Positions 1 through 64,000 of a stretch of 64,000 nt of DNA are shown piece by piece. The stretch is taken from assembly GCF_032191465.1 (NCBI RefSeq), contig NZ_JAQOUE010000002.1, positions 124,001 through 188,000 of the forward strand. Direction: 5' to 3'. The notes beneath the pieces were generated by a model. The model had not been told where the DNA came from. It made no database searches and worked only from the letters and a program-made list of their open reading frames with translations. Every line of letters starts with the position of its first letter. The first letter of the stretch is position 1. This DNA comes from Candidatus Nitronereus thalassa. GTDB lineage: Bacteria > Nitrospirota > Nitrospiria > Nitrospirales > UBA8639. The translations under genes were made by a program, and so were the position numbers.

Positions 1-768
1 CCGGTAAGCTTCACTAAGGCTTTGAGTGGCGGCAATACGAAGCTCCCCGCTTGGTTCATCCACCAACATGAGTGAACAAATTTTTGAATCCATCATTTCC
101 GCGGTCATGGTGACGATTAATTCCAGGACATCATCAATCAGTCGATTGGATGCCACGGTTTCAGAAACTTGCGACAGCGTGTCCAACTGTAACGCCTGCC
201 GTCGCATTTCTTCATACAACCGAGCATTCTCAATCGCTCCTCCCACTTGATTGGCAATCGTGGAGAGCAAGGCCAATTCTGCCTCTTGATACCGTTTGGT
301 ACGTTTATGCTGGACATTGATGACCCCGACGACAATCCCTTTCGTGACGATAGGAAGCGAAACAAAGGCCTGATAACGATCTTCTGGCAAATTATGGAAA
401 AACCGAAACCTGGGGTCGTCACTGGCATTGCGTGGAATGACCACTCGAACTTTTTCTTGCGCTACCCAACCCGTGATGCCCTCTCCAAGTCCGAGAGACG
501 TTCGTCCAATCAGTTTCGGATGTGGATTTTTCGACGCCCGAAGCACCAGTTCATCACGATTTGCAGACACCAAGTACAATAAACATGAATCCGCTTTGGT
601 GACCTGGACCACCACTTCCACAATATGCTTGAGCACCGACTCCAAGTCTAGCGTACTGCTAATGGATTCGCTGATGCGGTGCAGGACTTCAACCTCGCGG
701 GTTCGTTCGCGCAAGGCCGCATTGACATCTTTTTTGGGGCGTGTGGTGGTCACTTTGGTTGGACTCAT
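1..768 (-). CDS. GAF-domain protein, N-terminal part (truncated by window edge)
   Basis: The frame is open for 256 codons from the ATG at 766-768 to the first base of the window, so the C-terminus is missing. After a short basic N-terminus comes a helical linker with LHRISESISSTLDLESVL, typical of the lead-in to a GAF domain. The first GAF domain covers about residues 30-175 (core GEGITGWVAQE, then FVSLPIVTKGIVVGVINVQ). A second linker (YEEMRRQALQLDTLSQVSE) leads to the start of another GAF domain near residue 190. GAF domains bind small ligands or act as dimer sensors; the output domain, possibly a kinase, cyclase or HD-GYP, lies outside. It follows aroB by 50 bp in the same direction and may be co-transcribed. 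No good ribosome-binding site is visible. Confidence 0.85.
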   Translation of the reverse strand, partial: MSPTKVTTTRPKKDVNAALRERTREVEVLHRISESISSTLDLESVLKHIVEVVVQVTKADSCLLYLVSANRDELVLRASKNPHPKLIGRTSLGLGEGITGWVAQEKVRVVIPRNASDDPRFRFFHNLPEDRYQAFVSLPIVTKGIVVGVINVQHKRTKRYQEAELALLSTIANQVGGAIENARLYEEMRRQALQLDTLSQVSETVASNRLIDDVLELIVTMTAEMMDSKICSLMLVDEPSGELRIAATQSLSEAYR

Positions 769-818
769 GAGGAATCGCGTATCTCGACGTCGACCAATTG
801 TGAAAAAGGATTAAAAAA

Positions 819-1949
819 TTATGCCTGATGCTTTTCGACTTGGCGGAACCAGGTTTTCACAGCCTTTTGATCCAAAGGATCCACAGTCACTTTTCCGACA
901 GCCTTAGGAAGCACACAATGAATGCGTCCACGAGCAACTTTTTTGTCATGAAGCATGGCACCCCATAAATCTCCGAAATTCAATGGCGGTAAATTCGTGG
1001 GCAGCCCTGCGCGACGAACAAGATCTCGTTGCCGAGCGACGACTTTTTCTGCGCATAAACCGAGAGAATTCGCAAGGTCCGCCTCCTGAACCATTCCGAT
1101 TCCCACGGCTTCGCCATGGATATACTGTTTATACTGGCCGAGAGATTCCAGAGCATGGCCTATGGTATGACCATAATTCAATATTCGCCTGAGACCGGAT
1201 TCTCTCTCATCTTTCGCCACGACTGAGGCCTTAATTTCACAACACCGCTTCACCATATGATGTAATGATGTGTCGTCCATATTAATAATATCTTCGATCC
1301 GACTTTCTAAAAATCCAAAAAACTTTGGGTCAGCAATCATTCCATATTTCACGACCTCCGCAAGCCCCGCAGTCCACTCTCGCTTAGGCAGGGTGCGTAA
1401 GGTCTGCGTATCGAGAAGAACCAGCGCAGGTTGGTAAAAGGCGCCAATCATATTCTTTCCCAGAGGATGATTTACGCCGGTTTTTCCTCCAACACTGGAA
1501 TCAACCTGAGCCACCAAGGTTGTCGCCACCTGCACAAACGGAATGCCTCGTTGATAGATAGAAGCCGCAAACCCGGTCATGTCTCCAATCACCCCGCCAC
1601 CCAATGCCACCAACACTGATTGCCGCTCAAAACGCTGCGCCAGTAATTCATCAAGTATGTGAGAAATCCAACGGAGGTTTTTGGCTTGTTCGCCGTCAGG
1701 GACACTAATGGTATGCCGTTGAAACCCGGCTTTCTTCAATGAACGTTCAACCCTTCGGCCATAGAGTCCTTGCAAGATGGGATTGGTAACTATGCCCACT
1801 TTTCCGGAAAAGCCTAAATCTAGAAGATACTCCCCCAGTCGGTCGAGGCCGCCTGGGTTAAGGATAATGTCATAACTTCGCTTGCCGAGTCCCACTCGGA
1901 CGCGTTCAGGCTTTTGAACAACTGATCGGGACAAGGAAGTTTTCGCCAT
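819..1949 (-). CDS. aroB: 3-dehydroquinate synthase
   Basis: This enzyme converts DAHP to 3-dehydroquinate, the second step of the shikimate pathway, using NAD and a divalent metal in the cytoplasm. The 376-residue length is normal. The NAD-binding glycine motif GGGVIGD is at about residues 117-123, followed by VDSSVGGKTG (149-158), and the metal-ligand histidine region NYGHTIGHALE lies in the C-terminal half. The ATG start has the family-like N-terminus. It lies 87 bp downstream of aroC. The usual pilQ-aroK-aroB order is altered here: aroC stands where aroK would be and no shikimate kinase is present in the window. Confidence 0.97.
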   Translation of the reverse strand: MAKTSLSRSVVQKPERVRVGLGKRSYDIILNPGGLDRLGEYLLDLGFSGKVGIVTNPILQGLYGRRVERSLKKAGFQRHTISVPDGEQAKNLRWISHILDELLAQRFERQSVLVALGGGVIGDMTGFAASIYQRGIPFVQVATTLVAQVDSSVGGKTGVNHPLGKNMIGAFYQPALVLLDTQTLRTLPKREWTAGLAEVVKYGMIADPKFFGFLESRIEDIINMDDTSLHHMVKRCCEIKASVVAKDERESGLRRILNYGHTIGHALESLGQYKQYIHGEAVGIGMVQEADLANSLGLCAEKVVARQRDLVRRAGLPTNLPPLNFGDLWGAMLHDKKVARGRIHCVLPKAVGKVTVDPLDQKAVKTWFRQVEKHQA

Positions 1950-2036
1950 CGTTATTGTTCACACAAGGATGCGTGCCAAGATACAAACATTAGGCAGGTC
2001 AAAATCGATAATTGGAGCCTAAGGAATTTCACAATT

Positions 2037-3197
2037 TCAAAACGATTTCACGTAGGCTTGATAGGCATCAAAATTTCGTTTCATCTCATCAAGACAGTCG
2101 CCACCAAACTTTTCCATCATGGCATTGGCCATTTCATAGGCAATGACCGCTTCCCCAACGACACCCGCCGCAGGAACGGTACAAATATCTGAGCGCTCGA
2201 CCGTCGCTTCAAAAGGTTCCTTCGTTTGAATATCCACACTGTTTTTAGGTCGATATAAGGTGGCGATTGGTTTCATGGCCACACGAATCACAATTGGTTG
2301 GCCATTCGTGATCCCGCCTTCTAAGCCACCAGCATTGTTCGTCTTTCGCATAAACCCCGTATGAGACTCATCCGGATAAATGTCGTCATGCACTTCAGAT
2401 CCAAATCGACGTGCGGATTCAAATCCCATTCCAATCTCCACACCTTTCATCGCTTGTATGCTCATTGCGGCCATGGCCAATCGTGCACTCAATCGGCGAT
2501 CCCATTGGGTGTAGCTGCCTAACCCAATAGGAGGATTGGTAACCACGACTTCGAAGACTCCACCCAGACTATCGCCTTTATGTTTAGCCGAACGAATTTC
2601 TTCGATCATCTTTTCCCCGGCCCCCTGATCCCAACAACGGACCTGCGATTCCTCGGCCTTCGCATAAGCTTCTAAGGGATCCAGGGAGGTGGGCGCCACC
2701 ACCGATCCGATTTCCATGGTATAGCTCACCACTTGCATGCCAAATTGACCCAATAACGCTTTCCCGATAGCCCCCACCGCCACACGGATAGCGGTTTCAC
2801 GGGCACTCGCCTTTTCAAGCACATTACGAATATCACGATGGCCATATTTAATGGCGCCGACCAAATCCGCATGACCTGGACGGGGACGAGTCACGACCCG
2901 TTCGGTCGAAGGCGGCCCAGGTTCCACCGCCATAATGTCTTTCCAATTTTCCCAATCTTTGTTCCGAATGAGTAGGCCAAGAGGATTACCTAACGTCTTC
3001 CCCTTACGCACGCCACAAGTAAATTCAATTTGATCTTTCTCAATCCTCATGCGTCCACCACGGCCATACCCGCCCTGCCTCCGCGCCAAATCGTTATTCA
3101 CTTCTTCCGCGGTAATCGGAAGCCCCGCCGGCACACCTTCAAGCACGGCCATGAGACATTGCCCATGCGACTCACCTGCATTTAAATAACGCAACAT
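2037..3197 (-). CDS. aroC: Chorismate synthase
   Basis: It converts 5-enolpyruvylshikimate 3-phosphate to chorismate with reduced FMN, the last common step of aromatic biosynthesis. The family signatures GESHG (residues 8-12), RPGHAD and KASARETAIRVA are all present. The open frame begins three codons earlier at a GTG, but the ATG at 3195-3197 has AAGG eight bases upstream and gives the family N-terminus MLRYLNAGESHG, so I start there (386 residues). It sits between the AMIN-domain ORF and aroB, all on the same strand, so the pilus cluster and two aromatic-pathway genes probably share transcripts. Confidence 0.97.
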   Translation of the reverse strand: MLRYLNAGESHGQCLMAVLEGVPAGLPITAEEVNNDLARRQGGYGRGGRMRIEKDQIEFTCGVRKGKTLGNPLGLLIRNKDWENWKDIMAVEPGPPSTERVVTRPRPGHADLVGAIKYGHRDIRNVLEKASARETAIRVAVGAIGKALLGQFGMQVVSYTMEIGSVVAPTSLDPLEAYAKAEESQVRCWDQGAGEKMIEEIRSAKHKGDSLGGVFEVVVTNPPIGLGSYTQWDRRLSARLAMAAMSIQAMKGVEIGMGFESARRFGSEVHDDIYPDESHTGFMRKTNNAGGLEGGITNGQPIVIRVAMKPIATLYRPKNSVDIQTKEPFEATVERSDICTVPAAGVVGEAVIAYEMANAMMEKFGGDCLDEMKRNFDAYQAYVKSF

Positions 3198-3281
3198 ACA
3201 TAACACCTTAGTCTAGAAATAACGAACATATCTGGCATTTAATTAGCCATTTTTCCGAATCCCCTCACACCCGAGAACTTA

Positions 3282-3614
3282 TTAACCTGGAGGTACAACC
3301 AACGATAAGCGCATGGCTAATTGATCTTCGACAACCTTGATCGCGTATTGCAGGCCCTTGTCAATGGGATGATTAAGATCAAATACTAACCGTAATTTTT
3401 TCGGATGCTGCCCAATTCGAATTTGTTTCAGCAATCGATGGTCAACGGGCAACAATTGAAAGCGAATGGCCGAAACGACATTCGGTAAATCCAAACTCAA
3501 CCGCAAGGCGTCAACAGGAGTCAGTCGATAGGTCAAAGGACCATTACCCTGGATGACAATCGTAATATCATCATCCCCTCGTTGCACGGCAATTTTCTTA
3601 ACAGCCCGTCTCAA
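3282..3614 (-). CDS. AMIN-domain protein at the pilQ position (possible pilQ remnant)
   Basis: This is a 110-residue ORF that is almost entirely one AMIN domain (VKKIAVQRGDDDITIVIQG, then YRLTPVDALRLSLDLPNV). AMIN domains bind peptidoglycan and form the N-terminal part of the secretin PilQ. Here no secretin follows: the frame stops after LVVPPG and aroC begins 85 bp later. There is no signal peptide; the only available start is a TTG at 3612-3614, with GAGGAG just two bases upstream, and an in-frame TGA lies three codons before it. A 13-codon ATG frame upstream does not encode a signal sequence. It may be the decayed 5' end of pilQ, or a stand-alone AMIN protein whose start is wrong. Confidence 0.6.
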   Translation of the reverse strand: MRRAVKKIAVQRGDDDITIVIQGNGPLTYRLTPVDALRLSLDLPNVVSAIRFQLLPVDHRLLKQIRIGQHPKKLRLVFDLNHPIDKGLQYAIKVVEDQLAMRLSLVVPPG

Positions 3615-3714
3615 GGCTCCTCACAGTGTATCCAGATACGACCCCAATACATTTGATTAGCCTCTTATTTTTGTTCCTCTAGGCTTCCCCGTCTGCCAAG
3701 CATACAGAAAAAAG

Positions 3715-4215
3715 TTAGGGAGATAATACTAAACTATTTTCCGACAACTGGGCATCACCATTTGCATCCAAGGGCCTCGCAATCACCACGGAATCTCTTG
3801 TAATTCGCCTGACCGTTCCACGAATACCTTCTAGATAACTTCCAGGCTCCACTACGACTCGCTCTCCATTCGGAAACTTCACAAGGGCCTGATACCCGCG
3901 TGCTCCAAAAATAACGCCAAGCAATGTAAGAGGGTCTTCAGAATTTTCGGTCTTGGATATCCCAGAAATCTCGGGATCTTCTTCTGAACCGGAAGAACGT
4001 AAGGGAACAAAGGGGTCACGGCGGCTTCCCATTTTATAGCGATACGGTTGATCTAATAGTGACTCAATACCCAATTCATTCGCAGCCAATATACCAGAGG
4101 AGGAAGAGTCTTCGGCGAACACCCTTTCTGCGTCGAGAATTCCAACGTGGAGGCAGACTAAAGCCATCCATACGCAAAGGGAGGAACGACGCCAAGAGAT
4201 TACCAGCCGAATCAT
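3715..4215 (-). CDS. pilP: Type IV pilus assembly lipoprotein-like PilP
   Basis: PilP links the inner-membrane PilN/PilO complex to the outer-membrane secretin. The 166-residue product has a hydrophobic N-terminal segment (about residues 10-28), then the conserved YRYKMGSRRDPFVPL block near residues 58-72, and a C-terminal beta domain with TLLGVIFGARGYQALVKF. No convincing lipobox is seen; the only nearby cysteine context is ALVC, which lacks the small residue at -1, so it may be a cleaved or anchored rather than lipidated form. It starts six bases after the pilO stop, so translation is probably coupled. Confidence 0.88.
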   Translation of the reverse strand: MIRLVISWRRSSLCVWMALVCLHVGILDAERVFAEDSSSSGILAANELGIESLLDQPYRYKMGSRRDPFVPLRSSGSEEDPEISGISKTENSEDPLTLLGVIFGARGYQALVKFPNGERVVVEPGSYLEGIRGTVRRITRDSVVIARPLDANGDAQLSENSLVLSP

Positions 4216-4221
4216 CGAGAC

Positions 4222-4854
4222 TTACCCTTTCCCTTCCATCGCATGGGCCGGCCTAGGAATATCACTATTCCCAGCCAGAGTACGGCCGGCTCCTTTAAAC
4301 CCAATGAAATCAATTATTGTCTGAATCGTAGGCGTTCCGGAAGTACTATCAGCACTATGCATCAACATAGCCGTGATCCCCATGGCTTTTGAAAGATCCT
4401 GCATGTGGTCCAAAAATCGAGCCACATGATGAAAGCCCCCTTCAACATGAAGCCGAAGACGTTGCTCTTTCAGATCGGTTCCTGAGTGAACCTTAGATTC
4501 AACTGGCTTCCACAAGGTAACATTCACGAGCGTTTTTTGGCTCATGTTCGACATTTCGGAAAGGACCTGACTCATGGGAACCTCTAATCCGAGACTGGCC
4601 TCCTGTAGATTCGCTATGGATGTCCACTGAGACAACTCTTCTTGCGCAGCAAGATATTGTCGTTCGAAACGAGAAAACTTGCTAATGGTTATCTCGAGAC
4701 CCTGAACTTTCAGGACTAATTCCTCTTGCTCCTTCATCATGGGTTGGACAATCAAGCCATAACACATTCCTCCCCACAGTACTAACACAAGGATAACGAG
4801 GGAAATTTTCTGCTTCAATGGCGTGAATTCACACCATTCAAGAAGCCCTGACAT
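4222..4854 (-). CDS. pilO: Type IV pilus inner-membrane component PilO
   Basis: PilO forms heterodimers with PilN in the alignment subcomplex that joins PilM in the cytoplasm to PilP in the periplasm. The 210-residue protein has one transmembrane segment at about residues 17-37 (ISLVILVLVLWGG), a coiled-coil stretch around residues 42-75, and a C-terminal ferredoxin-like domain (RLRLHVEGGFHHVARFLDHM). The pilN frame overlaps its first 17 bases. The assignment rests on gene order and topology as much as on sequence, since PilO proteins diverge quickly. Confidence 0.9.
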   Translation of the reverse strand: MSGLLEWCEFTPLKQKISLVILVLVLWGGMCYGLIVQPMMKEQEELVLKVQGLEITISKFSRFERQYLAAQEELSQWTSIANLQEASLGLEVPMSQVLSEMSNMSQKTLVNVTLWKPVESKVHSGTDLKEQRLRLHVEGGFHHVARFLDHMQDLSKAMGITAMLMHSADSTSGTPTIQTIIDFIGFKGAGRTLAGNSDIPRPAHAMEGKG

Positions 4855-5419
4855 ATTCCACCTCTGAGGTCAAAAGGAGGTCCATGATAAAGTGGTAGGA
4901 AGAGGATTCCCCGGAAACTCTTCCTGCCTCACGCACTGTCACATTTTGAAAAAGGCTGTCTTGATTTAGAAGTTTGGCGAATTTCACGATTTGATCCTTG
5001 GATTCTGAAAACCCCATGAGCTTGACCTGCCCCTGTTCCATTTCAAGATCAGACAACCAGAGCCGTAAAGGATCAAGGCTGCGACTAACCACATCCAATA
5101 CCTGAATGGCCTGCCGACGTTGAACCAGTAAATGGGTCACTTGACGACTTCGCTCCTTTACGTCGTCAAGCTGGCGAGACGTTGCTTCCAGTTGACTCTG
5201 GAAATTCTCTACACCACGAAGCCTGTCCATCAGTTGAGCTTCCTGCTCCCGCAAGGAAGAAATCGATCTGTCCATGTTCCACCAAATAAGGCCTGAAGCC
5301 ACCACCAGTCCAACAATAAGAAACACCCCGACTGACAGTTCGATTTGACAGCGTCGGCGACGACGCTGTTCATTGGCTAACGGCCGACGAAGAAGATTAA
5401 TCGCGATCATGTTGAACAT
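4838..5419 (-). CDS. pilN: Type IV pilus inner-membrane component PilN
   Basis: PilN has a short cytoplasmic N-terminus that docks into PilM, one membrane span and a periplasmic ferredoxin-like domain that pairs with PilO. Here the N-terminus MFNMIAINLLRRP resembles the known PilM-binding INLLP motif, followed by a span at about residues 28-48, a coiled coil (60-105), and a C-terminal domain. The ATG follows the pilM stop without a gap (TAAATG), so the two are translationally coupled. A second ATG three codons in is possible. Confidence 0.92.
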   Translation of the reverse strand: MFNMIAINLLRRPLANEQRRRRRCQIELSVGVFLIVGLVVASGLIWWNMDRSISSLREQEAQLMDRLRGVENFQSQLEATSRQLDDVKERSRQVTHLLVQRRQAIQVLDVVSRSLDPLRLWLSDLEMEQGQVKLMGFSESKDQIVKFAKLLNQDSLFQNVTVREAGRVSGESSSYHFIMDLLLTSEVEYVRAS

Positions 5420-6508
5420 TTATCCATGTAGAATTCTCAGGCCCAATCCTCCAGCAACATTAGCCAAGGACTCTACGGTGGATTTCGATACCCCTCGCCC
5501 ACCAAAATTAAACGGCGCAAAGAGGTTGATACATGAGGTAGGCATCATGAGAGACTGCGAAATTTTTTCCTGAAGTTCAAGGTTCATGCCCAAAGGTCCG
5601 CTGAGGAAAATTCGTTCAAGATGAAAGTTAGGTTGACATTCTCTGGCGCTTTCGACCGTTCGCTTTACCTCATTGACGATTTCAGCCTGGTTCAGTTTCT
5701 CACAATAGGAAGGGGCCACTACCTGATTCTCCAGGGAATCACCTGAAAGTCCGAGATGCCTCACGTCACGAAATTCACCACCAGTAAAGAAAGGCCCTAC
5801 AGCAGAAGAAAGACATACATCACGAACAAAAAGCGGTTCACCTTGTCCCACGACGGCAATATTCATCACGGCATTCTGAATATTGACCACGAGATAAGAA
5901 TAATAGGTCTGAACCTCATTATTCATTTGAGCCAGATTGAGAATCGCCAAGGTTTCCACATCGCATATAATGGGATGCAGCTGTACTTCTTCGAGTACTT
6001 CTCTGTGCTCGTCAACGGTTTCACGCTTGGCCGCAACAAGAAGAATATCTATCTCCTCACTGGTAACTTTGGTAGATGATGATGAACACAATGAAAAATC
6101 AAGATACACCTCATCAGGATCATAAGGAATAAATTTAGCACTCTCCCACAAGAAATATTCTTCGAGATTCTGTTGATGACTCCGAGGCACCCGAATTCGT
6201 TTCACTATCACCGATGCTCCACTCACAGCCATGGCCACGTGAGCACCCTGCAACCGGTATTGTTCGACTAACACACGGAGGCCCTCTTTCAGGGATAGTC
6301 GGTCTTTTATTCTTCCATTGTCCAAAGTTTGTGATTCAAGGAGCTGGTAGCCCCACCGATTCACAAAAAACCGACCTTGGTGATTTCGGAATTCTACAAA
6401 CGCAATCGCTTCGGACCCAATGCTCAAGCCAATAACAGGATGCCGTCTGGCACTTGCCCAATTGGGCAAAAATCTCTGCTTAACCTGTGCAAGAAGAGAG
6501 GTTCCCAT
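5420..6508 (-). CDS. pilM: Type IV pilus actin-like ATPase PilM
   Basis: PilM is a cytoplasmic actin-fold protein that binds the PilN tail and nucleotides. The product shows the N-terminal phosphate-1-like block HPVIGLSIGSEAIAFVEF and a middle KRIRVPRSHQQNLEEYF, FIPYDPDEVYLDF pattern typical of the family. The frame is open back to a TTG at 6527-6529; I prefer the ATG at 6506-6508 (362 residues), because neither has a clear ribosome-binding site and ATG is likelier. The short sequence GGGAACC occurs at both candidate starts. It is the first gene of the pil cluster, preceded by a 260-base spacer containing an inverted repeat. Confidence 0.9.
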   Translation of the reverse strand: MGTSLLAQVKQRFLPNWASARRHPVIGLSIGSEAIAFVEFRNHQGRFFVNRWGYQLLESQTLDNGRIKDRLSLKEGLRVLVEQYRLQGAHVAMAVSGASVIVKRIRVPRSHQQNLEEYFLWESAKFIPYDPDEVYLDFSLCSSSSTKVTSEEIDILLVAAKRETVDEHREVLEEVQLHPIICDVETLAILNLAQMNNEVQTYYSYLVVNIQNAVMNIAVVGQGEPLFVRDVCLSSAVGPFFTGGEFRDVRHLGLSGDSLENQVVAPSYCEKLNQAEIVNEVKRTVESARECQPNFHLERIFLSGPLGMNLELQEKISQSLMMPTSCINLFAPFNFGGRGVSKSTVESLANVAGGLGLRILHG

Positions 6509-6582
6509 TGGAGCAGAAAAGGTTCCCAATTTGCTAAAAATCTTTCGTTTTCTTCACCGAAATTTTATGACAATTTGAGAAT

Positions 6583-6620
6583 AAAATTGCCAAGGCAACC
6601 CTACACTGTTGGCCAATTTT
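6583..6620. repeat. Inverted repeat upstream of pilM
   Basis: The arms AAAATTGCCAA (6583-6593) and TTGGCCAATTTT (6609-6620) are complementary with one unpaired base, separated by 15 bases. It lies 75 bases before the pilM start. On the minus strand a TTGACG at 6622-6627 could be a -35 box, placing the repeat in the spacer and -10 region of a weak promoter, so an operator is plausible. It has no T-run and does not look like a terminator. The rest of the 6530-6769 spacer shows nothing I can name. Confidence 0.4.
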
Positions 6621-6769
6621 CCGTCAAACAAGACCTTTATTCAGGTTCCTCGATTGGCGTCATAAAACCAGGCTTTCAGAGCTGAACATAGTAAGGATCG
6701 TTTAGGAAAGAGAAGAGAAGAATAAAGTCGGGCAAATCTGCGGCGAGCAATACTTGTGATGTAGGAAGA

Positions 6770-7654
6770 CTAGCTGCGATGCAGGTCACGATGGCGTATT
6801 TTGACATCATGTCCCAATGAAAGGAACACTTGTTGCAGTTTCAGAGCAATGGCTACAGAACGGTGCCGCCCCCCCGTACATCCAATCGCAACTGTCAGAT
6901 AACTTCGGCGTTCTTGCTCAAACAACGGAAACAGAAAGACGAAGAGGTTTTGTAAATGTTGAATAAAACCCTCGGCGTTTTTATTTTCAAATACATACCG
7001 TTGGACCGCTTCATCTTCCCCGGTCAACTCTTTTAACTCCGGTACGAAATTTGGATTTTTAAGGAAACGCACGTCAAACACTAAATCCGAATCATAGGGC
7101 ACTCCGAATTTGTACCCAAACGTCATAAGGGACACCCGCATCGATTGCTTATGATCCAGGTCGCTAAAATGCCTGGCCATCCAATCCCGTAGTTCATGCA
7201 CGGTCATGTCGGACGTATCGAGGACTTGATCTGCCCCATTCCGCAATTCCTGTAATTGGAGACGCTCCAATTGAATTCCCTCAATAACTGGTTGCTGCGG
7301 GAGAACAGGATGAGGCCTACGGGATTCGGAAAATCGACGAGTCAATACCGCATCACTGGCTTCCAAGAAAAGCAGCTCGACACGATAGGCGCTTTGCTTT
7401 AAGCGTGAAAGGTTTTCAAAAAAGTCGGCAAAAAACCCTCGTTCTCGAATATCAATACCCAACCCAATATTACGAACATCGCCTCCCTGTTGGGCGCACA
7501 GCTCGGCAAATTTCGGGAACAAGGCAGGCGGAAGATTATCCACACAGAAAAACCCGAGATCCTCTAAGCATTTTAAGGCCTGAGTCTTCCCTGATCCTGA
7601 AGCCCCACTGACAATCACCAACTGAAACGGCACTTCTGGATTTATCGACTCCAT
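6770..7654 (-). CDS. rapZ: RNase adapter protein RapZ (P-loop, YvcJ family)
   Basis: RapZ-family proteins bind nucleotides and, in enterobacteria, direct RNase E to a small RNA controlling glucosamine-6-phosphate synthase; in other phyla the role is less clear. The 294-residue product has a Walker A GASGSGKT at residues 17-24, FFCVDNLPP just after it, and the C-terminal family signature GCTGGRHRSV with RHRDL at the very end. It follows rpoN by 83 bp on the same strand. In many bacteria hpf and ptsN stand between these genes; both are missing here, so the link to nitrogen-type PTS is not visible. Confidence 0.95.
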   Translation of the reverse strand: MESINPEVPFQLVIVSGASGSGKTQALKCLEDLGFFCVDNLPPALFPKFAELCAQQGGDVRNIGLGIDIRERGFFADFFENLSRLKQSAYRVELLFLEASDAVLTRRFSESRRPHPVLPQQPVIEGIQLERLQLQELRNGADQVLDTSDMTVHELRDWMARHFSDLDHKQSMRVSLMTFGYKFGVPYDSDLVFDVRFLKNPNFVPELKELTGEDEAVQRYVFENKNAEGFIQHLQNLFVFLFPLFEQERRSYLTVAIGCTGGRHRSVAIALKLQQVFLSLGHDVKIRHRDLHRS

Positions 7655-7737
7655 CGTCTCTCCCTAGACCCACACATTTCATTGTGGGAGACCAGAAATG
7701 GTAGAAGTGTACTTCTCATAATTCTACGCGTGACAGG

Positions 7738-9246
7738 TTATGACGGAATACGTTTCCGTTGGCTGGCAGGGGCAATATTGAGTTCCGCGCGATATTTGGC
7801 CACGGTTCGTCGGGCAATAATAATTCCTCGACTTTTCAGCTTGGTGACAATTTCTTGGTCTTTCAGTGGTTTGCTCGCGCTTTCATTGGAGACCATCTCC
7901 CGGATTAATTCACGAACTGTGAGGGAGGACAAGTCTTCTGCCCCTGGATCAGAACGTCCAATTCCTGCGTTAAAGAAAAACTTGAGTTCCAACATGCCTT
8001 GGGGGCAATACATGTATTTATTCGTCGTCACCCGACTGATGGTGGACTCATGCATACCCACATCTTCAGCCACCTGCTTCAACACCAGGGGTTTCAAATA
8101 CTGAATGCCTTTTTCAAGGAACGCTTCTTGAAAATGAATCAGACTATGCACGACTTTTAAAATGGTCTTGTTTCGCTGGTCGAGGCTTCGAATAATCCAT
8201 TGTGCGCCACGGACTTTATCTTCTAAATAAGTTTTGGTCGCTTCAGAGGTGTCACCACTTCCACTTACCATTTCTTTATAGTAGGGACTAATTTGCACGC
8301 GAGGCAGACCGTCTTCATTCAAGAGCACGACCCATTCCCCTTCATCTTTAAACACGAATACATCGGGAATGATGATCTGATTATTATCCGAAAAATAGGG
8401 CCGTCCAGGTTTAGGCTCCAATCCTTCGATGATATGAACCGCATCATAGACCTCTTCGAGGGTAACCCCGACTTCTTTGGCAATATTCTGGTAGCGTTTC
8501 TTCTGAAGATCCGGCAAGTGTTTGGCCACAATGGTTTTGAGTAAACAATCTGTACTTACCCCATTGCCGGAATGGGTCCCTTCAACCAAGCCATAATGAA
8601 GATGTCTGAGTTGTATGTTCAAACATTCTTGTAGGTCTCGCGCGCCAACACCTGGGGGGTCAAATGTCTGAATGAGATCCAACGCATTTTCCACTTGATG
8701 GAGGGAAACCTGCATCTCTTCCGCGACTTCCTCGAGGGAAGTACGGATATATCCATCTTCATCAATATTCCCAATCAAGACGGTGCCAATCGCTTGCTCG
8801 GTTTCATTCACGGAAGATAAGCGTAATTGCCACAACAAATGGTCTTCAAGTGAGGTCGGTTTTGTCAGGGTCTGCTCATAGGAGGGAAAATCCTCGTCTG
8901 AGGATGATGACGATTGTGTGGCACCACCTGCCCGCCAATCGCTTTCGTAATAGTTATCCCATTCCTCGGAAGAAAGGGGTTCGGAGAATTCTGCGGTGGT
9001 ATTTTCAGTACTGGGTTCCCCTTCCGCCGGGGTCCCTTCTTTCCCTTCGGCGGCTCCAGTTTCACCTGCAGGTCCCTCGACATCTTCATCGCCAGCAACT
9101 TCCTCAAGGAGCGGATTCTCCATAAGATGCTGAGACAAGGTTTGCTGAAGTTCTAACCTGGATAATTGCAGGAGCTTGATGGCCTGCTGAAGTTGGGGAG
9201 TCATCACCAACTTCTGGCTCAGCTTTAAATCCAGTCTTAATTCCAT
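7738..9246 (-). CDS. rpoN: RNA polymerase sigma-54 factor
   Basis: Sigma-54 directs RNA polymerase to -24/-12 promoters and needs an AAA+ activator to open DNA. The Gln/Leu-rich region I is at the N-terminus (LKLSQKLVMTPQLQQAIKLL), followed by a long acidic Ser/Glu/Gly-rich linker (about residues 55-125), the core-binding domain and, near the C-terminus, the RpoN box ARRTVAKYRAELNI. The open frame starts eight codons earlier at a TTG, but the ATG at 9244-9246 gives the family N-terminus (502 residues). It follows lptB closely, as in most Gram-negatives. A likely client activator is encoded at 53165-54616. Confidence 0.97.
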   Translation of the reverse strand: MELRLDLKLSQKLVMTPQLQQAIKLLQLSRLELQQTLSQHLMENPLLEEVAGDEDVEGPAGETGAAEGKEGTPAEGEPSTENTTAEFSEPLSSEEWDNYYESDWRAGGATQSSSSSDEDFPSYEQTLTKPTSLEDHLLWQLRLSSVNETEQAIGTVLIGNIDEDGYIRTSLEEVAEEMQVSLHQVENALDLIQTFDPPGVGARDLQECLNIQLRHLHYGLVEGTHSGNGVSTDCLLKTIVAKHLPDLQKKRYQNIAKEVGVTLEEVYDAVHIIEGLEPKPGRPYFSDNNQIIIPDVFVFKDEGEWVVLLNEDGLPRVQISPYYKEMVSGSGDTSEATKTYLEDKVRGAQWIIRSLDQRNKTILKVVHSLIHFQEAFLEKGIQYLKPLVLKQVAEDVGMHESTISRVTTNKYMYCPQGMLELKFFFNAGIGRSDPGAEDLSSLTVRELIREMVSNESASKPLKDQEIVTKLKSRGIIIARRTVAKYRAELNIAPASQRKRIPS

Positions 9247-9274
9247 GCTGACACGTTCACCCTTTGACAAGTAC

Positions 9275-10006
9275 TCATGACAACTTGAAACGTTCCCCCA
9301 AATACAATGCCCTGGCTTGAGGACTACTTACAACCGCCTCGGGCTTTCCCGACTCCAGGATCGTGCCTTCGTTAATTATATAGGCTCGATCCGTTATGGA
9401 AAGGGTTTCTTGTACATTATGATCGGTAATAAGAATCCCAATATCCTTGCTTTTTAAGGATTGGATAATTTCTTGAATATCCGCCACGGCTATGGGATCA
9501 ATACCCGCAAAGGGTTCATCCAACAACAAAAAACTCGGGTTTGTAGCGAGGGCTCTGGTTATTTCGAGGCGTCGCCGCTCTCCACCTGATAAGGTGAAGG
9601 CCTTATTTTTTCGAAGATTGGTCAGCCCAAGCTCACTCAATAATTCATCAAGCCTGGCCTGACGATCCCCCTTTGAAAGGCGAAGTGTTTCTAAAACGGC
9701 CATGATATTATCTTCTACCGACAAACGCCGAAATACCGAGGCTTCCTGAGGAAGATACCCAATGCCTCGGCGAGCCCGCTGATACATGGGAAGGTGGGTG
9801 ATGAGCTCGCGGTTCAGGAGAATTTGACCATGATCCGGCTGACATAACCCAACCACCATATCAAAGATGGTGGTTTTCCCTGCTCCATTTGGCCCAAGTA
9901 GTCCAACGATTTCTCCAGCCTCGACCTCAAGGGAGACCCCGCGGACGACTTCCCGTCCCTTAAAACTTTTTCTCAGTTGCTTCGCATATACACGGGGCTG
10001 CTGCAT
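9275..10006 (-). CDS. lptB: LPS export ABC transporter ATPase LptB
   Basis: LptB powers extraction of lipopolysaccharide from the inner membrane together with LptF/LptG (not in this window). At 243 residues it has the normal length. Walker [10 protein letters not shown] is near residue 37, the Q-loop is at [14 protein letters not shown], the signature is [11 protein letters not shown], Walker B is FLLLDEP followed by FAGIDP, and the switch histidine is in LITDHNV. The [10 protein letters not shown] segment is characteristic of LptB rather than other ABC ATPases. It lies between lptA and rpoN. Confidence 0.97.
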
Positions 10007-10056
10007 GACGTGACAAAAACCAACACTCCAGGTAAATCTCCGTTTTCGAGAGCGCC

Positions 10057-10593
10057 CTACTGTTCACCTTCCGATTCCTCAATAACGACGCGAGATCCCC
10101 CCTCCACAATACTACGCTCTTCTTTTAAAAAAATCGTCATCTTCGTACCCGTCACGCGGGTTCCATTTTGCCATGCCACCGGTGAGTCGGTGAGCACGAC
10201 TTTTTCTTCGTCTTTATAGTACACGGCTCGCCCACTGGTGGCCTTGCCATCTTCCTTCTCGATAATGACATGCCCCTGAGCATCGACCACGTCCACTTGT
10301 TGTCCAAAAGAATCATCTGATGACTTATCAGATTTCCCAGGGCTATCCTTTTTAAAATACACGATCATCCGATCAGCGCGGATTACCATATTATCGCGCG
10401 TGAGCACCACGGACTTTTCAAAAATGGCCTTTCGGGACTTTCCTTGGGCCGTCATCGTCCCAGAGGTAATGGTCGTCGGATTGCGTGGTGCCGCAAACCC
10501 GGCCGCATCAAAAAGCCCCCACCATAGCACCCCAATCACCAAGAGGACTTTTGACAGGGAAAGGAGATTACGACGAGGATTGGACACGGACAT
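10057..10593 (-). CDS. lptA: LPS transport periplasmic protein LptA (OstA-like)
   Basis: LptA forms the periplasmic beta-jellyroll bridge that carries LPS to the outer membrane. The 178-residue product has a signal peptide (hydrophobic [17 protein letters not shown], likely cleaved after AAGFAA near residue 35) and then OstA-type strands ([36 protein letters not shown]). Its start lies 26 bases inside the end of lptC. An SD-like GAGGAG is 16 bases upstream of the ATG, rather far, so the GTG two codons in is an alternative start. Confidence 0.9.
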
Positions 10594-11134
10594 GATCTAG
10601 AACTGAAAACTCCTCTGATTCAAGGTGTCCCACTAAACCAACCCCAGTAATGGTCAAACCATTGCCTTGGATCGTCACTGGACTTGGCGTTCGTATTTCT
10701 TGATTGGCGTCAATCCAATGCAGGTGTGGGGTAAGAATCGTATACCCATTTTTGAGTTCGATGACGATGGGATCTTGTCGATTGCGTAATTCAAAATCTT
10801 TGGTTTCCGTATTGATCACCCCCTCATCGGCATCCACCATCATTTCTTCGCCCTGCTGTCCAAACAATCGTAACTGCACCTCTTTCAGGGTCGCCTCTTG
10901 TTTATCTTCAAATACTTCGGCGCGCTGAGCGGCAACTTCCCATTGCACCATCCCATCTTTTGTTTGACGATACACAAACCCTTCCATGCCAGCATCGGCT
11001 TCCTCAAGCTCTGGTAAGGCAATGGAAGGGGGAGGCGCATTGGTCTGCATATGACCAACGACCACATACGCTAAATACACGCTAAGGCCCAGGATGATTC
11101 CACCTAGCGTCCATCGCAAAAAACGGTTGGACAT
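10568..11134 (-). CDS. lptC: LPS export protein LptC
   Basis: LptC is the bitopic inner-membrane partner that receives LPS from LptB2FG and passes it to LptA. One membrane span lies at about residues 8-28 (WTLGGIILGLSVYLAYVVV), followed by an OstA-like domain (EGFVYRQTKDGMVQWEV, then VDADEGVINTETKDFELR). The open frame runs back to a TTG at 11200, but that falls inside the rplQ terminator hairpin; the ATG at 11132-11134 has GGAG ten bases upstream and gives the usual short cytoplasmic N-terminus (188 residues). Confidence 0.9.
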   Translation of the reverse strand: MSNRFLRWTLGGIILGLSVYLAYVVVGHMQTNAPPPSIALPELEEADAGMEGFVYRQTKDGMVQWEVAAQRAEVFEDKQEATLKEVQLRLFGQQGEEMMVDADEGVINTETKDFELRNRQDPIVIELKNGYTILTPHLHWIDANQEIRTPSPVTIQGNGLTITGVGLVGHLESEEFSVLDHVRVQSSS

Positions 11135-11164
11135 CCCAGTTGCACTCCATTCACGTATATCAAG

Positions 11165-11226
11165 CGATGTGAAAAAAGAATAGCACAGGGCCCTATCCAA
11201 GTAAACTACACATTCTTGGATAGGGC
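11165..11226 (-). terminator. Rho-independent terminator after rplQ
   Basis: On the minus strand the perfect 12-base arms GCCCTATCCAAG and CTTGGATAGGGC are separated by a 13-base loop and followed, after CCTGTGCTATTC, by a run of six T. It lies about 110 bases beyond the rplQ stop and just before lptC, so it probably ends the 33-kb ribosomal block and separates it from the lpt-rpoN genes. Confidence 0.75.
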
Positions 11227-11338
11227 ACAGGATTCTATAATGATGTCAACTAGTTAGAAGAAACAACGAAAGGACAGCAAGAAAGACATTAAGCGTCAAG
11301 GCTCAGGTGAGGAAGAGCGTGAGGAACACGAGAAATGT

Positions 11339-11758
11339 TTACTTTTTCTCGGCATCAGATTCGGCATCAGTATCAGATTCCTTCTCAGGTTTCACCGATA
11401 CTTCACGCGCCACCAATTCCAACGCCACCATTTCAGCGGCATCCCCAGGACGTCGCCTCGTCGGAATAATTCTGGTATACCCACCAGAACGACTGTGGAA
11501 CCGCCCTGCCACATCATCAAACAGCTTGGAAACAATGGTCTTTTGTTGAATGAAACTCAAGGCCTGACGTCTGGCGTGCAACGTACCAGACTTCCCTAAG
11601 GTAATCATTTTCTCCGCTAGCCCGCGAATTTCCTTTGCTTTCGCCTCTGTAGTTTCAATCCGTTCGTGTTCTATCAACGACGTCACTAAGTTCCGGAACA
11701 GGGCATGACGATGTTTGGTGTTTCGTCCAAGTTGTCTACCACTTTTTCGGTGCCGCAC
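11339..11758 (-). CDS. rplQ: 50S ribosomal protein L17
   Basis: L17 sits near the exit of the peptide tunnel on the large subunit. The N-terminal block [15 protein letters not shown] and the SGGYTRIIP motif identify it. At 139 residues it carries an acidic C-terminal tail rich in Glu, Asp and Ser (about residues 118-139). The start is a GTG with AAGG seven bases upstream. It is the last gene of the alpha operon, 32 bases after rpoA. Confidence 0.97.
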
Positions 11759-11790
11759 TGGATTACCTTCTTTCCCTAAACCTGGGTGAA

Positions 11791-12777
11791 TTACGAGTTC
11801 GAGGAACTGACGGAATCAGTCTTAATTCCTAATCCTAATCCCATTTCCGACAGAACTTCTTTAATTTCATTTAAGGACTTTTTCCCAAAATTTTTCGTTT
11901 TCAACATTTCCATTTCCGTCCGTTGCACCAAATCTTCAATAGTCTTGATATTGGCGTTTTTCAAACAATTCGCAGCACGAACGGAAAGTTCCAATTCATT
12001 AACACTTCGCGACAAGTTTTTTGTAAATTCCGCCTGCACCTCATTTTGTGAGGAATCCGGCTCCGCCTCCCGCATCTCTTCGCTCGGAATGCAAATGGCC
12101 AGATGTTCTCGAAGAATACTCGCAGCAGAGGACACTGCCTCTTGTGGAGTGATGTCCCCATCCGTCCATACTTCAAGGTTTAAACGATCATAATCGGTCA
12201 TTCGACCAACCCGAGCATTTTCCACATTAAAATTAACGCGCTTGATAGGTGAAAAAATCGAGTCCACAGGAATCACGCCAATGGGCAACCCCTCTTCTTT
12301 ATTGCGTTCGGCTGGCACATAGCCTCGTCCGGGCTTCACAATCATTTCAATATCAATCATCCCATCTTTGTCCAAGGTCGCAATTTTCAAGTCAGGATTC
12401 AGGACCGTGACATCCGCATCATGTTCAATATCAGAGGCTTTGGCATCGCCCGGCCCTTTCTTTTTTAGCCGGATGGCCTTGGCTTTGTCCGTATGGAGTT
12501 TTAGCCGGAGGCTCTTGATATTGAGAATGATCACGGTTAAGTCTTCCGTCACACCTGGAAGGGTAGAAAATTCATGATAAGCCCCTTCAATCTTTACCGA
12601 CGTGACAGCAGCGCCGGGGAGTGAAGACAACAGGACACGCCGCAGAGAATTTCCAATGGTCGTTCCAAATCCGCGTTCGAATGGTTCAGCGGTGAACTTC
12701 CCATAGGTGGCAGAGGCCGTGTCTTTTTCCAACTCCAGCCGCATCGGCAGCTGAAAATCTTTCATCCCTTTGCTCAT
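11791..12777 (-). CDS. rpoA: RNA polymerase subunit alpha
   Basis: Alpha dimerises to seed polymerase assembly. Residues 1 to about 230 form the dimerisation and beta/beta'-binding domain ([20 protein letters not shown]), and the C-terminal domain ([20 protein letters not shown]) can contact UP elements and activators. The 328-residue length is normal. The ATG is preceded by a G-rich SD (GGGGGG, four bases away). The usual order rpsM-rpsK-rpsD-rpoA-rplQ is kept. Confidence 0.98.
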
Positions 12778-12856
12778 TACGCCCCCCTTCGCCTCATCTG
12801 TCTATTGCAAAAAATTCATCAACCAGTTTCTTGCTTGAAAAATAATTATTGGAACC

Positions 12857-13483
12857 TTATCGAGAGTACAACTCGACGATAACCTGTTCATTAACGGGCG
12901 CCCCAATATCATCCTTGGCTGGCAAGGCATTAATCGTCCCACGAAACGCCTCGCGATCGACATCAATCCAATTGGGGGCTCCCCGCCCTTCCGTGACTTC
13001 TAACGCACTTTTTATCGCCAACAGTTCATGACTTTTGGGTTTGACCGAAATCACATCACCCACCGAAGTCGTAATGGAAGCAATGTCGGCCTTCTTTCCA
13101 TTCAACAGAATATGCCCATGATTCACCAACTGCCGAGCTTGCTTTCTTGATAGGGCAAAGCCGATTCGATAGACCACATTATCCAAGCGTTGCTCCAGCA
13201 AACGCAGAAGGTTTTCACCCGTCACACCGCCCTGACGTTCGGCTCGCTTAAACACCCCACGGAACTGACGTTCGAGCATGCCATACATACGCCGTAATTT
13301 TTGTTTTTCTCGAAGCTGCGCACTATAGTCGGTTACCCGTGATCGGCCTTGTCCGTGTTGTCCCGGAGGATAACTCCGTCGCTCAATCGCACATTTGTCC
13401 GTCATGCACCGCGTTCCTTTGAGAAAGAGCTTGACGCCCTCTCGCCGACAAATCCTACACACTGGTCCCGTATAATTCGCCAC
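12857..13483 (-). CDS. rpsD: 30S ribosomal protein S4, zinc-binding type
   Basis: S4 nucleates 30S assembly and, in some bacteria, represses the alpha operon. The N-terminus carries four cysteines (C9, C12, C26, C31 in CRIC and CMTDKC), so this is the zinc-binding form. The S4 RNA-binding domain follows (RLDNVVYRIGFALSRKQARQ). Length 208 residues, normal. Confidence 0.97.
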   Translation of the reverse strand: MANYTGPVCRICRREGVKLFLKGTRCMTDKCAIERRSYPPGQHGQGRSRVTDYSAQLREKQKLRRMYGMLERQFRGVFKRAERQGGVTGENLLRLLEQRLDNVVYRIGFALSRKQARQLVNHGHILLNGKKADIASITTSVGDVISVKPKSHELLAIKSALEVTEGRGAPNWIDVDREAFRGTINALPAKDDIGAPVNEQVIVELYSR

Positions 13484-13559
13484 GTCGTATTCCTTTCACC
13501 TAAAACTCAGCCATGTTAGGCCGCCATTTACTTTCTTTCGTTGTTCAGGAAAATCCTAG

Positions 13560-13943
13560 TTACACCCTTCGTCGCTTCGGAGGACGACACCCATTATGCG
13601 GGATAGGGGTTACATCACGAATTAAAGTGACACGCAAGCCCACTGATTGCAAAGCTCGAACAGCTGATTCCCGGCCTGATCCCGGACCATTGACATACAC
13701 GTCAATTTGCCGCATCCCATGTTCCATGGCTTTTCGTCCCGCAGTTTCTCCCGCTTTGGTTGCAGCAAACGGTGTGCTTTTTCGAGACCCCTTAAACCCC
13801 AAACTACCTGAGCTCGACCAGGACACCGTATTTCCACCCATGTCCGTAATTGTCACCAACGTATTATTAAAGGATGCTTGGACATGTGCAATTCCGGCCT
13901 GAACAATTTTTTTCTCTTTTTTTCGCCCCTTACTCACACTCAT
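13560..13943 (-). CDS. rpsK: 30S ribosomal protein S11
   Basis: S11 lies on the 30S platform next to the Shine-Dalgarno helix. The 127-residue product has the conserved [14 protein letters not shown] near its start, the [14 protein letters not shown] block and the basic C-terminal [12 protein letters not shown]. It starts 21 bases downstream of rpsM and precedes rpsD. Confidence 0.98.
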
Positions 13944-13964
13944 GAATTCACCCTTATTAAAATC

Positions 13965-14330
13965 TTATTTCTTGCGACCAATCGCGGCTCGCTTCCCTTT
14001 TCGGGTTCGAGCATTAGTTTTCGTTCGCTGTCCACGAAGGGGCAGCCCTTTTCGATGACGGAGCCCTCGATACGTACCGGTGTCAATGAGCCGCTTGATG
14101 CTCATCGTGATTTCTCGTCGCAAGTCACCTTCCACATTGCATTCACGATCAATAATTTCACGAAGCTTCACGATGTCTTCTTCGCCAAGATCCTTGACTC
14201 GAGTCGAACCATCAATCCCCGTTTTTTGCAGGATACTTCGAGCCGTCCACGGACCGATTCCGTAGATATAGGTTAATCCGATATCAACACGCTTCCCAAC
14301 GGGAAGATCTACTCCTGCAATACGAGCCAT
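13965..14330 (-). CDS. rpsM: 30S ribosomal protein S13
   Basis: S13 is in the 30S head and contacts the 50S subunit and P-site tRNA through its basic C-terminal tail. Diagnostic segments are [19 protein letters not shown] at the start, [14 protein letters not shown], and [20 protein letters not shown] near the end. Length 121 residues. It opens the alpha-operon part of the block, 79 bases after rpmJ. Confidence 0.98.
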
Positions 14331-14409
14331 CCGTCCTCCTTAGCCCTCTACCACGGCAAAGACCGACAGGTGAGTGCCCTGTCCTTTCGTGACTGAGACT
14401 GACATTTAA

Positions 14410-14523
14410 TTACCCTTGTCGTTGCTTATGCTTCGGATTACTGCAACGAACCCGAACCACACCACGTCGCCGGTACACAGTACATTTTGAACAAATTGGT
14501 TTGACTGACGATTTTACCTTCAT
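14410..14523 (-). CDS. rpmJ: 50S ribosomal protein L36, zinc-binding type
   Basis: This 37-codon gene begins [14 protein letters not shown] and ends PKHKQRQG. The four zinc ligands are present (C11, C14, C27, H32), so it is the C+ form, which is usually expressed when zinc is sufficient. It lies 18 bases after infA and before rpsM, the standard position. Confidence 0.96.
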
Positions 14524-14541
14524 TTTCAAGCCCACATCGTA

Positions 14542-14760
14542 TTATTTAAATCGATAGGTAATCCGGCCTCTCGTTAAATCATAGGGGGACATTTCCACGG
14601 TCACCTTATCTCCAGGTAAAATTCGGATAAAGTGCATCCGCATTTTGCCAGAAATATGGGCCAAGATCTTATGTCCACTTTCTAATTGCACTCGAAACAT
14701 CGCATTGGGCAAGGTTTCCAACACGGAACCCTGGACCTCAATCACATCTTCTTTTCCCAT
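14542..14760 (-). CDS. infA: Translation initiation factor IF-1
   Basis: IF-1 is a single OB-fold domain that occupies the 30S A site during initiation. The 72-residue product shows [20 protein letters not shown] and [20 protein letters not shown], both highly conserved. It sits between map and rpmJ in the spc-alpha junction. Confidence 0.98.
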
Positions 14761-14808
14761 AATTACATTTGGACTTTCAGAGAAAAGTCCTTTGCCCTTA
14801 TCGTCCGT

Positions 14809-15558
14809 TTAGAGTGCCGTTAATATTCTTGGAGGACCGCTCGGTTGGATGGCAATGGTATGCTCAAAATGAGCGGAAAGGCTCCCGTCTTGCGTCACGG
14901 CCGTCCATTGGTCATCCAGCACCCGCACATGATACCCCCCCACATTTACCATAGGTTCAATAGCCAACACCATGCCTACCTGCAAGCGGGGCCCGTGGCC
15001 TGGCCGCCCATAGTTCGGCACCTGAGGTTCTTCATGCAATTGGCGCCCAATACCATGCCCGACAAAATCCCGGACCACCGAAAATCCATGGGCTTCAACA
15101 TGCTGCTGAACCGCATGCGAGATGTCTGACAAGCGATTGCCAACTACCCCTTGTTCAATGCCTTTCATCATCGCTTCTTCGGTCACCCGCATTAATGTCG
15201 CCACCTGATCAGGGACAGGACCGACAGGGACTGTCACAGCGCCATCCCCATAAAATCCATGAACAATTGCACCCAAGTCAAGCCCGATAATATCACCCTC
15301 CTTCAAGATTCGGTTTGAGGGGATTCCATGAACGACCTCGTCATTCACCGCTACGCACAAAGTCTTAGGATAGTTCCTATACCCTTTGAATGCAGGAACG
15401 CCCCCGTGGCCTCGTATAAACTCCTCGGCGATACTATCAAGGAACAGGGTTGTAACGCCTGGCCTGACCTCTTTCTTCAACACTTGATGGGCCTCTGCGA
15501 CAATTTTGGACGCCTGGGCCATCATTTCAACTTCTTCTGGTGTTTTTAAAACAATCAT
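14809..15558 (-). CDS. map: Methionine aminopeptidase, type I
   Basis: It removes the initiator methionine from new proteins, using two metal ions. The metal ligands are recognisable: two Asp in GLDLGAIVHGFYGDGAV, His in GHGIGRQLHEEP, Glu in LAIEPMVN and Glu in FEHTIAI. There is no N-terminal zinc extension. The frame begins at a TTG, but the next codon is ATG (15556-15558), giving MIVLKTPEEVEMM (249 residues). It follows adk by nine bases. Confidence 0.97.
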   Translation of the reverse strand: MIVLKTPEEVEMMAQASKIVAEAHQVLKKEVRPGVTTLFLDSIAEEFIRGHGGVPAFKGYRNYPKTLCVAVNDEVVHGIPSNRILKEGDIIGLDLGAIVHGFYGDGAVTVPVGPVPDQVATLMRVTEEAMMKGIEQGVVGNRLSDISHAVQQHVEAHGFSVVRDFVGHGIGRQLHEEPQVPNYGRPGHGPRLQVGMVLAIEPMVNVGGYHVRVLDDQWTAVTQDGSLSAHFEHTIAIQPSGPPRILTAL

Positions 15559-15567
15559 CAATAATAT

Positions 15568-16215
15568 TTAAGAGGCTGACAGTAACGCCACAAGGCGACC
15601 TTGCACATCCTCCACAGCTCCAGAACCATTCAATTCGACCAACAAATTTTTTTCCCGGTAATACTGAATTAGGGGTGAGGTTTGTTCTTCATAGACATTT
15701 AACCGTGACTCCACGGTTTCCTTTTGGTCATCACTTCGCTGGATAAGCGTCCCACCACAATCGTCACAGACGCCTTCCTGTTTTGGAGGAACAAACTCCA
15801 CATGATACACAGCAGGACAGTTTGAACAACTTCGACGACCACTCAGTCGACTGATCACTTCTTCCCGGGGAATCACAAAATACACCACCCGATCCAGCGA
15901 GACCCCTTTTTTCGCTAGCATTCCAGTTAGGGTATCAGCTTGGGGAACGGTTCGTGGAAACCCATCGAGAATAAAACCTTTGGCACATTCTGCCGCATTC
16001 GTCTTTTCTTCAACTAATCCGATCACCACCTTGTCAGGAACAAGGTCTCCTCGATCCATAAACTGCTTGGCTTCCAATCCTAACGGCGTCTTCTGCGCCA
16101 CCGCTGCTCGCAACAAGTCTCCAGTCGAAATTTTGGGAATGCCGTACTTGGCAGACACCATTTCCGCTTGTGTACCTTTTCCAACTCCAGGAGCCCCAAG
16201 AAAAACCAATCGCAT
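15568..16215 (-). CDS. adk: Adenylate kinase with zinc-binding lid
   Basis: It interconverts ATP plus AMP and two ADP. The P-loop GAPGVGKGT is at about residues 7-15 and the AMP-binding block GFPRTVPQAD is in the middle. The LID domain carries four cysteines (CSNC and CDDC), which marks a zinc-stabilised LID of the kind usual in Gram-positives and several deep lineages. The ATG after the GTG is chosen as start (215 residues). It follows secY by six bases. Confidence 0.97.
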   Translation of the reverse strand: MRLVFLGAPGVGKGTQAEMVSAKYGIPKISTGDLLRAAVAQKTPLGLEAKQFMDRGDLVPDKVVIGLVEEKTNAAECAKGFILDGFPRTVPQADTLTGMLAKKGVSLDRVVYFVIPREEVISRLSGRRSCSNCPAVYHVEFVPPKQEGVCDDCGGTLIQRSDDQKETVESRLNVYEEQTSPLIQYYREKNLLVELNGSGAVEDVQGRLVALLSAS

Positions 16216-16221
16216 CACAGA

Positions 16222-17535
16222 CTACCCACTCCGTCCCTTAAGTTTCCCCTTGGATAAGAATCCTTCATAGTTGCGCATCAACATATGCGATTCAATCTGT
16301 TGAGCCGTATCGAGTCCAACCCCAACCGTAATCAACAAGGAGGTTCCGCCAAAATAAAACGGAACATTGAGCCGATAAATCAACAACTCGGGGATAACGC
16401 AAACGATAGCCAAATAGATGGCCCCCGCAAAAGTGATCCTGGTGAGCACTTTATAAATATAATCCGCCGTGCGTTGCCCCGGCCGTATTCCCGGAATAAA
16501 CCCTCCGTACTTTTTCATATTGTCTGACATGTCCACCGGATTCAGAACCACGGCGGTATAAAAAAAGCAAAAGAAGAGAATCATACTCACATAGAGCAAC
16601 GTATACACAACTGAACCTGGAGCCAAATGTGCACCAAGTTCTTGAACCCAAGGTACCTGAATAAAGCCTGTAATCGTTGCTGGGAACGCGATAATTGACG
16701 ACGCAAAAATAGGTGGGATCACTCCCGCCGTGTTAATCTTTAACGGTATATGAGTATTTTGCCCTCCAAAGACTCGGCGTCCAACCACACGTTTTGCATA
16801 TTGAACAGGAACTTTTCGCCGACCACTTTCCAAAAAGACGATGGCCGTGACCACCCCGACCATGACCAAACCTAAGATGATGAGGAACAGAAGGCTTAGC
16901 TCACCAACCCGGTACAGATCAAACGTCTGCACCACAGCACTTGGAAGTCTGGCGACAATTCCAGCAAAAATTATCAACGAAATTCCATTTCCAACCCCAC
17001 GTTCCGTGATTTGCTCACCAAGCCACATGAGAAATGCGGTTCCAGCAGTGAGGGTAATCACAGTCATAAACCGAAAGGCCCAACCCGGCTCAAGAACAAA
17101 CTGGCCTTGATTCATTCCTTCCAAACCAAGCGCTATACCAAATCCTTGGACCAGCGCAATGCCAATCGTGCCATAGCGAGTGTATTGGATAATGGTTTTT
17201 CTTCCGCGCTCACCCTCCTTCGCAAGTTTGGATAAATGAGGTATAACGACGGTCAGTAATTGAATGATGATCGAGGCACTAATATAGGGCATGATGCCCA
17301 GTGCAAAGATCGTCAGACGGGATAAAGCACCGCCTGAAAAAATATCAAGGAACCCTAAAAGGGCTCCACCACGATCAAGAAGAAACTTCGCAAGTTCATC
17401 GTTATTAATTCCAGGTGTAGGAACATGTGCTCCAATCCTATACACAGCCAACATTGCCAGCGTAAAAATCACACGGCTGCGTAACTCTGGAATTTTAAGA
17501 ATGTTTTGGAAGCTCGTAATGAGCCGTTCAAGCAC
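16222..17535 (-). CDS. secY: Protein translocase subunit SecY
   Basis: SecY is the ten-span channel of the Sec translocon. The open frame extends 27 codons further back, inside rplO, but the GTG at 17533-17535 gives the family N-terminus ([18 protein letters not shown]), has AAGG nine bases upstream and overlaps the rplO stop by eight bases, so translation is likely coupled. The second-span block [13 protein letters not shown] and the cytoplasmic loop [13 protein letters not shown] are both present. Length 437 residues. Its partner secE is at 42484-42675. Confidence 0.96.
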
Positions 17536-17977
17536 GGCCAATGACCTTGGCTTGCCCACCTGCTTGCTGAATCTTTTGGAGGGCCGACTGGCTAAATTTA
17601 TGGGCTTCCACGACAAGTGGCTTTGTGAGTTCGCCCACCCCTAGAATCTTAATAGGCTTCGACCGTTTCCTCACGATGCCCTTGTCATATAGGACTTGCG
17701 GCGTCACTTCATTGACGTCAGATAGGGTTGAAAGCGCTTGGAGGTTGACAATACAGTATTCAACCCGAAAGGGATTATGAAATCCTCGCTTCGGCAAACG
17801 ACGAGCTAAAGGCATCTGGCCGCCTTCAAATCCTGCCATATTGGGCTTCCCTGAGCGAGCCAATACCCCCTTATGCCCTTTTCCCGAGGTCTTTCCATGA
17901 CCAGATCCGTGACCACGCCCTACGCGTTTTGGCTTCTTCTTCGATCCAGGAGCGGGTCGTAATTCATGCAATTTCAT
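17528..17977 (-). CDS. rplO: 50S ribosomal protein L15
   Basis: L15 is a late-assembly 50S protein. Its Gly/Lys/His-rich N-terminal extension ([18 protein letters not shown]) is diagnostic and threads into 23S rRNA. The ATG overlaps the rpmD stop in an ATGA arrangement, and its own end overlaps secY by eight bases. Length 149 residues. Confidence 0.97.
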
Positions 17978-18180
17978 GTGGATTTCACCTCAACCAAATG
18001 CTTCACTTTATCAATCAAACCAAGAACCTGAGGATTTTTAGGATGCTCAACGGTTTGGTGTAATCGTCGCAATCCTAGGCCCAGTAATAATACCCGTTGC
18101 TTCTTGTGACGACCAATAGGGCTCTGTTTTAGCGTGATTGAGACTCGGTCCGTTTCAGATTTTTGTTTTGAAGTAGGCAT
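17974..18180 (-). CDS. rpmD: 50S ribosomal protein L30
   Basis: The 68-residue protein has the L30 core [20 protein letters not shown] and [20 protein letters not shown], with the C-terminal VKHLVEV strand. The frame is open to a TTG three codons earlier; the ATG at 18178-18180 gives MPTSKQK. No strong SD is visible for either. It stands between rpsE and rplO as in the standard spc operon. Confidence 0.95.
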
Positions 18181-18216
18181 GTTATTCAACTTGTAATATC
18201 TGTGTAATAAATCAGT

Positions 18217-18696
18217 TTATCCGGCCTGGCGAATACGCTTTACGGCCTCAGGATCCTTCAACTGCGCCAATCCAGCTAATGTGGCCTGAACGACATTGAA
18301 TGGATTTCCCCGTCCCAAGGTTTTCGCCACAATATTATTGACTCCTAGGACCTCCAAAATGGCACGGACCGCGCCACCGGCAATAATTCCTGTCCCTTCC
18401 TGAGCCGGCTTCATCAACACATGCTCTCCACAAAAGAATCCATGGACATCATGAGGAATGCTACCGTTTTTTAAGGGAACCTGAATTAACTGTTTTTTGG
18501 CACGACCCACCGCTTTCGCAATGGCTGGAGGAACTTCCGCAGCTTTGCCTTTTCCGATTCCCACCCATCCAGAGCCATCACCCACGACCACAAGAGCGCT
18601 AAAGGAAAAACGCTTCCCCCCTTTTACGACCTTGGCCACGCGATTAATAGAAACCAGTTTATCCTTTAAATTCAATTCTTCAGGATTGACACGCAA
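18217..18696 (-). CDS. rpsE: 30S ribosomal protein S5
   Basis: S5 lies near the decoding centre and affects fidelity. The double-stranded-RNA-binding domain is at the N-terminus (NRVAKVVKGGKRFSFSALVV), with the GDGSGWVGIGKGKAAEVP loop. The start is a TTG: the sequence AGGGGGA stands eight bases upstream and no in-frame ATG is nearby. Length 159 residues. Confidence 0.97.
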   Translation of the reverse strand: MRVNPEELNLKDKLVSINRVAKVVKGGKRFSFSALVVVGDGSGWVGIGKGKAAEVPPAIAKAVGRAKKQLIQVPLKNGSIPHDVHGFFCGEHVLMKPAQEGTGIIAGGAVRAILEVLGVNNIVAKTLGRGNPFNVVQATLAGLAQLKDPEAVKRIRQAG

Positions 18697-18714
18697 AATA
18701 CTATTCCCCCTGGG

Positions 18715-19080
18715 CTAAAAGTTAAGCCCGGCTTCACGAGAAGCGTCAGCTAAGGCTTTAACTCGACCATGAAATAAACGCCCGCCACGATCAAACACGA
18801 CGGCTGTGACATTGGCGGCTTTAGCTCTTTCAGCGATTCGCTGCCCTACTGCCTTAGCCGCAGCTGTGGAGGCCCCCGACGAAACACTGTCCTGGATGGC
18901 CTTTTCAAGAGACGAGGCCGCCGCTAACGTTCGCCCCTGAATATCATCAATAATTTGGGCATAAATATGCGCGTTACTTCGAAACACGTTTAGTCTTGGG
19001 CGGGCATCCGATCCAAGAATTTTTTTCCGGACCCGCGCCTTACGGCGGGAGAATCTTCGACGTTTGGTAGCTTCATTCAT
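18715..19080 (-). CDS. rplR: 50S ribosomal protein L18
   Basis: L18 binds 5S rRNA with L5 and L25 in the central protuberance. The basic N-terminus ([17 protein letters not shown]) leads to [20 protein letters not shown] and, near the C-terminus, [18 protein letters not shown]. Length 121 residues. It stands between rplF and rpsE. Confidence 0.97.
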
Positions 19081-19089
19081 AAGAGCACT

Positions 19090-19629
19090 CTACTTCTTCC
19101 CGGCTTTACCGGCCTTTTTAATTAACACTTCTCCAGCGTATTTAATGCCCTTCTGCTTATAGACGTCAGGTGGGCGAATGCCACGTATGTTGGCAGCCAC
19201 TTGCGTAACCAATCGCTTATCAATGCCCTTGACTAATACCACGGTCTGTTTATCCACTGTTGCCTGAACTCCCTTCGGAATAGACACAGAGACAGGGTGG
19301 GCAAACCCTACGTTTAAAGAAAGATCTTGACCTTTGACCTGAGCCCGATATCCAACCCCCGTGAGTTCCAAAGTTCGCTCAAACCCAGTGGTAACCCCTT
19401 CGATCAAGTTATGTAACTCCATCCGCGTCAATCCATGGAGCGCTTTTAGTCGAGGAATATCCGAGGCTCGCTCCACATGGAGGTGCCCATCTTTCACTTC
19501 CACATTGACGCCATCGACCAATCCCCACTGCAACTGACCAAGAGGACCTTTGACGGTCACTTGACGACCAGCCACTTGAACCTCAACGCCTTTCTTTATC
19601 GGAACCGGCTTTTTCCCAATTCGTGACAT
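19090..19629 (-). CDS. rplF: 50S ribosomal protein L6
   Basis: L6 binds near the sarcin-ricin loop at the factor-binding site. It begins MSRIGKKPVPIKKGVEV and has the C-terminal block RGIRPPDVYKQKGIKYAGE, both diagnostic. Length 179 residues, with a short Lys/Gly tail (KKAGKAGKK). Confidence 0.98.
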   Translation of the reverse strand: MSRIGKKPVPIKKGVEVQVAGRQVTVKGPLGQLQWGLVDGVNVEVKDGHLHVERASDIPRLKALHGLTRMELHNLIEGVTTGFERTLELTGVGYRAQVKGQDLSLNVGFAHPVSVSIPKGVQATVDKQTVVLVKGIDKRLVTQVAANIRGIRPPDVYKQKGIKYAGEVLIKKAGKAGKK

Positions 19630-19678
19630 CTGTTGTTTTGTCCTAACCTAGGTTTACGAAGAAATACCGTTGGTATTG

Positions 19679-20083
19679 CTACCACACATAACACAACACT
19701 TCACCGCCCATTCCATTTTTCCGGGCCTCACTATCGGTGATGACACCTTTCGATGTGGAGATCAAAGCAACACCTAACCCCCCCATCACCCGCGGAATAT
19801 CCGACTTCCCTACATAAATGCGATGGCCCGGCTTACTTACCCGTTTAATCCCACCAAGAATGGGTTTTTTCTCTCGACCGGGATGATACCGCAATTTAAC
19901 TTCGAGACCTGGATGGCCATTAATGGTAGTGGGCTCAAAGCTTTGAATGAACCCTTCGGCCTGAAATACCGAGAGAATATTGGCTTTCAGCCGTGATGCT
20001 GGAATACCCACTGTTGGATGAGCCCGTCGACCCGCATTAAGCAGACGAACAAACAAATCAGCAACAGGATCAGTCATCGACAT
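19679..20083 (-). CDS. rpsH: 30S ribosomal protein S8
   Basis: S8 binds the central domain of 16S rRNA and represses the spc operon in E. coli. The N-terminus MSMTDPVADLFVRLLNAGR and the C-terminal block LGVALISTSKGVITDSEAR are characteristic. The first ATG has AGGA seven bases upstream, so I keep it rather than the ATG two codons later. Length 134 residues. Confidence 0.97.
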   Translation of the reverse strand: MSMTDPVADLFVRLLNAGRRAHPTVGIPASRLKANILSVFQAEGFIQSFEPTTINGHPGLEVKLRYHPGREKKPILGGIKRVSKPGHRIYVGKSDIPRVMGGLGVALISTSKGVITDSEARKNGMGGEVLCYVW

Positions 20084-20133
20084 AGTGAATTCCTCAATTT
20101 AATAAAAAAGATTTTTCGCTAAACCCACAGAGC

Positions 20134-20319
20134 CTACCAACTGGACTTTGTGACCCCGGGGATGTCCCCACGCAGACCATGAAACCGAAAACAAATACGG
20201 CACATATGAAAACGCCTCAAAAAGGCTCGAACCCTTCCACACAGAGGACAACGGTTGTATCGTCGAACCTCAAACTTTGGTTCACTGGCTGCTTTAATTC
20301 GTAATGATTTCTTTGCCAC
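20134..20319 (-). CDS. rpsN: 30S ribosomal protein S14, zinc type (type Z)
   Basis: This short 61-residue form has two CxxC pairs (CPLC and CRIC, 12 residues between the pairs), which is the zinc-binding C+ type of S14, about 40 residues shorter than the zinc-free form. The C-terminus [14 protein letters not shown] is typical. It stands between rplE and rpsH. Confidence 0.97.
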
Positions 20320-20355
20320 AAGTTACTCCGACACAGTCCCTATCGGTTAATTAGA

Positions 20356-20946
20356 TCAACGAAAAGGCATCCCTAAATGGGCCAGAAGCGCTTTTGCCTC
20401 ATCATTGCGGTTCGCACTGGTCACTATTGTAATATCCATTCCATGGATCGAGGCCACATCATCATATTTTATTTCCGGAAAAGTTAATTGCTCTTTGAGG
20501 CCAAGAGTATAATTCCCCCGACCATCAAAAGCCTTGGGAGAGACCCCGCGAAAATCCCGAATCCGAGGAAGGGCAATGTTCATCAATCGATCCAGGAATT
20601 CATACATGTGATTTCCACGGAGCGTGACTTTGGCTCCAATCGGTATTCCTTGCCGCAATTTAAACCCGGCAATGGCTTTTTTAGCCTTGGTGACCACAGC
20701 CTTCTGTCCGGTGATCAACGAAAGTTCAGCCACTGCACTTTCTAATAGCTTGGCGTTTTGAACAGCTTCTCCCATTCCAACGTTAAGCACCACACGTTCC
20801 AGGCGAGGAACCTGCATCTGATTTTTATAGGAGAATTCCTTAATCATCAAAGGGAGAACCTCGGCCCGATATTTCTCTTTTAATCGGGGAAGCGGCTTTC
20901 CATTTGCCTTAGACTGACTAGGTTCTTTTGATTGCGTTTTACTCAT
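20356..20946 (-). CDS. rplE: 50S ribosomal protein L5
   Basis: L5 binds 5S rRNA and contacts P-site tRNA. The core from [19 protein letters not shown] onward, with [13 protein letters not shown] and [20 protein letters not shown], is typical. At 196 residues it is about 15 longer than usual because of a Ser/Lys/Gln-rich N-terminal extension. Its ATG shares one base with the rplX stop (TAATG). Confidence 0.97.
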
Positions 20947-21314
20947 TACACTTTATCCAAAATTTCTTCAGGACTTTTTCGAAGAATCCTGACACGCCGA
21001 CCATCACCTAACACTTTAATCCCGATTCTTGAGGGTCGTTGAATTCCCTGCGAGAAAACCATCACGTTGGAAATCGCAAAGGGGGCCTCACGCTCCAAAA
21101 TTCCGCCTTGTTTATGTTTTTGCGTTGGTTTTGTATGTCGCTTGATAATATTTAATTTCTCAACCGTCACCTTCCCCAACCGAGGAGACACCCCCAAGAC
21201 TTTGCCGGTTTTTCCCTTTTCCCGTCCGGCAATAACCATCACCATATCTCCCTTTTTGACTTGAGCCTTCCGAAGGCCCTGAATACGCTGCTTTCCCGAT
21301 CGACCTCTCGCCAT
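20946..21314 (-). CDS. rplX: 50S ribosomal protein L24
   Basis: L24 helps to start 50S assembly and lines the tunnel exit. The KOW motif is at about residues 19-45 ([20 protein letters not shown]), followed by [18 protein letters not shown]. It has a basic N-terminal extension ([15 protein letters not shown]) and is 122 residues long, a little over the usual 100-110. It overlaps rplN and rplE by one base each. Confidence 0.97.
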
Positions 21315-21682
21315 TATATGACCTCAGGAGCCAGTGAAATAATTTTCATAAATTTCTTTTTTCGCAATTCCCTGGCCACAGGGCCAAAGATTCTGGTCCC
21401 AATGGGATCACCCTGAGCATTGACGAGCACACAGGCATTTTGATCAAAACGAATATAGGAGCCGTCTTCTCGCCGCGCGCTTTTCTTAGTTCGTACGATC
21501 ACGGCCTTGACGACCTGGCCTTTTTTGACACCAGCTCGAGGAATCGCTTCACGAACTGAGACGACAATAATATCGCCTATCCCGCCATATCGACGACGCG
21601 TCCCTCCAAGCACATGAAAACAACGAACGCTTCGAGCTCCGGAATTATCAGCAACATCGAGATATGTGTAATTTTGAATCAT
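21314..21682 (-). CDS. rplN: 50S ribosomal protein L14
   Basis: L14 lies at the subunit interface next to L19. The N-terminus [19 protein letters not shown] and the block [20 protein letters not shown] are nearly invariant in the family. Length 122 residues, normal. It follows rpsQ by 34 bases. Confidence 0.98.
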
Positions 21683-21716
21683 GCCCGTTCAATACTCCTG
21701 CCAGAACCAATTGAAT

Positions 21717-21995
21717 CTACGCTTGCTGAGACCGCTCGCCTTTTTCCACTACTGCTGAAACGCGCCAATGCTTATCTTTACTCAGTGGTCTCGTTTCTAC
21801 GATCTTCACTCGATCCCCAATCTTCGATTCATTTTTCTCATCATGTGCCTTCAACCGAGACACACGACGCACGACCTTTCCGTACAATGGATGCGGAACA
21901 AACCTTGTCACCGCGACCACAACGGTTTTCTCCATCTTATCCTTGATCACTTCACCATACGAAACACGTTGCCTACGACGTTCAGGATTACCCAT
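21717..21995 (-). CDS. rpsQ: 30S ribosomal protein S17
   Basis: S17 is a primary 16S-binding OB-fold protein. VIKDKMEKTVVVAVTRFVPH and the IGDRVKIVETRPLSKDKHWR block identify it. Length 92 residues, with a short Lys/Ser/Gln tail. It lies between rpmC and rplN. Confidence 0.97.
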   Translation of the reverse strand: MGNPERRRQRVSYGEVIKDKMEKTVVVAVTRFVPHPLYGKVVRRVSRLKAHDEKNESKIGDRVKIVETRPLSKDKHWRVSAVVEKGERSQQA

Positions 21996-22031
21996 TCTTT
22001 AGCACCTTAACTCCAATCATCAAGCAAACCG

Positions 22032-22217
22032 TCACTTCTTCTCGCGAAGGACCGTTCGCGCCCTGGCTACATCACGCCGCACGTGACGAATGCGCATAGG
22101 GTTTTCGATCCGACCTAAAGCCAGTTGACATCTGAGATGAAACAGTTCTTGTTTCAACTCATGAACTTTCCCCAACACTTCTTCCGGTTCCAATTTTCTT
22201 AGTTCTTGAATATCCAT
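22032..22217 (-). CDS. rpmC: 50S ribosomal protein L29
   Basis: L29 is a two-helix protein at the tunnel exit, near the SRP and trigger-factor sites. The 61-residue product begins MDIQELRKLEPEEVLGKVHE and contains LKQELFHLRCQLALGRIENP. It starts 12 bases after the rplP stop. Confidence 0.96.
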   Translation of the reverse strand: MDIQELRKLEPEEVLGKVHELKQELFHLRCQLALGRIENPMRIRHVRRDVARARTVLREKK

Positions 22218-22229
22218 AAATACGCCATG

Positions 22230-22649
22230 CTAAATCGCCAATTCCCCACGAACCACTAATTTTGTCGCCAACGGCAGTTTATGCCCAGCCAAACGAAAGG
22301 CTTCCTCTGCCACTGAACGGGTCACATCGTCCATTTCATAAAGAATACGCCCAGGTTTAACCACCGCAACCCAAAATTCTGGATTACCCTTTCCTTTACC
22401 CATTCGTACTTCAGCCGGCTTTTTGGTGACGGGCTTATCAGGGAAAATCCTCGTCCAAATTCTACCACCACGCTTCACATGACGCGTCATGGCAATTCTC
22501 GCGGCTTCAATCTGTCGAGCGGTTATTCGACCTGGCTCAAGAACCTTCAAGCCATACAACCCAAAAGATACTTCACCACCACGGTAGGCCTTCCCATACA
22601 TACGGCCCTTATGTACTTTGCGAAACTTAACTTTTTTAGGAGATAGCAT
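22230..22649 (-). CDS. rplP: 50S ribosomal protein L16
   Basis: L16 helps shape the A site and the peptidyl-transferase region. The product has [20 protein letters not shown], the [20 protein letters not shown] block and [20 protein letters not shown]. Length 139 residues. It follows rpsC by 21 bases. Confidence 0.98.
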
Positions 22650-22670
22650 ATTGATTCACGCCTATTCCAC

Positions 22671-23336
22671 TTACAATAAAGAAAGAGCCGGCTCTCCAAT
22701 ATTCGTTGAAGGCAACTTAGCATCACCCTTGTAAATCCAAGCCTTGACCCCAATTTTTCCCATCGTGGTATTGGATTCAGCAAAACCATAATCCACATCA
22801 GCCCGGAGGGTATGAAGAGGGACACGCCCCTCTCGATACCATTCAGTCCTGGCAATTTCATTTCCCCCAAGACGCCCCGCACAGGCAACCCGCACCCCTT
22901 GCGCCCCCAAGCGCAATGCGGCGGCGACGCTACGTTTCATAGCACGACGAAACGACACACGCTTTTCCAACTGCAAGGCGATATTCTCCGCCACTAACTG
23001 TGCATCCAATTCTGGTTTTTTAATTTCCTTGACGGTGACATACACTTCCCGCCCATACTGTTGCTCCATCATGCCTTTGAGCTTGTCAACTTCCGCGCCT
23101 TTCCGTCCAATGATAATACCAGGACGAGCGGTATGAATAATGATTTTCACTTGATTCCCAGAACGTTCAATCTCTACCCGAGAGATACCCGCATGATACA
23201 ACCGAGATTTGACGACTTTACGAATCTGCACATCCTCATGGAGCAACTTCACATACTCTTTTTTGGCATACCACCGTGAATTCCAGGACCTGGTATACCC
23301 AAGTCTAAAACCATAAGGATGTGTTTTTTGCCCCAT
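22671..23336 (-). CDS. rpsC: 30S ribosomal protein S3
   Basis: S3 lies at the mRNA entry tunnel. The N-terminus [20 protein letters not shown], the KH domain ([18 protein letters not shown], about residues 70-90) and the C-terminal domain ([20 protein letters not shown]) are all present. Length 221 residues. Confidence 0.98.
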
Positions 23337-23401
23337 AAATTCCGCCTACCCCTCTATGTCAAAATGAACAGCATTTCCAAAAATCAGCCAGACGCCAACC
23401 A

Positions 23402-23746
23402 TCAAGAAACTTCGGAAGGAGCCACAACAATTGTCACATGACTCATTCGTTTATGAATTGGATTAGCCCTCCCCATTGACCGCGCCCTAAACCGTTTCAA
23501 CGTCGGCCCACAATCAACATAGGCCCGCACGATTCGCAAAGACTCAGGATCACCAAGCTCTTTTTGTCCTGCATTGGCCACGGCAGACTGCAACAATTTT
23601 TCGACGACGGGGGCAGCTGATCGAGGAAGATATTTGAGAAGAGTTAAGGCCTCCGGCACCTCCCGCCCACGGATCAAATCTATCACCATCCGCATTTTCC
23701 TCGGAGTCATTCTCACAAATCTCAGGACTGCACTTGCTTCCGCCAT
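23402..23746 (-). CDS. rplV: 50S ribosomal protein L22
   Basis: L22 has a long hairpin that reaches the narrow part of the peptide tunnel. The core VRMTPRKMRMVIDLIRG and the tip and C-terminal part (ARSMGRANPIHKRMSHVTIV) are typical. Length 114 residues. A 65-base spacer separates it from rpsC. Confidence 0.97.
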   Translation of the reverse strand: MAEASAVLRFVRMTPRKMRMVIDLIRGREVPEALTLLKYLPRSAAPVVEKLLQSAVANAGQKELGDPESLRIVRAYVDCGPTLKRFRARSMGRANPIHKRMSHVTIVVAPSEVS

Positions 23747-23764
23747 TGCCCTACTTCCCTTCTC

Positions 23765-24052
23765 CTACTTTAATGGAACAGCTTTTTCTGATTTTGCAGC
23801 CCCATGCCCCTTAAAGAACCGCGTGGGAGCGAACTCACCTAATTTATGCCCAACCATATTTTCAGTGACATATACCGGCATAAACTTTTTCCCATTATGC
23901 ACGGCAAAGGTATGGCCAATCATTTCTGGCACGACGGTCGAACGGCGGGACCATGTCTTAATCAATTTATTGTCACGGCTTTCATTCATCTTTTCGACCT
24001 TCTTCATCAGATGATCGTCCACGAATGGCCCTTTATGAACTGAACGAGGCAT
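23765..24052 (-). CDS. rpsS: 30S ribosomal protein S19
   Basis: S19 binds 16S rRNA in the 30S head with S13. It begins [20 protein letters not shown] and carries [20 protein letters not shown] and [16 protein letters not shown]. Length 95 residues. It stands between rplB and rplV. Confidence 0.98.
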
Positions 24053-24069
24053 ACACGACTCCTACTAGA

Positions 24070-24900
24070 CTATTTACTCCGCCGTGAAATAATAAATTTA
24101 GACGAATCCTTTTTCTTTTTGCGGGTCTTGAACCCCTTGGTCGGCATTCCCCAAGGGGAAACTGGATGAGGATTCCCTTGGCCGGCTTTACCTTCACCAC
24201 CACCATGAGGATGATCAACCGGGTTCATCACCACACCACGCACATGCGGCATCTTCCCTAACCACCGAGAACGTCCAGCCTTCCCGACATTGATTTTCTC
24301 ATGATCCAAGTTACCCACTTGCCCAACGGTGGCCATACACGTACCCAAGATTCTCCGCATTTCCCCAGAAGTTAAACGGACTTGAATATAATGGCCTTCA
24401 CGCCCCATCACTTGCGCCGAAGATCCCGCACTTCTCGCTAATTGGCCACCCTTTCCTGGCTTAAGTTCAATATTATGAATGACCGTCCCTAATGGCATAG
24501 CCGAAATTGGAAGCGCATTTCCAGGCCGAATATCGGCATCAGTCCCGGATTGCACCGTGGCACCAACCACTAAATCAACGGGAGAAAGAATATATCGCTT
24601 CTCCCCATCGGCATAATGAAGCAACGCAATCCTGGCAGATCTATTGGGATCATATTCAATACGGGCCACTTTCGCAGGAATACCAAATTTATTGCGCCTA
24701 AAATCAATTTGTCGATACAGACGCTTATGACCACCCCCACGAAATCGACTTGTGATGCGGCCCTGATTATTCCGCCCCCCAGACTGCCCCTGCTTCTTCG
24801 TAAGTTTTTTTTCAGGACGATCAGATGACAATTTTTCGCCAACAATCGCCGTCATACCTCTACGGCCTGGCGATGTGGGTCTGTATGATTTGATTGCCAT
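24070..24900 (-). CDS. rplB: 50S ribosomal protein L2
   Basis: L2 supports the peptidyl-transferase centre. The C-terminal block [16 protein letters not shown] contains the histidine that is essential in the family; [18 protein letters not shown] is near the N-terminus. Length 276 residues. The gene follows rplW by 74 bases, one of the longer gaps in the S10 operon; I see no hairpin there. Confidence 0.98.
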
Positions 24901-24974
24901 TTTTCTTTCAACTTCCTTATTTCAAAATTACCAAACTTCCAAAATCTCTATCCACTTCCCGAGAACAATTTAAC

Positions 24975-25268
24975 TTAGGCACTTTCATACAGTTCCAGCT
25001 TTTCACCCTCACGTAGCGTCACAATGGCTTTTTTCCAGTCTGGACGTTTTCCAAGAAAACGGCCCTGCCGCTTTTTCTTCCCCATAACGACCATCACATT
25101 GACACTCTTAACTTTGACTTTTAAGGCCGACTCCACGGCCTTTCTTACCTCTATCTTCGTAGCATCCTTCTTCACCAAAAATGCCACCCGGTTCGCCTGC
25201 TCTTGAAGTCCGGTGATTTTTTCAGTCAACAGCGGCTTCACAAGTACGTCAAAGGGATCGCGCTTCAT
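24975..25268 (-). CDS. rplW: 50S ribosomal protein L23
   Basis: L23 is the docking site for trigger factor and SRP at the tunnel exit. VLVKPLLTEKITGLQEQANR and the VKSVNVMVVMGKKKRQGRFL loop identify it. The frame has an ATG two codons earlier, but the ATG at 25266-25268 has AGGAG eight bases upstream and overlaps the rplD stop as ATGA. Length 97 residues. Confidence 0.97.
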   Translation of the reverse strand: MKRDPFDVLVKPLLTEKITGLQEQANRVAFLVKKDATKIEVRKAVESALKVKVKSVNVMVVMGKKKRQGRFLGKRPDWKKAIVTLREGEKLELYESA

Positions 25269-25888
25269 GACCATAACTCCTGAACTTTATCCAGCTGATC
25301 TTTCACAATAACCAAGGACTCGTAACGTAGGACATCGTAAACGGTCATTTCACTGGGGACAACGGCCCTCACATCTTTCAAATTTCGTGCAGCACGGAAG
25401 AGATTGATGTTCTCTTCTCCTGCCACCAACAAAGCCGAACGCCCCAAACCCAACTTGGACAACATCGTCGAAAGCTGCTTTGTCTTAGCCTCAGAGAGCG
25501 ACAACTCTGAAACAATCGATAATTCGCCTGCAGATTGCTTGGAGGATAAAGCACTTTGCATAGCCCCACGATACATTTTTTTCGGTATGGAATAATCGTA
25601 GGTGCGGGGACGAGGACCAAAAACTATTCCACCATGCCTCCACACCGGCGATCGATTAGATCCAGCCCTGGCCCGACCAGTATGCTTTTGCTTCCATGGC
25701 TTCTTTCCGGTGCCGCTGACTTCACCACGCCCCTTTGTGCTGGATGTTCCCTGCCGAAGCGAAGCACGCTGCATCACCACAGCGGAATGAACAAGAGGAA
25801 CTTTAACAGGAACCCCAAATACAGAATCATTTAATTCAACGGAGCCAGCAGCCTTCTTCCCTGTATCTAAAACCTTAATAGTAGCCAT
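25265..25888 (-). CDS. rplD: 50S ribosomal protein L4
   Basis: L4 has a long loop in the peptide tunnel and in E. coli represses the S10 operon. The tunnel loop region includes QGTSSTKGRGEVSGTGKKPW and KHTGRARAGSNRSPVWRHGG. The open frame continues 22 codons upstream into rplC, but the ATG at 25886-25888, four bases after the rplC stop, gives the expected start (MATIKVLDTGKKAAGSVEL). Length 207 residues. Confidence 0.97.
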   Translation of the reverse strand: MATIKVLDTGKKAAGSVELNDSVFGVPVKVPLVHSAVVMQRASLRQGTSSTKGRGEVSGTGKKPWKQKHTGRARAGSNRSPVWRHGGIVFGPRPRTYDYSIPKKMYRGAMQSALSSKQSAGELSIVSELSLSEAKTKQLSTMLSKLGLGRSALLVAGEENINLFRAARNLKDVRAVVPSEMTVYDVLRYESLVIVKDQLDKVQELWS

Positions 25889-25892
25889 AAAA

Positions 25893-26519
25893 TTACTTTT
25901 TCCGAACCTTCTGAATGACAACATAGCCACCAGGAGGTCCGGGAACTGCTCCAAAAATTAACAGAAGGTTTTCCTCTGGGCGCACTTCAACAATTTTCAA
26001 ACCACGAACTGTCACTCGTTGGGCACCCATATGGCCAGGAAGCCTCTTTCCTCTCCACACTCTTGAAGGAAAAGAACTCGCACCAACAGAACCTGGAGCA
26101 CGATGAAACATGGATCCATGAGTAGCTGGCCCACCACCAAAATTGTGGCGTTTCATCACACCCTGAAAACCCTTCCCCCTGGATACCCCTTGCACATCGA
26201 CCAACTCACCGTTTTCAAACAAATCAACGGATACGGTATCCCCAATTTGCTTGTCTGATGAACCACGAAACTCCCTTAAAGATTTCCAGAGCTTCTTACT
26301 ACCAGATGCCCGAAGATGACCAATTTGAGCCTTAGTCAACTTTCGTTCCTGCACCTCGCGATATCCCAATTGAATGGCTTCATACCCATCTCGGTCCAAT
26401 GTTTTGACAGCGGTAACATCACAAGGACCCGCTTCTACCACCGTCACAGGGTAAAGACGACGCTCTGCATCATACACCTGAGTCATCCCCAATTTTTTTC
26501 CCAACAATCCACCACTCAT
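25893..26519 (-). CDS. rplC: 50S ribosomal protein L3
   Basis: L3 starts 50S assembly and reaches the peptidyl-transferase centre through a loop. MSGGLLGKKLGMTQVYDAE at the start and GVSRGKGFQGVMKRHNFGGG with THGSMFHRAPGSVGASSFPS, the loop near the A site, are diagnostic. Length 208 residues. It lies 47 bases after rpsJ. Confidence 0.98.
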   Translation of the reverse strand: MSGGLLGKKLGMTQVYDAERRLYPVTVVEAGPCDVTAVKTLDRDGYEAIQLGYREVQERKLTKAQIGHLRASGSKKLWKSLREFRGSSDKQIGDTVSVDLFENGELVDVQGVSRGKGFQGVMKRHNFGGGPATHGSMFHRAPGSVGASSFPSRVWRGKRLPGHMGAQRVTVRGLKIVEVRPEENLLLIFGAVPGPPGGYVVIQKVRKK

Positions 26520-26566
26520 AATGCTACATCCTCACCCAAACCAGACAACACTTAAAAAAATGGTCA

Positions 26567-26881
26567 TCACAATTTAATCTCGACATCCACTCCGGCAGCC
26601 AAACTTAATTTCATTAGAGCATCCATCGTGTCTGGAGTTGGCTCAAGAATATCCAGCAATCGCTTATAGGTTCGAATTTCAAATTGCTCTCTTGATTTTT
26701 TGTCAGCATGAGTCGAACGCTGAATCGTAAACTTTTCAATTCGGGTAGGAAGCGGAACAGGGCCAGCCACTCTCGCACCAGTCTGCTTAACCGTATCGAC
26801 AATTTCACGCGCTGACTGATCAAGAATCCGGTAATCAAACCCTTTCAACCGGATACGAATTCGCTGATCCACACTTACCAC
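26567..26881 (-). CDS. rpsJ: 30S ribosomal protein S10 (NusE)
   Basis: S10 is a 30S head protein and also acts in transcription antitermination with NusB and in coupling with Nus[21 protein letters not shown] and [20 protein letters not shown] are diagnostic. The start is a GTG, either the first (26879-26881, after a G-rich GGGGG) or the one three codons later; I keep the first (104 residues). It follows tuf by 16 bases, so the str and S10 operons are fused here. Confidence 0.97.
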
Positions 26882-26897
26882 GCTCTACCCCCTCAAC

Positions 26898-28103
26898 CTA
26901 TGCCAAAATTTCCGTCACCACGCCGGCGCCCACCGTGCGCCCGCCTTCACGAACCGCAAACCGCAACCCCTGTTCCATCGCAATCGGCGAGATCAACTCT
27001 CCCGTAAACGTCGTGTTGTCCCCCGGCATCACCATCTCCACCCCTTCATTCAATTGCACGATCCCCGTCACATCCGTCGTGCGGAAATAAAACTGCGGAC
27101 GATAACCATTGAAAAACGGGGTATGCCGCCCCCCTTCTTCCTTGGTCAACACATACACCTCAGCCTTAAACTTCGTATGTGGAGTGATACTCTTCGGCTT
27201 GGCTAACACCATGCCCCGCTCCACTTCGTCTTTTTTGGTGCCCCGCAATAACGCCCCAATATTATCCCCCGCTTGCCCGTCATCTAAGACTTTCCGGAAC
27301 ATTTCCACCCCAGTCACGGTGGTGGTTTGTGTGTTGCCTAACCCGACAATTTCAATTTCATCGCCCACCTTCACTCGCCCCCGCTCCACCCGGCCCGTGA
27401 CCACGGTCCCACGGCCACTGATGGTAAACACATCTTCGATGGGCATCAGGAAGGGTTTATCAATGGCGCGCTCGGGAGTAGGAATGTAGGTGTCAATCGC
27501 TTCCAAGAGCTTTATGATGGAAGGTACGCCGATGTCACTGGTGTCCCCTTCGATGGCTTTGATGGCCGAGCCCGTAATAATGGGCACGTCATCGCCGGGG
27601 AATTGATACTTCGAGAGCAATTCCCGCACTTCCAGCTCCACTAATTCCAACAGCTCGGGATCTTCGACTTTATCCGCTTTGTTTAAAAAGACGACGATAT
27701 AGGGCACCCCCACTTGCCGGGCCAACAGAATATGTTCGCGGGTTTGCGGCATGGGCCCATCAGCAGCCGATACCACGAGGATGGCGCCATCCATTTGGGC
27801 CGCCCCGGTTATCATGTTCTTGACGTAGTCGGCATGCCCCGGACAGTCCACATGCGCGTAATGCCGATTGTCGCTTTCATATTCCACATGCGAGATGGCT
27901 ATGGTCAGGATTTTGGTCGGATCCCGTCGCCCTTGCGATTCACTCGCCTTGGCCACTTGATCATAGGAGACATAGTTGGCCATCCCCTTATCCCCCATCA
28001 CCTTCGTTAAGGCTGAGGTCAGGGTCGTCTTCCCATGGTCAACGTGCCCAATCGTCCCCACATTCAAATGCGGCTTCTTCCGATCAAATTTCGACTTCGC
28101 CAT
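26898..28103 (-). CDS. tuf: Elongation factor Tu, copy in the str operon
   Basis: EF-Tu delivers aminoacyl-tRNA to the ribosome. The G1 motif GHVDHGKT is at residues 19-26, G3 DCPGH at 86-90, G4 NKAD near 142. The switch I region (about residues 50-72) is unusual: the canonical RGITI is replaced by KILTI and a preceding SQGRRDPT stretch adds about five residues, which explains the length of 401 instead of 394-397. The SD is GGGAGGGG. The protein is identical to the copy at 43042-44247. By eye the coding DNA differs at one synonymous base (26943 against 43087) and in the stop (TAG here, TAA there). Confidence 0.98.
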
Positions 28104-28147
28104 CTGCCCCTCCCTTTACAAATGCGACTTTTCTTAGGCAATCCAAA

Positions 28148-28179
28148 CGAAAGAATAATTTGCTCAACCAATTCTTTCG
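28148..28179. repeat. Hairpin in the fusA-tuf spacer
   Basis: The perfect nine-base arms CGAAAGAAT and ATTCTTTCG are separated by 14 bases. It lies 27 bases beyond the fusA stop and 45 bases before the tuf start. The trailing sequence on the minus strand is TTTGGATT, so it is at best a weak terminator; it could be an RNA processing site or an mRNA-stabilising stem that lets tuf be expressed apart from fusA. Confidence 0.45.
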
Positions 28180-28206
28180 ATTACAGTTAACACTTTATTT
28201 ATGTGA

Positions 28207-30291
28207 TTACGACTCGCCGCGCTGCTTCCCCATGATTTGCTCGGAAATCAGCTTTGGGACGATATCATATTGCTCAAATTCCATTGAATAGGTGGCACGC
28301 CCTTGAGTTTTTGACCGAAGCGAAGTGGAATATCCAAACATTTCGCTCAAAGGGACCGCGGCATCCACCGCTTGAGATCCTGCACGGGACTGCATCCCCC
28401 GAACCTTACCTCTCCGGGAATTTAAATCTCCAATGACATCCCCCATGAACTCTTGCGGCACCAACACTTCAACTTTCATAATTGGCTCAAGCAAGGCAGG
28501 ATCAGCTTTTTTACAAGCGCTCTCAAAGGCCATTGACCCAGCAATCTTAAAGGCCATTTCATTGGAATCCACTTCATGAAATGAACCGTCGAACAACGTC
28601 ACACGCACATCACGCATGGGATACCCGGCTAATACCCCAGTCTCCATCCGCTCTTTCACGCCCTTTTCGACAGCTGGGATATATTCCCTCGGGATGATTC
28701 CCCCAACAATTTTATTAACAAACTCAAGACCAATCCCAGGTTCTGACGGCTCCACGTTTAGTACGACATGACCATACTGGCCGCGCCCCCCAGACTGCTT
28801 GATATATTTCCCTTCGGCTTCGCCCTTCTTACGGATCGTTTCACGGTAGGCAACTTCAGGCTTCCCCACATTTGCCTGAACCTTAAATTCTCGGACCAAC
28901 CGATCGACAATAATCTCTAAATGCAACTCCCCCATACCAGAAATAATTGTCTGGCCTGTTTCGTCATCAGTGCGAACATGAAATGAAGGATCCTCCTGAG
29001 CAAGCTTTTCCAAGGAAAATCCAAGTTTCTCCAAATCTTGCTTGGTTTTTGGTTCCACTGCCATAGAGATGACTGGCTCAGGAAATTTAATTACCTCTAA
29101 CAGGATTTGCTTCTTCTCATCAGCCAATGTGTCCCCTGTCCGTGCACCCTTCATTCCCACGGCGGCCGCAATATCCCCGGAATACACTACATCAATATCT
29201 TCGCGCTTATTGGCATGCATCTTCAGGAGCCGACCGATGCGCTCACGCCTTCCCTGCGTCACATTATAGACATAGGAACCTGTTTCTAATTTCCCAGAAT
29301 AGACACGGAAGTATGTCAACTGACCAGCAAAGGGGTCCGTCATAATCTTAAAAGCAAGGGCGGAGAATGGTTCATCATCATTGGCTTTTCGATGCATGAC
29401 CTCCCCAGAGTCTGGGTGCACCCCTTCAACCTCAGGAACATCCAACGGCGAGGGCAACAGGTCAACCACGGCATCCAACAAAGTCTGAACGCCCTTATTT
29501 TTAAAAGCCGTGCCACACAAGACCGGAGTTACCTTTAGCTGATTCGTCCCCATACGAATAGCCCGCTTTATCTCAGCTTCATTGAGGGTTTCCCCATTGA
29601 GGTAACGCTCAAGTAAAACTTCGTCGAATTCAGCCACAGCCTCCAGCATTTTTTCACGATATTCTTCGGCCATCGACAACAGATCAGAGGGAATCTCCCC
29701 CACTTCATAGCTAGCGCCAAGGGATTCATCATTCCACACAATGGCCTTCATTGAGACCAGGTCAATCACGCCAAGAAAATCCGCCTCTTTCCCAATTGGT
29801 AATTGAATGGGAATGGGATTGGCCCCAAGACGATCGATAATGGTCTGAATACTGTTAAAGAAATCCGCACCCACCCGATCCATTTTATTTAAAAAAGCAA
29901 TTCGCGGGACATGATACTTGTCCGCTTGTCGCCAAACAGTCTCAGACTGGGGTTCCACACCCATGACGGAATCAAATACGGCCACAGCCCCATCCAACAC
30001 TCGAAGAGAACGCTCAACTTCCACGGTAAAATCGACGTGCCCTGGAGTGTCAATTATATTGATGCGATGATCTTTCCAAAAACAGGTGGTGGCAGCAGAG
30101 GTAATGGTAATCCCACGCTCACGCTCCTGCTCCATCCAGTCCATCTGAGCCGCGCCTTCATGCACCTCTCCAATGCGGTGAGACACACCGGTATAAAACA
30201 AAATTCGCTCAGTTGTGGTCGTTTTACCGGCATCAATATGCGCCATAATGCCAATATTACGGGTCCGCTCTAATGGGTATCCTCGACTCAA
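28207..30291 (-). CDS. fusA: Elongation factor G
   Basis: EF-G drives ribosome translocation and recycling. G1 [15 protein letters not shown], switch [16 protein letters not shown]3 DTPGHVDF and G4 NKMDRVG are canonical, and domains II-V follow in the normal order (ending at MGKQRGES). The frame is open to a GTG at 30318, but the TTG at 30289-30291, preceded by GAGG five bases upstream, gives the family N-terminus [15 protein letters not shown] and the normal length (694 residues). Confidence 0.97.
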
Positions 30292-30321
30292 TTTTCCCTC
30301 ATCTTCTTGAAAGCACACAAA

Positions 30322-30412
30322 TGCTGTAGCGGCACCCTCACCTTCACGACCCCCAATAAAAAATAAAATAAGGAATACGTTAGGGCATTACAGGGTGTGC
30401 CCAACTACAGCA
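30322..30412. repeat. Nested inverted repeats in the rpsG-fusA spacer
   Basis: An outer pair TGCTGTAG (30322-30329) and CTACAGCA (30405-30412) encloses an inner pair GGGCA (30383-30387) and TGCCC (30398-30402). All arms are perfect complements. The whole would fold the mRNA between S7 and EF-G, ending about 30 bases before the fusA start. In E. coli S7 represses its operon by binding an intercistronic structure (there between rpsL and rpsG), so a relocated S7 control site is conceivable. Only pairing is seen; the function is inference. Confidence 0.4.
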
Positions 30413-30424
30413 CCATCCCACAAG

Positions 30425-30895
30425 TCACCAACGATAATGAGCAAACGCCCGATTCGCTTCAGCCATTCGATGCGTTTCATCACGCTTCTTAACTGCAGCA
30501 CCGGCGCTATTGGCCGCATCCATTAATTCAGCGGCAAGCTTCTCTTCCATACTACGACCAGACCGAGAAAGCGCACTCTGCTTAATCCAGCGAAAGGCGA
30601 GCGCCATCTGCCGAACCGGACGAATTTCAACAGGAACCTGGTACGAAGCACCACCCACCCGACGAGACTTCACCTCCACCATCGGCTTCACATTACCGAG
30701 GGCGGCATGAAATACTTTCAGTGGATCACCACCCGTCTTTGATTCCACCATTTCAAAGGCGCCATAACATACTGCCTGGGCCGTACTCTTCTTTCCACGA
30801 CTCATCAATATATTGATAAATTTCCCGACCAAAGCGTCGCGAAACTTTGAATCTGGGGGTGGTGTTCTATGCCCTGCGCTTTGTCCACGTGCCAT
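30425..30895 (-). CDS. rpsG: 30S ribosomal protein S7
   Basis: S7 nucleates assembly of the 30S head and contacts the E site. The product has DALVGKFINILMSRGKKSTA, VKSRRVGGASYQVPVEIRP and MAEANRAFAHYRW at the C-terminus. Length 156 residues. It lies 60 bases after rpsL. Confidence 0.98.
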   Translation of the reverse strand: MARGQSAGHRTPPPDSKFRDALVGKFINILMSRGKKSTAQAVCYGAFEMVESKTGGDPLKVFHAALGNVKPMVEVKSRRVGGASYQVPVEIRPVRQMALAFRWIKQSALSRSGRSMEEKLAAELMDAANSAGAAVKKRDETHRMAEANRAFAHYRW

Positions 30896-30955
30896 AATTT
30901 ATTCACTTACTCCTAAAAACATGATCAACAAACCAAGGAACCACACAAGTCTAAG

Positions 30956-31327
30956 CTACTTTGGCTTCTTGGCCCCATACTTGGATCGGCCTTGTTTTCG
31001 ATTGGCCACACCCACAGCATCCAACGCACCACGAACCAAATGATATCGTACACCTGGCAAATCCTTCACACGGCCTCCACGAAGAAGCACGATAGAATGC
31101 TCCTGAAGGTTATGCCCCATACCTGGAATATAGGTGGTCACCTCCACCCCAGTCGTCAAACGAACCCTCGCAACTTTTCGCAAAGCCGAATTCGGCTTCT
31201 TTGGTGTCGTGGTATACACCCGCAAGCAGACCCCACGTCGTTGCGGACAGCGATTCAAGGCCGGGCTTTTACTTTTAAATTTTGGGGCCTTTCGACCTTT
31301 ACGAACCAACTGATTCACTGTCGGCAT
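30956..31327 (-). CDS. rpsL: 30S ribosomal protein S12
   Basis: S12 monitors codon-anticodon pairing; changes near its two conserved loops cause streptomycin resistance. Both loops look wild type: [13 protein letters not shown] (Lys at the classic position 43) and [12 protein letters not shown] (Lys at position 88). Length 123 residues. SD AGAGG stands five bases before the ATG. It is the first gene of the str part, with its own promoter just upstream. Confidence 0.98.
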
Positions 31328-31394
31328 AAGTGCCTCTCTTTTCGCTACTTAAGTGTTCATTGAATCTAACACACAGGTGGCGGGCAACCGGCGG

Positions 31395-31424
31395 ATTGTA
31401 ATGAAACAATCACTCTAGTGTCAA
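31395..31424 (-). promoter_or_regulatory. Sigma-70 promoter for rpsL (str operon)
   Basis: On the minus strand TTGACA (31419-31424) and TACAAT (31395-31400) are separated by 18 bases. It lies between the rpoC stop and rpsL, so the str operon can be transcribed independently of rpoBC. The predicted start point is near 31388, giving a leader of about 60 bases. No terminator hairpin is evident between rpoC and this promoter. Confidence 0.75.
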
Positions 31425-31450
31425 TAGAAAACCATGCGATTCAAAAACAT

Positions 31451-34400
31451 TTATGATGTTTGCGTCTGTAATTCTTTCCCACCTTCAACAGCCATTGATT
31501 CTGAGTCACTTCCTGGGTCCGATTCTAGAACATCTTCAACCGGCCTTGGAACAAACGTTTCACGATATTCTGAAAATCCTGTCCCTGCTGGAATAAGACG
31601 TCCAACAATAACATTTTCCTTCAACCCACGGAGATCGTCGACACGACCATTGATAGCCGCCTCGGTCAACACCCTAGTCGTTTCCTGGAATGATGCCCCG
31701 GAGATAAAGCTGTCTGTGCTCAACGAGGCTTTAGTAATACCCAGCAACACGGGTTTTCCGATCGCAGGCTGGCCGCCCTCCGCTAATACTCGTTGATTCT
31801 CATCCATGAAAGAAAATCTTCCGACCTGTGCACCGGGCAAGAAACTCGCATCGCCAGGATCTTCAATTCTGATTTTCTTGAGCATTTGTCGTGCAATGAC
31901 TTCGATATGCTTATCGTTAATGGAAACACCCTGCAACCGATAGACTTCTTGAACTTGATTCACTAAATAGCGCTGCAATTCACGAGGGCCCAAGACCGCG
32001 AGTATGTCATGCGGATTGGCCGAACCATCCATCAATGGCTCTCCAGCCCGAACCCAATCTCCTTCGTGTACATTGACATGTTTCCCACGAGGAATAAAAT
32101 ATTCCTTCACATCACCCATTTTGTTATCAACGGTCACTTTCCGCAATCCTTTGACAAATCCACCAAAAGAAACTTCCCCGTCGATTTCACTTATCACAGC
32201 TTGCTCTTTGGGTTTTCTGGCTTCGAACAGTTCTGCCACGCGAGGCAAACCACCAGTGATATCCTTGGTCTTTGTAGTTTCTCGAGGAATCTTGGCCAAC
32301 ACATCTCCAGGAAAGACGATTGATCCTTTTTCAACAAAAAGATGGGCGCCCACAGGCAAAAGGTATCGAGCCTGCGACCCTGCCGAGGGCAACTTGGCCG
32401 TTTTTCCAGATTCATCTTTAATCGAAATACGTGGGCGAAGGTTCGTCCCGGCCTGTTCAATCACGACCTTCCGGGACATGCCAGTGATTTCATCCACCTC
32501 TTCCTTCATGGTGACACCATCGGTGATATCACCATAAGCAATCTTTCCGCCCACCTCCGTCAAGATTGTGAGCGAATAAGGATCCCACTCTACAAGCTTC
32601 TGCCCAACCGTGACGCGTTCGCCATCCTTGACCTTGATTTTCGCGCCGTACACAACCGGATGTTTTTCGCGTTCACGTCCGGAATCATCATACACCGCGA
32701 TCTTCGCATTCCGGTTCATTACGACCCATTCCCCCTGCTTATTTTTTACGGCCATGTGGCTGTTATGGAAGTCAGAATTTTTCTTGGCATCAAAGCTTAA
32801 GTACTTCAATACACCGTCATGCCGTGACTCCAACACGCTTTGCTCTACAACCTTACTCGCGGTACCGCCTATGTGGAAGGTTCTCATGGTCAACTGAGTC
32901 CCAGGTTCACCGATTGATTGTGCTGCAATTACACCCACAGGCTCACCTTTTTCCACCAATCGACCACGGGCCAAATCACGACCATAGCATCTCACACACA
33001 CTCCCCACCGAGCCTGACAAGTCAACACCGAACGGATTTTAATATGATCAATGCCGGCCTCACTGACAGCCTTAACTTGGAACTCATCCAGTTCGGTATC
33101 AGCCTTGACCACCACTTCGCCGGTTAAGGGATCGAGAATGTCTCCAGCGGCCAACCTTCCAAGAATTCGTTCCTCCAAAGGTTCAATTACTTCACCACCT
33201 TCCACCAATGCCGAAACTTCAATTCCATCGGTGGTCAGACAATCTTCCTCACTAATAATAACGTCCTGAGCAATATCGACAAGACGCCTGGTCAAATATC
33301 CAGAATTCGCGGTTTTTAACGCCGTATCCGCCAACCCTTTTCGTGCACCATGGGTAGAAATAAAATACTGCAACACGGTCAACCCCTCGCGGAAATTTGC
33401 GGTAATCGGGGTTTCAATAATTTCACCTGAGGGCTTAGCCATCAAACCACGCATCCCACCAAGCTGACGAATTTGCTGTGAACTACCACGAGCACCGGAG
33501 TCCGCCATCATGAAAATTGGATTGAGGGTATCTTCAGGACCCTGACCACCACCAGCACGGATTTCGAGCATCATCTCATTGGCCACCTGCTCACTTACAT
33601 GAGCCCAAATATCGATAACTTTATTGTATCGTTCACCGTTGGTAATCAACCCTTCGCTATATTGTGACTCCACCTCCCCCACTTCCTTTTTCGCCGCACC
33701 GAGCAAGACCTCTTTCTTCGTGGGGATATGCATATTGTCGATACAGATGGACACACCCGCCTTGGTCGCATAAGAGAAACCAAGTTCCTTGAGTTTATCC
33801 AGCATGAGGACGGTTTCATGAAGCCCAGCCTTGCGATACACCGCATCGATGAGCTTGGTCATTTCTTTTTTCGTCATAATTTGATTGACGTGCGAGAAAT
33901 TAATGGATGCCGGCAAAATTTCGCCAAAGATGACTCGACCGACCGTTGTGTCGACTAACTCGTTATTGATACGCACCTTCACACGAGCTTGTTCATCAAG
34001 CTCACCAGCGTCGTAAGCAATGCGCACTTCTTCAGCTCCGTATAAGATACGGCCTTCACCTTTGGCCCCTTCCCGCTCCTGCGTAAGCCAATAACACCCC
34101 AACACCATATCCTGAGAAGGAATAGCCAACGGACGACCATTAGCAGGTGACAGCACATTATTCGTCGACATCATCAAGACCCGGGCTTCGATTTGAGCCT
34201 CAACGGACAAGGGCACATGAACAGCCATTTGGTCACCGTCAAAGTCAGCATTGAAGGCCGCGCAGACCAAAGGATGGAGGCGAATCGCTTTTCCTTCGAC
34301 TAAGACTGGATCAAAGGCTTGCATACCCAGTCGATGCAAAGTTGGCGCACGGTTGAGAATCACAGGATGCTCACGGATAACTTCATCCAACACATCCCAC

Positions 34401-35626
34401 ACTTCTGGACGCTCCTTCTCCACCAGTCGCTTTGCGCTTTTAATGGTTGTGGCTGCGCCTCGCTCCTCCAATTTATGGAAGATAAAGGGTTTGAATAACT
34501 CGAGCGCCATCTTCTTGGGCAGACCACATTGATTCAACTTCAGCTCAGGCCCTACGACGATCACGGACCGCCCCGAATAATCGACCCGTTTTCCTAAGAG
34601 ATTTTGACGGAATCTTCCCTGTTTCCCCTTCAACATATCGCTCAAGGATTTGAGGGGTCGCTTATTCGCACCACGAATCGTCCGTCCACGCCGACCATTA
34701 TCAAAGAGCGCATCCACGGCTTCCTGCAACATACGCATTTCATTGCGAATGATGACACCTGGCGCTTTCAATTCGACTAATCGCTTCAATCGGTTATTTC
34801 GATTAATGACGCGACGATAAAGATCATTCAAATCAGAGGTCGCAAACCGACCGCCATCGAGAGGCACCAAGGGACGAAGTTCCGGAGGAAGCACCGGGAT
34901 GACATCCATAATCATCCACTCCGGTTTATTTCCGGATTTATGGAAGGCCTCTATCACTTTCAGGCGCTTTGTAAGTTTTTTGCTCAGCGCGATGGAGGTG
35001 GTTGCCTTGACTTTTTCATGCCGCTCATTCCACAGGCCTTCGATATCGACCTTTCGCAATAATTCACGAATGGCTTCAGCGCCAATTCCCACACGAAATC
35101 CCTGGGAACCGTATTCATCAAATAATTCACGATACCGCTCCTCCGTGAGAAGCTCATTTTCTTTCAGTGGCGTGTCTCCTGGATCAAGCACCACATAAGC
35201 CTCGAAATACAGTATTTTCTCCAATTGCTTGAGACTCATATCCAACAGAATCCCAATACGACTCGGCACCCCTTTTAAAAACCAAATATGGGCAACCGAA
35301 GCCGCAAGCTCAATATGCCCCATACGCTCACGACGAACTTTGGATTGGATCACCTCGACACCGCACTTGTCACAAACAATGCCTCGATGCTTCATCCGCT
35401 TATATTTTCCACAATTACATTCCCAATCCTTTGTCGGGCCAAAGATTTTGGCGCAAAACAACCCGTCTTTTTCCGGCTTAAAGGATCGGTAATTAATCGT
35501 TTCGGGTTTTTTTACTTCCCCATAGGACCACGAACGGATTTTCTCTGGTGAAGCAATTCGAATACGCATCGCATCAAAGGACACGGCATCGCGTGGCTTT
35601 TCAAACAGCGCATAAATGCTTTCCAA
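31451..35626 (-). CDS. rpoC: RNA polymerase subunit beta'
   Basis: Beta' carries the catalytic magnesium. The zinc-ribbon at the N-terminus has CNCGKYKR and CDKCGVEV, the catalytic loop is [12 protein letters not shown] (three Asp), and the trigger-loop region follows [20 protein letters not shown]. Length 1391 residues, similar to the E. coli size. The start is a TTG with GGAGG eight bases upstream; no ATG lies close by. It follows rpoB by 50 bases. Confidence 0.98.
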
Positions 35627-35676
35627 GTTTCGACCCTCCTAGTTAAACACCCGTGTTAAATTCTTTTAACACGAAT

Positions 35677-38600
35677 CTATTCAGTGGATTTCATTAACTC
35701 GACATCGAGTCCAAGACTCTGGAGCTCTTTGACCAACACGTTGAAGGACTCTGGCAATCCAGGCTCCAAGAAATTTTCGCCTTTCACAATCGCCTCATAC
35801 ATACGCGAGCGACCCGGGACATCATCAGATTTCACGGTAAGAAATTCCTGCAAGGTGGAGGCGGCTCCATAGGCTTGCAATGCCCAGACCTCCATTTCCC
35901 CCAAACGCTGCCCCCCGAATTGCGCTTTACCACCCAACGGTTGCTGGGTGACCAGAGAATAGGGACCAATGGAACGCGCATGAATTTTATCATCAACCAA
36001 GTGATGTAATTTCATCATATACACATAGCCAACCGTCACAGGGCTTTTAAACGGTTCTCCAGAGCGACCGTCATACACCACGGATTGGCCATTTTGAGGC
36101 AGCCCCGCCTTCTTTAAGAGTTCCTTAATTTCCGGTTCCGTAGCTCCATCAAAGACCGGACTGGCCACGTGAAGACCCAAGGCACTAGCCGCCCACCCGA
36201 GATGAGTTTCTAGGATTTGCCCTACGTTCATACGAGAAGGTACGCCCAATGGGTTCAGAACAATTTCTAATGGCGTGCCATCAGGAAGATACGGCATATC
36301 TTCTTCAGGAAGAATCCGCGACACCACACCTTTATTTCCATGCCGACCCGCCATTTTATCGCCGACGGAAATTTTCCGTTTAATCGCCAGGTATACCTTG
36401 ACTAATTTGATGACACCGGGAGGCAACTCATCACCACGACGAAGTCTTCCAACCTTTTCATCATAATAGGTTTGGAGGATTTCAATTTGATCCTTCGCTG
36501 CCCGTTCAATATCTTCAAGCTTCTTGTGTTCTTCCGCATCACCAAGAATCACTCGACGGACATCATCATCGGACAATTTCCGCAACACATCCGCGGTAAT
36601 TTTTCCCTTTTTCTTCAAAATGACATCGCCGTTATCGTGATCCATAAGATCACGCCCCACGACTTGCCCCAACAGGAGCTTACGAAGACGCTTATTGCGT
36701 TCTTCTTCGATGATTCGAAGTTCATCTTGATAATTTCGCTCGATCTTTACCCGATCCTGAGATTCAATGTTCTTGGATCGCTCATCCTTATCAATACCCT
36801 TACGGGAAAAGATTTTGACATCAACGACAATTCCTTCAATGCCAGGAGGCACCTGAAGCGAAGTATCCTTCACATCGCCAGCTTTTTCGCCAAAGATCGC
36901 TCGCAATAATTTTTCTTCCGGGGTGAGTTGGGTTTCCCCTTTGGGAGTCACCTTTCCGACCAAGATATCCCCAGGCTTCACTTCGGCCCCAATCCGCACA
37001 ATCCCACTTTCATCAAGGTTCCGCAGTGCTTCCTCACCCAAGTTGGGTATATCCCGTGTAATTTCCTCTTTTCCTAATTTGGTATCGCGAGCTTCAACTT
37101 CAAACTCTTCAATATGAATAGACGTGAAGGTATCATCCCGCACGAGTTTTTCACTCAGCAAAATTGCATCCTCGAAGTTGTACCCACCCCACGGCATAAA
37201 TCCCACCAACACATTTTTCCCAAGTGCCAATTCTCCACGATCTATGGATGGGCCATCTGCCAACACCTGCCCAACCTTAACGGGTTGACCAACACGAACC
37301 ACAGGGGTCTGCGTCACACAAGTATTTTGGTTCGTACGTTGGAACTTCACCAAGTCATAGGTATCCAAAAATCTGCCACTCTTGCGTTTGGGATCATCCT
37401 TCTTACCCAATTCCGTTCTGACGACAATCCGCCTTGCATCCACACTCTCGACAACACCGTCGCGACGGGCCTGCTCAACATACCCAGAATCACGCGCGAC
37501 AACCGCTTCCATCCCCGTTCCCACCAGAGGTGCTTCGCTCTGAAGTAACGGGACGGCTTGCCGTTGCATGTTCGAACCCATCAAGGCCCGGTTGGCGTCA
37601 TCATGCTCGAGAAAGGGAATTAACGCTGTGGCCACACTGACAACCTGCTTAGGCGATACGTCGACATAATCAACTTTATCAGGATCAGTGGTCACAAACT
37701 CACCTTGCGACCGAGCAGTTACAGCCTCGGAGATCAACTTTCCACTTTCGTCAATTTTCGAATTTGCCTGAGCGATGATATACCGCTCCCCTTCCAAAGG
37801 AGAGAGAAATTCAACTTCGTCTACCACCCGCCCCTTACGTACCTTTCGAAATGGCGCTTCAATAAATCCAAATTCATTGATACGCGCATATGTGGCCAAA
37901 GAGGTAATCAAACCAATATTAGGTCCTTCTGGGGTTTCAATTGGACAAATTCGACTGTAGTGAGACGGATGCACGTCGCGAACCTCGAAGCCCGCGCGTT
38001 CTCGAGTCAAGCCCCCAGGTCCCAAAGCTGACAAGCGACGCTTGTGAGTGATTTCGGCTAATGGATTGGTTTGATCCATGAACTGAGACAACTGACTACC
38101 AGCAAAAAACTCCTTGATAGCCGCCACAATAGGCTTTGCGTTAATCAAATCATGAGGAAGGACCGTCTCCATATCCAAGAGATTCATGCGCTCCTTGATA
38201 CTTCGCTCCATACGAGCAAGTCCCAACCGAATCTGATTTTCCAAAAGTTCACCCACCGAGCGCACACGACGGTTTCCTAAATGGTCGATATCGTCAACAT
38301 CCCCCTTGCCCATTTTCAACTCAACCAAACAACGCACAACTTCCGTCACATCCTGCGAGGTCAGGACACGTTGATCGAGTGAATGATCCAAGCCAAACCG
38401 GCTATTCATTTTCAAGCGCCCAACCGGGGACAGATCATATCGTTTAGGATTTAAAAACAGATTTTCAAAAAGAAGTTTGGCAGAATCAATCGAAGGCATT
38501 TCCCCAGGCCTAAGCCGCTTGTAAATCTCCACCCAGGCCTCTTCTTTGGAGGTCGTTTTCTCGGCATCCAGGGTATCCAAAATCACTGGTGTGGTCGCCG

Positions 38601-39645
38601 AACTATCCAGGTATATGACTTTGAAACTTTCAATTGAACTTTCCAGAATTTTTTCGACAATGGGCAATGTCAGCCGTTGATTTTTTTCGAGGAGCACTTC
38701 GCCACTTTTGGTATCTACAATTTCTGTCAACACCGCACGCCCCAAAAGTTCATCCGGCTTTACAGGAATTTCCTTTATACCGGCGCCGGTAAGTTTGGCC
38801 ATGACACCCTTGGTTAAACGACTACCTTCTTTGACTAAAGGCTCTTTTCCGCCTTTTTCAAAGACATCAGCCGTCGCACGAAGCCCTGTATGCAGATCCG
38901 CATCAAGCTTGCGCATGAACTGCCCACTTACCACGCGGATTTCTTCCACGGGATAATACATTTTCAGCAGATCATCCGTTGAAAGACCAAAGGCTTTTAA
39001 CAAGATCGTAGCTGGCATTTTTCGGCGCCGATCGATTCGAACATACAAAATATCCCGGGCGTCAAACTCAAAATCTAACCATGAGCCCCGATAGGGAATA
39101 ATACGCGCGGAAAAAAGTATTTTTCCGCTGGAGTGAGTCCTCCCCTTATCATGACTGAACGAAGCCCCAGGAGAACGATGCAATTGGCTAACAACAACGC
39201 GCTCCGTTCCATTAATGATAAAAGTCCCTCGATCCGTCATGAGCGGGAGTTCGCCGACATAGACCTCCTGTTCACGAACATCGAGCACCTTTCCCTTAAC
39301 GCTCTTATCTTGACTATCAAAAACCACCAAACGAATGCGCAGTTTCATTGGCGCAGCCAAAGTCATGCCTTGCTCTAAACATTCACGCACATCATATTTT
39401 GGCGTACCAAGGGTGTAACTAGTAAATTCAAGAAGTGCCGTGTTGTTGTAATCAGAAATCGGAAAGACACTCATCAAGGCGGCTTGCAGACCTTTTTCGG
39501 CGCGCCGCTCAGAGTCAGCATCTTGTTGCAGAAAATCTTCGTATGATCGTTTTTGCACTTCGACCAGATCCGGGATGTCAATCCTCGATGGAATTTTGGC
39601 AAAATCCATCCGCTTGATAATTCCCGGCAATATTGGTTGCGGCAT
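35677..39645 (-). CDS. rpoB: RNA polymerase subunit beta
   Basis: Beta forms one jaw of the polymerase cleft and the rifampicin pocket. The rifampicin-region sequence [20 protein letters not shown], with [13 protein letters not shown] after it, is wild type. [20 protein letters not shown] near the C-terminus is diagnostic. The frame is open seven codons further, but the ATG at 39643-39645 has AAGGAG six bases upstream, so I start there (1322 residues). It follows rplL by 69 bases without a visible attenuator. Confidence 0.98.
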
Positions 39646-39714
39646 AGTCGGCTCCTTGGACATCAATTCAGGTTAGACAGCTCTTCATGAGCAAACAGGA
39701 AACTTCCGTCCACC

Positions 39715-40113
39715 TTATTTGATTTCTACTGTCGCTCCAACATCGGTCAATTTCTTTTTAATCGTTTCAGATTCATCTTTGTCCGCGCCTTCCTTCACAG
39801 GCTTTGGCGCACCCTCAACTAGGTCCTTGGCCTCTTTTAGACCCAACCCTGTGATCTCACGAACCACTTTGATGACTTGAATCTTTTTATCTGCTGGAAC
39901 ACCTGTCAGGACCACATCAAACGAATCCTTTTCCTCCACCGCTGCCGCTGGCGCTGCGGCTCCAGGCGCCGCCGCAACTGCCACCGGCGCCGCCGCCGTG
40001 ACGCCAAATTTCTCCTCGAACCCCTTAACTAATTCCGAAAGCTCCAATACGGTCATACTTCCCACCGCACTGAGAATGTCCTCTTTTGAAAGTTTTGCCT
40101 CTGTCGCTGCCAT
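39715..40113 (-). CDS. rplL: 50S ribosomal protein L7/L12 (internal start)
   Basis: L7/L12 is the multicopy stalk protein that recruits translation factors. The 132-residue product has the N-terminal dimerisation domain ([19 protein letters not shown]), an Ala/Pro hinge ([20 protein letters not shown]) and the factor-binding domain ([20 protein letters not shown]). AAAGGAG stands eight bases before the ATG at 40111-40113, an excellent SD, so independent translation is expected although the rplJ frame also reads through. Two to three dimers per L10 are needed, which argues that free protein must be made. Confidence 0.95.
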
Positions 40114-40647
40114 TGAATCATCTCCTTTCTTTGTTTCTTGAATTGCGGCCAACACCGCCACAAACCCACGAAGAATGCCTTGCATAACCCCAGCCAGCCC
40201 GCGCATCGGGCCTTGCATGGCGGAAAGCAACATGGATAGCAAGACTTCCTTGGAAGGTAAATCTGCTGTGGCCATGAGTTGGGCGGAATCGAGGGTGTTC
40301 CCCTCCAACACTCCGCCTCGCCATAATATTTTTTCATCACATTTTTCTGCTTTAATAAAATCTCGTAAAATTTTTGTCGGCAGCACCGGATCATCGTAGC
40401 CAATCACGAGGGCCACTTGCCCTTTAAATAAGGTTGTAACCGGCACCAATGACGTGCCTTCTGCCGCTCGCTTAGCGATGGTATTTTTCACGACTTTCAA
40501 TTCAGCCTTTGCACCACGAAGCTGATGCCTCAATTGCGTCACCTGGTTGACCGGCATACCGCCACATTCTGTTACGACGGCCAATTTGGCTTTCGAAAAC
40601 TTTTCGTGTAGGTCGGCGACTGCCGTTACTTTGTCTTCCTTTTTCAT
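39715..40647 (-). CDS. rplJ: 50S ribosomal protein L10, open in frame into L7/L12 (L10-L12 fusion frame)
   Basis: L10 forms the base of the ribosomal stalk. The first ~176 residues are a complete L10 ([31 protein letters not shown], ending [11 protein letters not shown]). There is no stop codon at the expected end: the codons GGA GAT GAT TCA run straight into the ATG of L7/L12, and the frame continues to the rplL stop, for 310 residues in all. The rplL ribosome-binding site lies within this stretch. Either a real fusion is made alongside free L7/L12, or a sequencing error hides the stop (a one-base shift would place a TGA inside GATGATTC). Confidence 0.85.
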
Positions 40648-40669
40648 TCAAGGCTCCTTCCCAACCACA

Positions 40670-41368
40670 TCAATCAAACTGCCGCGCAATTGCCCCACAT
40701 TCAAGTTGAATTCCTGGCCCCATGGTGCTGCACATGGTTGCTCCCTTGATATACTTGCCTTTGCTTGAGGATGGCTTAGCCTTCATCAAAGAACTAAACA
40801 CGGCCTGGGCATTTTGGGTAATTTTCTCGCCCCCAAAAGACACTTTCCCAATAGGGACATGGACAATCCCAGCCTTGTCGACCTTATACTCCACGCGGCC
40901 TTTTCGGATTTCCTCGATGGCTTTCCCCACCTCAAAAGTCACGGTTCCGGTCTTCGGGTTCGGCATCAGCCCTCTTGGGCCGAGCACTTTTCCCAATTTA
41001 CCCACGGAAGCCATGAGATCAGGCGTCGCAATGGCTTGATCAAATTCAAGCCAGCCACCTTTCACTTTTTCCAGCAGATCGTCAGAGCCAACAAAATCGG
41101 CTCCCGCCTGCTTAGCTTCCTGCTCTTTTTCCCCTTTAGCAAAAACTAAAATTCTCACTTTTTTTCCGGTTCCATGCGGAAGCAGCGTGGTCCCACGAAC
41201 CATCTGGTCGGCTCGCTTCGGATCAACGCCTAGGCGAACAGCCAGCTCCACGGTTTCATCAAACTTGGCGGTGGCGGTTTCCTTGACCAAATCACCAGCC
41301 GCTTGTAAGTCGTACAATTTCGGCTCGACTTTCGCCGCAGCGTTTTGAAATTTCTTTCCCACTGCCAT
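40670..41368 (-). CDS. rplA: 50S ribosomal protein L1
   Basis: L1 forms the mobile stalk at the E site and in E. coli represses its own operon. [40 protein letters not shown] and the C-terminal [17 protein letters not shown] are diagnostic. Length 232 residues from the ATG. A GTG three codons in has a better-placed AGGAG (eight bases) and is a real alternative. It follows rplK by 27 bases. Confidence 0.97.
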
Positions 41369-41395
41369 CACTCCTATAAAAAATAACCTTGAATA

Positions 41396-41821
41396 TTAGT
41401 CCGCAACTGTAATGCCCATGCTTCGAGCCGTGCCTTCAATAATTTTCACGGCGCCCTCAATATTCAGCGCATTCAAATCCGTCATTTTCTGCTTTGAAAT
41501 TTCCAGCAATTGGGCTCTCGAAATTTGCCCTACCTTGTCTTTTTGTGGAACCCCAGACCCTTTAATGATCCCGGCGGCTTTTTTTAATAAATCCGTGGCT
41601 GGCGGCGTCTTCGTAATAAAGGTAAAACTTCGATCTTTATAGACCGAGATCACTACCGGAATGACACTTCCTTCCTGCTTTTGAGTCTTTGCATTAAATT
41701 GCTTACAAAATTCCATGATATTGAGTCCATGCTGACCCAACGACGGACCCACTGGAGGCGCGGGATTGGCTTTCCCCGCAGGAATTTGCAATTTAATTTG
41801 AGTAATGACCTCCTTCGCCAT
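41396..41821 (-). CDS. rplK: 50S ribosomal protein L11
   Basis: L11 binds the GTPase-associated centre of 23S rRNA and is needed for RelA-type stringent activation. [38 protein letters not shown] and the C-terminal [20 protein letters not shown] are typical. Length 141 residues. A 98-base spacer separates it from nusG. Confidence 0.98.
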
Positions 41822-41919
41822 ATCGTACTCTCTTTCCTAACCAGACGGTTAACTATGCCGTTCAGCCTTTGTTAGAGGCTACCAATTTTCTTTTGGATCA
41901 TTCGTGAACGATTACAAAA

Positions 41920-42459
41920 TCACCCAGCACGCTCAATTTGAGAAAAGGCCAATTCCACAGGAGTCGACCGCCCAAAGATGCTGACCAACGCCTTGACACG
42001 ACTATGATCAGGATCCACGTCATCCACCATCCCATTGAATCCCATAAACGGCCCATCAATAATTCGCACGTTATCGCCCTTCGAAAAGAACACCTGTTCG
42101 CGGGGGGCAGTAGCACCAGATTCAATTTGCTTAAGAATTGAGTCCGCCTCTTCACTGGTCAAAGGAATGGGAGTCGTTCCACCTCCGACAAATCCCGTCA
42201 CTTTCGGCGTGTCCTTGATCATCATCACTGTTTCATCTTTAACAGGAGCCTCCAACTCTACGAGCACATACCCTGGGAAAAACTTCCGCTTCGATGCCCT
42301 CCGCTTCCCATCCTTAATCTCAATGACATCTTCCGTTGGAACGAGCACTTGGCCAAGCTCCTCCTGGAGCCCCATTTGCGTCGCCCGCTCTCCCAGGGAA
42401 GCCCTTACCCGACCCTCATAGCCAGCGTAGGTATGTATGACGTACCAATTTTTGGCCAT
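41920..42459 (-). CDS. nusG: Transcription termination/antitermination protein NusG
   Basis: NusG travels with RNA polymerase and couples it to Rho or to ribosomal S10. The NGN domain opens with NWYVIHTYAGYEGRVRASL, and the C-terminal KOW domain contains KGDNVRIIDGPFMGFNGMVD. Length 179 residues, with no inserted domain. It follows secE by 24 bases. Confidence 0.97.
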   Translation of the reverse strand: MAKNWYVIHTYAGYEGRVRASLGERATQMGLQEELGQVLVPTEDVIEIKDGKRRASKRKFFPGYVLVELEAPVKDETVMMIKDTPKVTGFVGGGTTPIPLTSEEADSILKQIESGATAPREQVFFSKGDNVRIIDGPFMGFNGMVDDVDPDHSRVKALVSIFGRSTPVELAFSQIERAG

Positions 42460-42483
42460 CGCATAGACCTCAAATGACTCTGT

Positions 42484-42675
42484 TTAAAGTATGCGGCTGA
42501 CAAGCCACACTAAAATTGAATCCACAAAAGAAAGATATAAAGACATGATGACACAAAACACCACGACAACCGAGGTGGACCCAATAGTCTCGTCGCGAGT
42601 GGGATAGGTAACCTTTTTCAATTCAGCTTTAACTTCCGATAAAAACTCAGTAATCCTGCCCCATAATTTACGCAC
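42484..42675 (-). CDS. secE: Protein translocase subunit SecE
   Basis: SecE clamps SecY. This is the short one-span form of 63 residues: an amphipathic segment (FLSEVKAELKKVTYPTRDET) and one membrane span near the C-terminus (VVVVFCVIMSLYLSFVDSIL). The frame is open to an earlier GTG at 42702, but the GTG at 42673-42675 has GGAGGAG seven bases upstream and gives a normal N-terminus. Confidence 0.95.
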   Translation of the reverse strand: MRKLWGRITEFLSEVKAELKKVTYPTRDETIGSTSVVVVFCVIMSLYLSFVDSILVWLVSRIL

Positions 42676-42741
42676 AACACTTCTCCTCCAGCCCAAACAC
42701 ACTCCGCCAACTTCCTACCCAGGCCGCCTCCATCAACAGAG

Positions 42742-42817
42742 TGGCAGGGGCACCAGGACTCGAACCCGGACCATCGGTTTTGGAGACCGACATGCTAGCC
42801 ATTGACACCATGCCCCT
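42742..42817 (-). tRNA. tRNA-Trp (anticodon CCA)
   Basis: The acceptor arms AGGGGCA and TGCCCCT pair fully. The anticodon stem TCGGT/ACCGA encloses CTCCAAA, giving anticodon CCA. The T arm has GGTTCGAGTCC. The discriminator G and the CCA end are encoded. It lies between rpmG and secE, the same place as the Trp tRNA in many bacteria. Confidence 0.95.
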
Positions 42818-42846
42818 TCGCTTTCGACTGCCCAAGATTACCCATC

Positions 42847-42996
42847 CTATTTTACTTCCTTATGAGGAACATGCTTTCGGCAAAATCGACAATACTTCTT
42901 TCTCTCCAAACGATCCGGATCATTTTTTTTATTCTTCATCGTCGAATAGTTTCGCCGCTTACATTCACCACAAGCCAAAGAAATTATGACCCGCAT
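42847..42996 (-). CDS. rpmG: 50S ribosomal protein L33, zinc-binding type
   Basis: This 49-codon gene begins [18 protein letters not shown] and ends [11 protein letters not shown]. Two CxxC pairs (CGEC and CRFC) make it the zinc-binding C+ form. It lies 45 bases after the tuf stop and just before tRNA-Trp, the usual tuf-rpmG-trnW-secE order. Confidence 0.95.
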
Positions 42997-43041
42997 GGCC
43001 CCACCACCTTTCCAGAAATATCAAACAACTCTGACGCCCTG

Positions 43042-44247
43042 TTATGCCAAAATTTCCGTCACCACGCCGGCGCCCACCGTGCGCCCACCTTCACGAACCG
43101 CAAACCGCAACCCCTGTTCCATCGCAATCGGCGAGATCAACTCTCCCGTAAACGTCGTGTTGTCCCCCGGCATCACCATCTCCACCCCTTCATTCAATTG
43201 CACGATCCCCGTCACATCCGTCGTGCGGAAATAAAACTGCGGACGATAACCATTGAAAAACGGGGTATGCCGCCCCCCTTCTTCCTTGGTCAACACATAC
43301 ACCTCAGCCTTAAACTTCGTATGTGGAGTGATACTCTTCGGCTTGGCTAACACCATGCCCCGCTCCACTTCGTCTTTTTTGGTGCCCCGCAATAACGCCC
43401 CAATATTATCCCCCGCTTGCCCGTCATCTAAGACTTTCCGGAACATTTCCACCCCAGTCACGGTGGTGGTTTGTGTGTTGCCTAACCCGACAATTTCAAT
43501 TTCATCGCCCACCTTCACTCGCCCCCGCTCCACCCGGCCCGTGACCACGGTCCCACGGCCACTGATGGTAAACACATCTTCGATGGGCATCAGGAAGGGT
43601 TTATCAATGGCGCGCTCGGGAGTAGGAATGTAGGTGTCAATCGCTTCCAAGAGCTTTATGATGGAAGGTACGCCGATGTCACTGGTGTCCCCTTCGATGG
43701 CTTTGATGGCCGAGCCCGTAATAATGGGCACGTCATCGCCGGGGAATTGATACTTCGAGAGCAATTCCCGCACTTCCAGCTCCACTAATTCCAACAGCTC
43801 GGGATCTTCGACTTTATCCGCTTTGTTTAAAAAGACGACGATATAGGGCACCCCCACTTGCCGGGCCAACAGAATATGTTCGCGGGTTTGCGGCATGGGC
43901 CCATCAGCAGCCGATACCACGAGGATGGCGCCATCCATTTGGGCCGCCCCGGTTATCATGTTCTTGACGTAGTCGGCATGCCCCGGACAGTCCACATGCG
44001 CGTAATGCCGATTGTCGCTTTCATATTCCACATGCGAGATGGCTATGGTCAGGATTTTGGTCGGATCCCGTCGCCCTTGCGATTCACTCGCCTTGGCCAC
44101 TTGATCATAGGAGACATAGTTGGCCATCCCCTTATCCCCCATCACCTTCGTTAAGGCTGAGGTCAGGGTCGTCTTCCCATGGTCAACGTGCCCAATCGTC
44201 CCCACATTCAAATGCGGCTTCTTCCGATCAAATTTCGACTTCGCCAT
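43042..44247 (-). CDS. tuf: Elongation factor Tu, copy in the tRNA-secE operon
   Basis: The protein is identical to the copy at 26898-28103, including the unusual switch I with KILTI in place of RGITI. The Thr that normally binds the magnesium of GTP is kept (T67). DNA identity covers the whole gene and 13-16 bases upstream, through the SD GGGAGGGG, and ends sharply on both sides. The stop here is TAA. Such near-perfect identity over 16 kb of separation indicates recent gene conversion. It stands between tRNA-Thr and rpmG. Confidence 0.98.
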
Positions 44248-44357
44248 CTGCCCCTCCCAGGGTTCTTTCTCATCCAGGAACCCATAGACACATCCCTGGC
44301 CGTTAGCTAAACGTGAGAATGTAAATTTTTCTAAAAATTATGATTCAATCGAAACCG

Positions 44358-44433
44358 TGGAGCCCACGACGCGGATCGAACGCGTGACCTCGTCCTTACC
44401 AAGGACGTGCTCTGCCAACTGAGCTACGTGGGC
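44358..44433 (-). tRNA. tRNA-Thr (anticodon GGT)
   Basis: The acceptor arms GCCCACG and CGTGGGC pair, the D arm has AGCTCAGTTGGCAGAGC, and the anticodon stem CGTCC/GGACG encloses TTGGTAA, giving GGT. The discriminator T and the CCA end are encoded. It is 110 bases upstream of tuf in the direction of transcription. Confidence 0.96.
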
Positions 44434-44518
44434 CTCGGCATAATTCAAAAAGCTGGGACCAAATCGACAATCAAACATCTACGCTTATAGGCCCTTGGTA
44501 TTCCCATTCACGAAAGTA

Positions 44519-44594
<76 letters not shown>

Positions 44595-44691
44595 CACGGT
44601 TTACATATGTGTTCTTCTTGAACGGCTTCATAACCAAACAGACAAATTTTCGTGCAACCACTCCCTACCCAATCTCTCGCCAGCAAAAAAA

Positions 44692-44776
44692 TGGTGGGCA
44701 GGCAAGGATTCGAACCTTGGAAGCCGATGGCAGCAGATTTACAGTCTGCCCCCTTTGTCCACTCGGGTACCTGCCC
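44692..44776 (-). tRNA. tRNA-Tyr (anticodon GTA)
   Basis: This 85-base class II tRNA has acceptor arms GGGCAGG and CCTGCCC, an anticodon stem GCAGA/TCTGC enclosing CTGTAAA (anticodon GTA), and a long variable arm typical of Tyr. The CCA end is encoded. It is the first gene of the operon, about 185 bases from the predicted transcription start. Confidence 0.96.
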
Positions 44777-44805
44777 ATTTTACATCTACACTTTTTGGCA
44801 GTCTG

Positions 44806-44831
44806 CCCTTAAGTCATCAAAAGATTAAGGG
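44806..44831. repeat. Leader hairpin upstream of tRNA-Tyr
   Basis: The seven-base arms CCCTTAA and TTAAGGG are separated by 12 bases. It lies within the leader between the tRNA-tuf promoter and tRNA-Tyr. With no T-run it is not a terminator; an RNA-processing or antitermination site ahead of the first tRNA is plausible but not shown. Confidence 0.35.
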
Positions 44832-44967
44832 AAATAGTCAATAGAAAAGGTGGGATGCGATAAAGGCAAAACCCTTCTCCCTCCTGCATTCCTACAGGTA
44901 AGAACTAGGGCTCAATAAGAATTTTGACTTACGAAACCGCCCACGGGTCGATCCCAACAAACGGTGC

Positions 44968-44996
44968 ATTATAGAGACAGGACATACAATCGTCAA
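44968..44996 (-). promoter_or_regulatory. Sigma-70 promoter of the tRNA-tuf-secE-nusG operon
   Basis: On the minus strand TTGACG (44991-44996) and a perfect TATAAT (44968-44973) are separated by 17 bases. Transcription would start near 44961 and read tRNA-Tyr first. This is the best promoter match in the window and is suited to a growth-rate-controlled operon. The remainder of the 44777-45218 gap holds the leader and an AT-rich stretch before the divergent DUF192 gene, with no other gene seen. Confidence 0.85.
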
Positions 44997-45218
44997 GATA
45001 GTTTGATGGGAAACATGAGTGACTATTTTTAAGGGAAAAGTGATCTCAAGATGACCAAGAAATAATACTGAGGTAAATATACATAAATCAATATTATTTT
45101 AAAAAAGCGGCCAGGGGTTTTAGGCAACCCGATCACCATTGCCAATTACCCCCTAGCATTTTTCACTGAGAAGAAGTTATATAGAGCTAGGTATAAGCAT
45201 CTTACTGATTGGAAGCAC

Positions 45219-45707
45219 ATGACAGGACAGAAAAAAATTCTGATCGTATTTGCACTGGCTGTTTTTGAATTTGCAGGCTCCCTATCTGTTTTGGCTTCAC
45301 CCCCATCTCCACCACCCAAGTTAAACCCAGGGCTCGCCACCATTCAAACACCCGATGGCTTCACTATTTATGCAGAAATAGCCAACACCCCCGATCAAAG
45401 ATCCCAAGGATTAATGTATCGCACACGATTAGCCCCAGATCGAGGTATGCTGTTCACCTTCCCAGAACCCGGGATTTGGACTTTCTGGATGAAAAACACC
45501 AAAATGGCTCTAGATATGCTTTGGCTCGATGAGAAGGGTGTTATTGTTCACATTCAACATGCGGCTCCGATCTGCGAACGGAAAGACAATCTCTGTCCCC
45601 GGTACCGCTCCAATAAACCGGCCGTCGCAGTATTGGAATTGGGTCCAGGCCGATCAAAAACGCTGAACCTCGCACCAGGCAAGAAACTCACCATCGAACT
45701 CCCCTGA
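45219..45707 (+). CDS. DUF192 family secreted protein
   Basis: The 162-residue protein has a signal peptide (hydrophobic ILIVFALAVFEFAGSLSVLA, likely cleaved after LAS near residue 27) and a single DUF192 domain: YAEIANTPDQRSQGLMYRT, then GMLFTFPEPG, FWMKNTKMALDMLWLDEKG. These blocks are the family hallmark. The biochemical function of DUF192 is not established. It is probably periplasmic. It is alone on the plus strand, divergent from the tRNA operon and convergent with rel. Confidence 0.9.
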   Translation: MTGQKKILIVFALAVFEFAGSLSVLASPPSPPPKLNPGLATIQTPDGFTIYAEIANTPDQRSQGLMYRTRLAPDRGMLFTFPEPGIWTFWMKNTKMALDMLWLDEKGVIVHIQHAAPICERKDNLCPRYRSNKPAVAVLELGPGRSKTLNLAPGKKLTIELP

Positions 45708-45711
45708 GGAA

Positions 45712-45742
45712 ATCAGAAGGAATCTATTGTTTTCCTACTGAT
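45712..45742. terminator. Possible shared terminator between DUF192 gene and rel
   Basis: The arms ATCAGAAGGAA and TTCCTACTGAT pair at ten of eleven positions around a nine-base loop, in the 43-base gap between two convergent genes. T-runs are short on both strands, so strength is uncertain. Confidence 0.45.
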
Positions 45743-45750
45743 AGGCATCT

Positions 45751-47946
45751 CTAACGAGAATCTTCCCACCCTCGAATTCGTTTTGCAGAAATTACCCCTT
45801 CGATCCGCCCTACAGCTTCCAAGGTTCGCTCAAGGTGCAAGGCATTCGAGACCTCAATTACAAAATCCAAGACGGCCTTTTGGTCCTCTCTGGTGGTGAT
45901 TTCGGCTCTACTGATATTGGCTTGGGATGACGAAATGGCCAAAGACACCTTGGCGAGAACTCCCGGTTGATCCACGGTCAATACGCAGACCTTGACTGAA
46001 TGATTCCCTTCGATATGGCTATCCCATTCCACCTCCACCAATCGATCCTTTTCATAATCCAATGCCTGCAAATTGGGACATCCCAAGGCATGAATGGTCA
46101 GGCCGCGACCTCGGGTCAGATATCCCATGATGGAATCCCCAGGAATGGGACTACAACATTTCGACAACTGCATCATGACATCTCGACCACCCAACACCTT
46201 CACCGCCTTATTCGGCCTTTTCAATGGAATAGAGTCCGGCGTTTCCCCGCTCCCAGCACCATCGCTCTGCTCTTGAACGGCTGGATCTAAAAATTGATTG
46301 ACCACATTGGCGGCTGACAACCGTCCATACCCAATCATTCTTGCCATATTATCGAGGGATTCGTAACCACCAGCCAAAGCGACCTGCTCTAACTGATCAG
46401 ATTTGAGCAACTCAGCCGCCGGCAGATTATGCTGACGAAACTCTCGTTCCAAAAGACGCTGCCCTAACTCGAGTCCACGCTTTTGCTCTTCCACTTTCAG
46501 CCAATGTTTGATTTTGGCGCGAGCTCGCGAAGTTCTGACAAACTTGAGCCATTCCCGTTGAGGAGTCTGGGACGACGACGTTAAAATTTCAACGGTATCC
46601 CCGCTGCTCAGTTTGTGTCGCAATGGAATAATTTTCCCATTCACCTTGGCCCCGATGCAGTGATCGCCAATTTCGGTATGAATAGAATAGGCAAAATCCA
46701 GCGGAGTGGAACCCAAAGGCAACTCCTTCACTTCCCCTTTTGGCGTAAAGGCAAACACAACATCATGGAACACATCTAAATGAAAAAGGTCGAGCTTCAC
46801 GGAATCCATAAACTGCCGGTTGTCTGATAAATCCCGATGCCATTCCACAAATTGGCGTAACCAACTGAATACCTTTTCATCACGATCCCCGACTCGTGCC
46901 TGCTCTTTGTAACGCCAATGCGCAGCCACGCCATACTCGGCAAGACGATGCATCTCTTCGGTTCGAATCTGAAACTCGATATGTTGGCCTTGGGGACCCA
47001 ACACCGTCGTATGAAGTGATTGATAGAGGTTCGTCCGCGGAGTCGCGATGTAATCTTTAAATCGGCCATGAACCGGAGGCCACAGAGAATGGATCAAACC
47101 TAATACCGTATAACAATTCATCTTCGTATCGGTAATGATCCGAATCGCTGCGAGGTCATATACTTCTTCAAAGGTAATGCCTTGTCGTTCCATTTTTTGA
47201 TGCACGGAATACAAATGCTTTGGCCTTCCCTCGACCTCACCGGTTAATCCTGCAGAAACCAAAGCGTCCTTCGTCGTATGGATGATGGATTCAACATAGG
47301 CCTCTCGCTCTTCATCCCGTTTTGCTACCCGGAGCTTGAGCAAACTATAGGCTTCGGGTTTTAAATATTGAAAACATAAGTCCTCCAGCTCTTGCTTCAT
47401 CCAACTCATACCAAGACGATTCGCTAACGGAGCATAAATCTCCACAGTTTCTTGAGCAATTTGTTTTCGCTTGCTTTCGGACATATGTTCAAGTGTTCTC
47501 ATGTTGTGCAGACGGTCGGCCAATTTAATAAACACCACACGGATGTCATCAGCCATTGACAACAACATTTTTCGAAAATTTTCAGCCTGCTTTTCTTCAT
47601 ACGTCTGAAAAGGAATCTGCCCAATTTTCGTGACGCCTTCGACCAAATGCGTCACCTCATCGCCAAATTGCGCGCGCAATTCCTCTTGAGTGGCCACGGT
47701 ATCTTCTAGGGTATCGTGAAGCAGAGCCGCGACAATAGCGGTGACATCTAACTTCAGAAAGGTCAGAATTCCCGCCACCGCTAACGGATGTCGAAGGTAA
47801 GGCTCGCCCGACCGCCGAGTTTGTCCTTCATGGGCTTTTGCCGAAAACTCATAGGCACGCCGGATCACAGCCCCATCCGCTTCGGGATGATAGCCTTGAA
47901 CCTGCTGAATAAGTTGGTCGATCTCTGTAACGATGGTTAACGACAT
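45751..47946 (-). CDS. rel: Bifunctional (p)ppGpp synthetase/hydrolase (Rel/SpoT family)
   Basis: It makes and degrades the alarmone (p)ppGpp. The HD hydrolase domain is intact (ALLHDTLEDT, IKLADRLHNMRTLE), the synthetase domain has RFKDYIATPRTNLYQSLHTT, whose RxKD motif marks bifunctional enzymes, and TGS (AYSIHTEIGDHCIGAKVNGK), a zinc-finger-type helical region and a C-terminal ACT domain follow. I start at the ATG at 47944-47946 (731 residues), which gives a normal N-terminus; a GTG seven codons earlier overlaps recJ by 14 bases and is possible. Confidence 0.96.
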   Translation of the reverse strand: MSLTIVTEIDQLIQQVQGYHPEADGAVIRRAYEFSAKAHEGQTRRSGEPYLRHPLAVAGILTFLKLDVTAIVAALLHDTLEDTVATQEELRAQFGDEVTHLVEGVTKIGQIPFQTYEEKQAENFRKMLLSMADDIRVVFIKLADRLHNMRTLEHMSESKRKQIAQETVEIYAPLANRLGMSWMKQELEDLCFQYLKPEAYSLLKLRVAKRDEEREAYVESIIHTTKDALVSAGLTGEVEGRPKHLYSVHQKMERQGITFEEVYDLAAIRIITDTKMNCYTVLGLIHSLWPPVHGRFKDYIATPRTNLYQSLHTTVLGPQGQHIEFQIRTEEMHRLAEYGVAAHWRYKEQARVGDRDEKVFSWLRQFVEWHRDLSDNRQFMDSVKLDLFHLDVFHDVVFAFTPKGEVKELPLGSTPLDFAYSIHTEIGDHCIGAKVNGKIIPLRHKLSSGDTVEILTSSSQTPQREWLKFVRTSRARAKIKHWLKVEEQKRGLELGQRLLEREFRQHNLPAAELLKSDQLEQVALAGGYESLDNMARMIGYGRLSAANVVNQFLDPAVQEQSDGAGSGETPDSIPLKRPNKAVKVLGGRDVMMQLSKCCSPIPGDSIMGYLTRGRGLTIHALGCPNLQALDYEKDRLVEVEWDSHIEGNHSVKVCVLTVDQPGVLAKVSLAISSSQANISRAEITTREDQKAVLDFVIEVSNALHLERTLEAVGRIEGVISAKRIRGWEDSR

Positions 47947-47953
47947 CGCGTGC

Positions 47954-49660
47954 TCATGTTCCTTCACAAATCCGTAAATCTCTCATGCGGAGCTGAATTC
48001 GGTCATATCCTTTCCAGCGATTGATTTCCGGAATAAATGCCACATCATATTGTCGGCCAGCGCCATTCAAGGTGGGTAACCATTCCCCCATTCGAAACCC
48101 AATACATTCAATCGGAACCGACCCATTGTGACGCACCACCAACTTTAAATGATTGTCACCCACAATTCGTTTTTCCAGAACAGTAACACCCAACGCCGAA
48201 AGCGTTGGTTCAGGATTCCCCATACCAAATGGATCCAAAGCATCGAATTCTTTCAGCAAGCGAGGTTGCACCTCGGAAAGATTGATCTCCGCGTCAATAT
48301 CCAGCACAGGAATTTTTAGTTCCGATGTCATATTCCCCGTCGCCACTTCAAACATTTTTTGTTGAAACCGCGAAAACGAGTCAAAAGACACGGTTACCCC
48401 CGCAGCTGCAGGGTGGCCTCCAAAGGCCAGTAAATGTTCCTGGCATTGGGCCAAGGAATCAAACACATTATACCCTGGTACGGAACGCGCCGAGCCTTTT
48501 CCCATGCCATCCTGATCAAATGCCACAACCACAGCTGGACGATGGTATCGTTCCACCAACCGAGACGCCACAATTCCCACTACGCCAACATGCCATCCTG
48601 GCTTTCCGACAACGATCACGGGAGATTCTCTTGCCTCTTCGACACAGGCTTTTGCTTCTTCAAAGATTTCCTGTTCAATTTCACGACGTTGACGATTCAT
48701 GTGTTCTAATTTCTGAGCCAAGGAGAGGGCCTCCTCATCGGAACCGCTGGTTAACAGCCGAACTCCTAATTCCGCATGAGCCAATCGCCCGGCGGCATTG
48801 ATCACCGGAGCCAGCCGAAATCCAATGGTACTGGCCGAACAACTTCCTGCAATTCCCAAAACTTGCTTCAGGGCTCGAATGCCGCAACGTCTTCCCTCAT
48901 TAATATGACGAAGCCCTTCACGAACAAATACACGGTTTTCATCTCGAAGTGGCATCACATCAGCAACTGACGACAACGCGACAAGATCAAGCCCATCTTC
49001 GGGTACGACATCCCGTCCCCCATATTTTTTGAAATAAGCATGTATCACTTTGTACGCCAAACCTCCGGAGCATAGCCCCTGAAAGGGATACAGATTGTCA
49101 GAACGATAGGGATTAATAAATGCAAAGGGTTGAGGAACGTCATCTTGGAATTGATGATGGTCCGTCACGATCACATCAATACCAAGACGCTGCGCCAAGG
49201 CAATTTCCTGATGCGAGGTTGTCCCGCAATCCGCCGTCAGCATAAGCGACACTTGGCAATCCGCCAGTTTTCGAATCGCGCGTTCATTGAGGCCGTAGCC
49301 TTCTTCTTGACGGTGGGGAATATACACTTCCGCATGCGCACCGAGACTTCGAAAAAACGAAAGATGCAAACTTGTGGCGGAAATGCCATCAACATCATAA
49401 TCGCCATAAAAACAAATGCGTTCCTTCTGACGAATGGCGCGCTCTAACCGATCGACGCATTTTTCCATATCTGGCAGAAGAAATGGATCATGGCCAGATC
49501 CCCCCCCATTTGAAAGCCACTGACGAGCATGCCCGCTATCCCGCACTCCTCGCCCCCACAAAACCTTGGCCGTAATGGGAGACACCTCCATCGCTTCCGC
49601 AAGGGCGAGAACTTGTTCCTGGTTAACAGACCTAGTGATCCAGTGCTTCTTGGTCATCAT
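47954..49660 (-). CDS. recJ: Single-stranded-DNA exonuclease RecJ
   Basis: RecJ degrades single-stranded DNA 5' to 3' in recombination and mismatch repair. DHH-family motifs are in order: YGDYDVDGISA (motif I), LTADCGTTS (II), VTDHHQF (III), SVADVMPL (IV), then the DHHA1 motif GGHPAAAGV and a C-terminal OB fold. The frame is open to a GTG at 49693; I prefer the ATG at 49658-49660 (568 residues), though no SD is clear. A good promoter lies 61 bases upstream. Confidence 0.95.
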   Translation of the reverse strand: MMTKKHWITRSVNQEQVLALAEAMEVSPITAKVLWGRGVRDSGHARQWLSNGGGSGHDPFLLPDMEKCVDRLERAIRQKERICFYGDYDVDGISATSLHLSFFRSLGAHAEVYIPHRQEEGYGLNERAIRKLADCQVSLMLTADCGTTSHQEIALAQRLGIDVIVTDHHQFQDDVPQPFAFINPYRSDNLYPFQGLCSGGLAYKVIHAYFKKYGGRDVVPEDGLDLVALSSVADVMPLRDENRVFVREGLRHINEGRRCGIRALKQVLGIAGSCSASTIGFRLAPVINAAGRLAHAELGVRLLTSGSDEEALSLAQKLEHMNRQRREIEQEIFEEAKACVEEARESPVIVVGKPGWHVGVVGIVASRLVERYHRPAVVVAFDQDGMGKGSARSVPGYNVFDSLAQCQEHLLAFGGHPAAAGVTVSFDSFSRFQQKMFEVATGNMTSELKIPVLDIDAEINLSEVQPRLLKEFDALDPFGMGNPEPTLSALGVTVLEKRIVGDNHLKLVVRHNGSVPIECIGFRMGEWLPTLNGAGRQYDVAFIPEINRWKGYDRIQLRMRDLRICEGT

Positions 49661-49720
49661 ATTTTCTAGTGATATTGCGCGAATGTTATCCACACGCAGG
49701 GTTGAACTTAAACAGCGAGA

Positions 49721-49749
49721 ATCTTAGGAGTTGGGCTACAGAGTGTCAA
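49721..49749 (-). promoter_or_regulatory. Sigma-70 promoter for recJ
   Basis: On the minus strand TTGACA (49744-49749) and TAAGAT (49721-49726) are separated by 17 bases. The predicted start point is near 49714. It allows recJ and rel to be expressed apart from the upstream pup gene. Confidence 0.65.
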
Positions 49750-49867
49750 ACTCCGAACCTAATGGAAAGGGACTACGGCAAGAATCTAACGGTACCAAAT
49801 CGAATGAGAAGAGATGCAGACGGTCCAGCGGGATAAAGAAGTATAAAGAGGGTAACAGAAAGGCAGC

Positions 49868-50071
49868 TTATTCGCCCCCTTTCTGCACATAGTTTTTGAC
49901 GAATTCTGAAGCGTTTTCTTCCAATACTTCGTCTATTTCATCGACCAGTTGATCAATATCTTCCTGAAGTTTTTTGCCAGTTTCGATCACCTTTGGATTC
50001 GGCTTAACCTCTTGATCATCCTTAACGGATGGGGTTTTGGAAGAATCCGATTTGCGTTCTTGTTTTTCCAT
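49868..50071 (-). CDS. pup: Prokaryotic ubiquitin-like protein Pup
   Basis: Pup is an intrinsically disordered tag that is attached through its C-terminal Glu to lysines of proteins, which the Mpa/ARC-proteasome then degrades. The 67-residue product has a charged, disordered N-terminal half, a helical segment (LQEDIDQLVDEIDEVLEENA) and the family C-terminus FVKNYVQKGGE. It already ends in Glu, so the deamidase step needed for GGQ forms is not required. AGGAGG stands six bases before the ATG. No pafA, dop, ARC or proteasome subunit gene is next to it; recJ follows at 207 bases and the other side is divergent. Confidence 0.92.
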   Translation of the reverse strand: MEKQERKSDSSKTPSVKDDQEVKPNPKVIETGKKLQEDIDQLVDEIDEVLEENASEFVKNYVQKGGE

Positions 50072-50273
50072 GGGCCACCTCCTGACAAATCATTGCGCGG
50101 TCACGTTGGTAGGATAACGAAGCTTCGTGAGGTGGTCAAGATAACTCCTCTCAGCCAAACCGCGTAGTCGGGCCACGGCATCCTCGAGAAACTTCCCAGT
50201 TGAAGGATGTGGAGAAGATCTCCTATCCTGTTAAAGATTTCAGTCATATTCTCTTTGGAACATTACTATCACT

Positions 50274-50317
50274 ATACCAGATTAAATACATCATAATACC
50301 AGATTGGATACATCATA
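50274..50317. repeat. Tandem pair of 22-bp direct repeats
   Basis: Two units that begin ATACCAGATT and end ATACATCATA abut exactly (50274-50295 and 50296-50317). They differ at two central positions (AA against GG). The 22-bp period equals about two helical turns. They lie 41 bases before the aminotransferase start, in the divergent spacer shared with pup, where a repeated binding site for a regulator would be expected. Nothing else was recognised in this 286-base spacer. Confidence 0.7.
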
Positions 50318-50357
50318 AACCTTTCTTCTTAGTTCCTTTTTTTCTATAAGGCTTCGC

Positions 50358-51560
50358 ATGTCTATTCAGGATCAAAAATTTAATCCAGCTTCTTTCACAC
50401 CTCCTTCCAGACTGAAAAAGATCGGGCCATCACAGATTCGGGAAAATATGCGAATTGCACTCGAGAATCATGCCATTAATTTAGCTCAAGGGCGTCCTGA
50501 CTTTCCCACTTCACCCGTGGTGAAACAAGCGGCGATTGATGCCATTAGCCAGGATCACAATCAATACTCTGTAACCTGGGGATTGACAGAATTACGCCAA
50601 GCCATCGCACAACATCTCAAGGACAGGCATGGTCTCTCCATTAACCCTGAAACCGAGGTCACCATTACCTGTGGTGTGACGGAAGCCATCGTGGCCTCCA
50701 TGCTGGCCCTTGTCGAAACTGATGATGAAGTCGTCATCATTGAACCCGCACACGAAAACTATGTCCCGGCAGTTTATTTCGCCAGCGGCAGACCAAAATT
50801 CGTTACGCTTCGACCACCAGACTATGCCATGCCAATCGATGAGCTTCGTTCAGCCTTGAGCCCTCGAACACGAGCTATCATTCTGAATACTCCACATAAC
50901 CCCTCCGGCCATGTGTTTACCCACGACGAATTAACAGGGATCTTGGCCATTGCGGATCAGCATGGCATCTACGTCGTGACGGATGAAATTTATGATCACC
51001 TCTACTATGAGCCGCATCACCATATCGCCCCAGCAACATTGGCTCCCACTTTGAAGAGTTTGGTTATTACCGGAGGCTTGTCAAAAATTTATGCAGCGAC
51101 CGGTTGGCGTCTAGGCTATGTGGTGGCCTCCGAAGATGTCACGGCCGCGATTCGGACGGTACATGACTACCTCACCATCTGTGCCCCCACGCCTTTTCAG
51201 CATGCAGCAGTTACGGCCTTGGCCCTCCCAGAAACTTACTACGCCGAGTTACGCGCGGAATTTTTGGAACGTCGAGACTTGACCATGAAGATGCTGCAAG
51301 AAAGTGGATTTACGCCCTACCTACCGCAAGGTGCCTATTACTTGTTAGCCGGCTACGAACCCTGGGCACACAAAGGAAACTCAGAATCTTTTACCAAGCG
51401 ATTAATCACAGAAGCCAAAGTCGCCGTGGTTCCCGGCAATGCCTTTTATTATCAGGCGACTGATTTGGGACAGCATCTTGTCCGCTTCGCATTCGCCAAA
51501 ACATGTCAGGTTCTCCAGGAAGCCAGCGAGAACCTGCGTCAAGCCTTTCTCAATCGTTAA
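50358..51560 (+). CDS. Pyridoxal-phosphate aminotransferase, class I/II
   Basis: A 400-residue fold-type I aminotransferase. The N-terminal INLAQGRPDFPTSP, the cofactor-binding ILNTPHNPSGHVF, the YVVTDEIYDHLYYE block and the Schiff-base lysine in GGLSKIYAATGWRLGYV are present, with the substrate-carboxylate arginine in LVRFAFAK. It resembles the broad group of aspartate/methionine (MtnE/YbdL-like) and glutamine-type (KAT-like) aminotransferases. The substrate cannot be fixed from sequence. It is followed by the M32 peptidase. Confidence 0.93.
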   Translation: MSIQDQKFNPASFTPPSRLKKIGPSQIRENMRIALENHAINLAQGRPDFPTSPVVKQAAIDAISQDHNQYSVTWGLTELRQAIAQHLKDRHGLSINPETEVTITCGVTEAIVASMLALVETDDEVVIIEPAHENYVPAVYFASGRPKFVTLRPPDYAMPIDELRSALSPRTRAIILNTPHNPSGHVFTHDELTGILAIADQHGIYVVTDEIYDHLYYEPHHHIAPATLAPTLKSLVITGGLSKIYAATGWRLGYVVASEDVTAAIRTVHDYLTICAPTPFQHAAVTALALPETYYAELRAEFLERRDLTMKMLQESGFTPYLPQGAYYLLAGYEPWAHKGNSESFTKRLITEAKVAVVPGNAFYYQATDLGQHLVRFAFAKTCQVLQEASENLRQAFLNR

Positions 51561-51568
51561 ATACAACA

Positions 51569-51599
51569 TTTGGTGAATTGCTCCACGACTTTCACCAAA
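51569..51599. terminator. Hairpin after the aminotransferase gene
   Basis: The perfect nine-base arms TTTGGTGAA and TTCACCAAA enclose 13 bases and are followed by ATTATTTCTC. It lies nine bases beyond the aminotransferase stop and 36 before the M32 start. It could be a weak terminator. The stem is AT-rich. Confidence 0.45.
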
Positions 51600-51634
51600 A
51601 TTATTTCTCACCCACAAGTTAAGGAACCAACCTC

Positions 51635-53110
51635 ATGACTACATCCGCATGGGATACACTCTCTCACCAAATTTCAGAACTGGATACACTCGCGGGCATT
51701 GGAGGATTATTGGCTTGGGACCAGCAAGTGATCATGCCATCAAATTCGGTGGAGGGCCGAACGCAACAAAGTGAAATGATAGGCAGGTTGTACCACGAAC
51801 AGGCCACGTCTCCTCGATTGGGTGAGCTCATTGAGGCGGTGGCGGCCCTTCCCAACCCAACAATCGAACAACAGGCTGCTGTACGAAATTTACGACGGAC
51901 CTATGCCCGTTCAACCTGCGTTCCGCAAACCCTGGCCAGCCAAATTGCCAAGGCCTCGGCAAACGGAATCGCAGCATGGGGGGAAGCCAAAAAGGAAAAA
52001 AATTACAAACGATTCGTTAAGAGCTTGCAGACGAATTTAGACTTGGCCCTTGAACGAGCTCAGGCAATTGATTCCAGTCGTCATCCCTATGATGTCCTTC
52101 TTGAAGACTACGACCCCGGGACAACCGTCAAGGATCTACGCCTCATGTTTGGCACATTACAACCCGGCCTCACGACAGTGCGAAACGCAGCCCTTGCGAA
52201 AAAACCGGCTGAACCCTTCACCGAACTTTTTGAGGTCGCCAAACAACTCACGCTCCACCAAGAAGTCATTCGCGCGGTGGGATATGACACGACACGGGGG
52301 GCATTACATGAGGCGGAACATCCCTTTTCCTGTCGAGTTGGCCGCGGGGATGTACGGATTGCCACCCATGTGCACGAACGAGACTTTCTCAGTGGATTAG
52401 CGGCTACGATGCATGAACTTGGACATGCCCTTTATGAACAAGGCATCCCCGATGGACCAGGTAGCTCAGCGGTGTACGCCGCCACCTCAACAGGATTACA
52501 TGAATCCCAATCTCGCCTATGGGAAAATATGGTGGGACGATCTCTCGAATTTTATCAATGGCTCCAGCCATTGATGACCAAACATTTTCCCCGTCAGGCA
52601 TTTGATCCCGAAAATGTTTTCAAAACCTCTTGCCATGTGAATTCAGGAAGCATTCGAATATTTTCCGATGAAGTCTCCTATAACCTACATATCATTTTAC
52701 GATTTGAAATGGAATTGGCATTATTAGAGAAACGCATCACCGTCAATGAAGCTCCGGGGGAATGGGAGAAGTTAAGCGAACAATATTTAGGAATTCGACC
52801 CTCCGATCCAGCGGAAGGCATTTTACAAGATGCTCATTGGGCGGGCGGGGCTTTCGGATATTTCCCAAGCTACACCTTGGGAAATTTATATGCGGCATCA
52901 CTCTTTGCCAAACTACACGAATGCATTCCAAACCTCGGACACCAAATCACCGAGGGTAACTTTGCTCCAACCTTACAATTTTTAAGGGAACGGATTCACC
53001 ACCATGGCCATTTGTACGAAACACCGGACCTCCTACAAAAAGCGGTAGGCACACGAGACCACGTCAAAGACTTGCTGGCCTATCTCCAAGGACGCTATGC
53101 CAATGATTAA
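51635..53110 (+). CDS. Metallocarboxypeptidase, M32 family (Taq carboxypeptidase)
   Basis: M32 enzymes remove C-terminal amino acids and use one metal ion. The zinc motif HELGH is at residues 260-264, followed by ALYEQG, and the third ligand region is GLHESQSRLWENMVGRS. The N-terminal LLAWDQQVIMP block and the YRxxP-like substrate region (EKLSEQYLGI) are typical. The 491-residue length fits. There is no signal peptide, so the enzyme is cytoplasmic. Confidence 0.95.
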   Translation: MTTSAWDTLSHQISELDTLAGIGGLLAWDQQVIMPSNSVEGRTQQSEMIGRLYHEQATSPRLGELIEAVAALPNPTIEQQAAVRNLRRTYARSTCVPQTLASQIAKASANGIAAWGEAKKEKNYKRFVKSLQTNLDLALERAQAIDSSRHPYDVLLEDYDPGTTVKDLRLMFGTLQPGLTTVRNAALAKKPAEPFTELFEVAKQLTLHQEVIRAVGYDTTRGALHEAEHPFSCRVGRGDVRIATHVHERDFLSGLAATMHELGHALYEQGIPDGPGSSAVYAATSTGLHESQSRLWENMVGRSLEFYQWLQPLMTKHFPRQAFDPENVFKTSCHVNSGSIRIFSDEVSYNLHIILRFEMELALLEKRITVNEAPGEWEKLSEQYLGIRPSDPAEGILQDAHWAGGAFGYFPSYTLGNLYAASLFAKLHECIPNLGHQITEGNFAPTLQFLRERIHHHGHLYETPDLLQKAVGTRDHVKDLLAYLQGRYAND

Positions 53111-53164
53111 AGACCAGGTTCGAAATTCTGCCTAACCAAGGTAACTGGTATCATTACCCAGTAT

Positions 53165-54616
53165 TCAAGATTTATCGCGAAATTCCTGCTTGTCGATGTC
53201 ATACGCTTTAAGCTTACGAAGAAGCGTACGGCGACTCATACCAGCCTGATTGGCTGAATCGGCAATGCGTCCATTATTGTCAGCTAAAACGACTTCTAGA
53301 TACTCTTTCTCTAAAACCGAAAGTTGGGGTTGAAGGTAGTCTGCCAGAGTCAACGTGGGATCAATGGATGCTGACGAACAATTCTGACTTGGAAATGATC
53401 GGGCTCCGTTTTCCATTTCAGCGCTTGGCAAGGTAGATGAAACTCCTGGAATCTCTTGGGAATATAACACTTCGGTCAGATCTTCCGCGGTCAATTCCTT
53501 GGTATGACCTTTTAAGACCAGTCGTTGAGTCAGATTTTCTAATTGGCGCACATTTCCTGGCCAAGGCTGCTCCCAGAGCAAATCCATAAATGACTGATTC
53601 AATTCTGGACAGTCCATTCCATAATCTGCACAGACTTGTTTCAGAAAATGGCCAAATAAAAACAGAATGTCTTCCCGGCGTTCGCGTAACGGAGGCACCT
53701 CTAATCGAATTACATCAAGGCGATAAAAAAGATCTTCCCGAAATTGGCCAATTTGCACCGCTTGAGCCAAAGAAGCATTGGTTGCGGCAATGACTCGCGC
53801 ATCAATGGGCACTTCATGGTGAGACCCAACGGGCCGCACCGTCTGTTCTTGTAACACGCGTAACAAACTCAACTGAGTTTGAACCGGCATATCTCCAATT
53901 TCATCGAGAAGAATCGTGCCGCCATCGGCATATCGAAACAACCCCTGTTTTTGCTGATGAGCGCCAGTAAAGGCACCGCGCTCATGACCGAACAATTCCG
54001 ACTCAATAATTTCTGGATTAATAGTGCTGCAATTTACGGCCACAAATCGGCCTGTTCGTCCAGACTGACGGTGGATAGCCCTGGCGAGCAAGTCTTTCCC
54101 TGTCCCCGTTTCCCCAACAATCAACACCGTGGCATCGGAACTCGCCGTTCGGGCAATGGTTTGAAAAATATCCCACATGGTGCCATTACGGCTGAGGATA
54201 CCTTCAAAACTCCCAAATTTTTTACGAGTATCCCGAAGGTCTGAGGTATTCGAGGAAAATGTTTGATTCGCCTGAATAGTTTGAATGGTGTGTTGCAGAG
54301 TTTCCAGTGAATCCTCATACACCACATCCGCCGCCCCGCTTTTTAGAACAGCATGAACATAGCTCGCATCCGCGTCAGGTTTAAACACCAACACATCGAG
54401 ATACGGCCGACATTCCTGCAAAGCCTTGATCGTATCGAAAGTTTGGGCATCGCCAAGATTCTTACCATCTAAGATCACGAGGCGAACGTGAGCCCCGATT
54501 TGTAGAGTTTCTCCACTTACTGGCGACTCCCCACTGAAAACCTCGAAACCCATTTGAGCCAATGCATGTTCTAAATGCGGGGACCCCAGGAGGCATATTG
54601 GATAGGCTTCAGACAT
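53165..54616 (-). CDS. Sigma-54-dependent activator (NtrC type) with degenerate receiver domain
   Basis: A 483-residue enhancer-binding protein. Residues 1-120 have a receiver-like pattern, but the acidic pair is replaced by Gly-Ser (LLGSP) and the conserved Lys by Glu (VVYED), although Asp50 (VILDG) is kept, so phosphorylation control is doubtful. The AAA+ domain has Walker A GETGTGKD, the sigma-54 contact loop GAFTGA, Walker B GGTILLDEIGDM and the arginine region FREDLFYRLDVIRLEVPPLR. The C-terminus has a Fis-type helix-turn-helix (ADSANQAGMSRRTLLRKLK). It is divergent from the GNAT/ATP-grasp cassette. A palindrome abuts its ATG and there is no SD, so the mRNA may be leaderless. Confidence 0.93.
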   Translation of the reverse strand: MSEAYPICLLGSPHLEHALAQMGFEVFSGESPVSGETLQIGAHVRLVILDGKNLGDAQTFDTIKALQECRPYLDVLVFKPDADASYVHAVLKSGAADVVYEDSLETLQHTIQTIQANQTFSSNTSDLRDTRKKFGSFEGILSRNGTMWDIFQTIARTASSDATVLIVGETGTGKDLLARAIHRQSGRTGRFVAVNCSTINPEIIESELFGHERGAFTGAHQQKQGLFRYADGGTILLDEIGDMPVQTQLSLLRVLQEQTVRPVGSHHEVPIDARVIAATNASLAQAVQIGQFREDLFYRLDVIRLEVPPLRERREDILFLFGHFLKQVCADYGMDCPELNQSFMDLLWEQPWPGNVRQLENLTQRLVLKGHTKELTAEDLTEVLYSQEIPGVSSTLPSAEMENGARSFPSQNCSSASIDPTLTLADYLQPQLSVLEKEYLEVVLADNNGRIADSANQAGMSRRTLLRKLKAYDIDKQEFRDKS

Positions 54617-54634
54617 TGAGACACTATTGTCTCA
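54617..54634. promoter_or_regulatory. Palindromic operator 1 (activator binding site candidate)
   Basis: The perfect palindrome TGAGACA-CTAT-TGTCTCA abuts the start codon of the sigma-54 activator and covers the -10 box of its own promoter. The same TGTCTC half-site recurs in operator 2, centred 40 bases away (close to four helical turns). Binding here would repress the activator gene. Confidence 0.6.
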
Positions 54635-54653
54635 CAAATAAAAAATGAGTCAA
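54626..54653 (-). promoter_or_regulatory. Sigma-70 promoter of the activator gene
   Basis: On the minus strand TTGACT (54648-54653) and GACAAT (54626-54631) are separated by 16 bases. The start point would fall at about 54618-54620, two to four bases before the ATG, so the transcript would be nearly leaderless, which matches the lack of an SD. Both operators overlap it. Confidence 0.5.
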
Positions 54654-54680
54654 GTGTGTCTCATTTAGAGAGACACACTT
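54652..54680. promoter_or_regulatory. Palindromic operator 2 (activator binding site candidate)
   Basis: The perfect 11-base arms AAGTGTGTCTC and GAGACACACTT are separated by seven bases. It contains the TGTCTC half-sites of operator 1. Its centre (54666) lies 96 bases upstream of the start point predicted for the -24/-12 element at 54736, a typical distance for a sigma-54 enhancer. The stem is followed by TTTT on the plus strand, so a terminator cannot be fully excluded, but no gene ends nearby on that strand. Confidence 0.6.
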
Positions 54681-54735
54681 TTCCCATAAAATAAAATGAA
54701 AACATTAAATCGTTTATTTTCAGTAATTTAGGTTA

Positions 54736-54751
54736 TGGAATCACAATTGCT
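54736..54751 (+). promoter_or_regulatory. Candidate sigma-54 promoter 1
   Basis: TGGAATCACAATTGCT has the GG and GC dinucleotides exactly ten bases apart and the TTGC core at -12, but the -24 box (TGGAAT) is only a partial match to TGGCAC. The AT-rich 54681-54735 stretch between it and operator 2 could host a DNA-bending protein. A transcript from about 54762 would begin 396 bases before the GNAT gene. Confidence 0.45.
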
Positions 54752-54761
54752 TAATACTATC

Positions 54762-55037
54762 TTAGGTAAATAAATTTAAGGTGAACCAATGTCTGCCGTC
54801 TTTTATTTAACCTAAGGAGGTGCCAAAGTTTCTCCACTCCACTGAGGAGAGCAAAGCCTGACAACAGGGTTCCGGCTTCTGTGGAATGTAAGTTGCTCAC
54901 TCATCGCCGACCTAACTCAAACAGCGAATTCAGATTGTACCCAATGGAGGATTGAAGCCTTCATGGGTTTTCGGGCCTAACAAGAAAAATTCAAGTAGAA
55001 AGAAAGAAGAAAGATGGTAGGGGAAGTAAGAAATCCC
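54762..55037 (+). other. Long non-coding stretch between two sigma-54 promoter candidates
   Basis: No convincing gene is seen. Several pairings are possible: TCTCC/GGAGA around 54830-54850, AAGCC/GGCTT around 54854-54880, and ACCCAATG (54939-54946) with CATGGGT (54962-54968, one bulge) followed by TTT. If promoter 1 is used, this would be a structured leader or a separate small RNA of about 210 bases. It has a loose likeness to a GEMM riboswitch (GCAAAGCC) that I do not accept. Confidence 0.3.
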
Positions 55038-55053
55038 TGGCTGGCAATTTGCT
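55038..55053 (+). promoter_or_regulatory. Candidate sigma-54 promoter 2, upstream of the GNAT gene
   Basis: TGGCTGGCAATTTGCT matches the -24/-12 consensus well: TGGC at -24, TTGCT at -12, GG and GC ten bases apart. Transcription would start near 55064, giving a 94-base leader to the GNAT gene. The operators lie about 400 bases upstream of this start, long but possible with DNA looping. Confidence 0.55.
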
Positions 55054-55157
55054 ACGACCATAGAGTTTAACATTCAAACATACACATGACACCTGAATGC
55101 AGGAAAAATCCTGCAACACACGACAGCAGAAAACACACTTTTTGGAAGGGATCCATC

Positions 55158-55727
55158 ATGCAAAATCAATTGGAAATTGGAGAAAGACTCTATAACAGAT
55201 TTGAGTGGAAAAGACCTCAAGCACCTATACAGCTAGATATTCAACCGGCCAAACGTCACGAAATGGTCATTGCTGCGAATATTCTCCGTTCATCAGCTGA
55301 ATGGTACCGGCCTTTTCTTCACGAAAAAGATATGGCCCAGCATACGGTGGATAATACTTGGGGAGAAATGGAGTTCGACAGGCGACGCTTCTTTATTGGG
55401 CGAAACCAAGATGTCCCGGTTGGCGTAATATCCACTCAATCAGTCCAAGACATGTTTTACATCGGATACATCTATGTCTACGCCCACCAAGTAGGCAAGG
55501 GGTTCGGGCCCCAATTACTTAGTCATGTTCGTGATCTCGCTTGGGAGGAAGGTAAACGGGGTATGGTGTTGATTGCCCACCCCAAGGCAATCTGGGCCAC
55601 TCGCGCCTATACCCGCTTCGGATTTGAATGCATTGCTACTACCCGAGAGCAAGTGCTAGAGTGGCAGCAAGGTTGGCTTAAACCCTACTATGAAGAGGGA
55701 TTCCAACTGTACCAATTTCTGTTCTGA
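55158..55727 (+). CDS. GNAT-family N-acyltransferase
   Basis: GNAT enzymes transfer an acyl group from acyl-CoA to an amine. The 189-residue product has the acyl-CoA-binding motif A in YVYAHQVGKGFGPQLLSHV (Q-x-x-G-x-G) and the later strand-helix IAHPKAIWATRAYTRFGFEC. The open frame goes back 24 codons, but the ATG at 55158-55160 has AAGGG seven bases upstream. It is the first gene of the cassette, 124 bases ahead of the ATP-grasp gene. The substrate is unknown; the neighbouring ATP-grasp enzyme suggests an amino acid or peptide amine. Confidence 0.85.
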   Translation: MQNQLEIGERLYNRFEWKRPQAPIQLDIQPAKRHEMVIAANILRSSAEWYRPFLHEKDMAQHTVDNTWGEMEFDRRRFFIGRNQDVPVGVISTQSVQDMFYIGYIYVYAHQVGKGFGPQLLSHVRDLAWEEGKRGMVLIAHPKAIWATRAYTRFGFECIATTREQVLEWQQGWLKPYYEEGFQLYQFLF

Positions 55728-55851
55728 CACCAATCTCTACATACCACAATTCATCAGCAATAAAAGTTGAACACTCATTTAAATCCTCCCTCACCCTCTA
55801 GGTGCGACAGGAACGGGAAACGAGGGAACCCACACGTTGAAGGAGATCTCA

Positions 55852-57243
55852 ATGGCTAAGAAAGCCCCTAAGAAAAAGAAACCATCTGGAGGTAATAAAC
55901 CCGCGGCAGCCAAGAAAAAGGCCATCTCGAAAAAGGTATTGAGCGCGAAAAAATCCCCCAACAAAAAGAAACCAACCATCAAGAAGAAGTCGGCCATTTC
56001 GAAAAAGACACCGGACGTTAAGAAAAAACCTACCACTAAGCGAGCACCAGTCGCTCTCTTGGGATATAGTCTCGAAACCATGGAAGCCGCAAAGGAACAC
56101 AACATCCCATTTGTCGCCGTGGTTCCGGAAGGTTTCGACATTGCCCTGAAAGAAGATGGAGTTGATTGTACGACCTGGGACTTTTATATGCGGAACCAGA
56201 ATTCAGAGCGCCTTCACGAAAAACTCGTGGAGCGAGGCGTGAGCCATGCCGTCCCCCTGTATGAAGAAACCGTGGAATGGGCGGGCCAACTCAACACCCT
56301 TCTCCTCAAAGATCCCCGCGCCTTTCAACGAGCGTTGCTCTTCCGTGACAAGGCCATGATGAAACGCAACGCCCAAATGAACGGAATTCGGGTTGGTGTC
56401 TTTGAAGAAATCCGGACACCCGAAGAAGCCCTAGCCTTTTTTGAAGACATCAATGAAGCCAGGCTTCGCCTAGACGAAGAAGTGCCAGAACCCGTCCACC
56501 TTAAACCGTTATCGGCTGCAGGAAGCGTCGGGCATGTGTTTGTCCGGACCAGAGAAGACATCACTTCTCTCCCAGATGACGCCTTTCCCTGTTTGGCCGA
56601 AAGCCATTTGGCTGGACAAGAGTTTTCGGTTGAAGCCTTTATTCATCAGGGAAAAATCGAATTCATGAATATCACCGAATATGTCCATTTGGGCTATTCT
56701 CAAATCGTACCTGAAACACCGAAGCTCACCAAACAGCGCCCCAAGATTCGAAAAGCGATCGAAAAACTCATCAAAGCCTTTGGTATCACCAATGGCATGA
56801 TCCATCCTGAGTATTTCTTGGATCATGAAGGGGAGTTGCATTTTGGAGAGGTAGCAAACCGGGTTCCCGGTGGCCACATCTTCGAGCTGATTCAAAAAGC
56901 TCATGGCTTTAATCCTTACGCTGCTTTATTATTATGTTCGGATCCGAACACCACCAAACGGCAATTGGATCGATTTTTCCCGAAAGAGCGAGACCATAAG
57001 ATCTTCGCGGCCAATTTGATGGTCTACCCGCGAAAGGCCACCGTGCACCAACTCGCGTTTCCTGAAGAATTAGAGAATCACTCCTACTTTGATCGCCATA
57101 CCATGTTTGAACCTGTCACACCAAAGGTGGCAGAGCGGGTCGGGTTCGGCAACCACTATGGAACGGTATTCTTAGCAGGTGAAGACCCAGAAATATTGCG
57201 CGAACTCGTGCAGAAGTACGAGGATTATGACTTCTATGAGTGA
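55852..57243 (+). CDS. ATP-grasp ligase with histone-H1-like lysine-rich N-terminal tail
   Basis: ATP-grasp enzymes join a carboxylate to an amine or thiol through an acyl phosphate. Residues 1 to about 66 are a low-complexity tail of repeated Ala/Lys/Pro/Ser units (KKAPKKKKPSGG, KKSPNKKKPTIKKK) like the tails of histone H1. From about residue 67 comes a Rossmann-like pre-ATP-grasp domain (APVALLGYSLETMEAAKEH), then the grasp domain: FRDKAMMKRNAQMNGIRVGV, glycine loop HLKPLSAAGSVGHVFV, AGQEFSVEAFI, and the metal-binding HFGEVANRVPGG. Start chosen for AAGGAG six bases upstream of the ATG; total 463 residues. Its stop overlaps the next gene by eight bases. The substrate is unknown. Confidence 0.88.
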   Translation: MAKKAPKKKKPSGGNKPAAAKKKAISKKVLSAKKSPNKKKPTIKKKSAISKKTPDVKKKPTTKRAPVALLGYSLETMEAAKEHNIPFVAVVPEGFDIALKEDGVDCTTWDFYMRNQNSERLHEKLVERGVSHAVPLYEETVEWAGQLNTLLLKDPRAFQRALLFRDKAMMKRNAQMNGIRVGVFEEIRTPEEALAFFEDINEARLRLDEEVPEPVHLKPLSAAGSVGHVFVRTREDITSLPDDAFPCLAESHLAGQEFSVEAFIHQGKIEFMNITEYVHLGYSQIVPETPKLTKQRPKIRKAIEKLIKAFGITNGMIHPEYFLDHEGELHFGEVANRVPGGHIFELIQKAHGFNPYAALLLCSDPNTTKRQLDRFFPKERDHKIFAANLMVYPRKATVHQLAFPEELENHSYFDRHTMFEPVTPKVAERVGFGNHYGTVFLAGEDPEILRELVQKYEDYDFYE

Positions 57244-59233
57244 GACCCCTCAGGGCTCTTCAACATCTGCCTCTTCGACCACTATCGGTCGCCACGAAAA
57301 AGCCTTTCTTCATGCCCTAGAAGAATTGGAGCAAGCTACGCTTTTTGCCAAACCCAAATACCAAACAGAATTTTTTCGTCGGGCCACGGATTTGTTTGAG
57401 AGTGACCAAGGGATCCAATTCGTCAGAGCACAAGCCCACCGTTTCGATTCTGCAGGAGTTTTTCATGCCGGGCCCTGGGAACATCCGGATCGGTTAATGC
57501 CAGAATTAGTTGGGGGCGGGTTGCGAGCCGAAGGAGAATACTCCTCCATCGAAATAGTAAGTGAGCTTCGCGTGATGTCCCTGGCGGCAGGAGAATCTAC
57601 ACATGCAGCAATGACCAAGGAGCAAGCCCAATCCTTTTTACAAACGGTCATGGGACTGAATCTCGACTTACTGTACGGTAGCGAAACGGAAGAATCCCGC
57701 CTCCGTCCCAAAGTCTTTGCACGCGCGCGACGACTGCTCGCATTGATTGAGCAAGAGGTGTCTACCGGTGGATTGCTGGAACATGTGCTCGACGATATCG
57801 ATCAACGCGTCTCGCAACGGCCTATTGATGTCAGCCTGACCTTGAATATGATTGAACAAGCCAAAAATATTCCAGGCGATCCAGAACCCAAGCAGGTTGC
57901 ACGCCTGAACAGATTTCTTAAAGCGACGGGAAGCCCAACGCCTCTCGCCGAGAAAGCCCAAACCCCAGCGAATTATCGAAATCTCTTAACTAAGGCCACC
58001 AACCATGAGATCGAAAACGAGGCCAAGGTCGCAGGAAAACTCTTAACCCTTACCGGACTGTCCAGTGAATACCATGTGGCACTGATTCAGCATCTCCTTA
58101 ATAAAGATGACACCGACATCCTAGCCTTTGCCTTAGATTTGACCGAAGCTGGACAGGCCCACATGGAACAATATCGCGATCAGGTATTGGAGTTGCTCCG
58201 TCTGACCATCCATCCCGCCACCAGTTGGGTCATTTATGGATTTCAGCAATTTTTGGAACGAACGCTGTTAGCTCGCGCAGAGGTGGCAGATGGTCTCACA
58301 AAACTAACAAACCTCGATTTATGTGCGACTGCCCAACAAGTCATTAAAAAACCCTTGCCTAGAGGTTCAGGAATCAACGCAAACGCAGCACTTGTGGGAG
58401 GAGCCATCGCGATGTTGGGACAGCCCTTAGGTGTCGGGCAAGGAAACAATCCAACCTGTCAGGGTGCTCGTGCATTAAGCCTCTGGAGTCTGCATGATCC
58501 TGGATATTTACTCCAATTACTCACCAGTGCGGCCCGTGACGATACCGTTGAAATGTTGTTTGAGGGAGCCCCGATTTTCTCGGGGGCCATCGCAGGAGGA
58601 GTCGCGGCGGGTAAATTTGATTTGAGACTCGATCCGGTTTCACGCGTTCTGGTGCCCCATCTTGATCGCATTTATGATGAAATGATGCGACGGGCCGCAT
58701 TGCGTGGGGAAGATCCTCACAAATGGGTCAACCCAGCCCTTTACGGACGTTGGGTTCCAAACAGTTTAGCATCCCCCTTCAATCTCATTAATCTGAATGT
58801 GGTGGGATACGAAGAATTTGTTCGGCTATTTTATGCGACCCATCACCCATCCTACGATGGCGGGCACGATCTGATCTACCCCAATCCCGTAGGGTTACTG
58901 ATTACCAACATTCATGGGAAATTTTTAGGGTATCATGCCGTTTCCATTCAGAGAGTCGCGGAAGATGACGAAGGCAATGTCCGGGTCTATTTTTTTAATC
59001 CCAACAACGAGGGACGTCAAAATTGGGGAAAAGGCGTCGAGCCCAGTGTGGTTGGTCATGGAGAAATTCCAGGGGAATCTTCACTGCTCTTTGCACACTT
59101 TGCCGCACACCTCTATGCCTTTCATTACAATCAGATGGAAGTAGGAGATTTGAAGGCGGTACCGGCAGAAATCATTACTGAAGTGACGGAACATGCCCAG
59201 GGAACCTGGGGAACAGCCTTTACTTGGTTATAA
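57236..59233 (+). CDS. Uncharacterised protein with possible Cys-His-Asn site
   Basis: I do not recognise this 665-residue family. The N-terminal half (to about 380) is helical, with repeat-like stretches (LTGLSSEYHVALIQHLLNKD). The C-terminal half contains GQGNNPTCQGARALSLWS with Cys408, later FLGYHAVSI with His567, and VYFFNPNNEGRQNW with Asn588. A Cys at the start of a helix, then His, then Asn on strands is the order of papain- and transglutaminase-like enzymes, so a thiol hydrolase or acyl-transfer activity is possible, but this is inference. The ATG overlaps the ATP-grasp stop by eight bases, so the two are co-translated. No signal peptide or membrane span is seen. Confidence 0.75.
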   Translation: MSETPQGSSTSASSTTIGRHEKAFLHALEELEQATLFAKPKYQTEFFRRATDLFESDQGIQFVRAQAHRFDSAGVFHAGPWEHPDRLMPELVGGGLRAEGEYSSIEIVSELRVMSLAAGESTHAAMTKEQAQSFLQTVMGLNLDLLYGSETEESRLRPKVFARARRLLALIEQEVSTGGLLEHVLDDIDQRVSQRPIDVSLTLNMIEQAKNIPGDPEPKQVARLNRFLKATGSPTPLAEKAQTPANYRNLLTKATNHEIENEAKVAGKLLTLTGLSSEYHVALIQHLLNKDDTDILAFALDLTEAGQAHMEQYRDQVLELLRLTIHPATSWVIYGFQQFLERTLLARAEVADGLTKLTNLDLCATAQQVIKKPLPRGSGINANAALVGGAIAMLGQPLGVGQGNNPTCQGARALSLWSLHDPGYLLQLLTSAARDDTVEMLFEGAPIFSGAIAGGVAAGKFDLRLDPVSRVLVPHLDRIYDEMMRRAALRGEDPHKWVNPALYGRWVPNSLASPFNLINLNVVGYEEFVRLFYATHHPSYDGGHDLIYPNPVGLLITNIHGKFLGYHAVSIQRVAEDDEGNVRVYFFNPNNEGRQNWGKGVEPSVVGHGEIPGESSLLFAHFAAHLYAFHYNQMEVGDLKAVPAEIITEVTEHAQGTWGTAFTWL

Positions 59234-59267
59234 ATTTAAGAGGCATTCATACTGAAAGGAACGAGGT

Positions 59268-59537
59268 ATGTCTTTTTTGAAAATTAAACAAGTCACATTA
59301 GCCGGCGTCAGAAATACCTTCATTAGCACTTCCGCGATTGCCTACATTCAGGAAATCACCCCGGAGCAAGATCCTGCCTGGCAAGTGGGGGCCGAACCTT
59401 CCCGAACCTTGATCTTTCTGCATCAAAAACTTGAACCAATTATCTCTATTGACAACTTTGAGACCATTGCCAAACAAATCAAAGGGTTTGGTTCTGCCAG
59501 TGGCATGAACCAACAACCAAATAAAAAAACCAGGTAA
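59268..59537 (+). CDS. Small uncharacterised protein of the cassette
   Basis: An 89-residue protein with a beta-rich core (FLKIKQVTLAGVRNTFIST, AIAYIQEITPE) and a helix (SIDNFETIAKQIKGFG), then a polar tail. The layout loosely recalls short FlbD-like proteins, but the likeness is too weak to name. A GGAACGAGGT stretch precedes the ATG. It lies 34 bases after the Cys-His-Asn protein and nine before the symporter, so it belongs to the same transcript. It could be a partner or a substrate of the ligase. Confidence 0.65.
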   Translation: MSFLKIKQVTLAGVRNTFISTSAIAYIQEITPEQDPAWQVGAEPSRTLIFLHQKLEPIISIDNFETIAKQIKGFGSASGMNQQPNKKTR

Positions 59538-59546
59538 CAAGTTCCA

Positions 59547-60809
59547 TTGCCTGAAATTCAGCATCCATCCCCTCCTGAGTCATCCCCTCCTCGAATTGAA
59601 AACAAGGGCCAGGGCCCACTGCTTTGGTTCATGGTTATCGGTGCGCTTGCCGGGGGAGTCCTTGGAGCCATGGCTCCCGAGGCCGCTCAACACGTTGTCG
59701 TCCTTGGAGATCTGTGGATTCGAATGCTCCAGATGCTCGTGGTTCCCTTGATCATCTCATCTATTATCCAAGGAGTAGGCTCCTTGGGGGATATTCGCCA
59801 TTTGGGAAGATTGGGTGGTGTCACAGTGGCGTATTATCTGATCACTTCAGGACTCGCCATTATTCTGGGGATGATTCTCGTCAAACTGATTCAACCTGGT
59901 GTAGGTGCCGATATCACCGCTGCAGTAGCCCCGCTCGGGACCGAGGCGGCAGTAAAACATGGTTGGATTGATCTGTTACGAGGATTTATTTCTCCCAATA
60001 TTTTCGCATCCGCCACCCAAGGAGATCTCCTGCCCTTGGTGATATTTTCCCTCGCCTTTGGAGCAGTCCTAACGACCGTTGGGGAAAAGGGCCAGTTAGT
60101 CATCAACATCTTTGAAGGCATCTTTGCTGCCATCATGAAGCTGGTCCATCTCGTAATGTGGATCGGCCCCATCGGAGTGTTTGGATTGGTCGCCGGCCGC
60201 CTGGCCATTGCGGGCGGCAGTGAGGGCATTGTCGCGCTCTTAGTAGGCCTCGGATTATTCACGATCACGGTTATCGTCGGACTAGTCATCCATGCGGGGA
60301 TCAGCCTGGGACTGATTTTACATCTAGCCGGCCAGCGCCATCCCTTTACGTATATGGGCTTTCTAGGCGCGGCCCTCACCAGTGCATTTGCTACGGCAAG
60401 TTCATCGGCCACCCTGCCCTTGACTATGGAAGGGGTTGAACGCGCCGGTATCAGGACACGATCCAGTCGGTTTGTCCTCCCGATTGGAGCCACGGTCAAC
60501 ATGGACGGATCGGCTTTATACGAAGCGGTCGCAGCCGTGTTTATTGCCCAAGCTTGGGGAATTGATTTACCAGTGACCGCCCTTATGGCTCTATTCATTG
60601 TGGCCACCGTATCAACCATCGGAGCGGCGGGAATTCCCGAAGCGGGTCTGGTTACCATGGTGGTCGTCTTACAAGCAGTTGGGTTGCCTCTTGAAGGATT
60701 AGGACTGCTTTTAGCCATCGACTGGCTAATTGATCGATTCAGAACCGCCGTAAATGTGTGGGGTGACGCCGTCGGAGCAGCGGTTGTGGACCGGTATGTT
60801 CCAGGCTAA
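59547..60809 (+). CDS. Dicarboxylate/amino acid:cation symporter (DAACS/SDF family)
   Basis: This family imports glutamate, aspartate, succinate and related solutes with H+ or Na+. The substrate-binding hairpin motif SSSATLPLTMEG, the NMDGSALYEAVAAVFIAQ segment of span 7 and the second hairpin (VSTIGAAGIPEAGLVTM) are all present, with about eight membrane segments. Length 420 residues. The start is a TTG with AGGT some way upstream; the proline- and serine-rich N-terminus before the first span looks unusual but is in frame. As the last gene of the cassette it may supply a carboxylate or amino-acid substrate. Confidence 0.92.
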   Translation: MPEIQHPSPPESSPPRIENKGQGPLLWFMVIGALAGGVLGAMAPEAAQHVVVLGDLWIRMLQMLVVPLIISSIIQGVGSLGDIRHLGRLGGVTVAYYLITSGLAIILGMILVKLIQPGVGADITAAVAPLGTEAAVKHGWIDLLRGFISPNIFASATQGDLLPLVIFSLAFGAVLTTVGEKGQLVINIFEGIFAAIMKLVHLVMWIGPIGVFGLVAGRLAIAGGSEGIVALLVGLGLFTITVIVGLVIHAGISLGLILHLAGQRHPFTYMGFLGAALTSAFATASSSATLPLTMEGVERAGIRTRSSRFVLPIGATVNMDGSALYEAVAAVFIAQAWGIDLPVTALMALFIVATVSTIGAAGIPEAGLVTMVVVLQAVGLPLEGLGLLLAIDWLIDRFRTAVNVWGDAVGAAVVDRYVPG

Positions 60810-60926
60810 CCTTCTTCCCCTTTCCTTCCCTTGTGAATCAATGGCATACTGCTTCCCTAATTTCGAATGGGACTATAGGTCCTGTGTCATTACTATTTTT
60901 TAATTCTTACATTAGGTGAACCTGAA

Positions 60927-62180
60927 ATGGAAACGACATTTACCTATCAAAAAATTGCATCTCACGAAGCCCGCAAGGGAACCTTTGATACATGCGTATT
61001 ACTCTATTCCGGCGGGTTGGATACGTCCATTATGCTCAAATGGATTGCCGAGGCCTACAACTGTTCGATCGTGGCGCTGACCGTCGATGTCGGGCAACTG
61101 CATGAAGATCTTGAAGCCGTCAAAGCCAAGGCCATCAAACTTGGGGCCAAAGAAGCGGTCGTCGTCGATGCTCGTGAGGAATTTGCGGAAAAATTGTTAT
61201 CGCGTGCCATTAAAGCCAACGCGGATTATCAGGGAGGATACCCCCTTTCCACCCCTCTTGCACGGGTCACGCTTTCGGAAATAGCCGTTCGTGTCGCCCA
61301 AGAACGTGGCATCAAGGTCATTGCCCATGGCTCCACGGGCAAAGGCAACGATCAGGTTCGTTTTGAAAATTACATTACGACGTTAGATGCCACCATGAAA
61401 GTTATCGCCCCGGTCCGCGAGTGGAGCATGGGGCGGGACGAACAGATTGACTATGCCAAACAACACGACATCCCGATTAAACAAAATAAACAATACCTGT
61501 ACTCCCATGATGACAATATGTGGGGATCAACGAATGAAGGCGGAGACATTGAAAACCCGGCCTGCATTCCTGATCTCAACAAATTTCTCCAGGTTTGCGT
61601 TCCACCGGAGAAAGCCCCCGATGCAGCCGAAGTCCTCACTGTGGGTTTTTATAAGGGTGTTCCTTGTTCTATCAATGGGGAAGACCTTTCCCTGTCACAA
61701 GTTATCGAACAGGCGAATACCGTTGGCGCCCGACATGGGGTTGGCATTGTGCATTTAACGGAAGATCGACTGGTTGGGCTGAAGGTTCGCGGAGTGTATG
61801 AAGCTCCTGGCGCGGAGATTTTAATCAAGGCTCATTTCAATTTAGAAAAGTTGGTCAACACTCGCGACCTCAATGAACTAAAAAAACTTCTCGACGAAAA
61901 ATGGGCATACATGTGTTACGGCGCAAAATGGTATGACCCTTCCATGGATGCCATTCACGCCTTCCAAGACTCCGCCAACCAATATGTCAATGGAACCGTC
62001 AAAGTGAAGCTCTACAAAGGGAAGGCCGAGGTTGTCGCTATGGAATCACCCCACTCCCTATTTGATAGCAACTTGGCGACCTTTAATAAGGATGCAAGTT
62101 TCAACCAGAATGCGTCCGCGGGTTTTATTGAAATTTACAATTTGGCGCAAAAAACCTATCGACGATTACATCAAAAATAA
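60927..62180 (+). CDS. argG: Argininosuccinate synthase
   Basis: It condenses citrulline and aspartate with ATP in arginine biosynthesis. The PP-loop SGGLDTSIMLKW is near residue 29, with ALTVDVGQ after it and the citrulline/aspartate block AHGSTGKGNDQVRFE in the middle. Length 417 residues, normal for the type II-like argG group. It has its own spacer of 117 bases (no clear promoter found) and a strong terminator. Its other arginine-pathway partners are not in the window. Confidence 0.97.
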   Translation: METTFTYQKIASHEARKGTFDTCVLLYSGGLDTSIMLKWIAEAYNCSIVALTVDVGQLHEDLEAVKAKAIKLGAKEAVVVDAREEFAEKLLSRAIKANADYQGGYPLSTPLARVTLSEIAVRVAQERGIKVIAHGSTGKGNDQVRFENYITTLDATMKVIAPVREWSMGRDEQIDYAKQHDIPIKQNKQYLYSHDDNMWGSTNEGGDIENPACIPDLNKFLQVCVPPEKAPDAAEVLTVGFYKGVPCSINGEDLSLSQVIEQANTVGARHGVGIVHLTEDRLVGLKVRGVYEAPGAEILIKAHFNLEKLVNTRDLNELKKLLDEKWAYMCYGAKWYDPSMDAIHAFQDSANQYVNGTVKVKLYKGKAEVVAMESPHSLFDSNLATFNKDASFNQNASAGFIEIYNLAQKTYRRLHQK

Positions 62181-62211
62181 GCGAACTTCTGAAGAGGGTT
62201 GAGCAAACAAG

Positions 62212-62249
62212 GAAGGCCCTGACGAAAAAAGTCAGGGCCTTCTTATTTT
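62212..62249 (+). terminator. Rho-independent terminator after argG
   Basis: The perfect 12-base arms GAAGGCCCTGAC and GTCAGGGCCTTC enclose GAAAAAA and are followed by TTATTTT. It is strong on the plus strand for argG. It may also stop transcripts coming from hppA, though the T-tract on that side is poor (CTTGTTTG). Confidence 0.9.
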
Positions 62250-62281
62250 AAGAAGCGATGTTCACTAAAGGAGCCGGTTTG

Positions 62282-64000
62282 TTATCGAACGAGCAACCCA
62301 CCATACTGGACGAAAAATGGGACGAAGACCAAAGACAGAATCGCTGAAAGTTTGATCAGAATATTCAACGAAGGACCGGAAGTATCTTTCAACGGATCGC
62401 CAACGGTATCCCCGACTACCGCGGCCTTGTGAACTTCCGTCCCCTTGCCGCCAAGATTTCCGGCTTCAATATATTTCTTTGCATTATCCCACGCACCTCC
62501 ACTATTGGAGGAAGAAATGGCAATGACTCCACCCGCCACCAGAGATCCGGCGAGTACGCCCGCCACAGCTTGAATATCGAAAAGGAATCCGACAAGCAGC
62601 GGAGTCCCCATGATCAAAATCCCTGGGGCAATCATTTCCTTCAACGCGGCTTGCGTGGAAATTGCCACACATTGTTCGTAATCCGCTTCGGCCTTTCCCT
62701 CCATCAGCCCAGGAATGGATTTGAACTGACGTCGCACTTCTTCAATCATTTTATACGCCGCAGAGCCCACGGACTTCATGGTCATGGCGGAGAAATAGGC
62801 GGGAAGAACCGCACCAATAAATAAACCCGTATAAACCAAAGGATCTAGGAGATTGATGCTGCCTAACAGATCATACTGTGGCCCGTTTTGTTCCTTCAGT
62901 AATAAATCTGCTCGAGTCAAAAATGCGGCAAAGAGAGCCAAAGATGTCAGGATAGCGGCCCCAATAGCAAACCCCTTCCCGATAGCGGCAGTCGTATTCC
63001 CAGCGGCGTCGAGTACATCGGTCCGTTTGCGCACATGTTCCGGCATACCAGCCATTTCCGCAATCCCCCCAGCATTATCAGACACTGGACCATAGGCATC
63101 GATCGTAAGCGCGATCACCAGCGTTCCTAACATTCCAAGGGATGCGATGGCCACGCCATACATTCCCGCTAACATCCAGGGAAAATAAATGGCCAGCGCA
63201 ATCGCGAGATAGGGGCCTACTGCGCTCTTATAGCCTAGGGCCAAGCCAAAAATAATATTCGTGGCAGCCCCGGTTTCGCACGATTGCGCGACTTCCCTCA
63301 CTGGGGCATATTCATGAGCCGTGTAGTATTCGGTCATCAAACCCACCGCCAGTCCGGCAACGAGTCCAGCTAAGAAACAAAAATACACGCCGACGCTCGT
63401 ATAGGTTTCACCCGCAATGAGAAAAGTTTCAGGAATCATCAACTTGGTAACAAAAAACATTGCAACCGCAGTCAAGCCACTGGAGATGATCAGCATCTTT
63501 TTGAGCGCTGGCCCAACCTGTTCTTCGGTATTCACTTTAATCAACATCAAAGTCAAAAGGCTAATAGGAATGCCGACTGCTGAGATGACAATTGGATACA
63601 ACAGGGCATCAACCATGCCAGAGAATGCCACCGCGCTAATCACCATGGCTGCGCAAGTACTTTCCGCGCAGGAGCCAAAGAGGTCGGCTCCCATACCAGC
63701 CACATCGCCAACATTATCGCCTACGTTATCTGCAATCACTGCAGGATTACGTGGATCATCTTCCGGAATACCGGCTTCGACTTTACCGACGAGATCAGCT
63801 CCCACATCCGCCGCTTTGGTGAAAATGCCACCACCCACCCGCGCAAACAAGGCAATGGAAGACCCACCTAGACCAAAGCCCGCGATGACCTCCATGAGAA
63901 TATGCGTCGGAAGTTGTTCAGGCATAATACTTTTCAGCAGAAGATAAATCAGGAGCATTCCCAAAGTGGCCAAACTCACCAATCCAAACCCCATGACCGC
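62282..64000 (-). CDS. hppA: Membrane-bound cation-translocating pyrophosphatase, C-terminal part (truncated by window edge)
   Basis: It couples hydrolysis of pyrophosphate to pumping of H+ or Na+. About 570 residues are in the window; roughly the first 130 are missing, and the frame is open to the last base. The catalytic block [20 protein letters not shown], with [20 protein letters not shown] after it, is intact, as is the C-terminal [17 protein letters not shown]. In the segment [11 protein letters not shown] the position that decides K+ dependence is Ala rather than Lys, which in this family marks the K+-dependent type. Whether it pumps H+ or Na+ cannot be read from this part. Confidence 0.95.

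Follow-up and report, generated by a model that had tools for sequence, protein, structure and literature searches.

A papain-like protein paired with an ATP-grasp ligase in an operon that points to an undescribed small-molecule biosynthesis

Organization of the locus

The window, a DNA stretch of 64,000 nucleotides, contains an operon read on the forward strand and a divergent regulatory gene upstream of it. The features discussed below, numbered from the first letter of the window, are as follows.

53165–54616, reverse strand: NtrC-type sigma-54-dependent activator, divergent; below the NtrC cut-off and assigned at family level only; divergent place conserved
54617–54634, no strand: palindrome TGAGACA-N4-TGTCTCA, candidate activator site; conserved among relatives
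54736–54750, forward strand: candidate sigma-54 promoter, TGGAATCACAATTGC; no variation at the core columns in seven of seven relatives
55158–55727, forward strand: GNAT-family N-acetyltransferase (PF00583); place kept in the Nitrospira relatives and in locus L047
55852–57243, forward strand: ATP-grasp ligase (PF13535, above cut-off); RizA (4wd3) the best solved match; conserved residues
57236–59233, forward strand: papain-like protein, 665 residues; helical N-terminal domain (about residues 11–395) and catalytic C-terminal domain (about 376–665)
58439–58441, forward strand: codon for Gln402, six residues ahead of Cys408
58457–58459, forward strand: codon for Cys408, proposed nucleophile
58934–58936, forward strand: codon for His567, proposed general base
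58997–58999, forward strand: codon for Asn588, proposed orienting residue
59268–59537, forward strand: 89-residue protein; no Pfam or NCBIfam match; conserved in the Nitrospira relatives
59547–60809, forward strand: DAACS-family (DctA/GltP-like) dicarboxylate or glutamate transporter; below the curated cut-offs; place conserved
60927–62180, forward strand: operon-type argininosuccinate synthase ArgG (TIGR00032, above cut-off); co-distributed with the ATP-grasp and papain-like pair

The papain-like gene begins with the ATG at 57236 and ends with the stop codon at 59231–59233, and the frame, coordinates and residue numbers of the first-pass annotation were found to be correct. The ATP-grasp reading frame is open from a TTG at 55837, with its likely start at the ATG at 55852, while that of the GNAT is open from 55086, with a start at 55158 suggested by the alignment of relatives. 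The ATP-grasp stop overlaps the papain-like start by 8 nt (ATGAGTGA, 57236–57243). The same overlap is present in a Nitrospira relative (L002), in which the ATP-grasp frame ends at 1508 and the papain-like match starts at 1501; in other lineages the two genes are mostly separated by a short gap, with no overlap. The order GNAT, ATP-grasp, papain-like protein, 89-residue protein, DAACS transporter and argG is kept in three genera, the 89-residue frame having been left uncalled in one genome of this comparison.

Between the divergent activator and the operon, the region 54600–54760 contains further inverted repeats besides the palindrome. A sigma-54-like match at 55038, beside the GNAT start, was rejected: unlike the match at 54736, it is not conserved.

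The pair of ATP-grasp and papain-like genes is patchily distributed, occurring in nine of 60 Nitrospira relatives and in 31 of 118 Cyclobacteriaceae, and among the Nitrospira relatives strong matches to the operon argG DNA occur in the nine genomes with the pair and in no others. The encoded ArgG and the native ArgG of the Nitrospira family share about 39% identity. The genome under study (G000) and two others (G017 and G020) have no second ArgG above the family cut-off, and in all five pair-negative genomes that have an ArgG above the cut-off it is of the native type. That these three genomes have only the operon type, with the native type in the pair-negative genomes, suggests that the operon probably arrived with its own, foreign-type argG, which would have replaced the native gene. 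We note that the whole operon is also present at L190 (G009:C1:255000–272000), where the ATP-grasp and papain-like genes are frameshifted, by decay or assembly error; this genome has both operon-type and native ArgG. The wider operon, with its acetyltransferase, argG, transporter, NtrC-type regulator and sigma-54-like promoter, lay outside the first-pass annotation and points to small-molecule biosynthesis.

Active site and predicted fold of the papain-like protein

The protein had first been described as unrecognised, with residues Cys408, His567 and Asn588 in an order common to papain- and transglutaminase-like folds. In an alignment of 87 homologues from several phyla, with identities down to 32%, these three residues are invariant in all 87 sequences, as is a fourth, Gln402, which the earlier description had not included. 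A glutamine six residues ahead of the cysteine is the spacing of Gln19 and Cys25 in papain, and by analogy with papain Gln402 may contribute to an oxyanion hole. The invariance of the Cys, His and Asn favours a catalytic site, and the predicted catalytic order of Cys, His and Asn, with a Gln six residues before the Cys, is the order by which clan CA is recognized. Residues of the N-terminal half are also under constraint in this alignment.

A full-length AlphaFold2 model, built from a 55-row alignment, has a mean pLDDT of 90 and a pTM of 0.85. Residues 11–395 are almost entirely helical in the model and give only weak helical-repeat fold matches, in agreement with the earlier view that the N-terminal half is helical and unlike anything recognised. 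A helix (408–420) begins at Cys408, His567 lies within a strand (563–576) and Asn588 immediately follows another (582–587), as in papain. Modelled separately (pLDDT 88), the C-terminal domain gives overwhelmingly papain-clan matches among the 50 PDB matches listed, of which the best is calpain (E = 0.006, probability 0.92) and others are a C1 dipeptidyl aminopeptidase, staphopains, bleomycin hydrolase, cathepsins and bromelain. The E-values of these papain-clan matches are modest and their TM-scores low, and they are weaker in other fold searches. Not one of the 50 matches listed is a transglutaminase, and the Asn is never an Asp in the 87 sequences. Of the two kinds of enzyme suggested earlier, a papain-type Cys-His-Asn site is supported by the invariant residues and by the papain-clan matches, with the low TM-scores leaving the papain fold itself as probable; transglutaminase is rejected.

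As regards sequence, the protein matches no Pfam or NCBIfam model at E ≤ 1 and no PDB sequence at E ≤ 5, and 55 aligned homologues are likewise without a Pfam match. Compared by profile with C1 proteins, it showed no homology (probability 1.7%), which is a weak negative as the C1 set included some misread rows. By these searches (Pfam for the protein and its 55 homologues, and the C1 profile) no sequence homology to any named clan CA family was found. The protein thus shares with clan CA enzymes (C1 papain, C2 calpain, C47 staphopain) the order Gln, Cys, His, Asn, the Gln–Cys spacing of six, the cysteine that opens a helix and its best fold matches, but differs from them in lacking sequence-profile similarity, in its helical N-terminal domain of about 390 residues and in being paired with an ATP-grasp gene. 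In our view, it probably works like the papain-clan enzymes and belongs to no named family; it may have descended from them.

We also observed a second, shorter paralogue (about 608 residues) with the same active site intact near the first in five Bacillaceae loci (L025, L035, L046, L048 and L056). At L048, argC-argJ-argB lies between the two paralogues.

The ATP-grasp partner and neighbouring genes

Immediately upstream of the papain-like gene there is an ATP-grasp gene in 78 of about 82 loci with enough flanking sequence (74 by ORF clustering and four by tblastn). Pairwise distances of the two proteins correlate with r = 0.74, compared with at most 0.17 in 100 shuffles, a figure to which the shared ancestry of the hosts contributes. 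This adjacency and co-divergence support the joint function that had been suggested from the overlap of the two genes. No description of such a pair was found in the literature searched.

The pairing bears directly on whether the protein could be an ordinary cytoplasmic cysteine peptidase that merely lies beside the ligase gene. Its papain-type catalytic residues and fold matches to peptidases are what such an enzyme would show, but persistence of the pair across phyla, co-divergence with the ligase, constraint on the N-terminal residues and the lack of sequence similarity to peptidase families argue against it, and we regard this explanation as very improbable.

Four papain-like homologues (L057, L058, L062 and L065) have no adjoining ATP-grasp gene; L057 and L058 are each the second copy of a genome whose other copy is paired (L041 and L053). 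An apparent Rosetta-stone fusion, a 1138-residue frame in L045, proved to be an ORF-calling artefact, the ligase there being a separate gene in another frame.

In the ATP-grasp partner Glu325, Glu338, Arg342 and Lys residues are invariant in the homologue alignment, and the nearest solved relative is RizA (PDB entry 4wd3; profile E = 7e-12), a distant match to part of the protein. The partner is predicted from these features to be an ATP-grasp enzyme of the L-amino-acid-ligase type. RizA forms dipeptides with an N-terminal arginine (Arg-X; PMC9321006). It differs from the partner described here in having no known need of a papain-like protein. The ATP-grasp protein is also extended at its N-terminus by about 60 residues (55852–56040), rich in Lys and Ala and similar to histone H1, which are missing in all ten aligned homologues.

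Four kinds of acetyltransferase adjoin the pair in different lineages. The GNAT lies upstream of it in the Nitrospira relatives and in a deltaproteobacterial MAG, two other GNAT types are found at Neobacillus-like and Cyclobacterium loci, and in eight Bacillaceae loci the adjoining gene encodes AblB (above the TIGR03827 cut-off). AblA is the lysine 2,3-aminomutase that makes β-lysine, and AblB the acetyltransferase that completes the salt-protectant N-ε-acetyl-β-lysine. The Bacillaceae loci share AblB with this system but differ from it in that AblA above the cut-off is missing in five of the six searched genomes in which AblB adjoins the pair; wherever AblA is present, an AblB lies close to it. 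The absence of AblA suggests that the pair-adjacent AblB probably acetylates an amine other than β-lysine; ornithine or lysine would fit. No AblB was found in G000.

Arginine-pathway genes (argB, C, D, J or G) lie near the pair at L016/L018, L019, L046, L047, L048, L069–L071 and the Cyclobacterium loci, and an alanine-racemase family protein adjoins it in 22 loci, mostly in Bacteroidota. The neighbours vary by lineage, and many Bacillaceae loci consist of the pair alone. These surroundings also bear on a protein-tagging role, in which a protein or peptide would receive an amino acid from the ATP-grasp enzyme and lose it again through the papain-like one. ATP-grasp ligases and papain-like isopeptidases do this elsewhere, and the helical domain, with its weak helical-repeat matches, could bind a protein. 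The neighbours are metabolic, however (arg genes, GNATs, AblB and an amino-acid transporter), and no small target gene conserved across lineages was seen beside the pair, so that we consider protein tagging improbable.

Distribution and proposed function

The genome contig scan found relatives of the papain-like protein in at least 580 genome stretches, of which the best 80 were kept for further analysis; their hosts belong to Nitrospirota, Bacillota, Bacteroidota, Gemmatimonadota, Pseudomonadota and other phyla. These stretches encode an enzyme named by neither Pfam nor NCBIfam. The protein was not found in viral contigs, and plasmid records gave a single match, on a 1.8-Mb Halomonas replicon; a viral or plasmid origin was rejected on these grounds.

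Taken together, the papain-type site, the pairing with a ligase, the arginine and ornithine genes and the acetyltransferases favour a small-molecule role, and the protein probably helps to make a small, acetylated compound of amino acids, which may be a salt-protectant, rather than digesting proteins. With the residue arrangement confirmed and its interpretation narrowed to the papain type, the setting points to an undescribed small-molecule biosynthesis. The explanation that we favour is a cytoplasmic papain-type acyl-enzyme, a transferase or hydrolase, that acts with the ligase on a small acetylated ornithine- or arginine-derived compound, possibly a compatible solute; we give it about an even chance of being correct. 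It is weakened by the modest fold E-values and low TM-scores, the lack of C1 homology, the variable neighbours and the Bacillaceae loci that hold the pair alone.

In such a scheme the ligase would convert the carboxylate of one amino acid into an acyl phosphate and couple the acyl group to the amino group of another; ornithine or arginine is probably one of these two substrates. Cys408 would then attack an amide of this small product to give an acyl-enzyme. From there the acyl group would go either to a further amine, in a transacylation, or to water, so that a protecting amino acid is removed. The GNAT or AblB could add the acetyl group before or after the Cys408 step, and the product would be a small acetylated molecule, either a derivative of ornithine or arginine or a dipeptide, which could plausibly serve salt-adapted bacteria as a compatible solute.

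Known pathways offer partial parallels. NAGGN, an acetylated dipeptide that serves as an osmolyte, is made by GNAT and ATP-grasp activities together with an amidating enzyme (PMC8070244). The recurrent set described here, an amino-acid ligase, an N-acetyltransferase, ornithine or arginine supply and sometimes a racemase, resembles the logic of the NAGGN operon (asnO-ngg; PA3459–PA3461), which combines a GNAT, an ATP-grasp and an amide-handling enzyme, but here there is no AsnO and the GNAT and ATP-grasp are separate proteins. The ATP-grasp partner does not match TIGR03103 (Ngg, the fused GNAT and ATP-grasp protein), and a true ngg is present elsewhere in the same genome (G000:C2:3521–5149), so that the operon of the pair would be a parallel system. 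In the butirosin pathway, BtrH-type acyl transfer occurs alongside an ATP-grasp ligase. The resemblance to BtrH lies in a papain-like fold and in a pathway that likewise includes an ATP-grasp ligase, and the difference in the BtrH_N model (PF14399), which is unmatched at E ≤ 1 by the papain-like protein or its 55 aligned homologues. Both BtrH and phytochelatin synthase are papain-like folds known as acyltransferases (PMC10318531).

The same chemistry could serve another purpose, with a specialised dipeptide or secondary metabolite of the bacilysin or dapdiamide kind as its product instead of an osmolyte. The L-amino-acid-ligase type of the partner, the patchy distribution and the racemase in Bacteroidota would all suit this alternative. 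It is opposed by the small core kept over many phyla, which lacks the tailoring or resistance genes that antibiotic pathways usually have, and by the pair-adjacent AblB, from a family known in osmolyte synthesis; we consider it unlikely.

The proposed link of the pair to salt is tentative. The named hosts among the best matches, a list biased to such matches, we take to be mostly marine, saline or soda-lake bacteria; some, Neobacillus and Lysinibacillus, are not halophiles, which counts against a link with salt. In Cyclobacteriaceae, comparison of proteome acidity with the presence of the pair gave p = 0.15–0.23. Among the Nitrospira relatives, Na+-NQR, tried as a marine marker, occurs in genomes other than those with the pair. 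Ectoine synthase was found in none of the pair-bearing genomes and in one genome of the same genus that lacks the pair, a comparison of too few genomes to carry weight.

Our fuller proposal, possible though rather unlikely, is an undescribed, widespread pathway to a compatible solute that is acetylated and contains ornithine or arginine. The ligase-joined acyl group would be passed on or released by a new family of papain-like enzymes, distinguished by their unique helical domain. If the small-molecule reading is right, many phyla would use a papain-like fold, next to an ATP-grasp ligase, for making small molecules, and there would be a testable gene set for acetylated amino-acid solutes that so far lack assigned genes. 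The N-δ-acetylornithine pathway of Halobacillus halophilus has been described as still to be elucidated, with its acetyltransferase unidentified (PMC4187189). In Halobacillus-type bacteria the gene set of the pair could supply the missing steps to this compound, as a candidate and no more.

Elsewhere in the window, two EF-Tu (tuf) copies at 26899–28114 and 43043–44258 are 99.9% identical over 1216 bases, an ordinary gene duplication.
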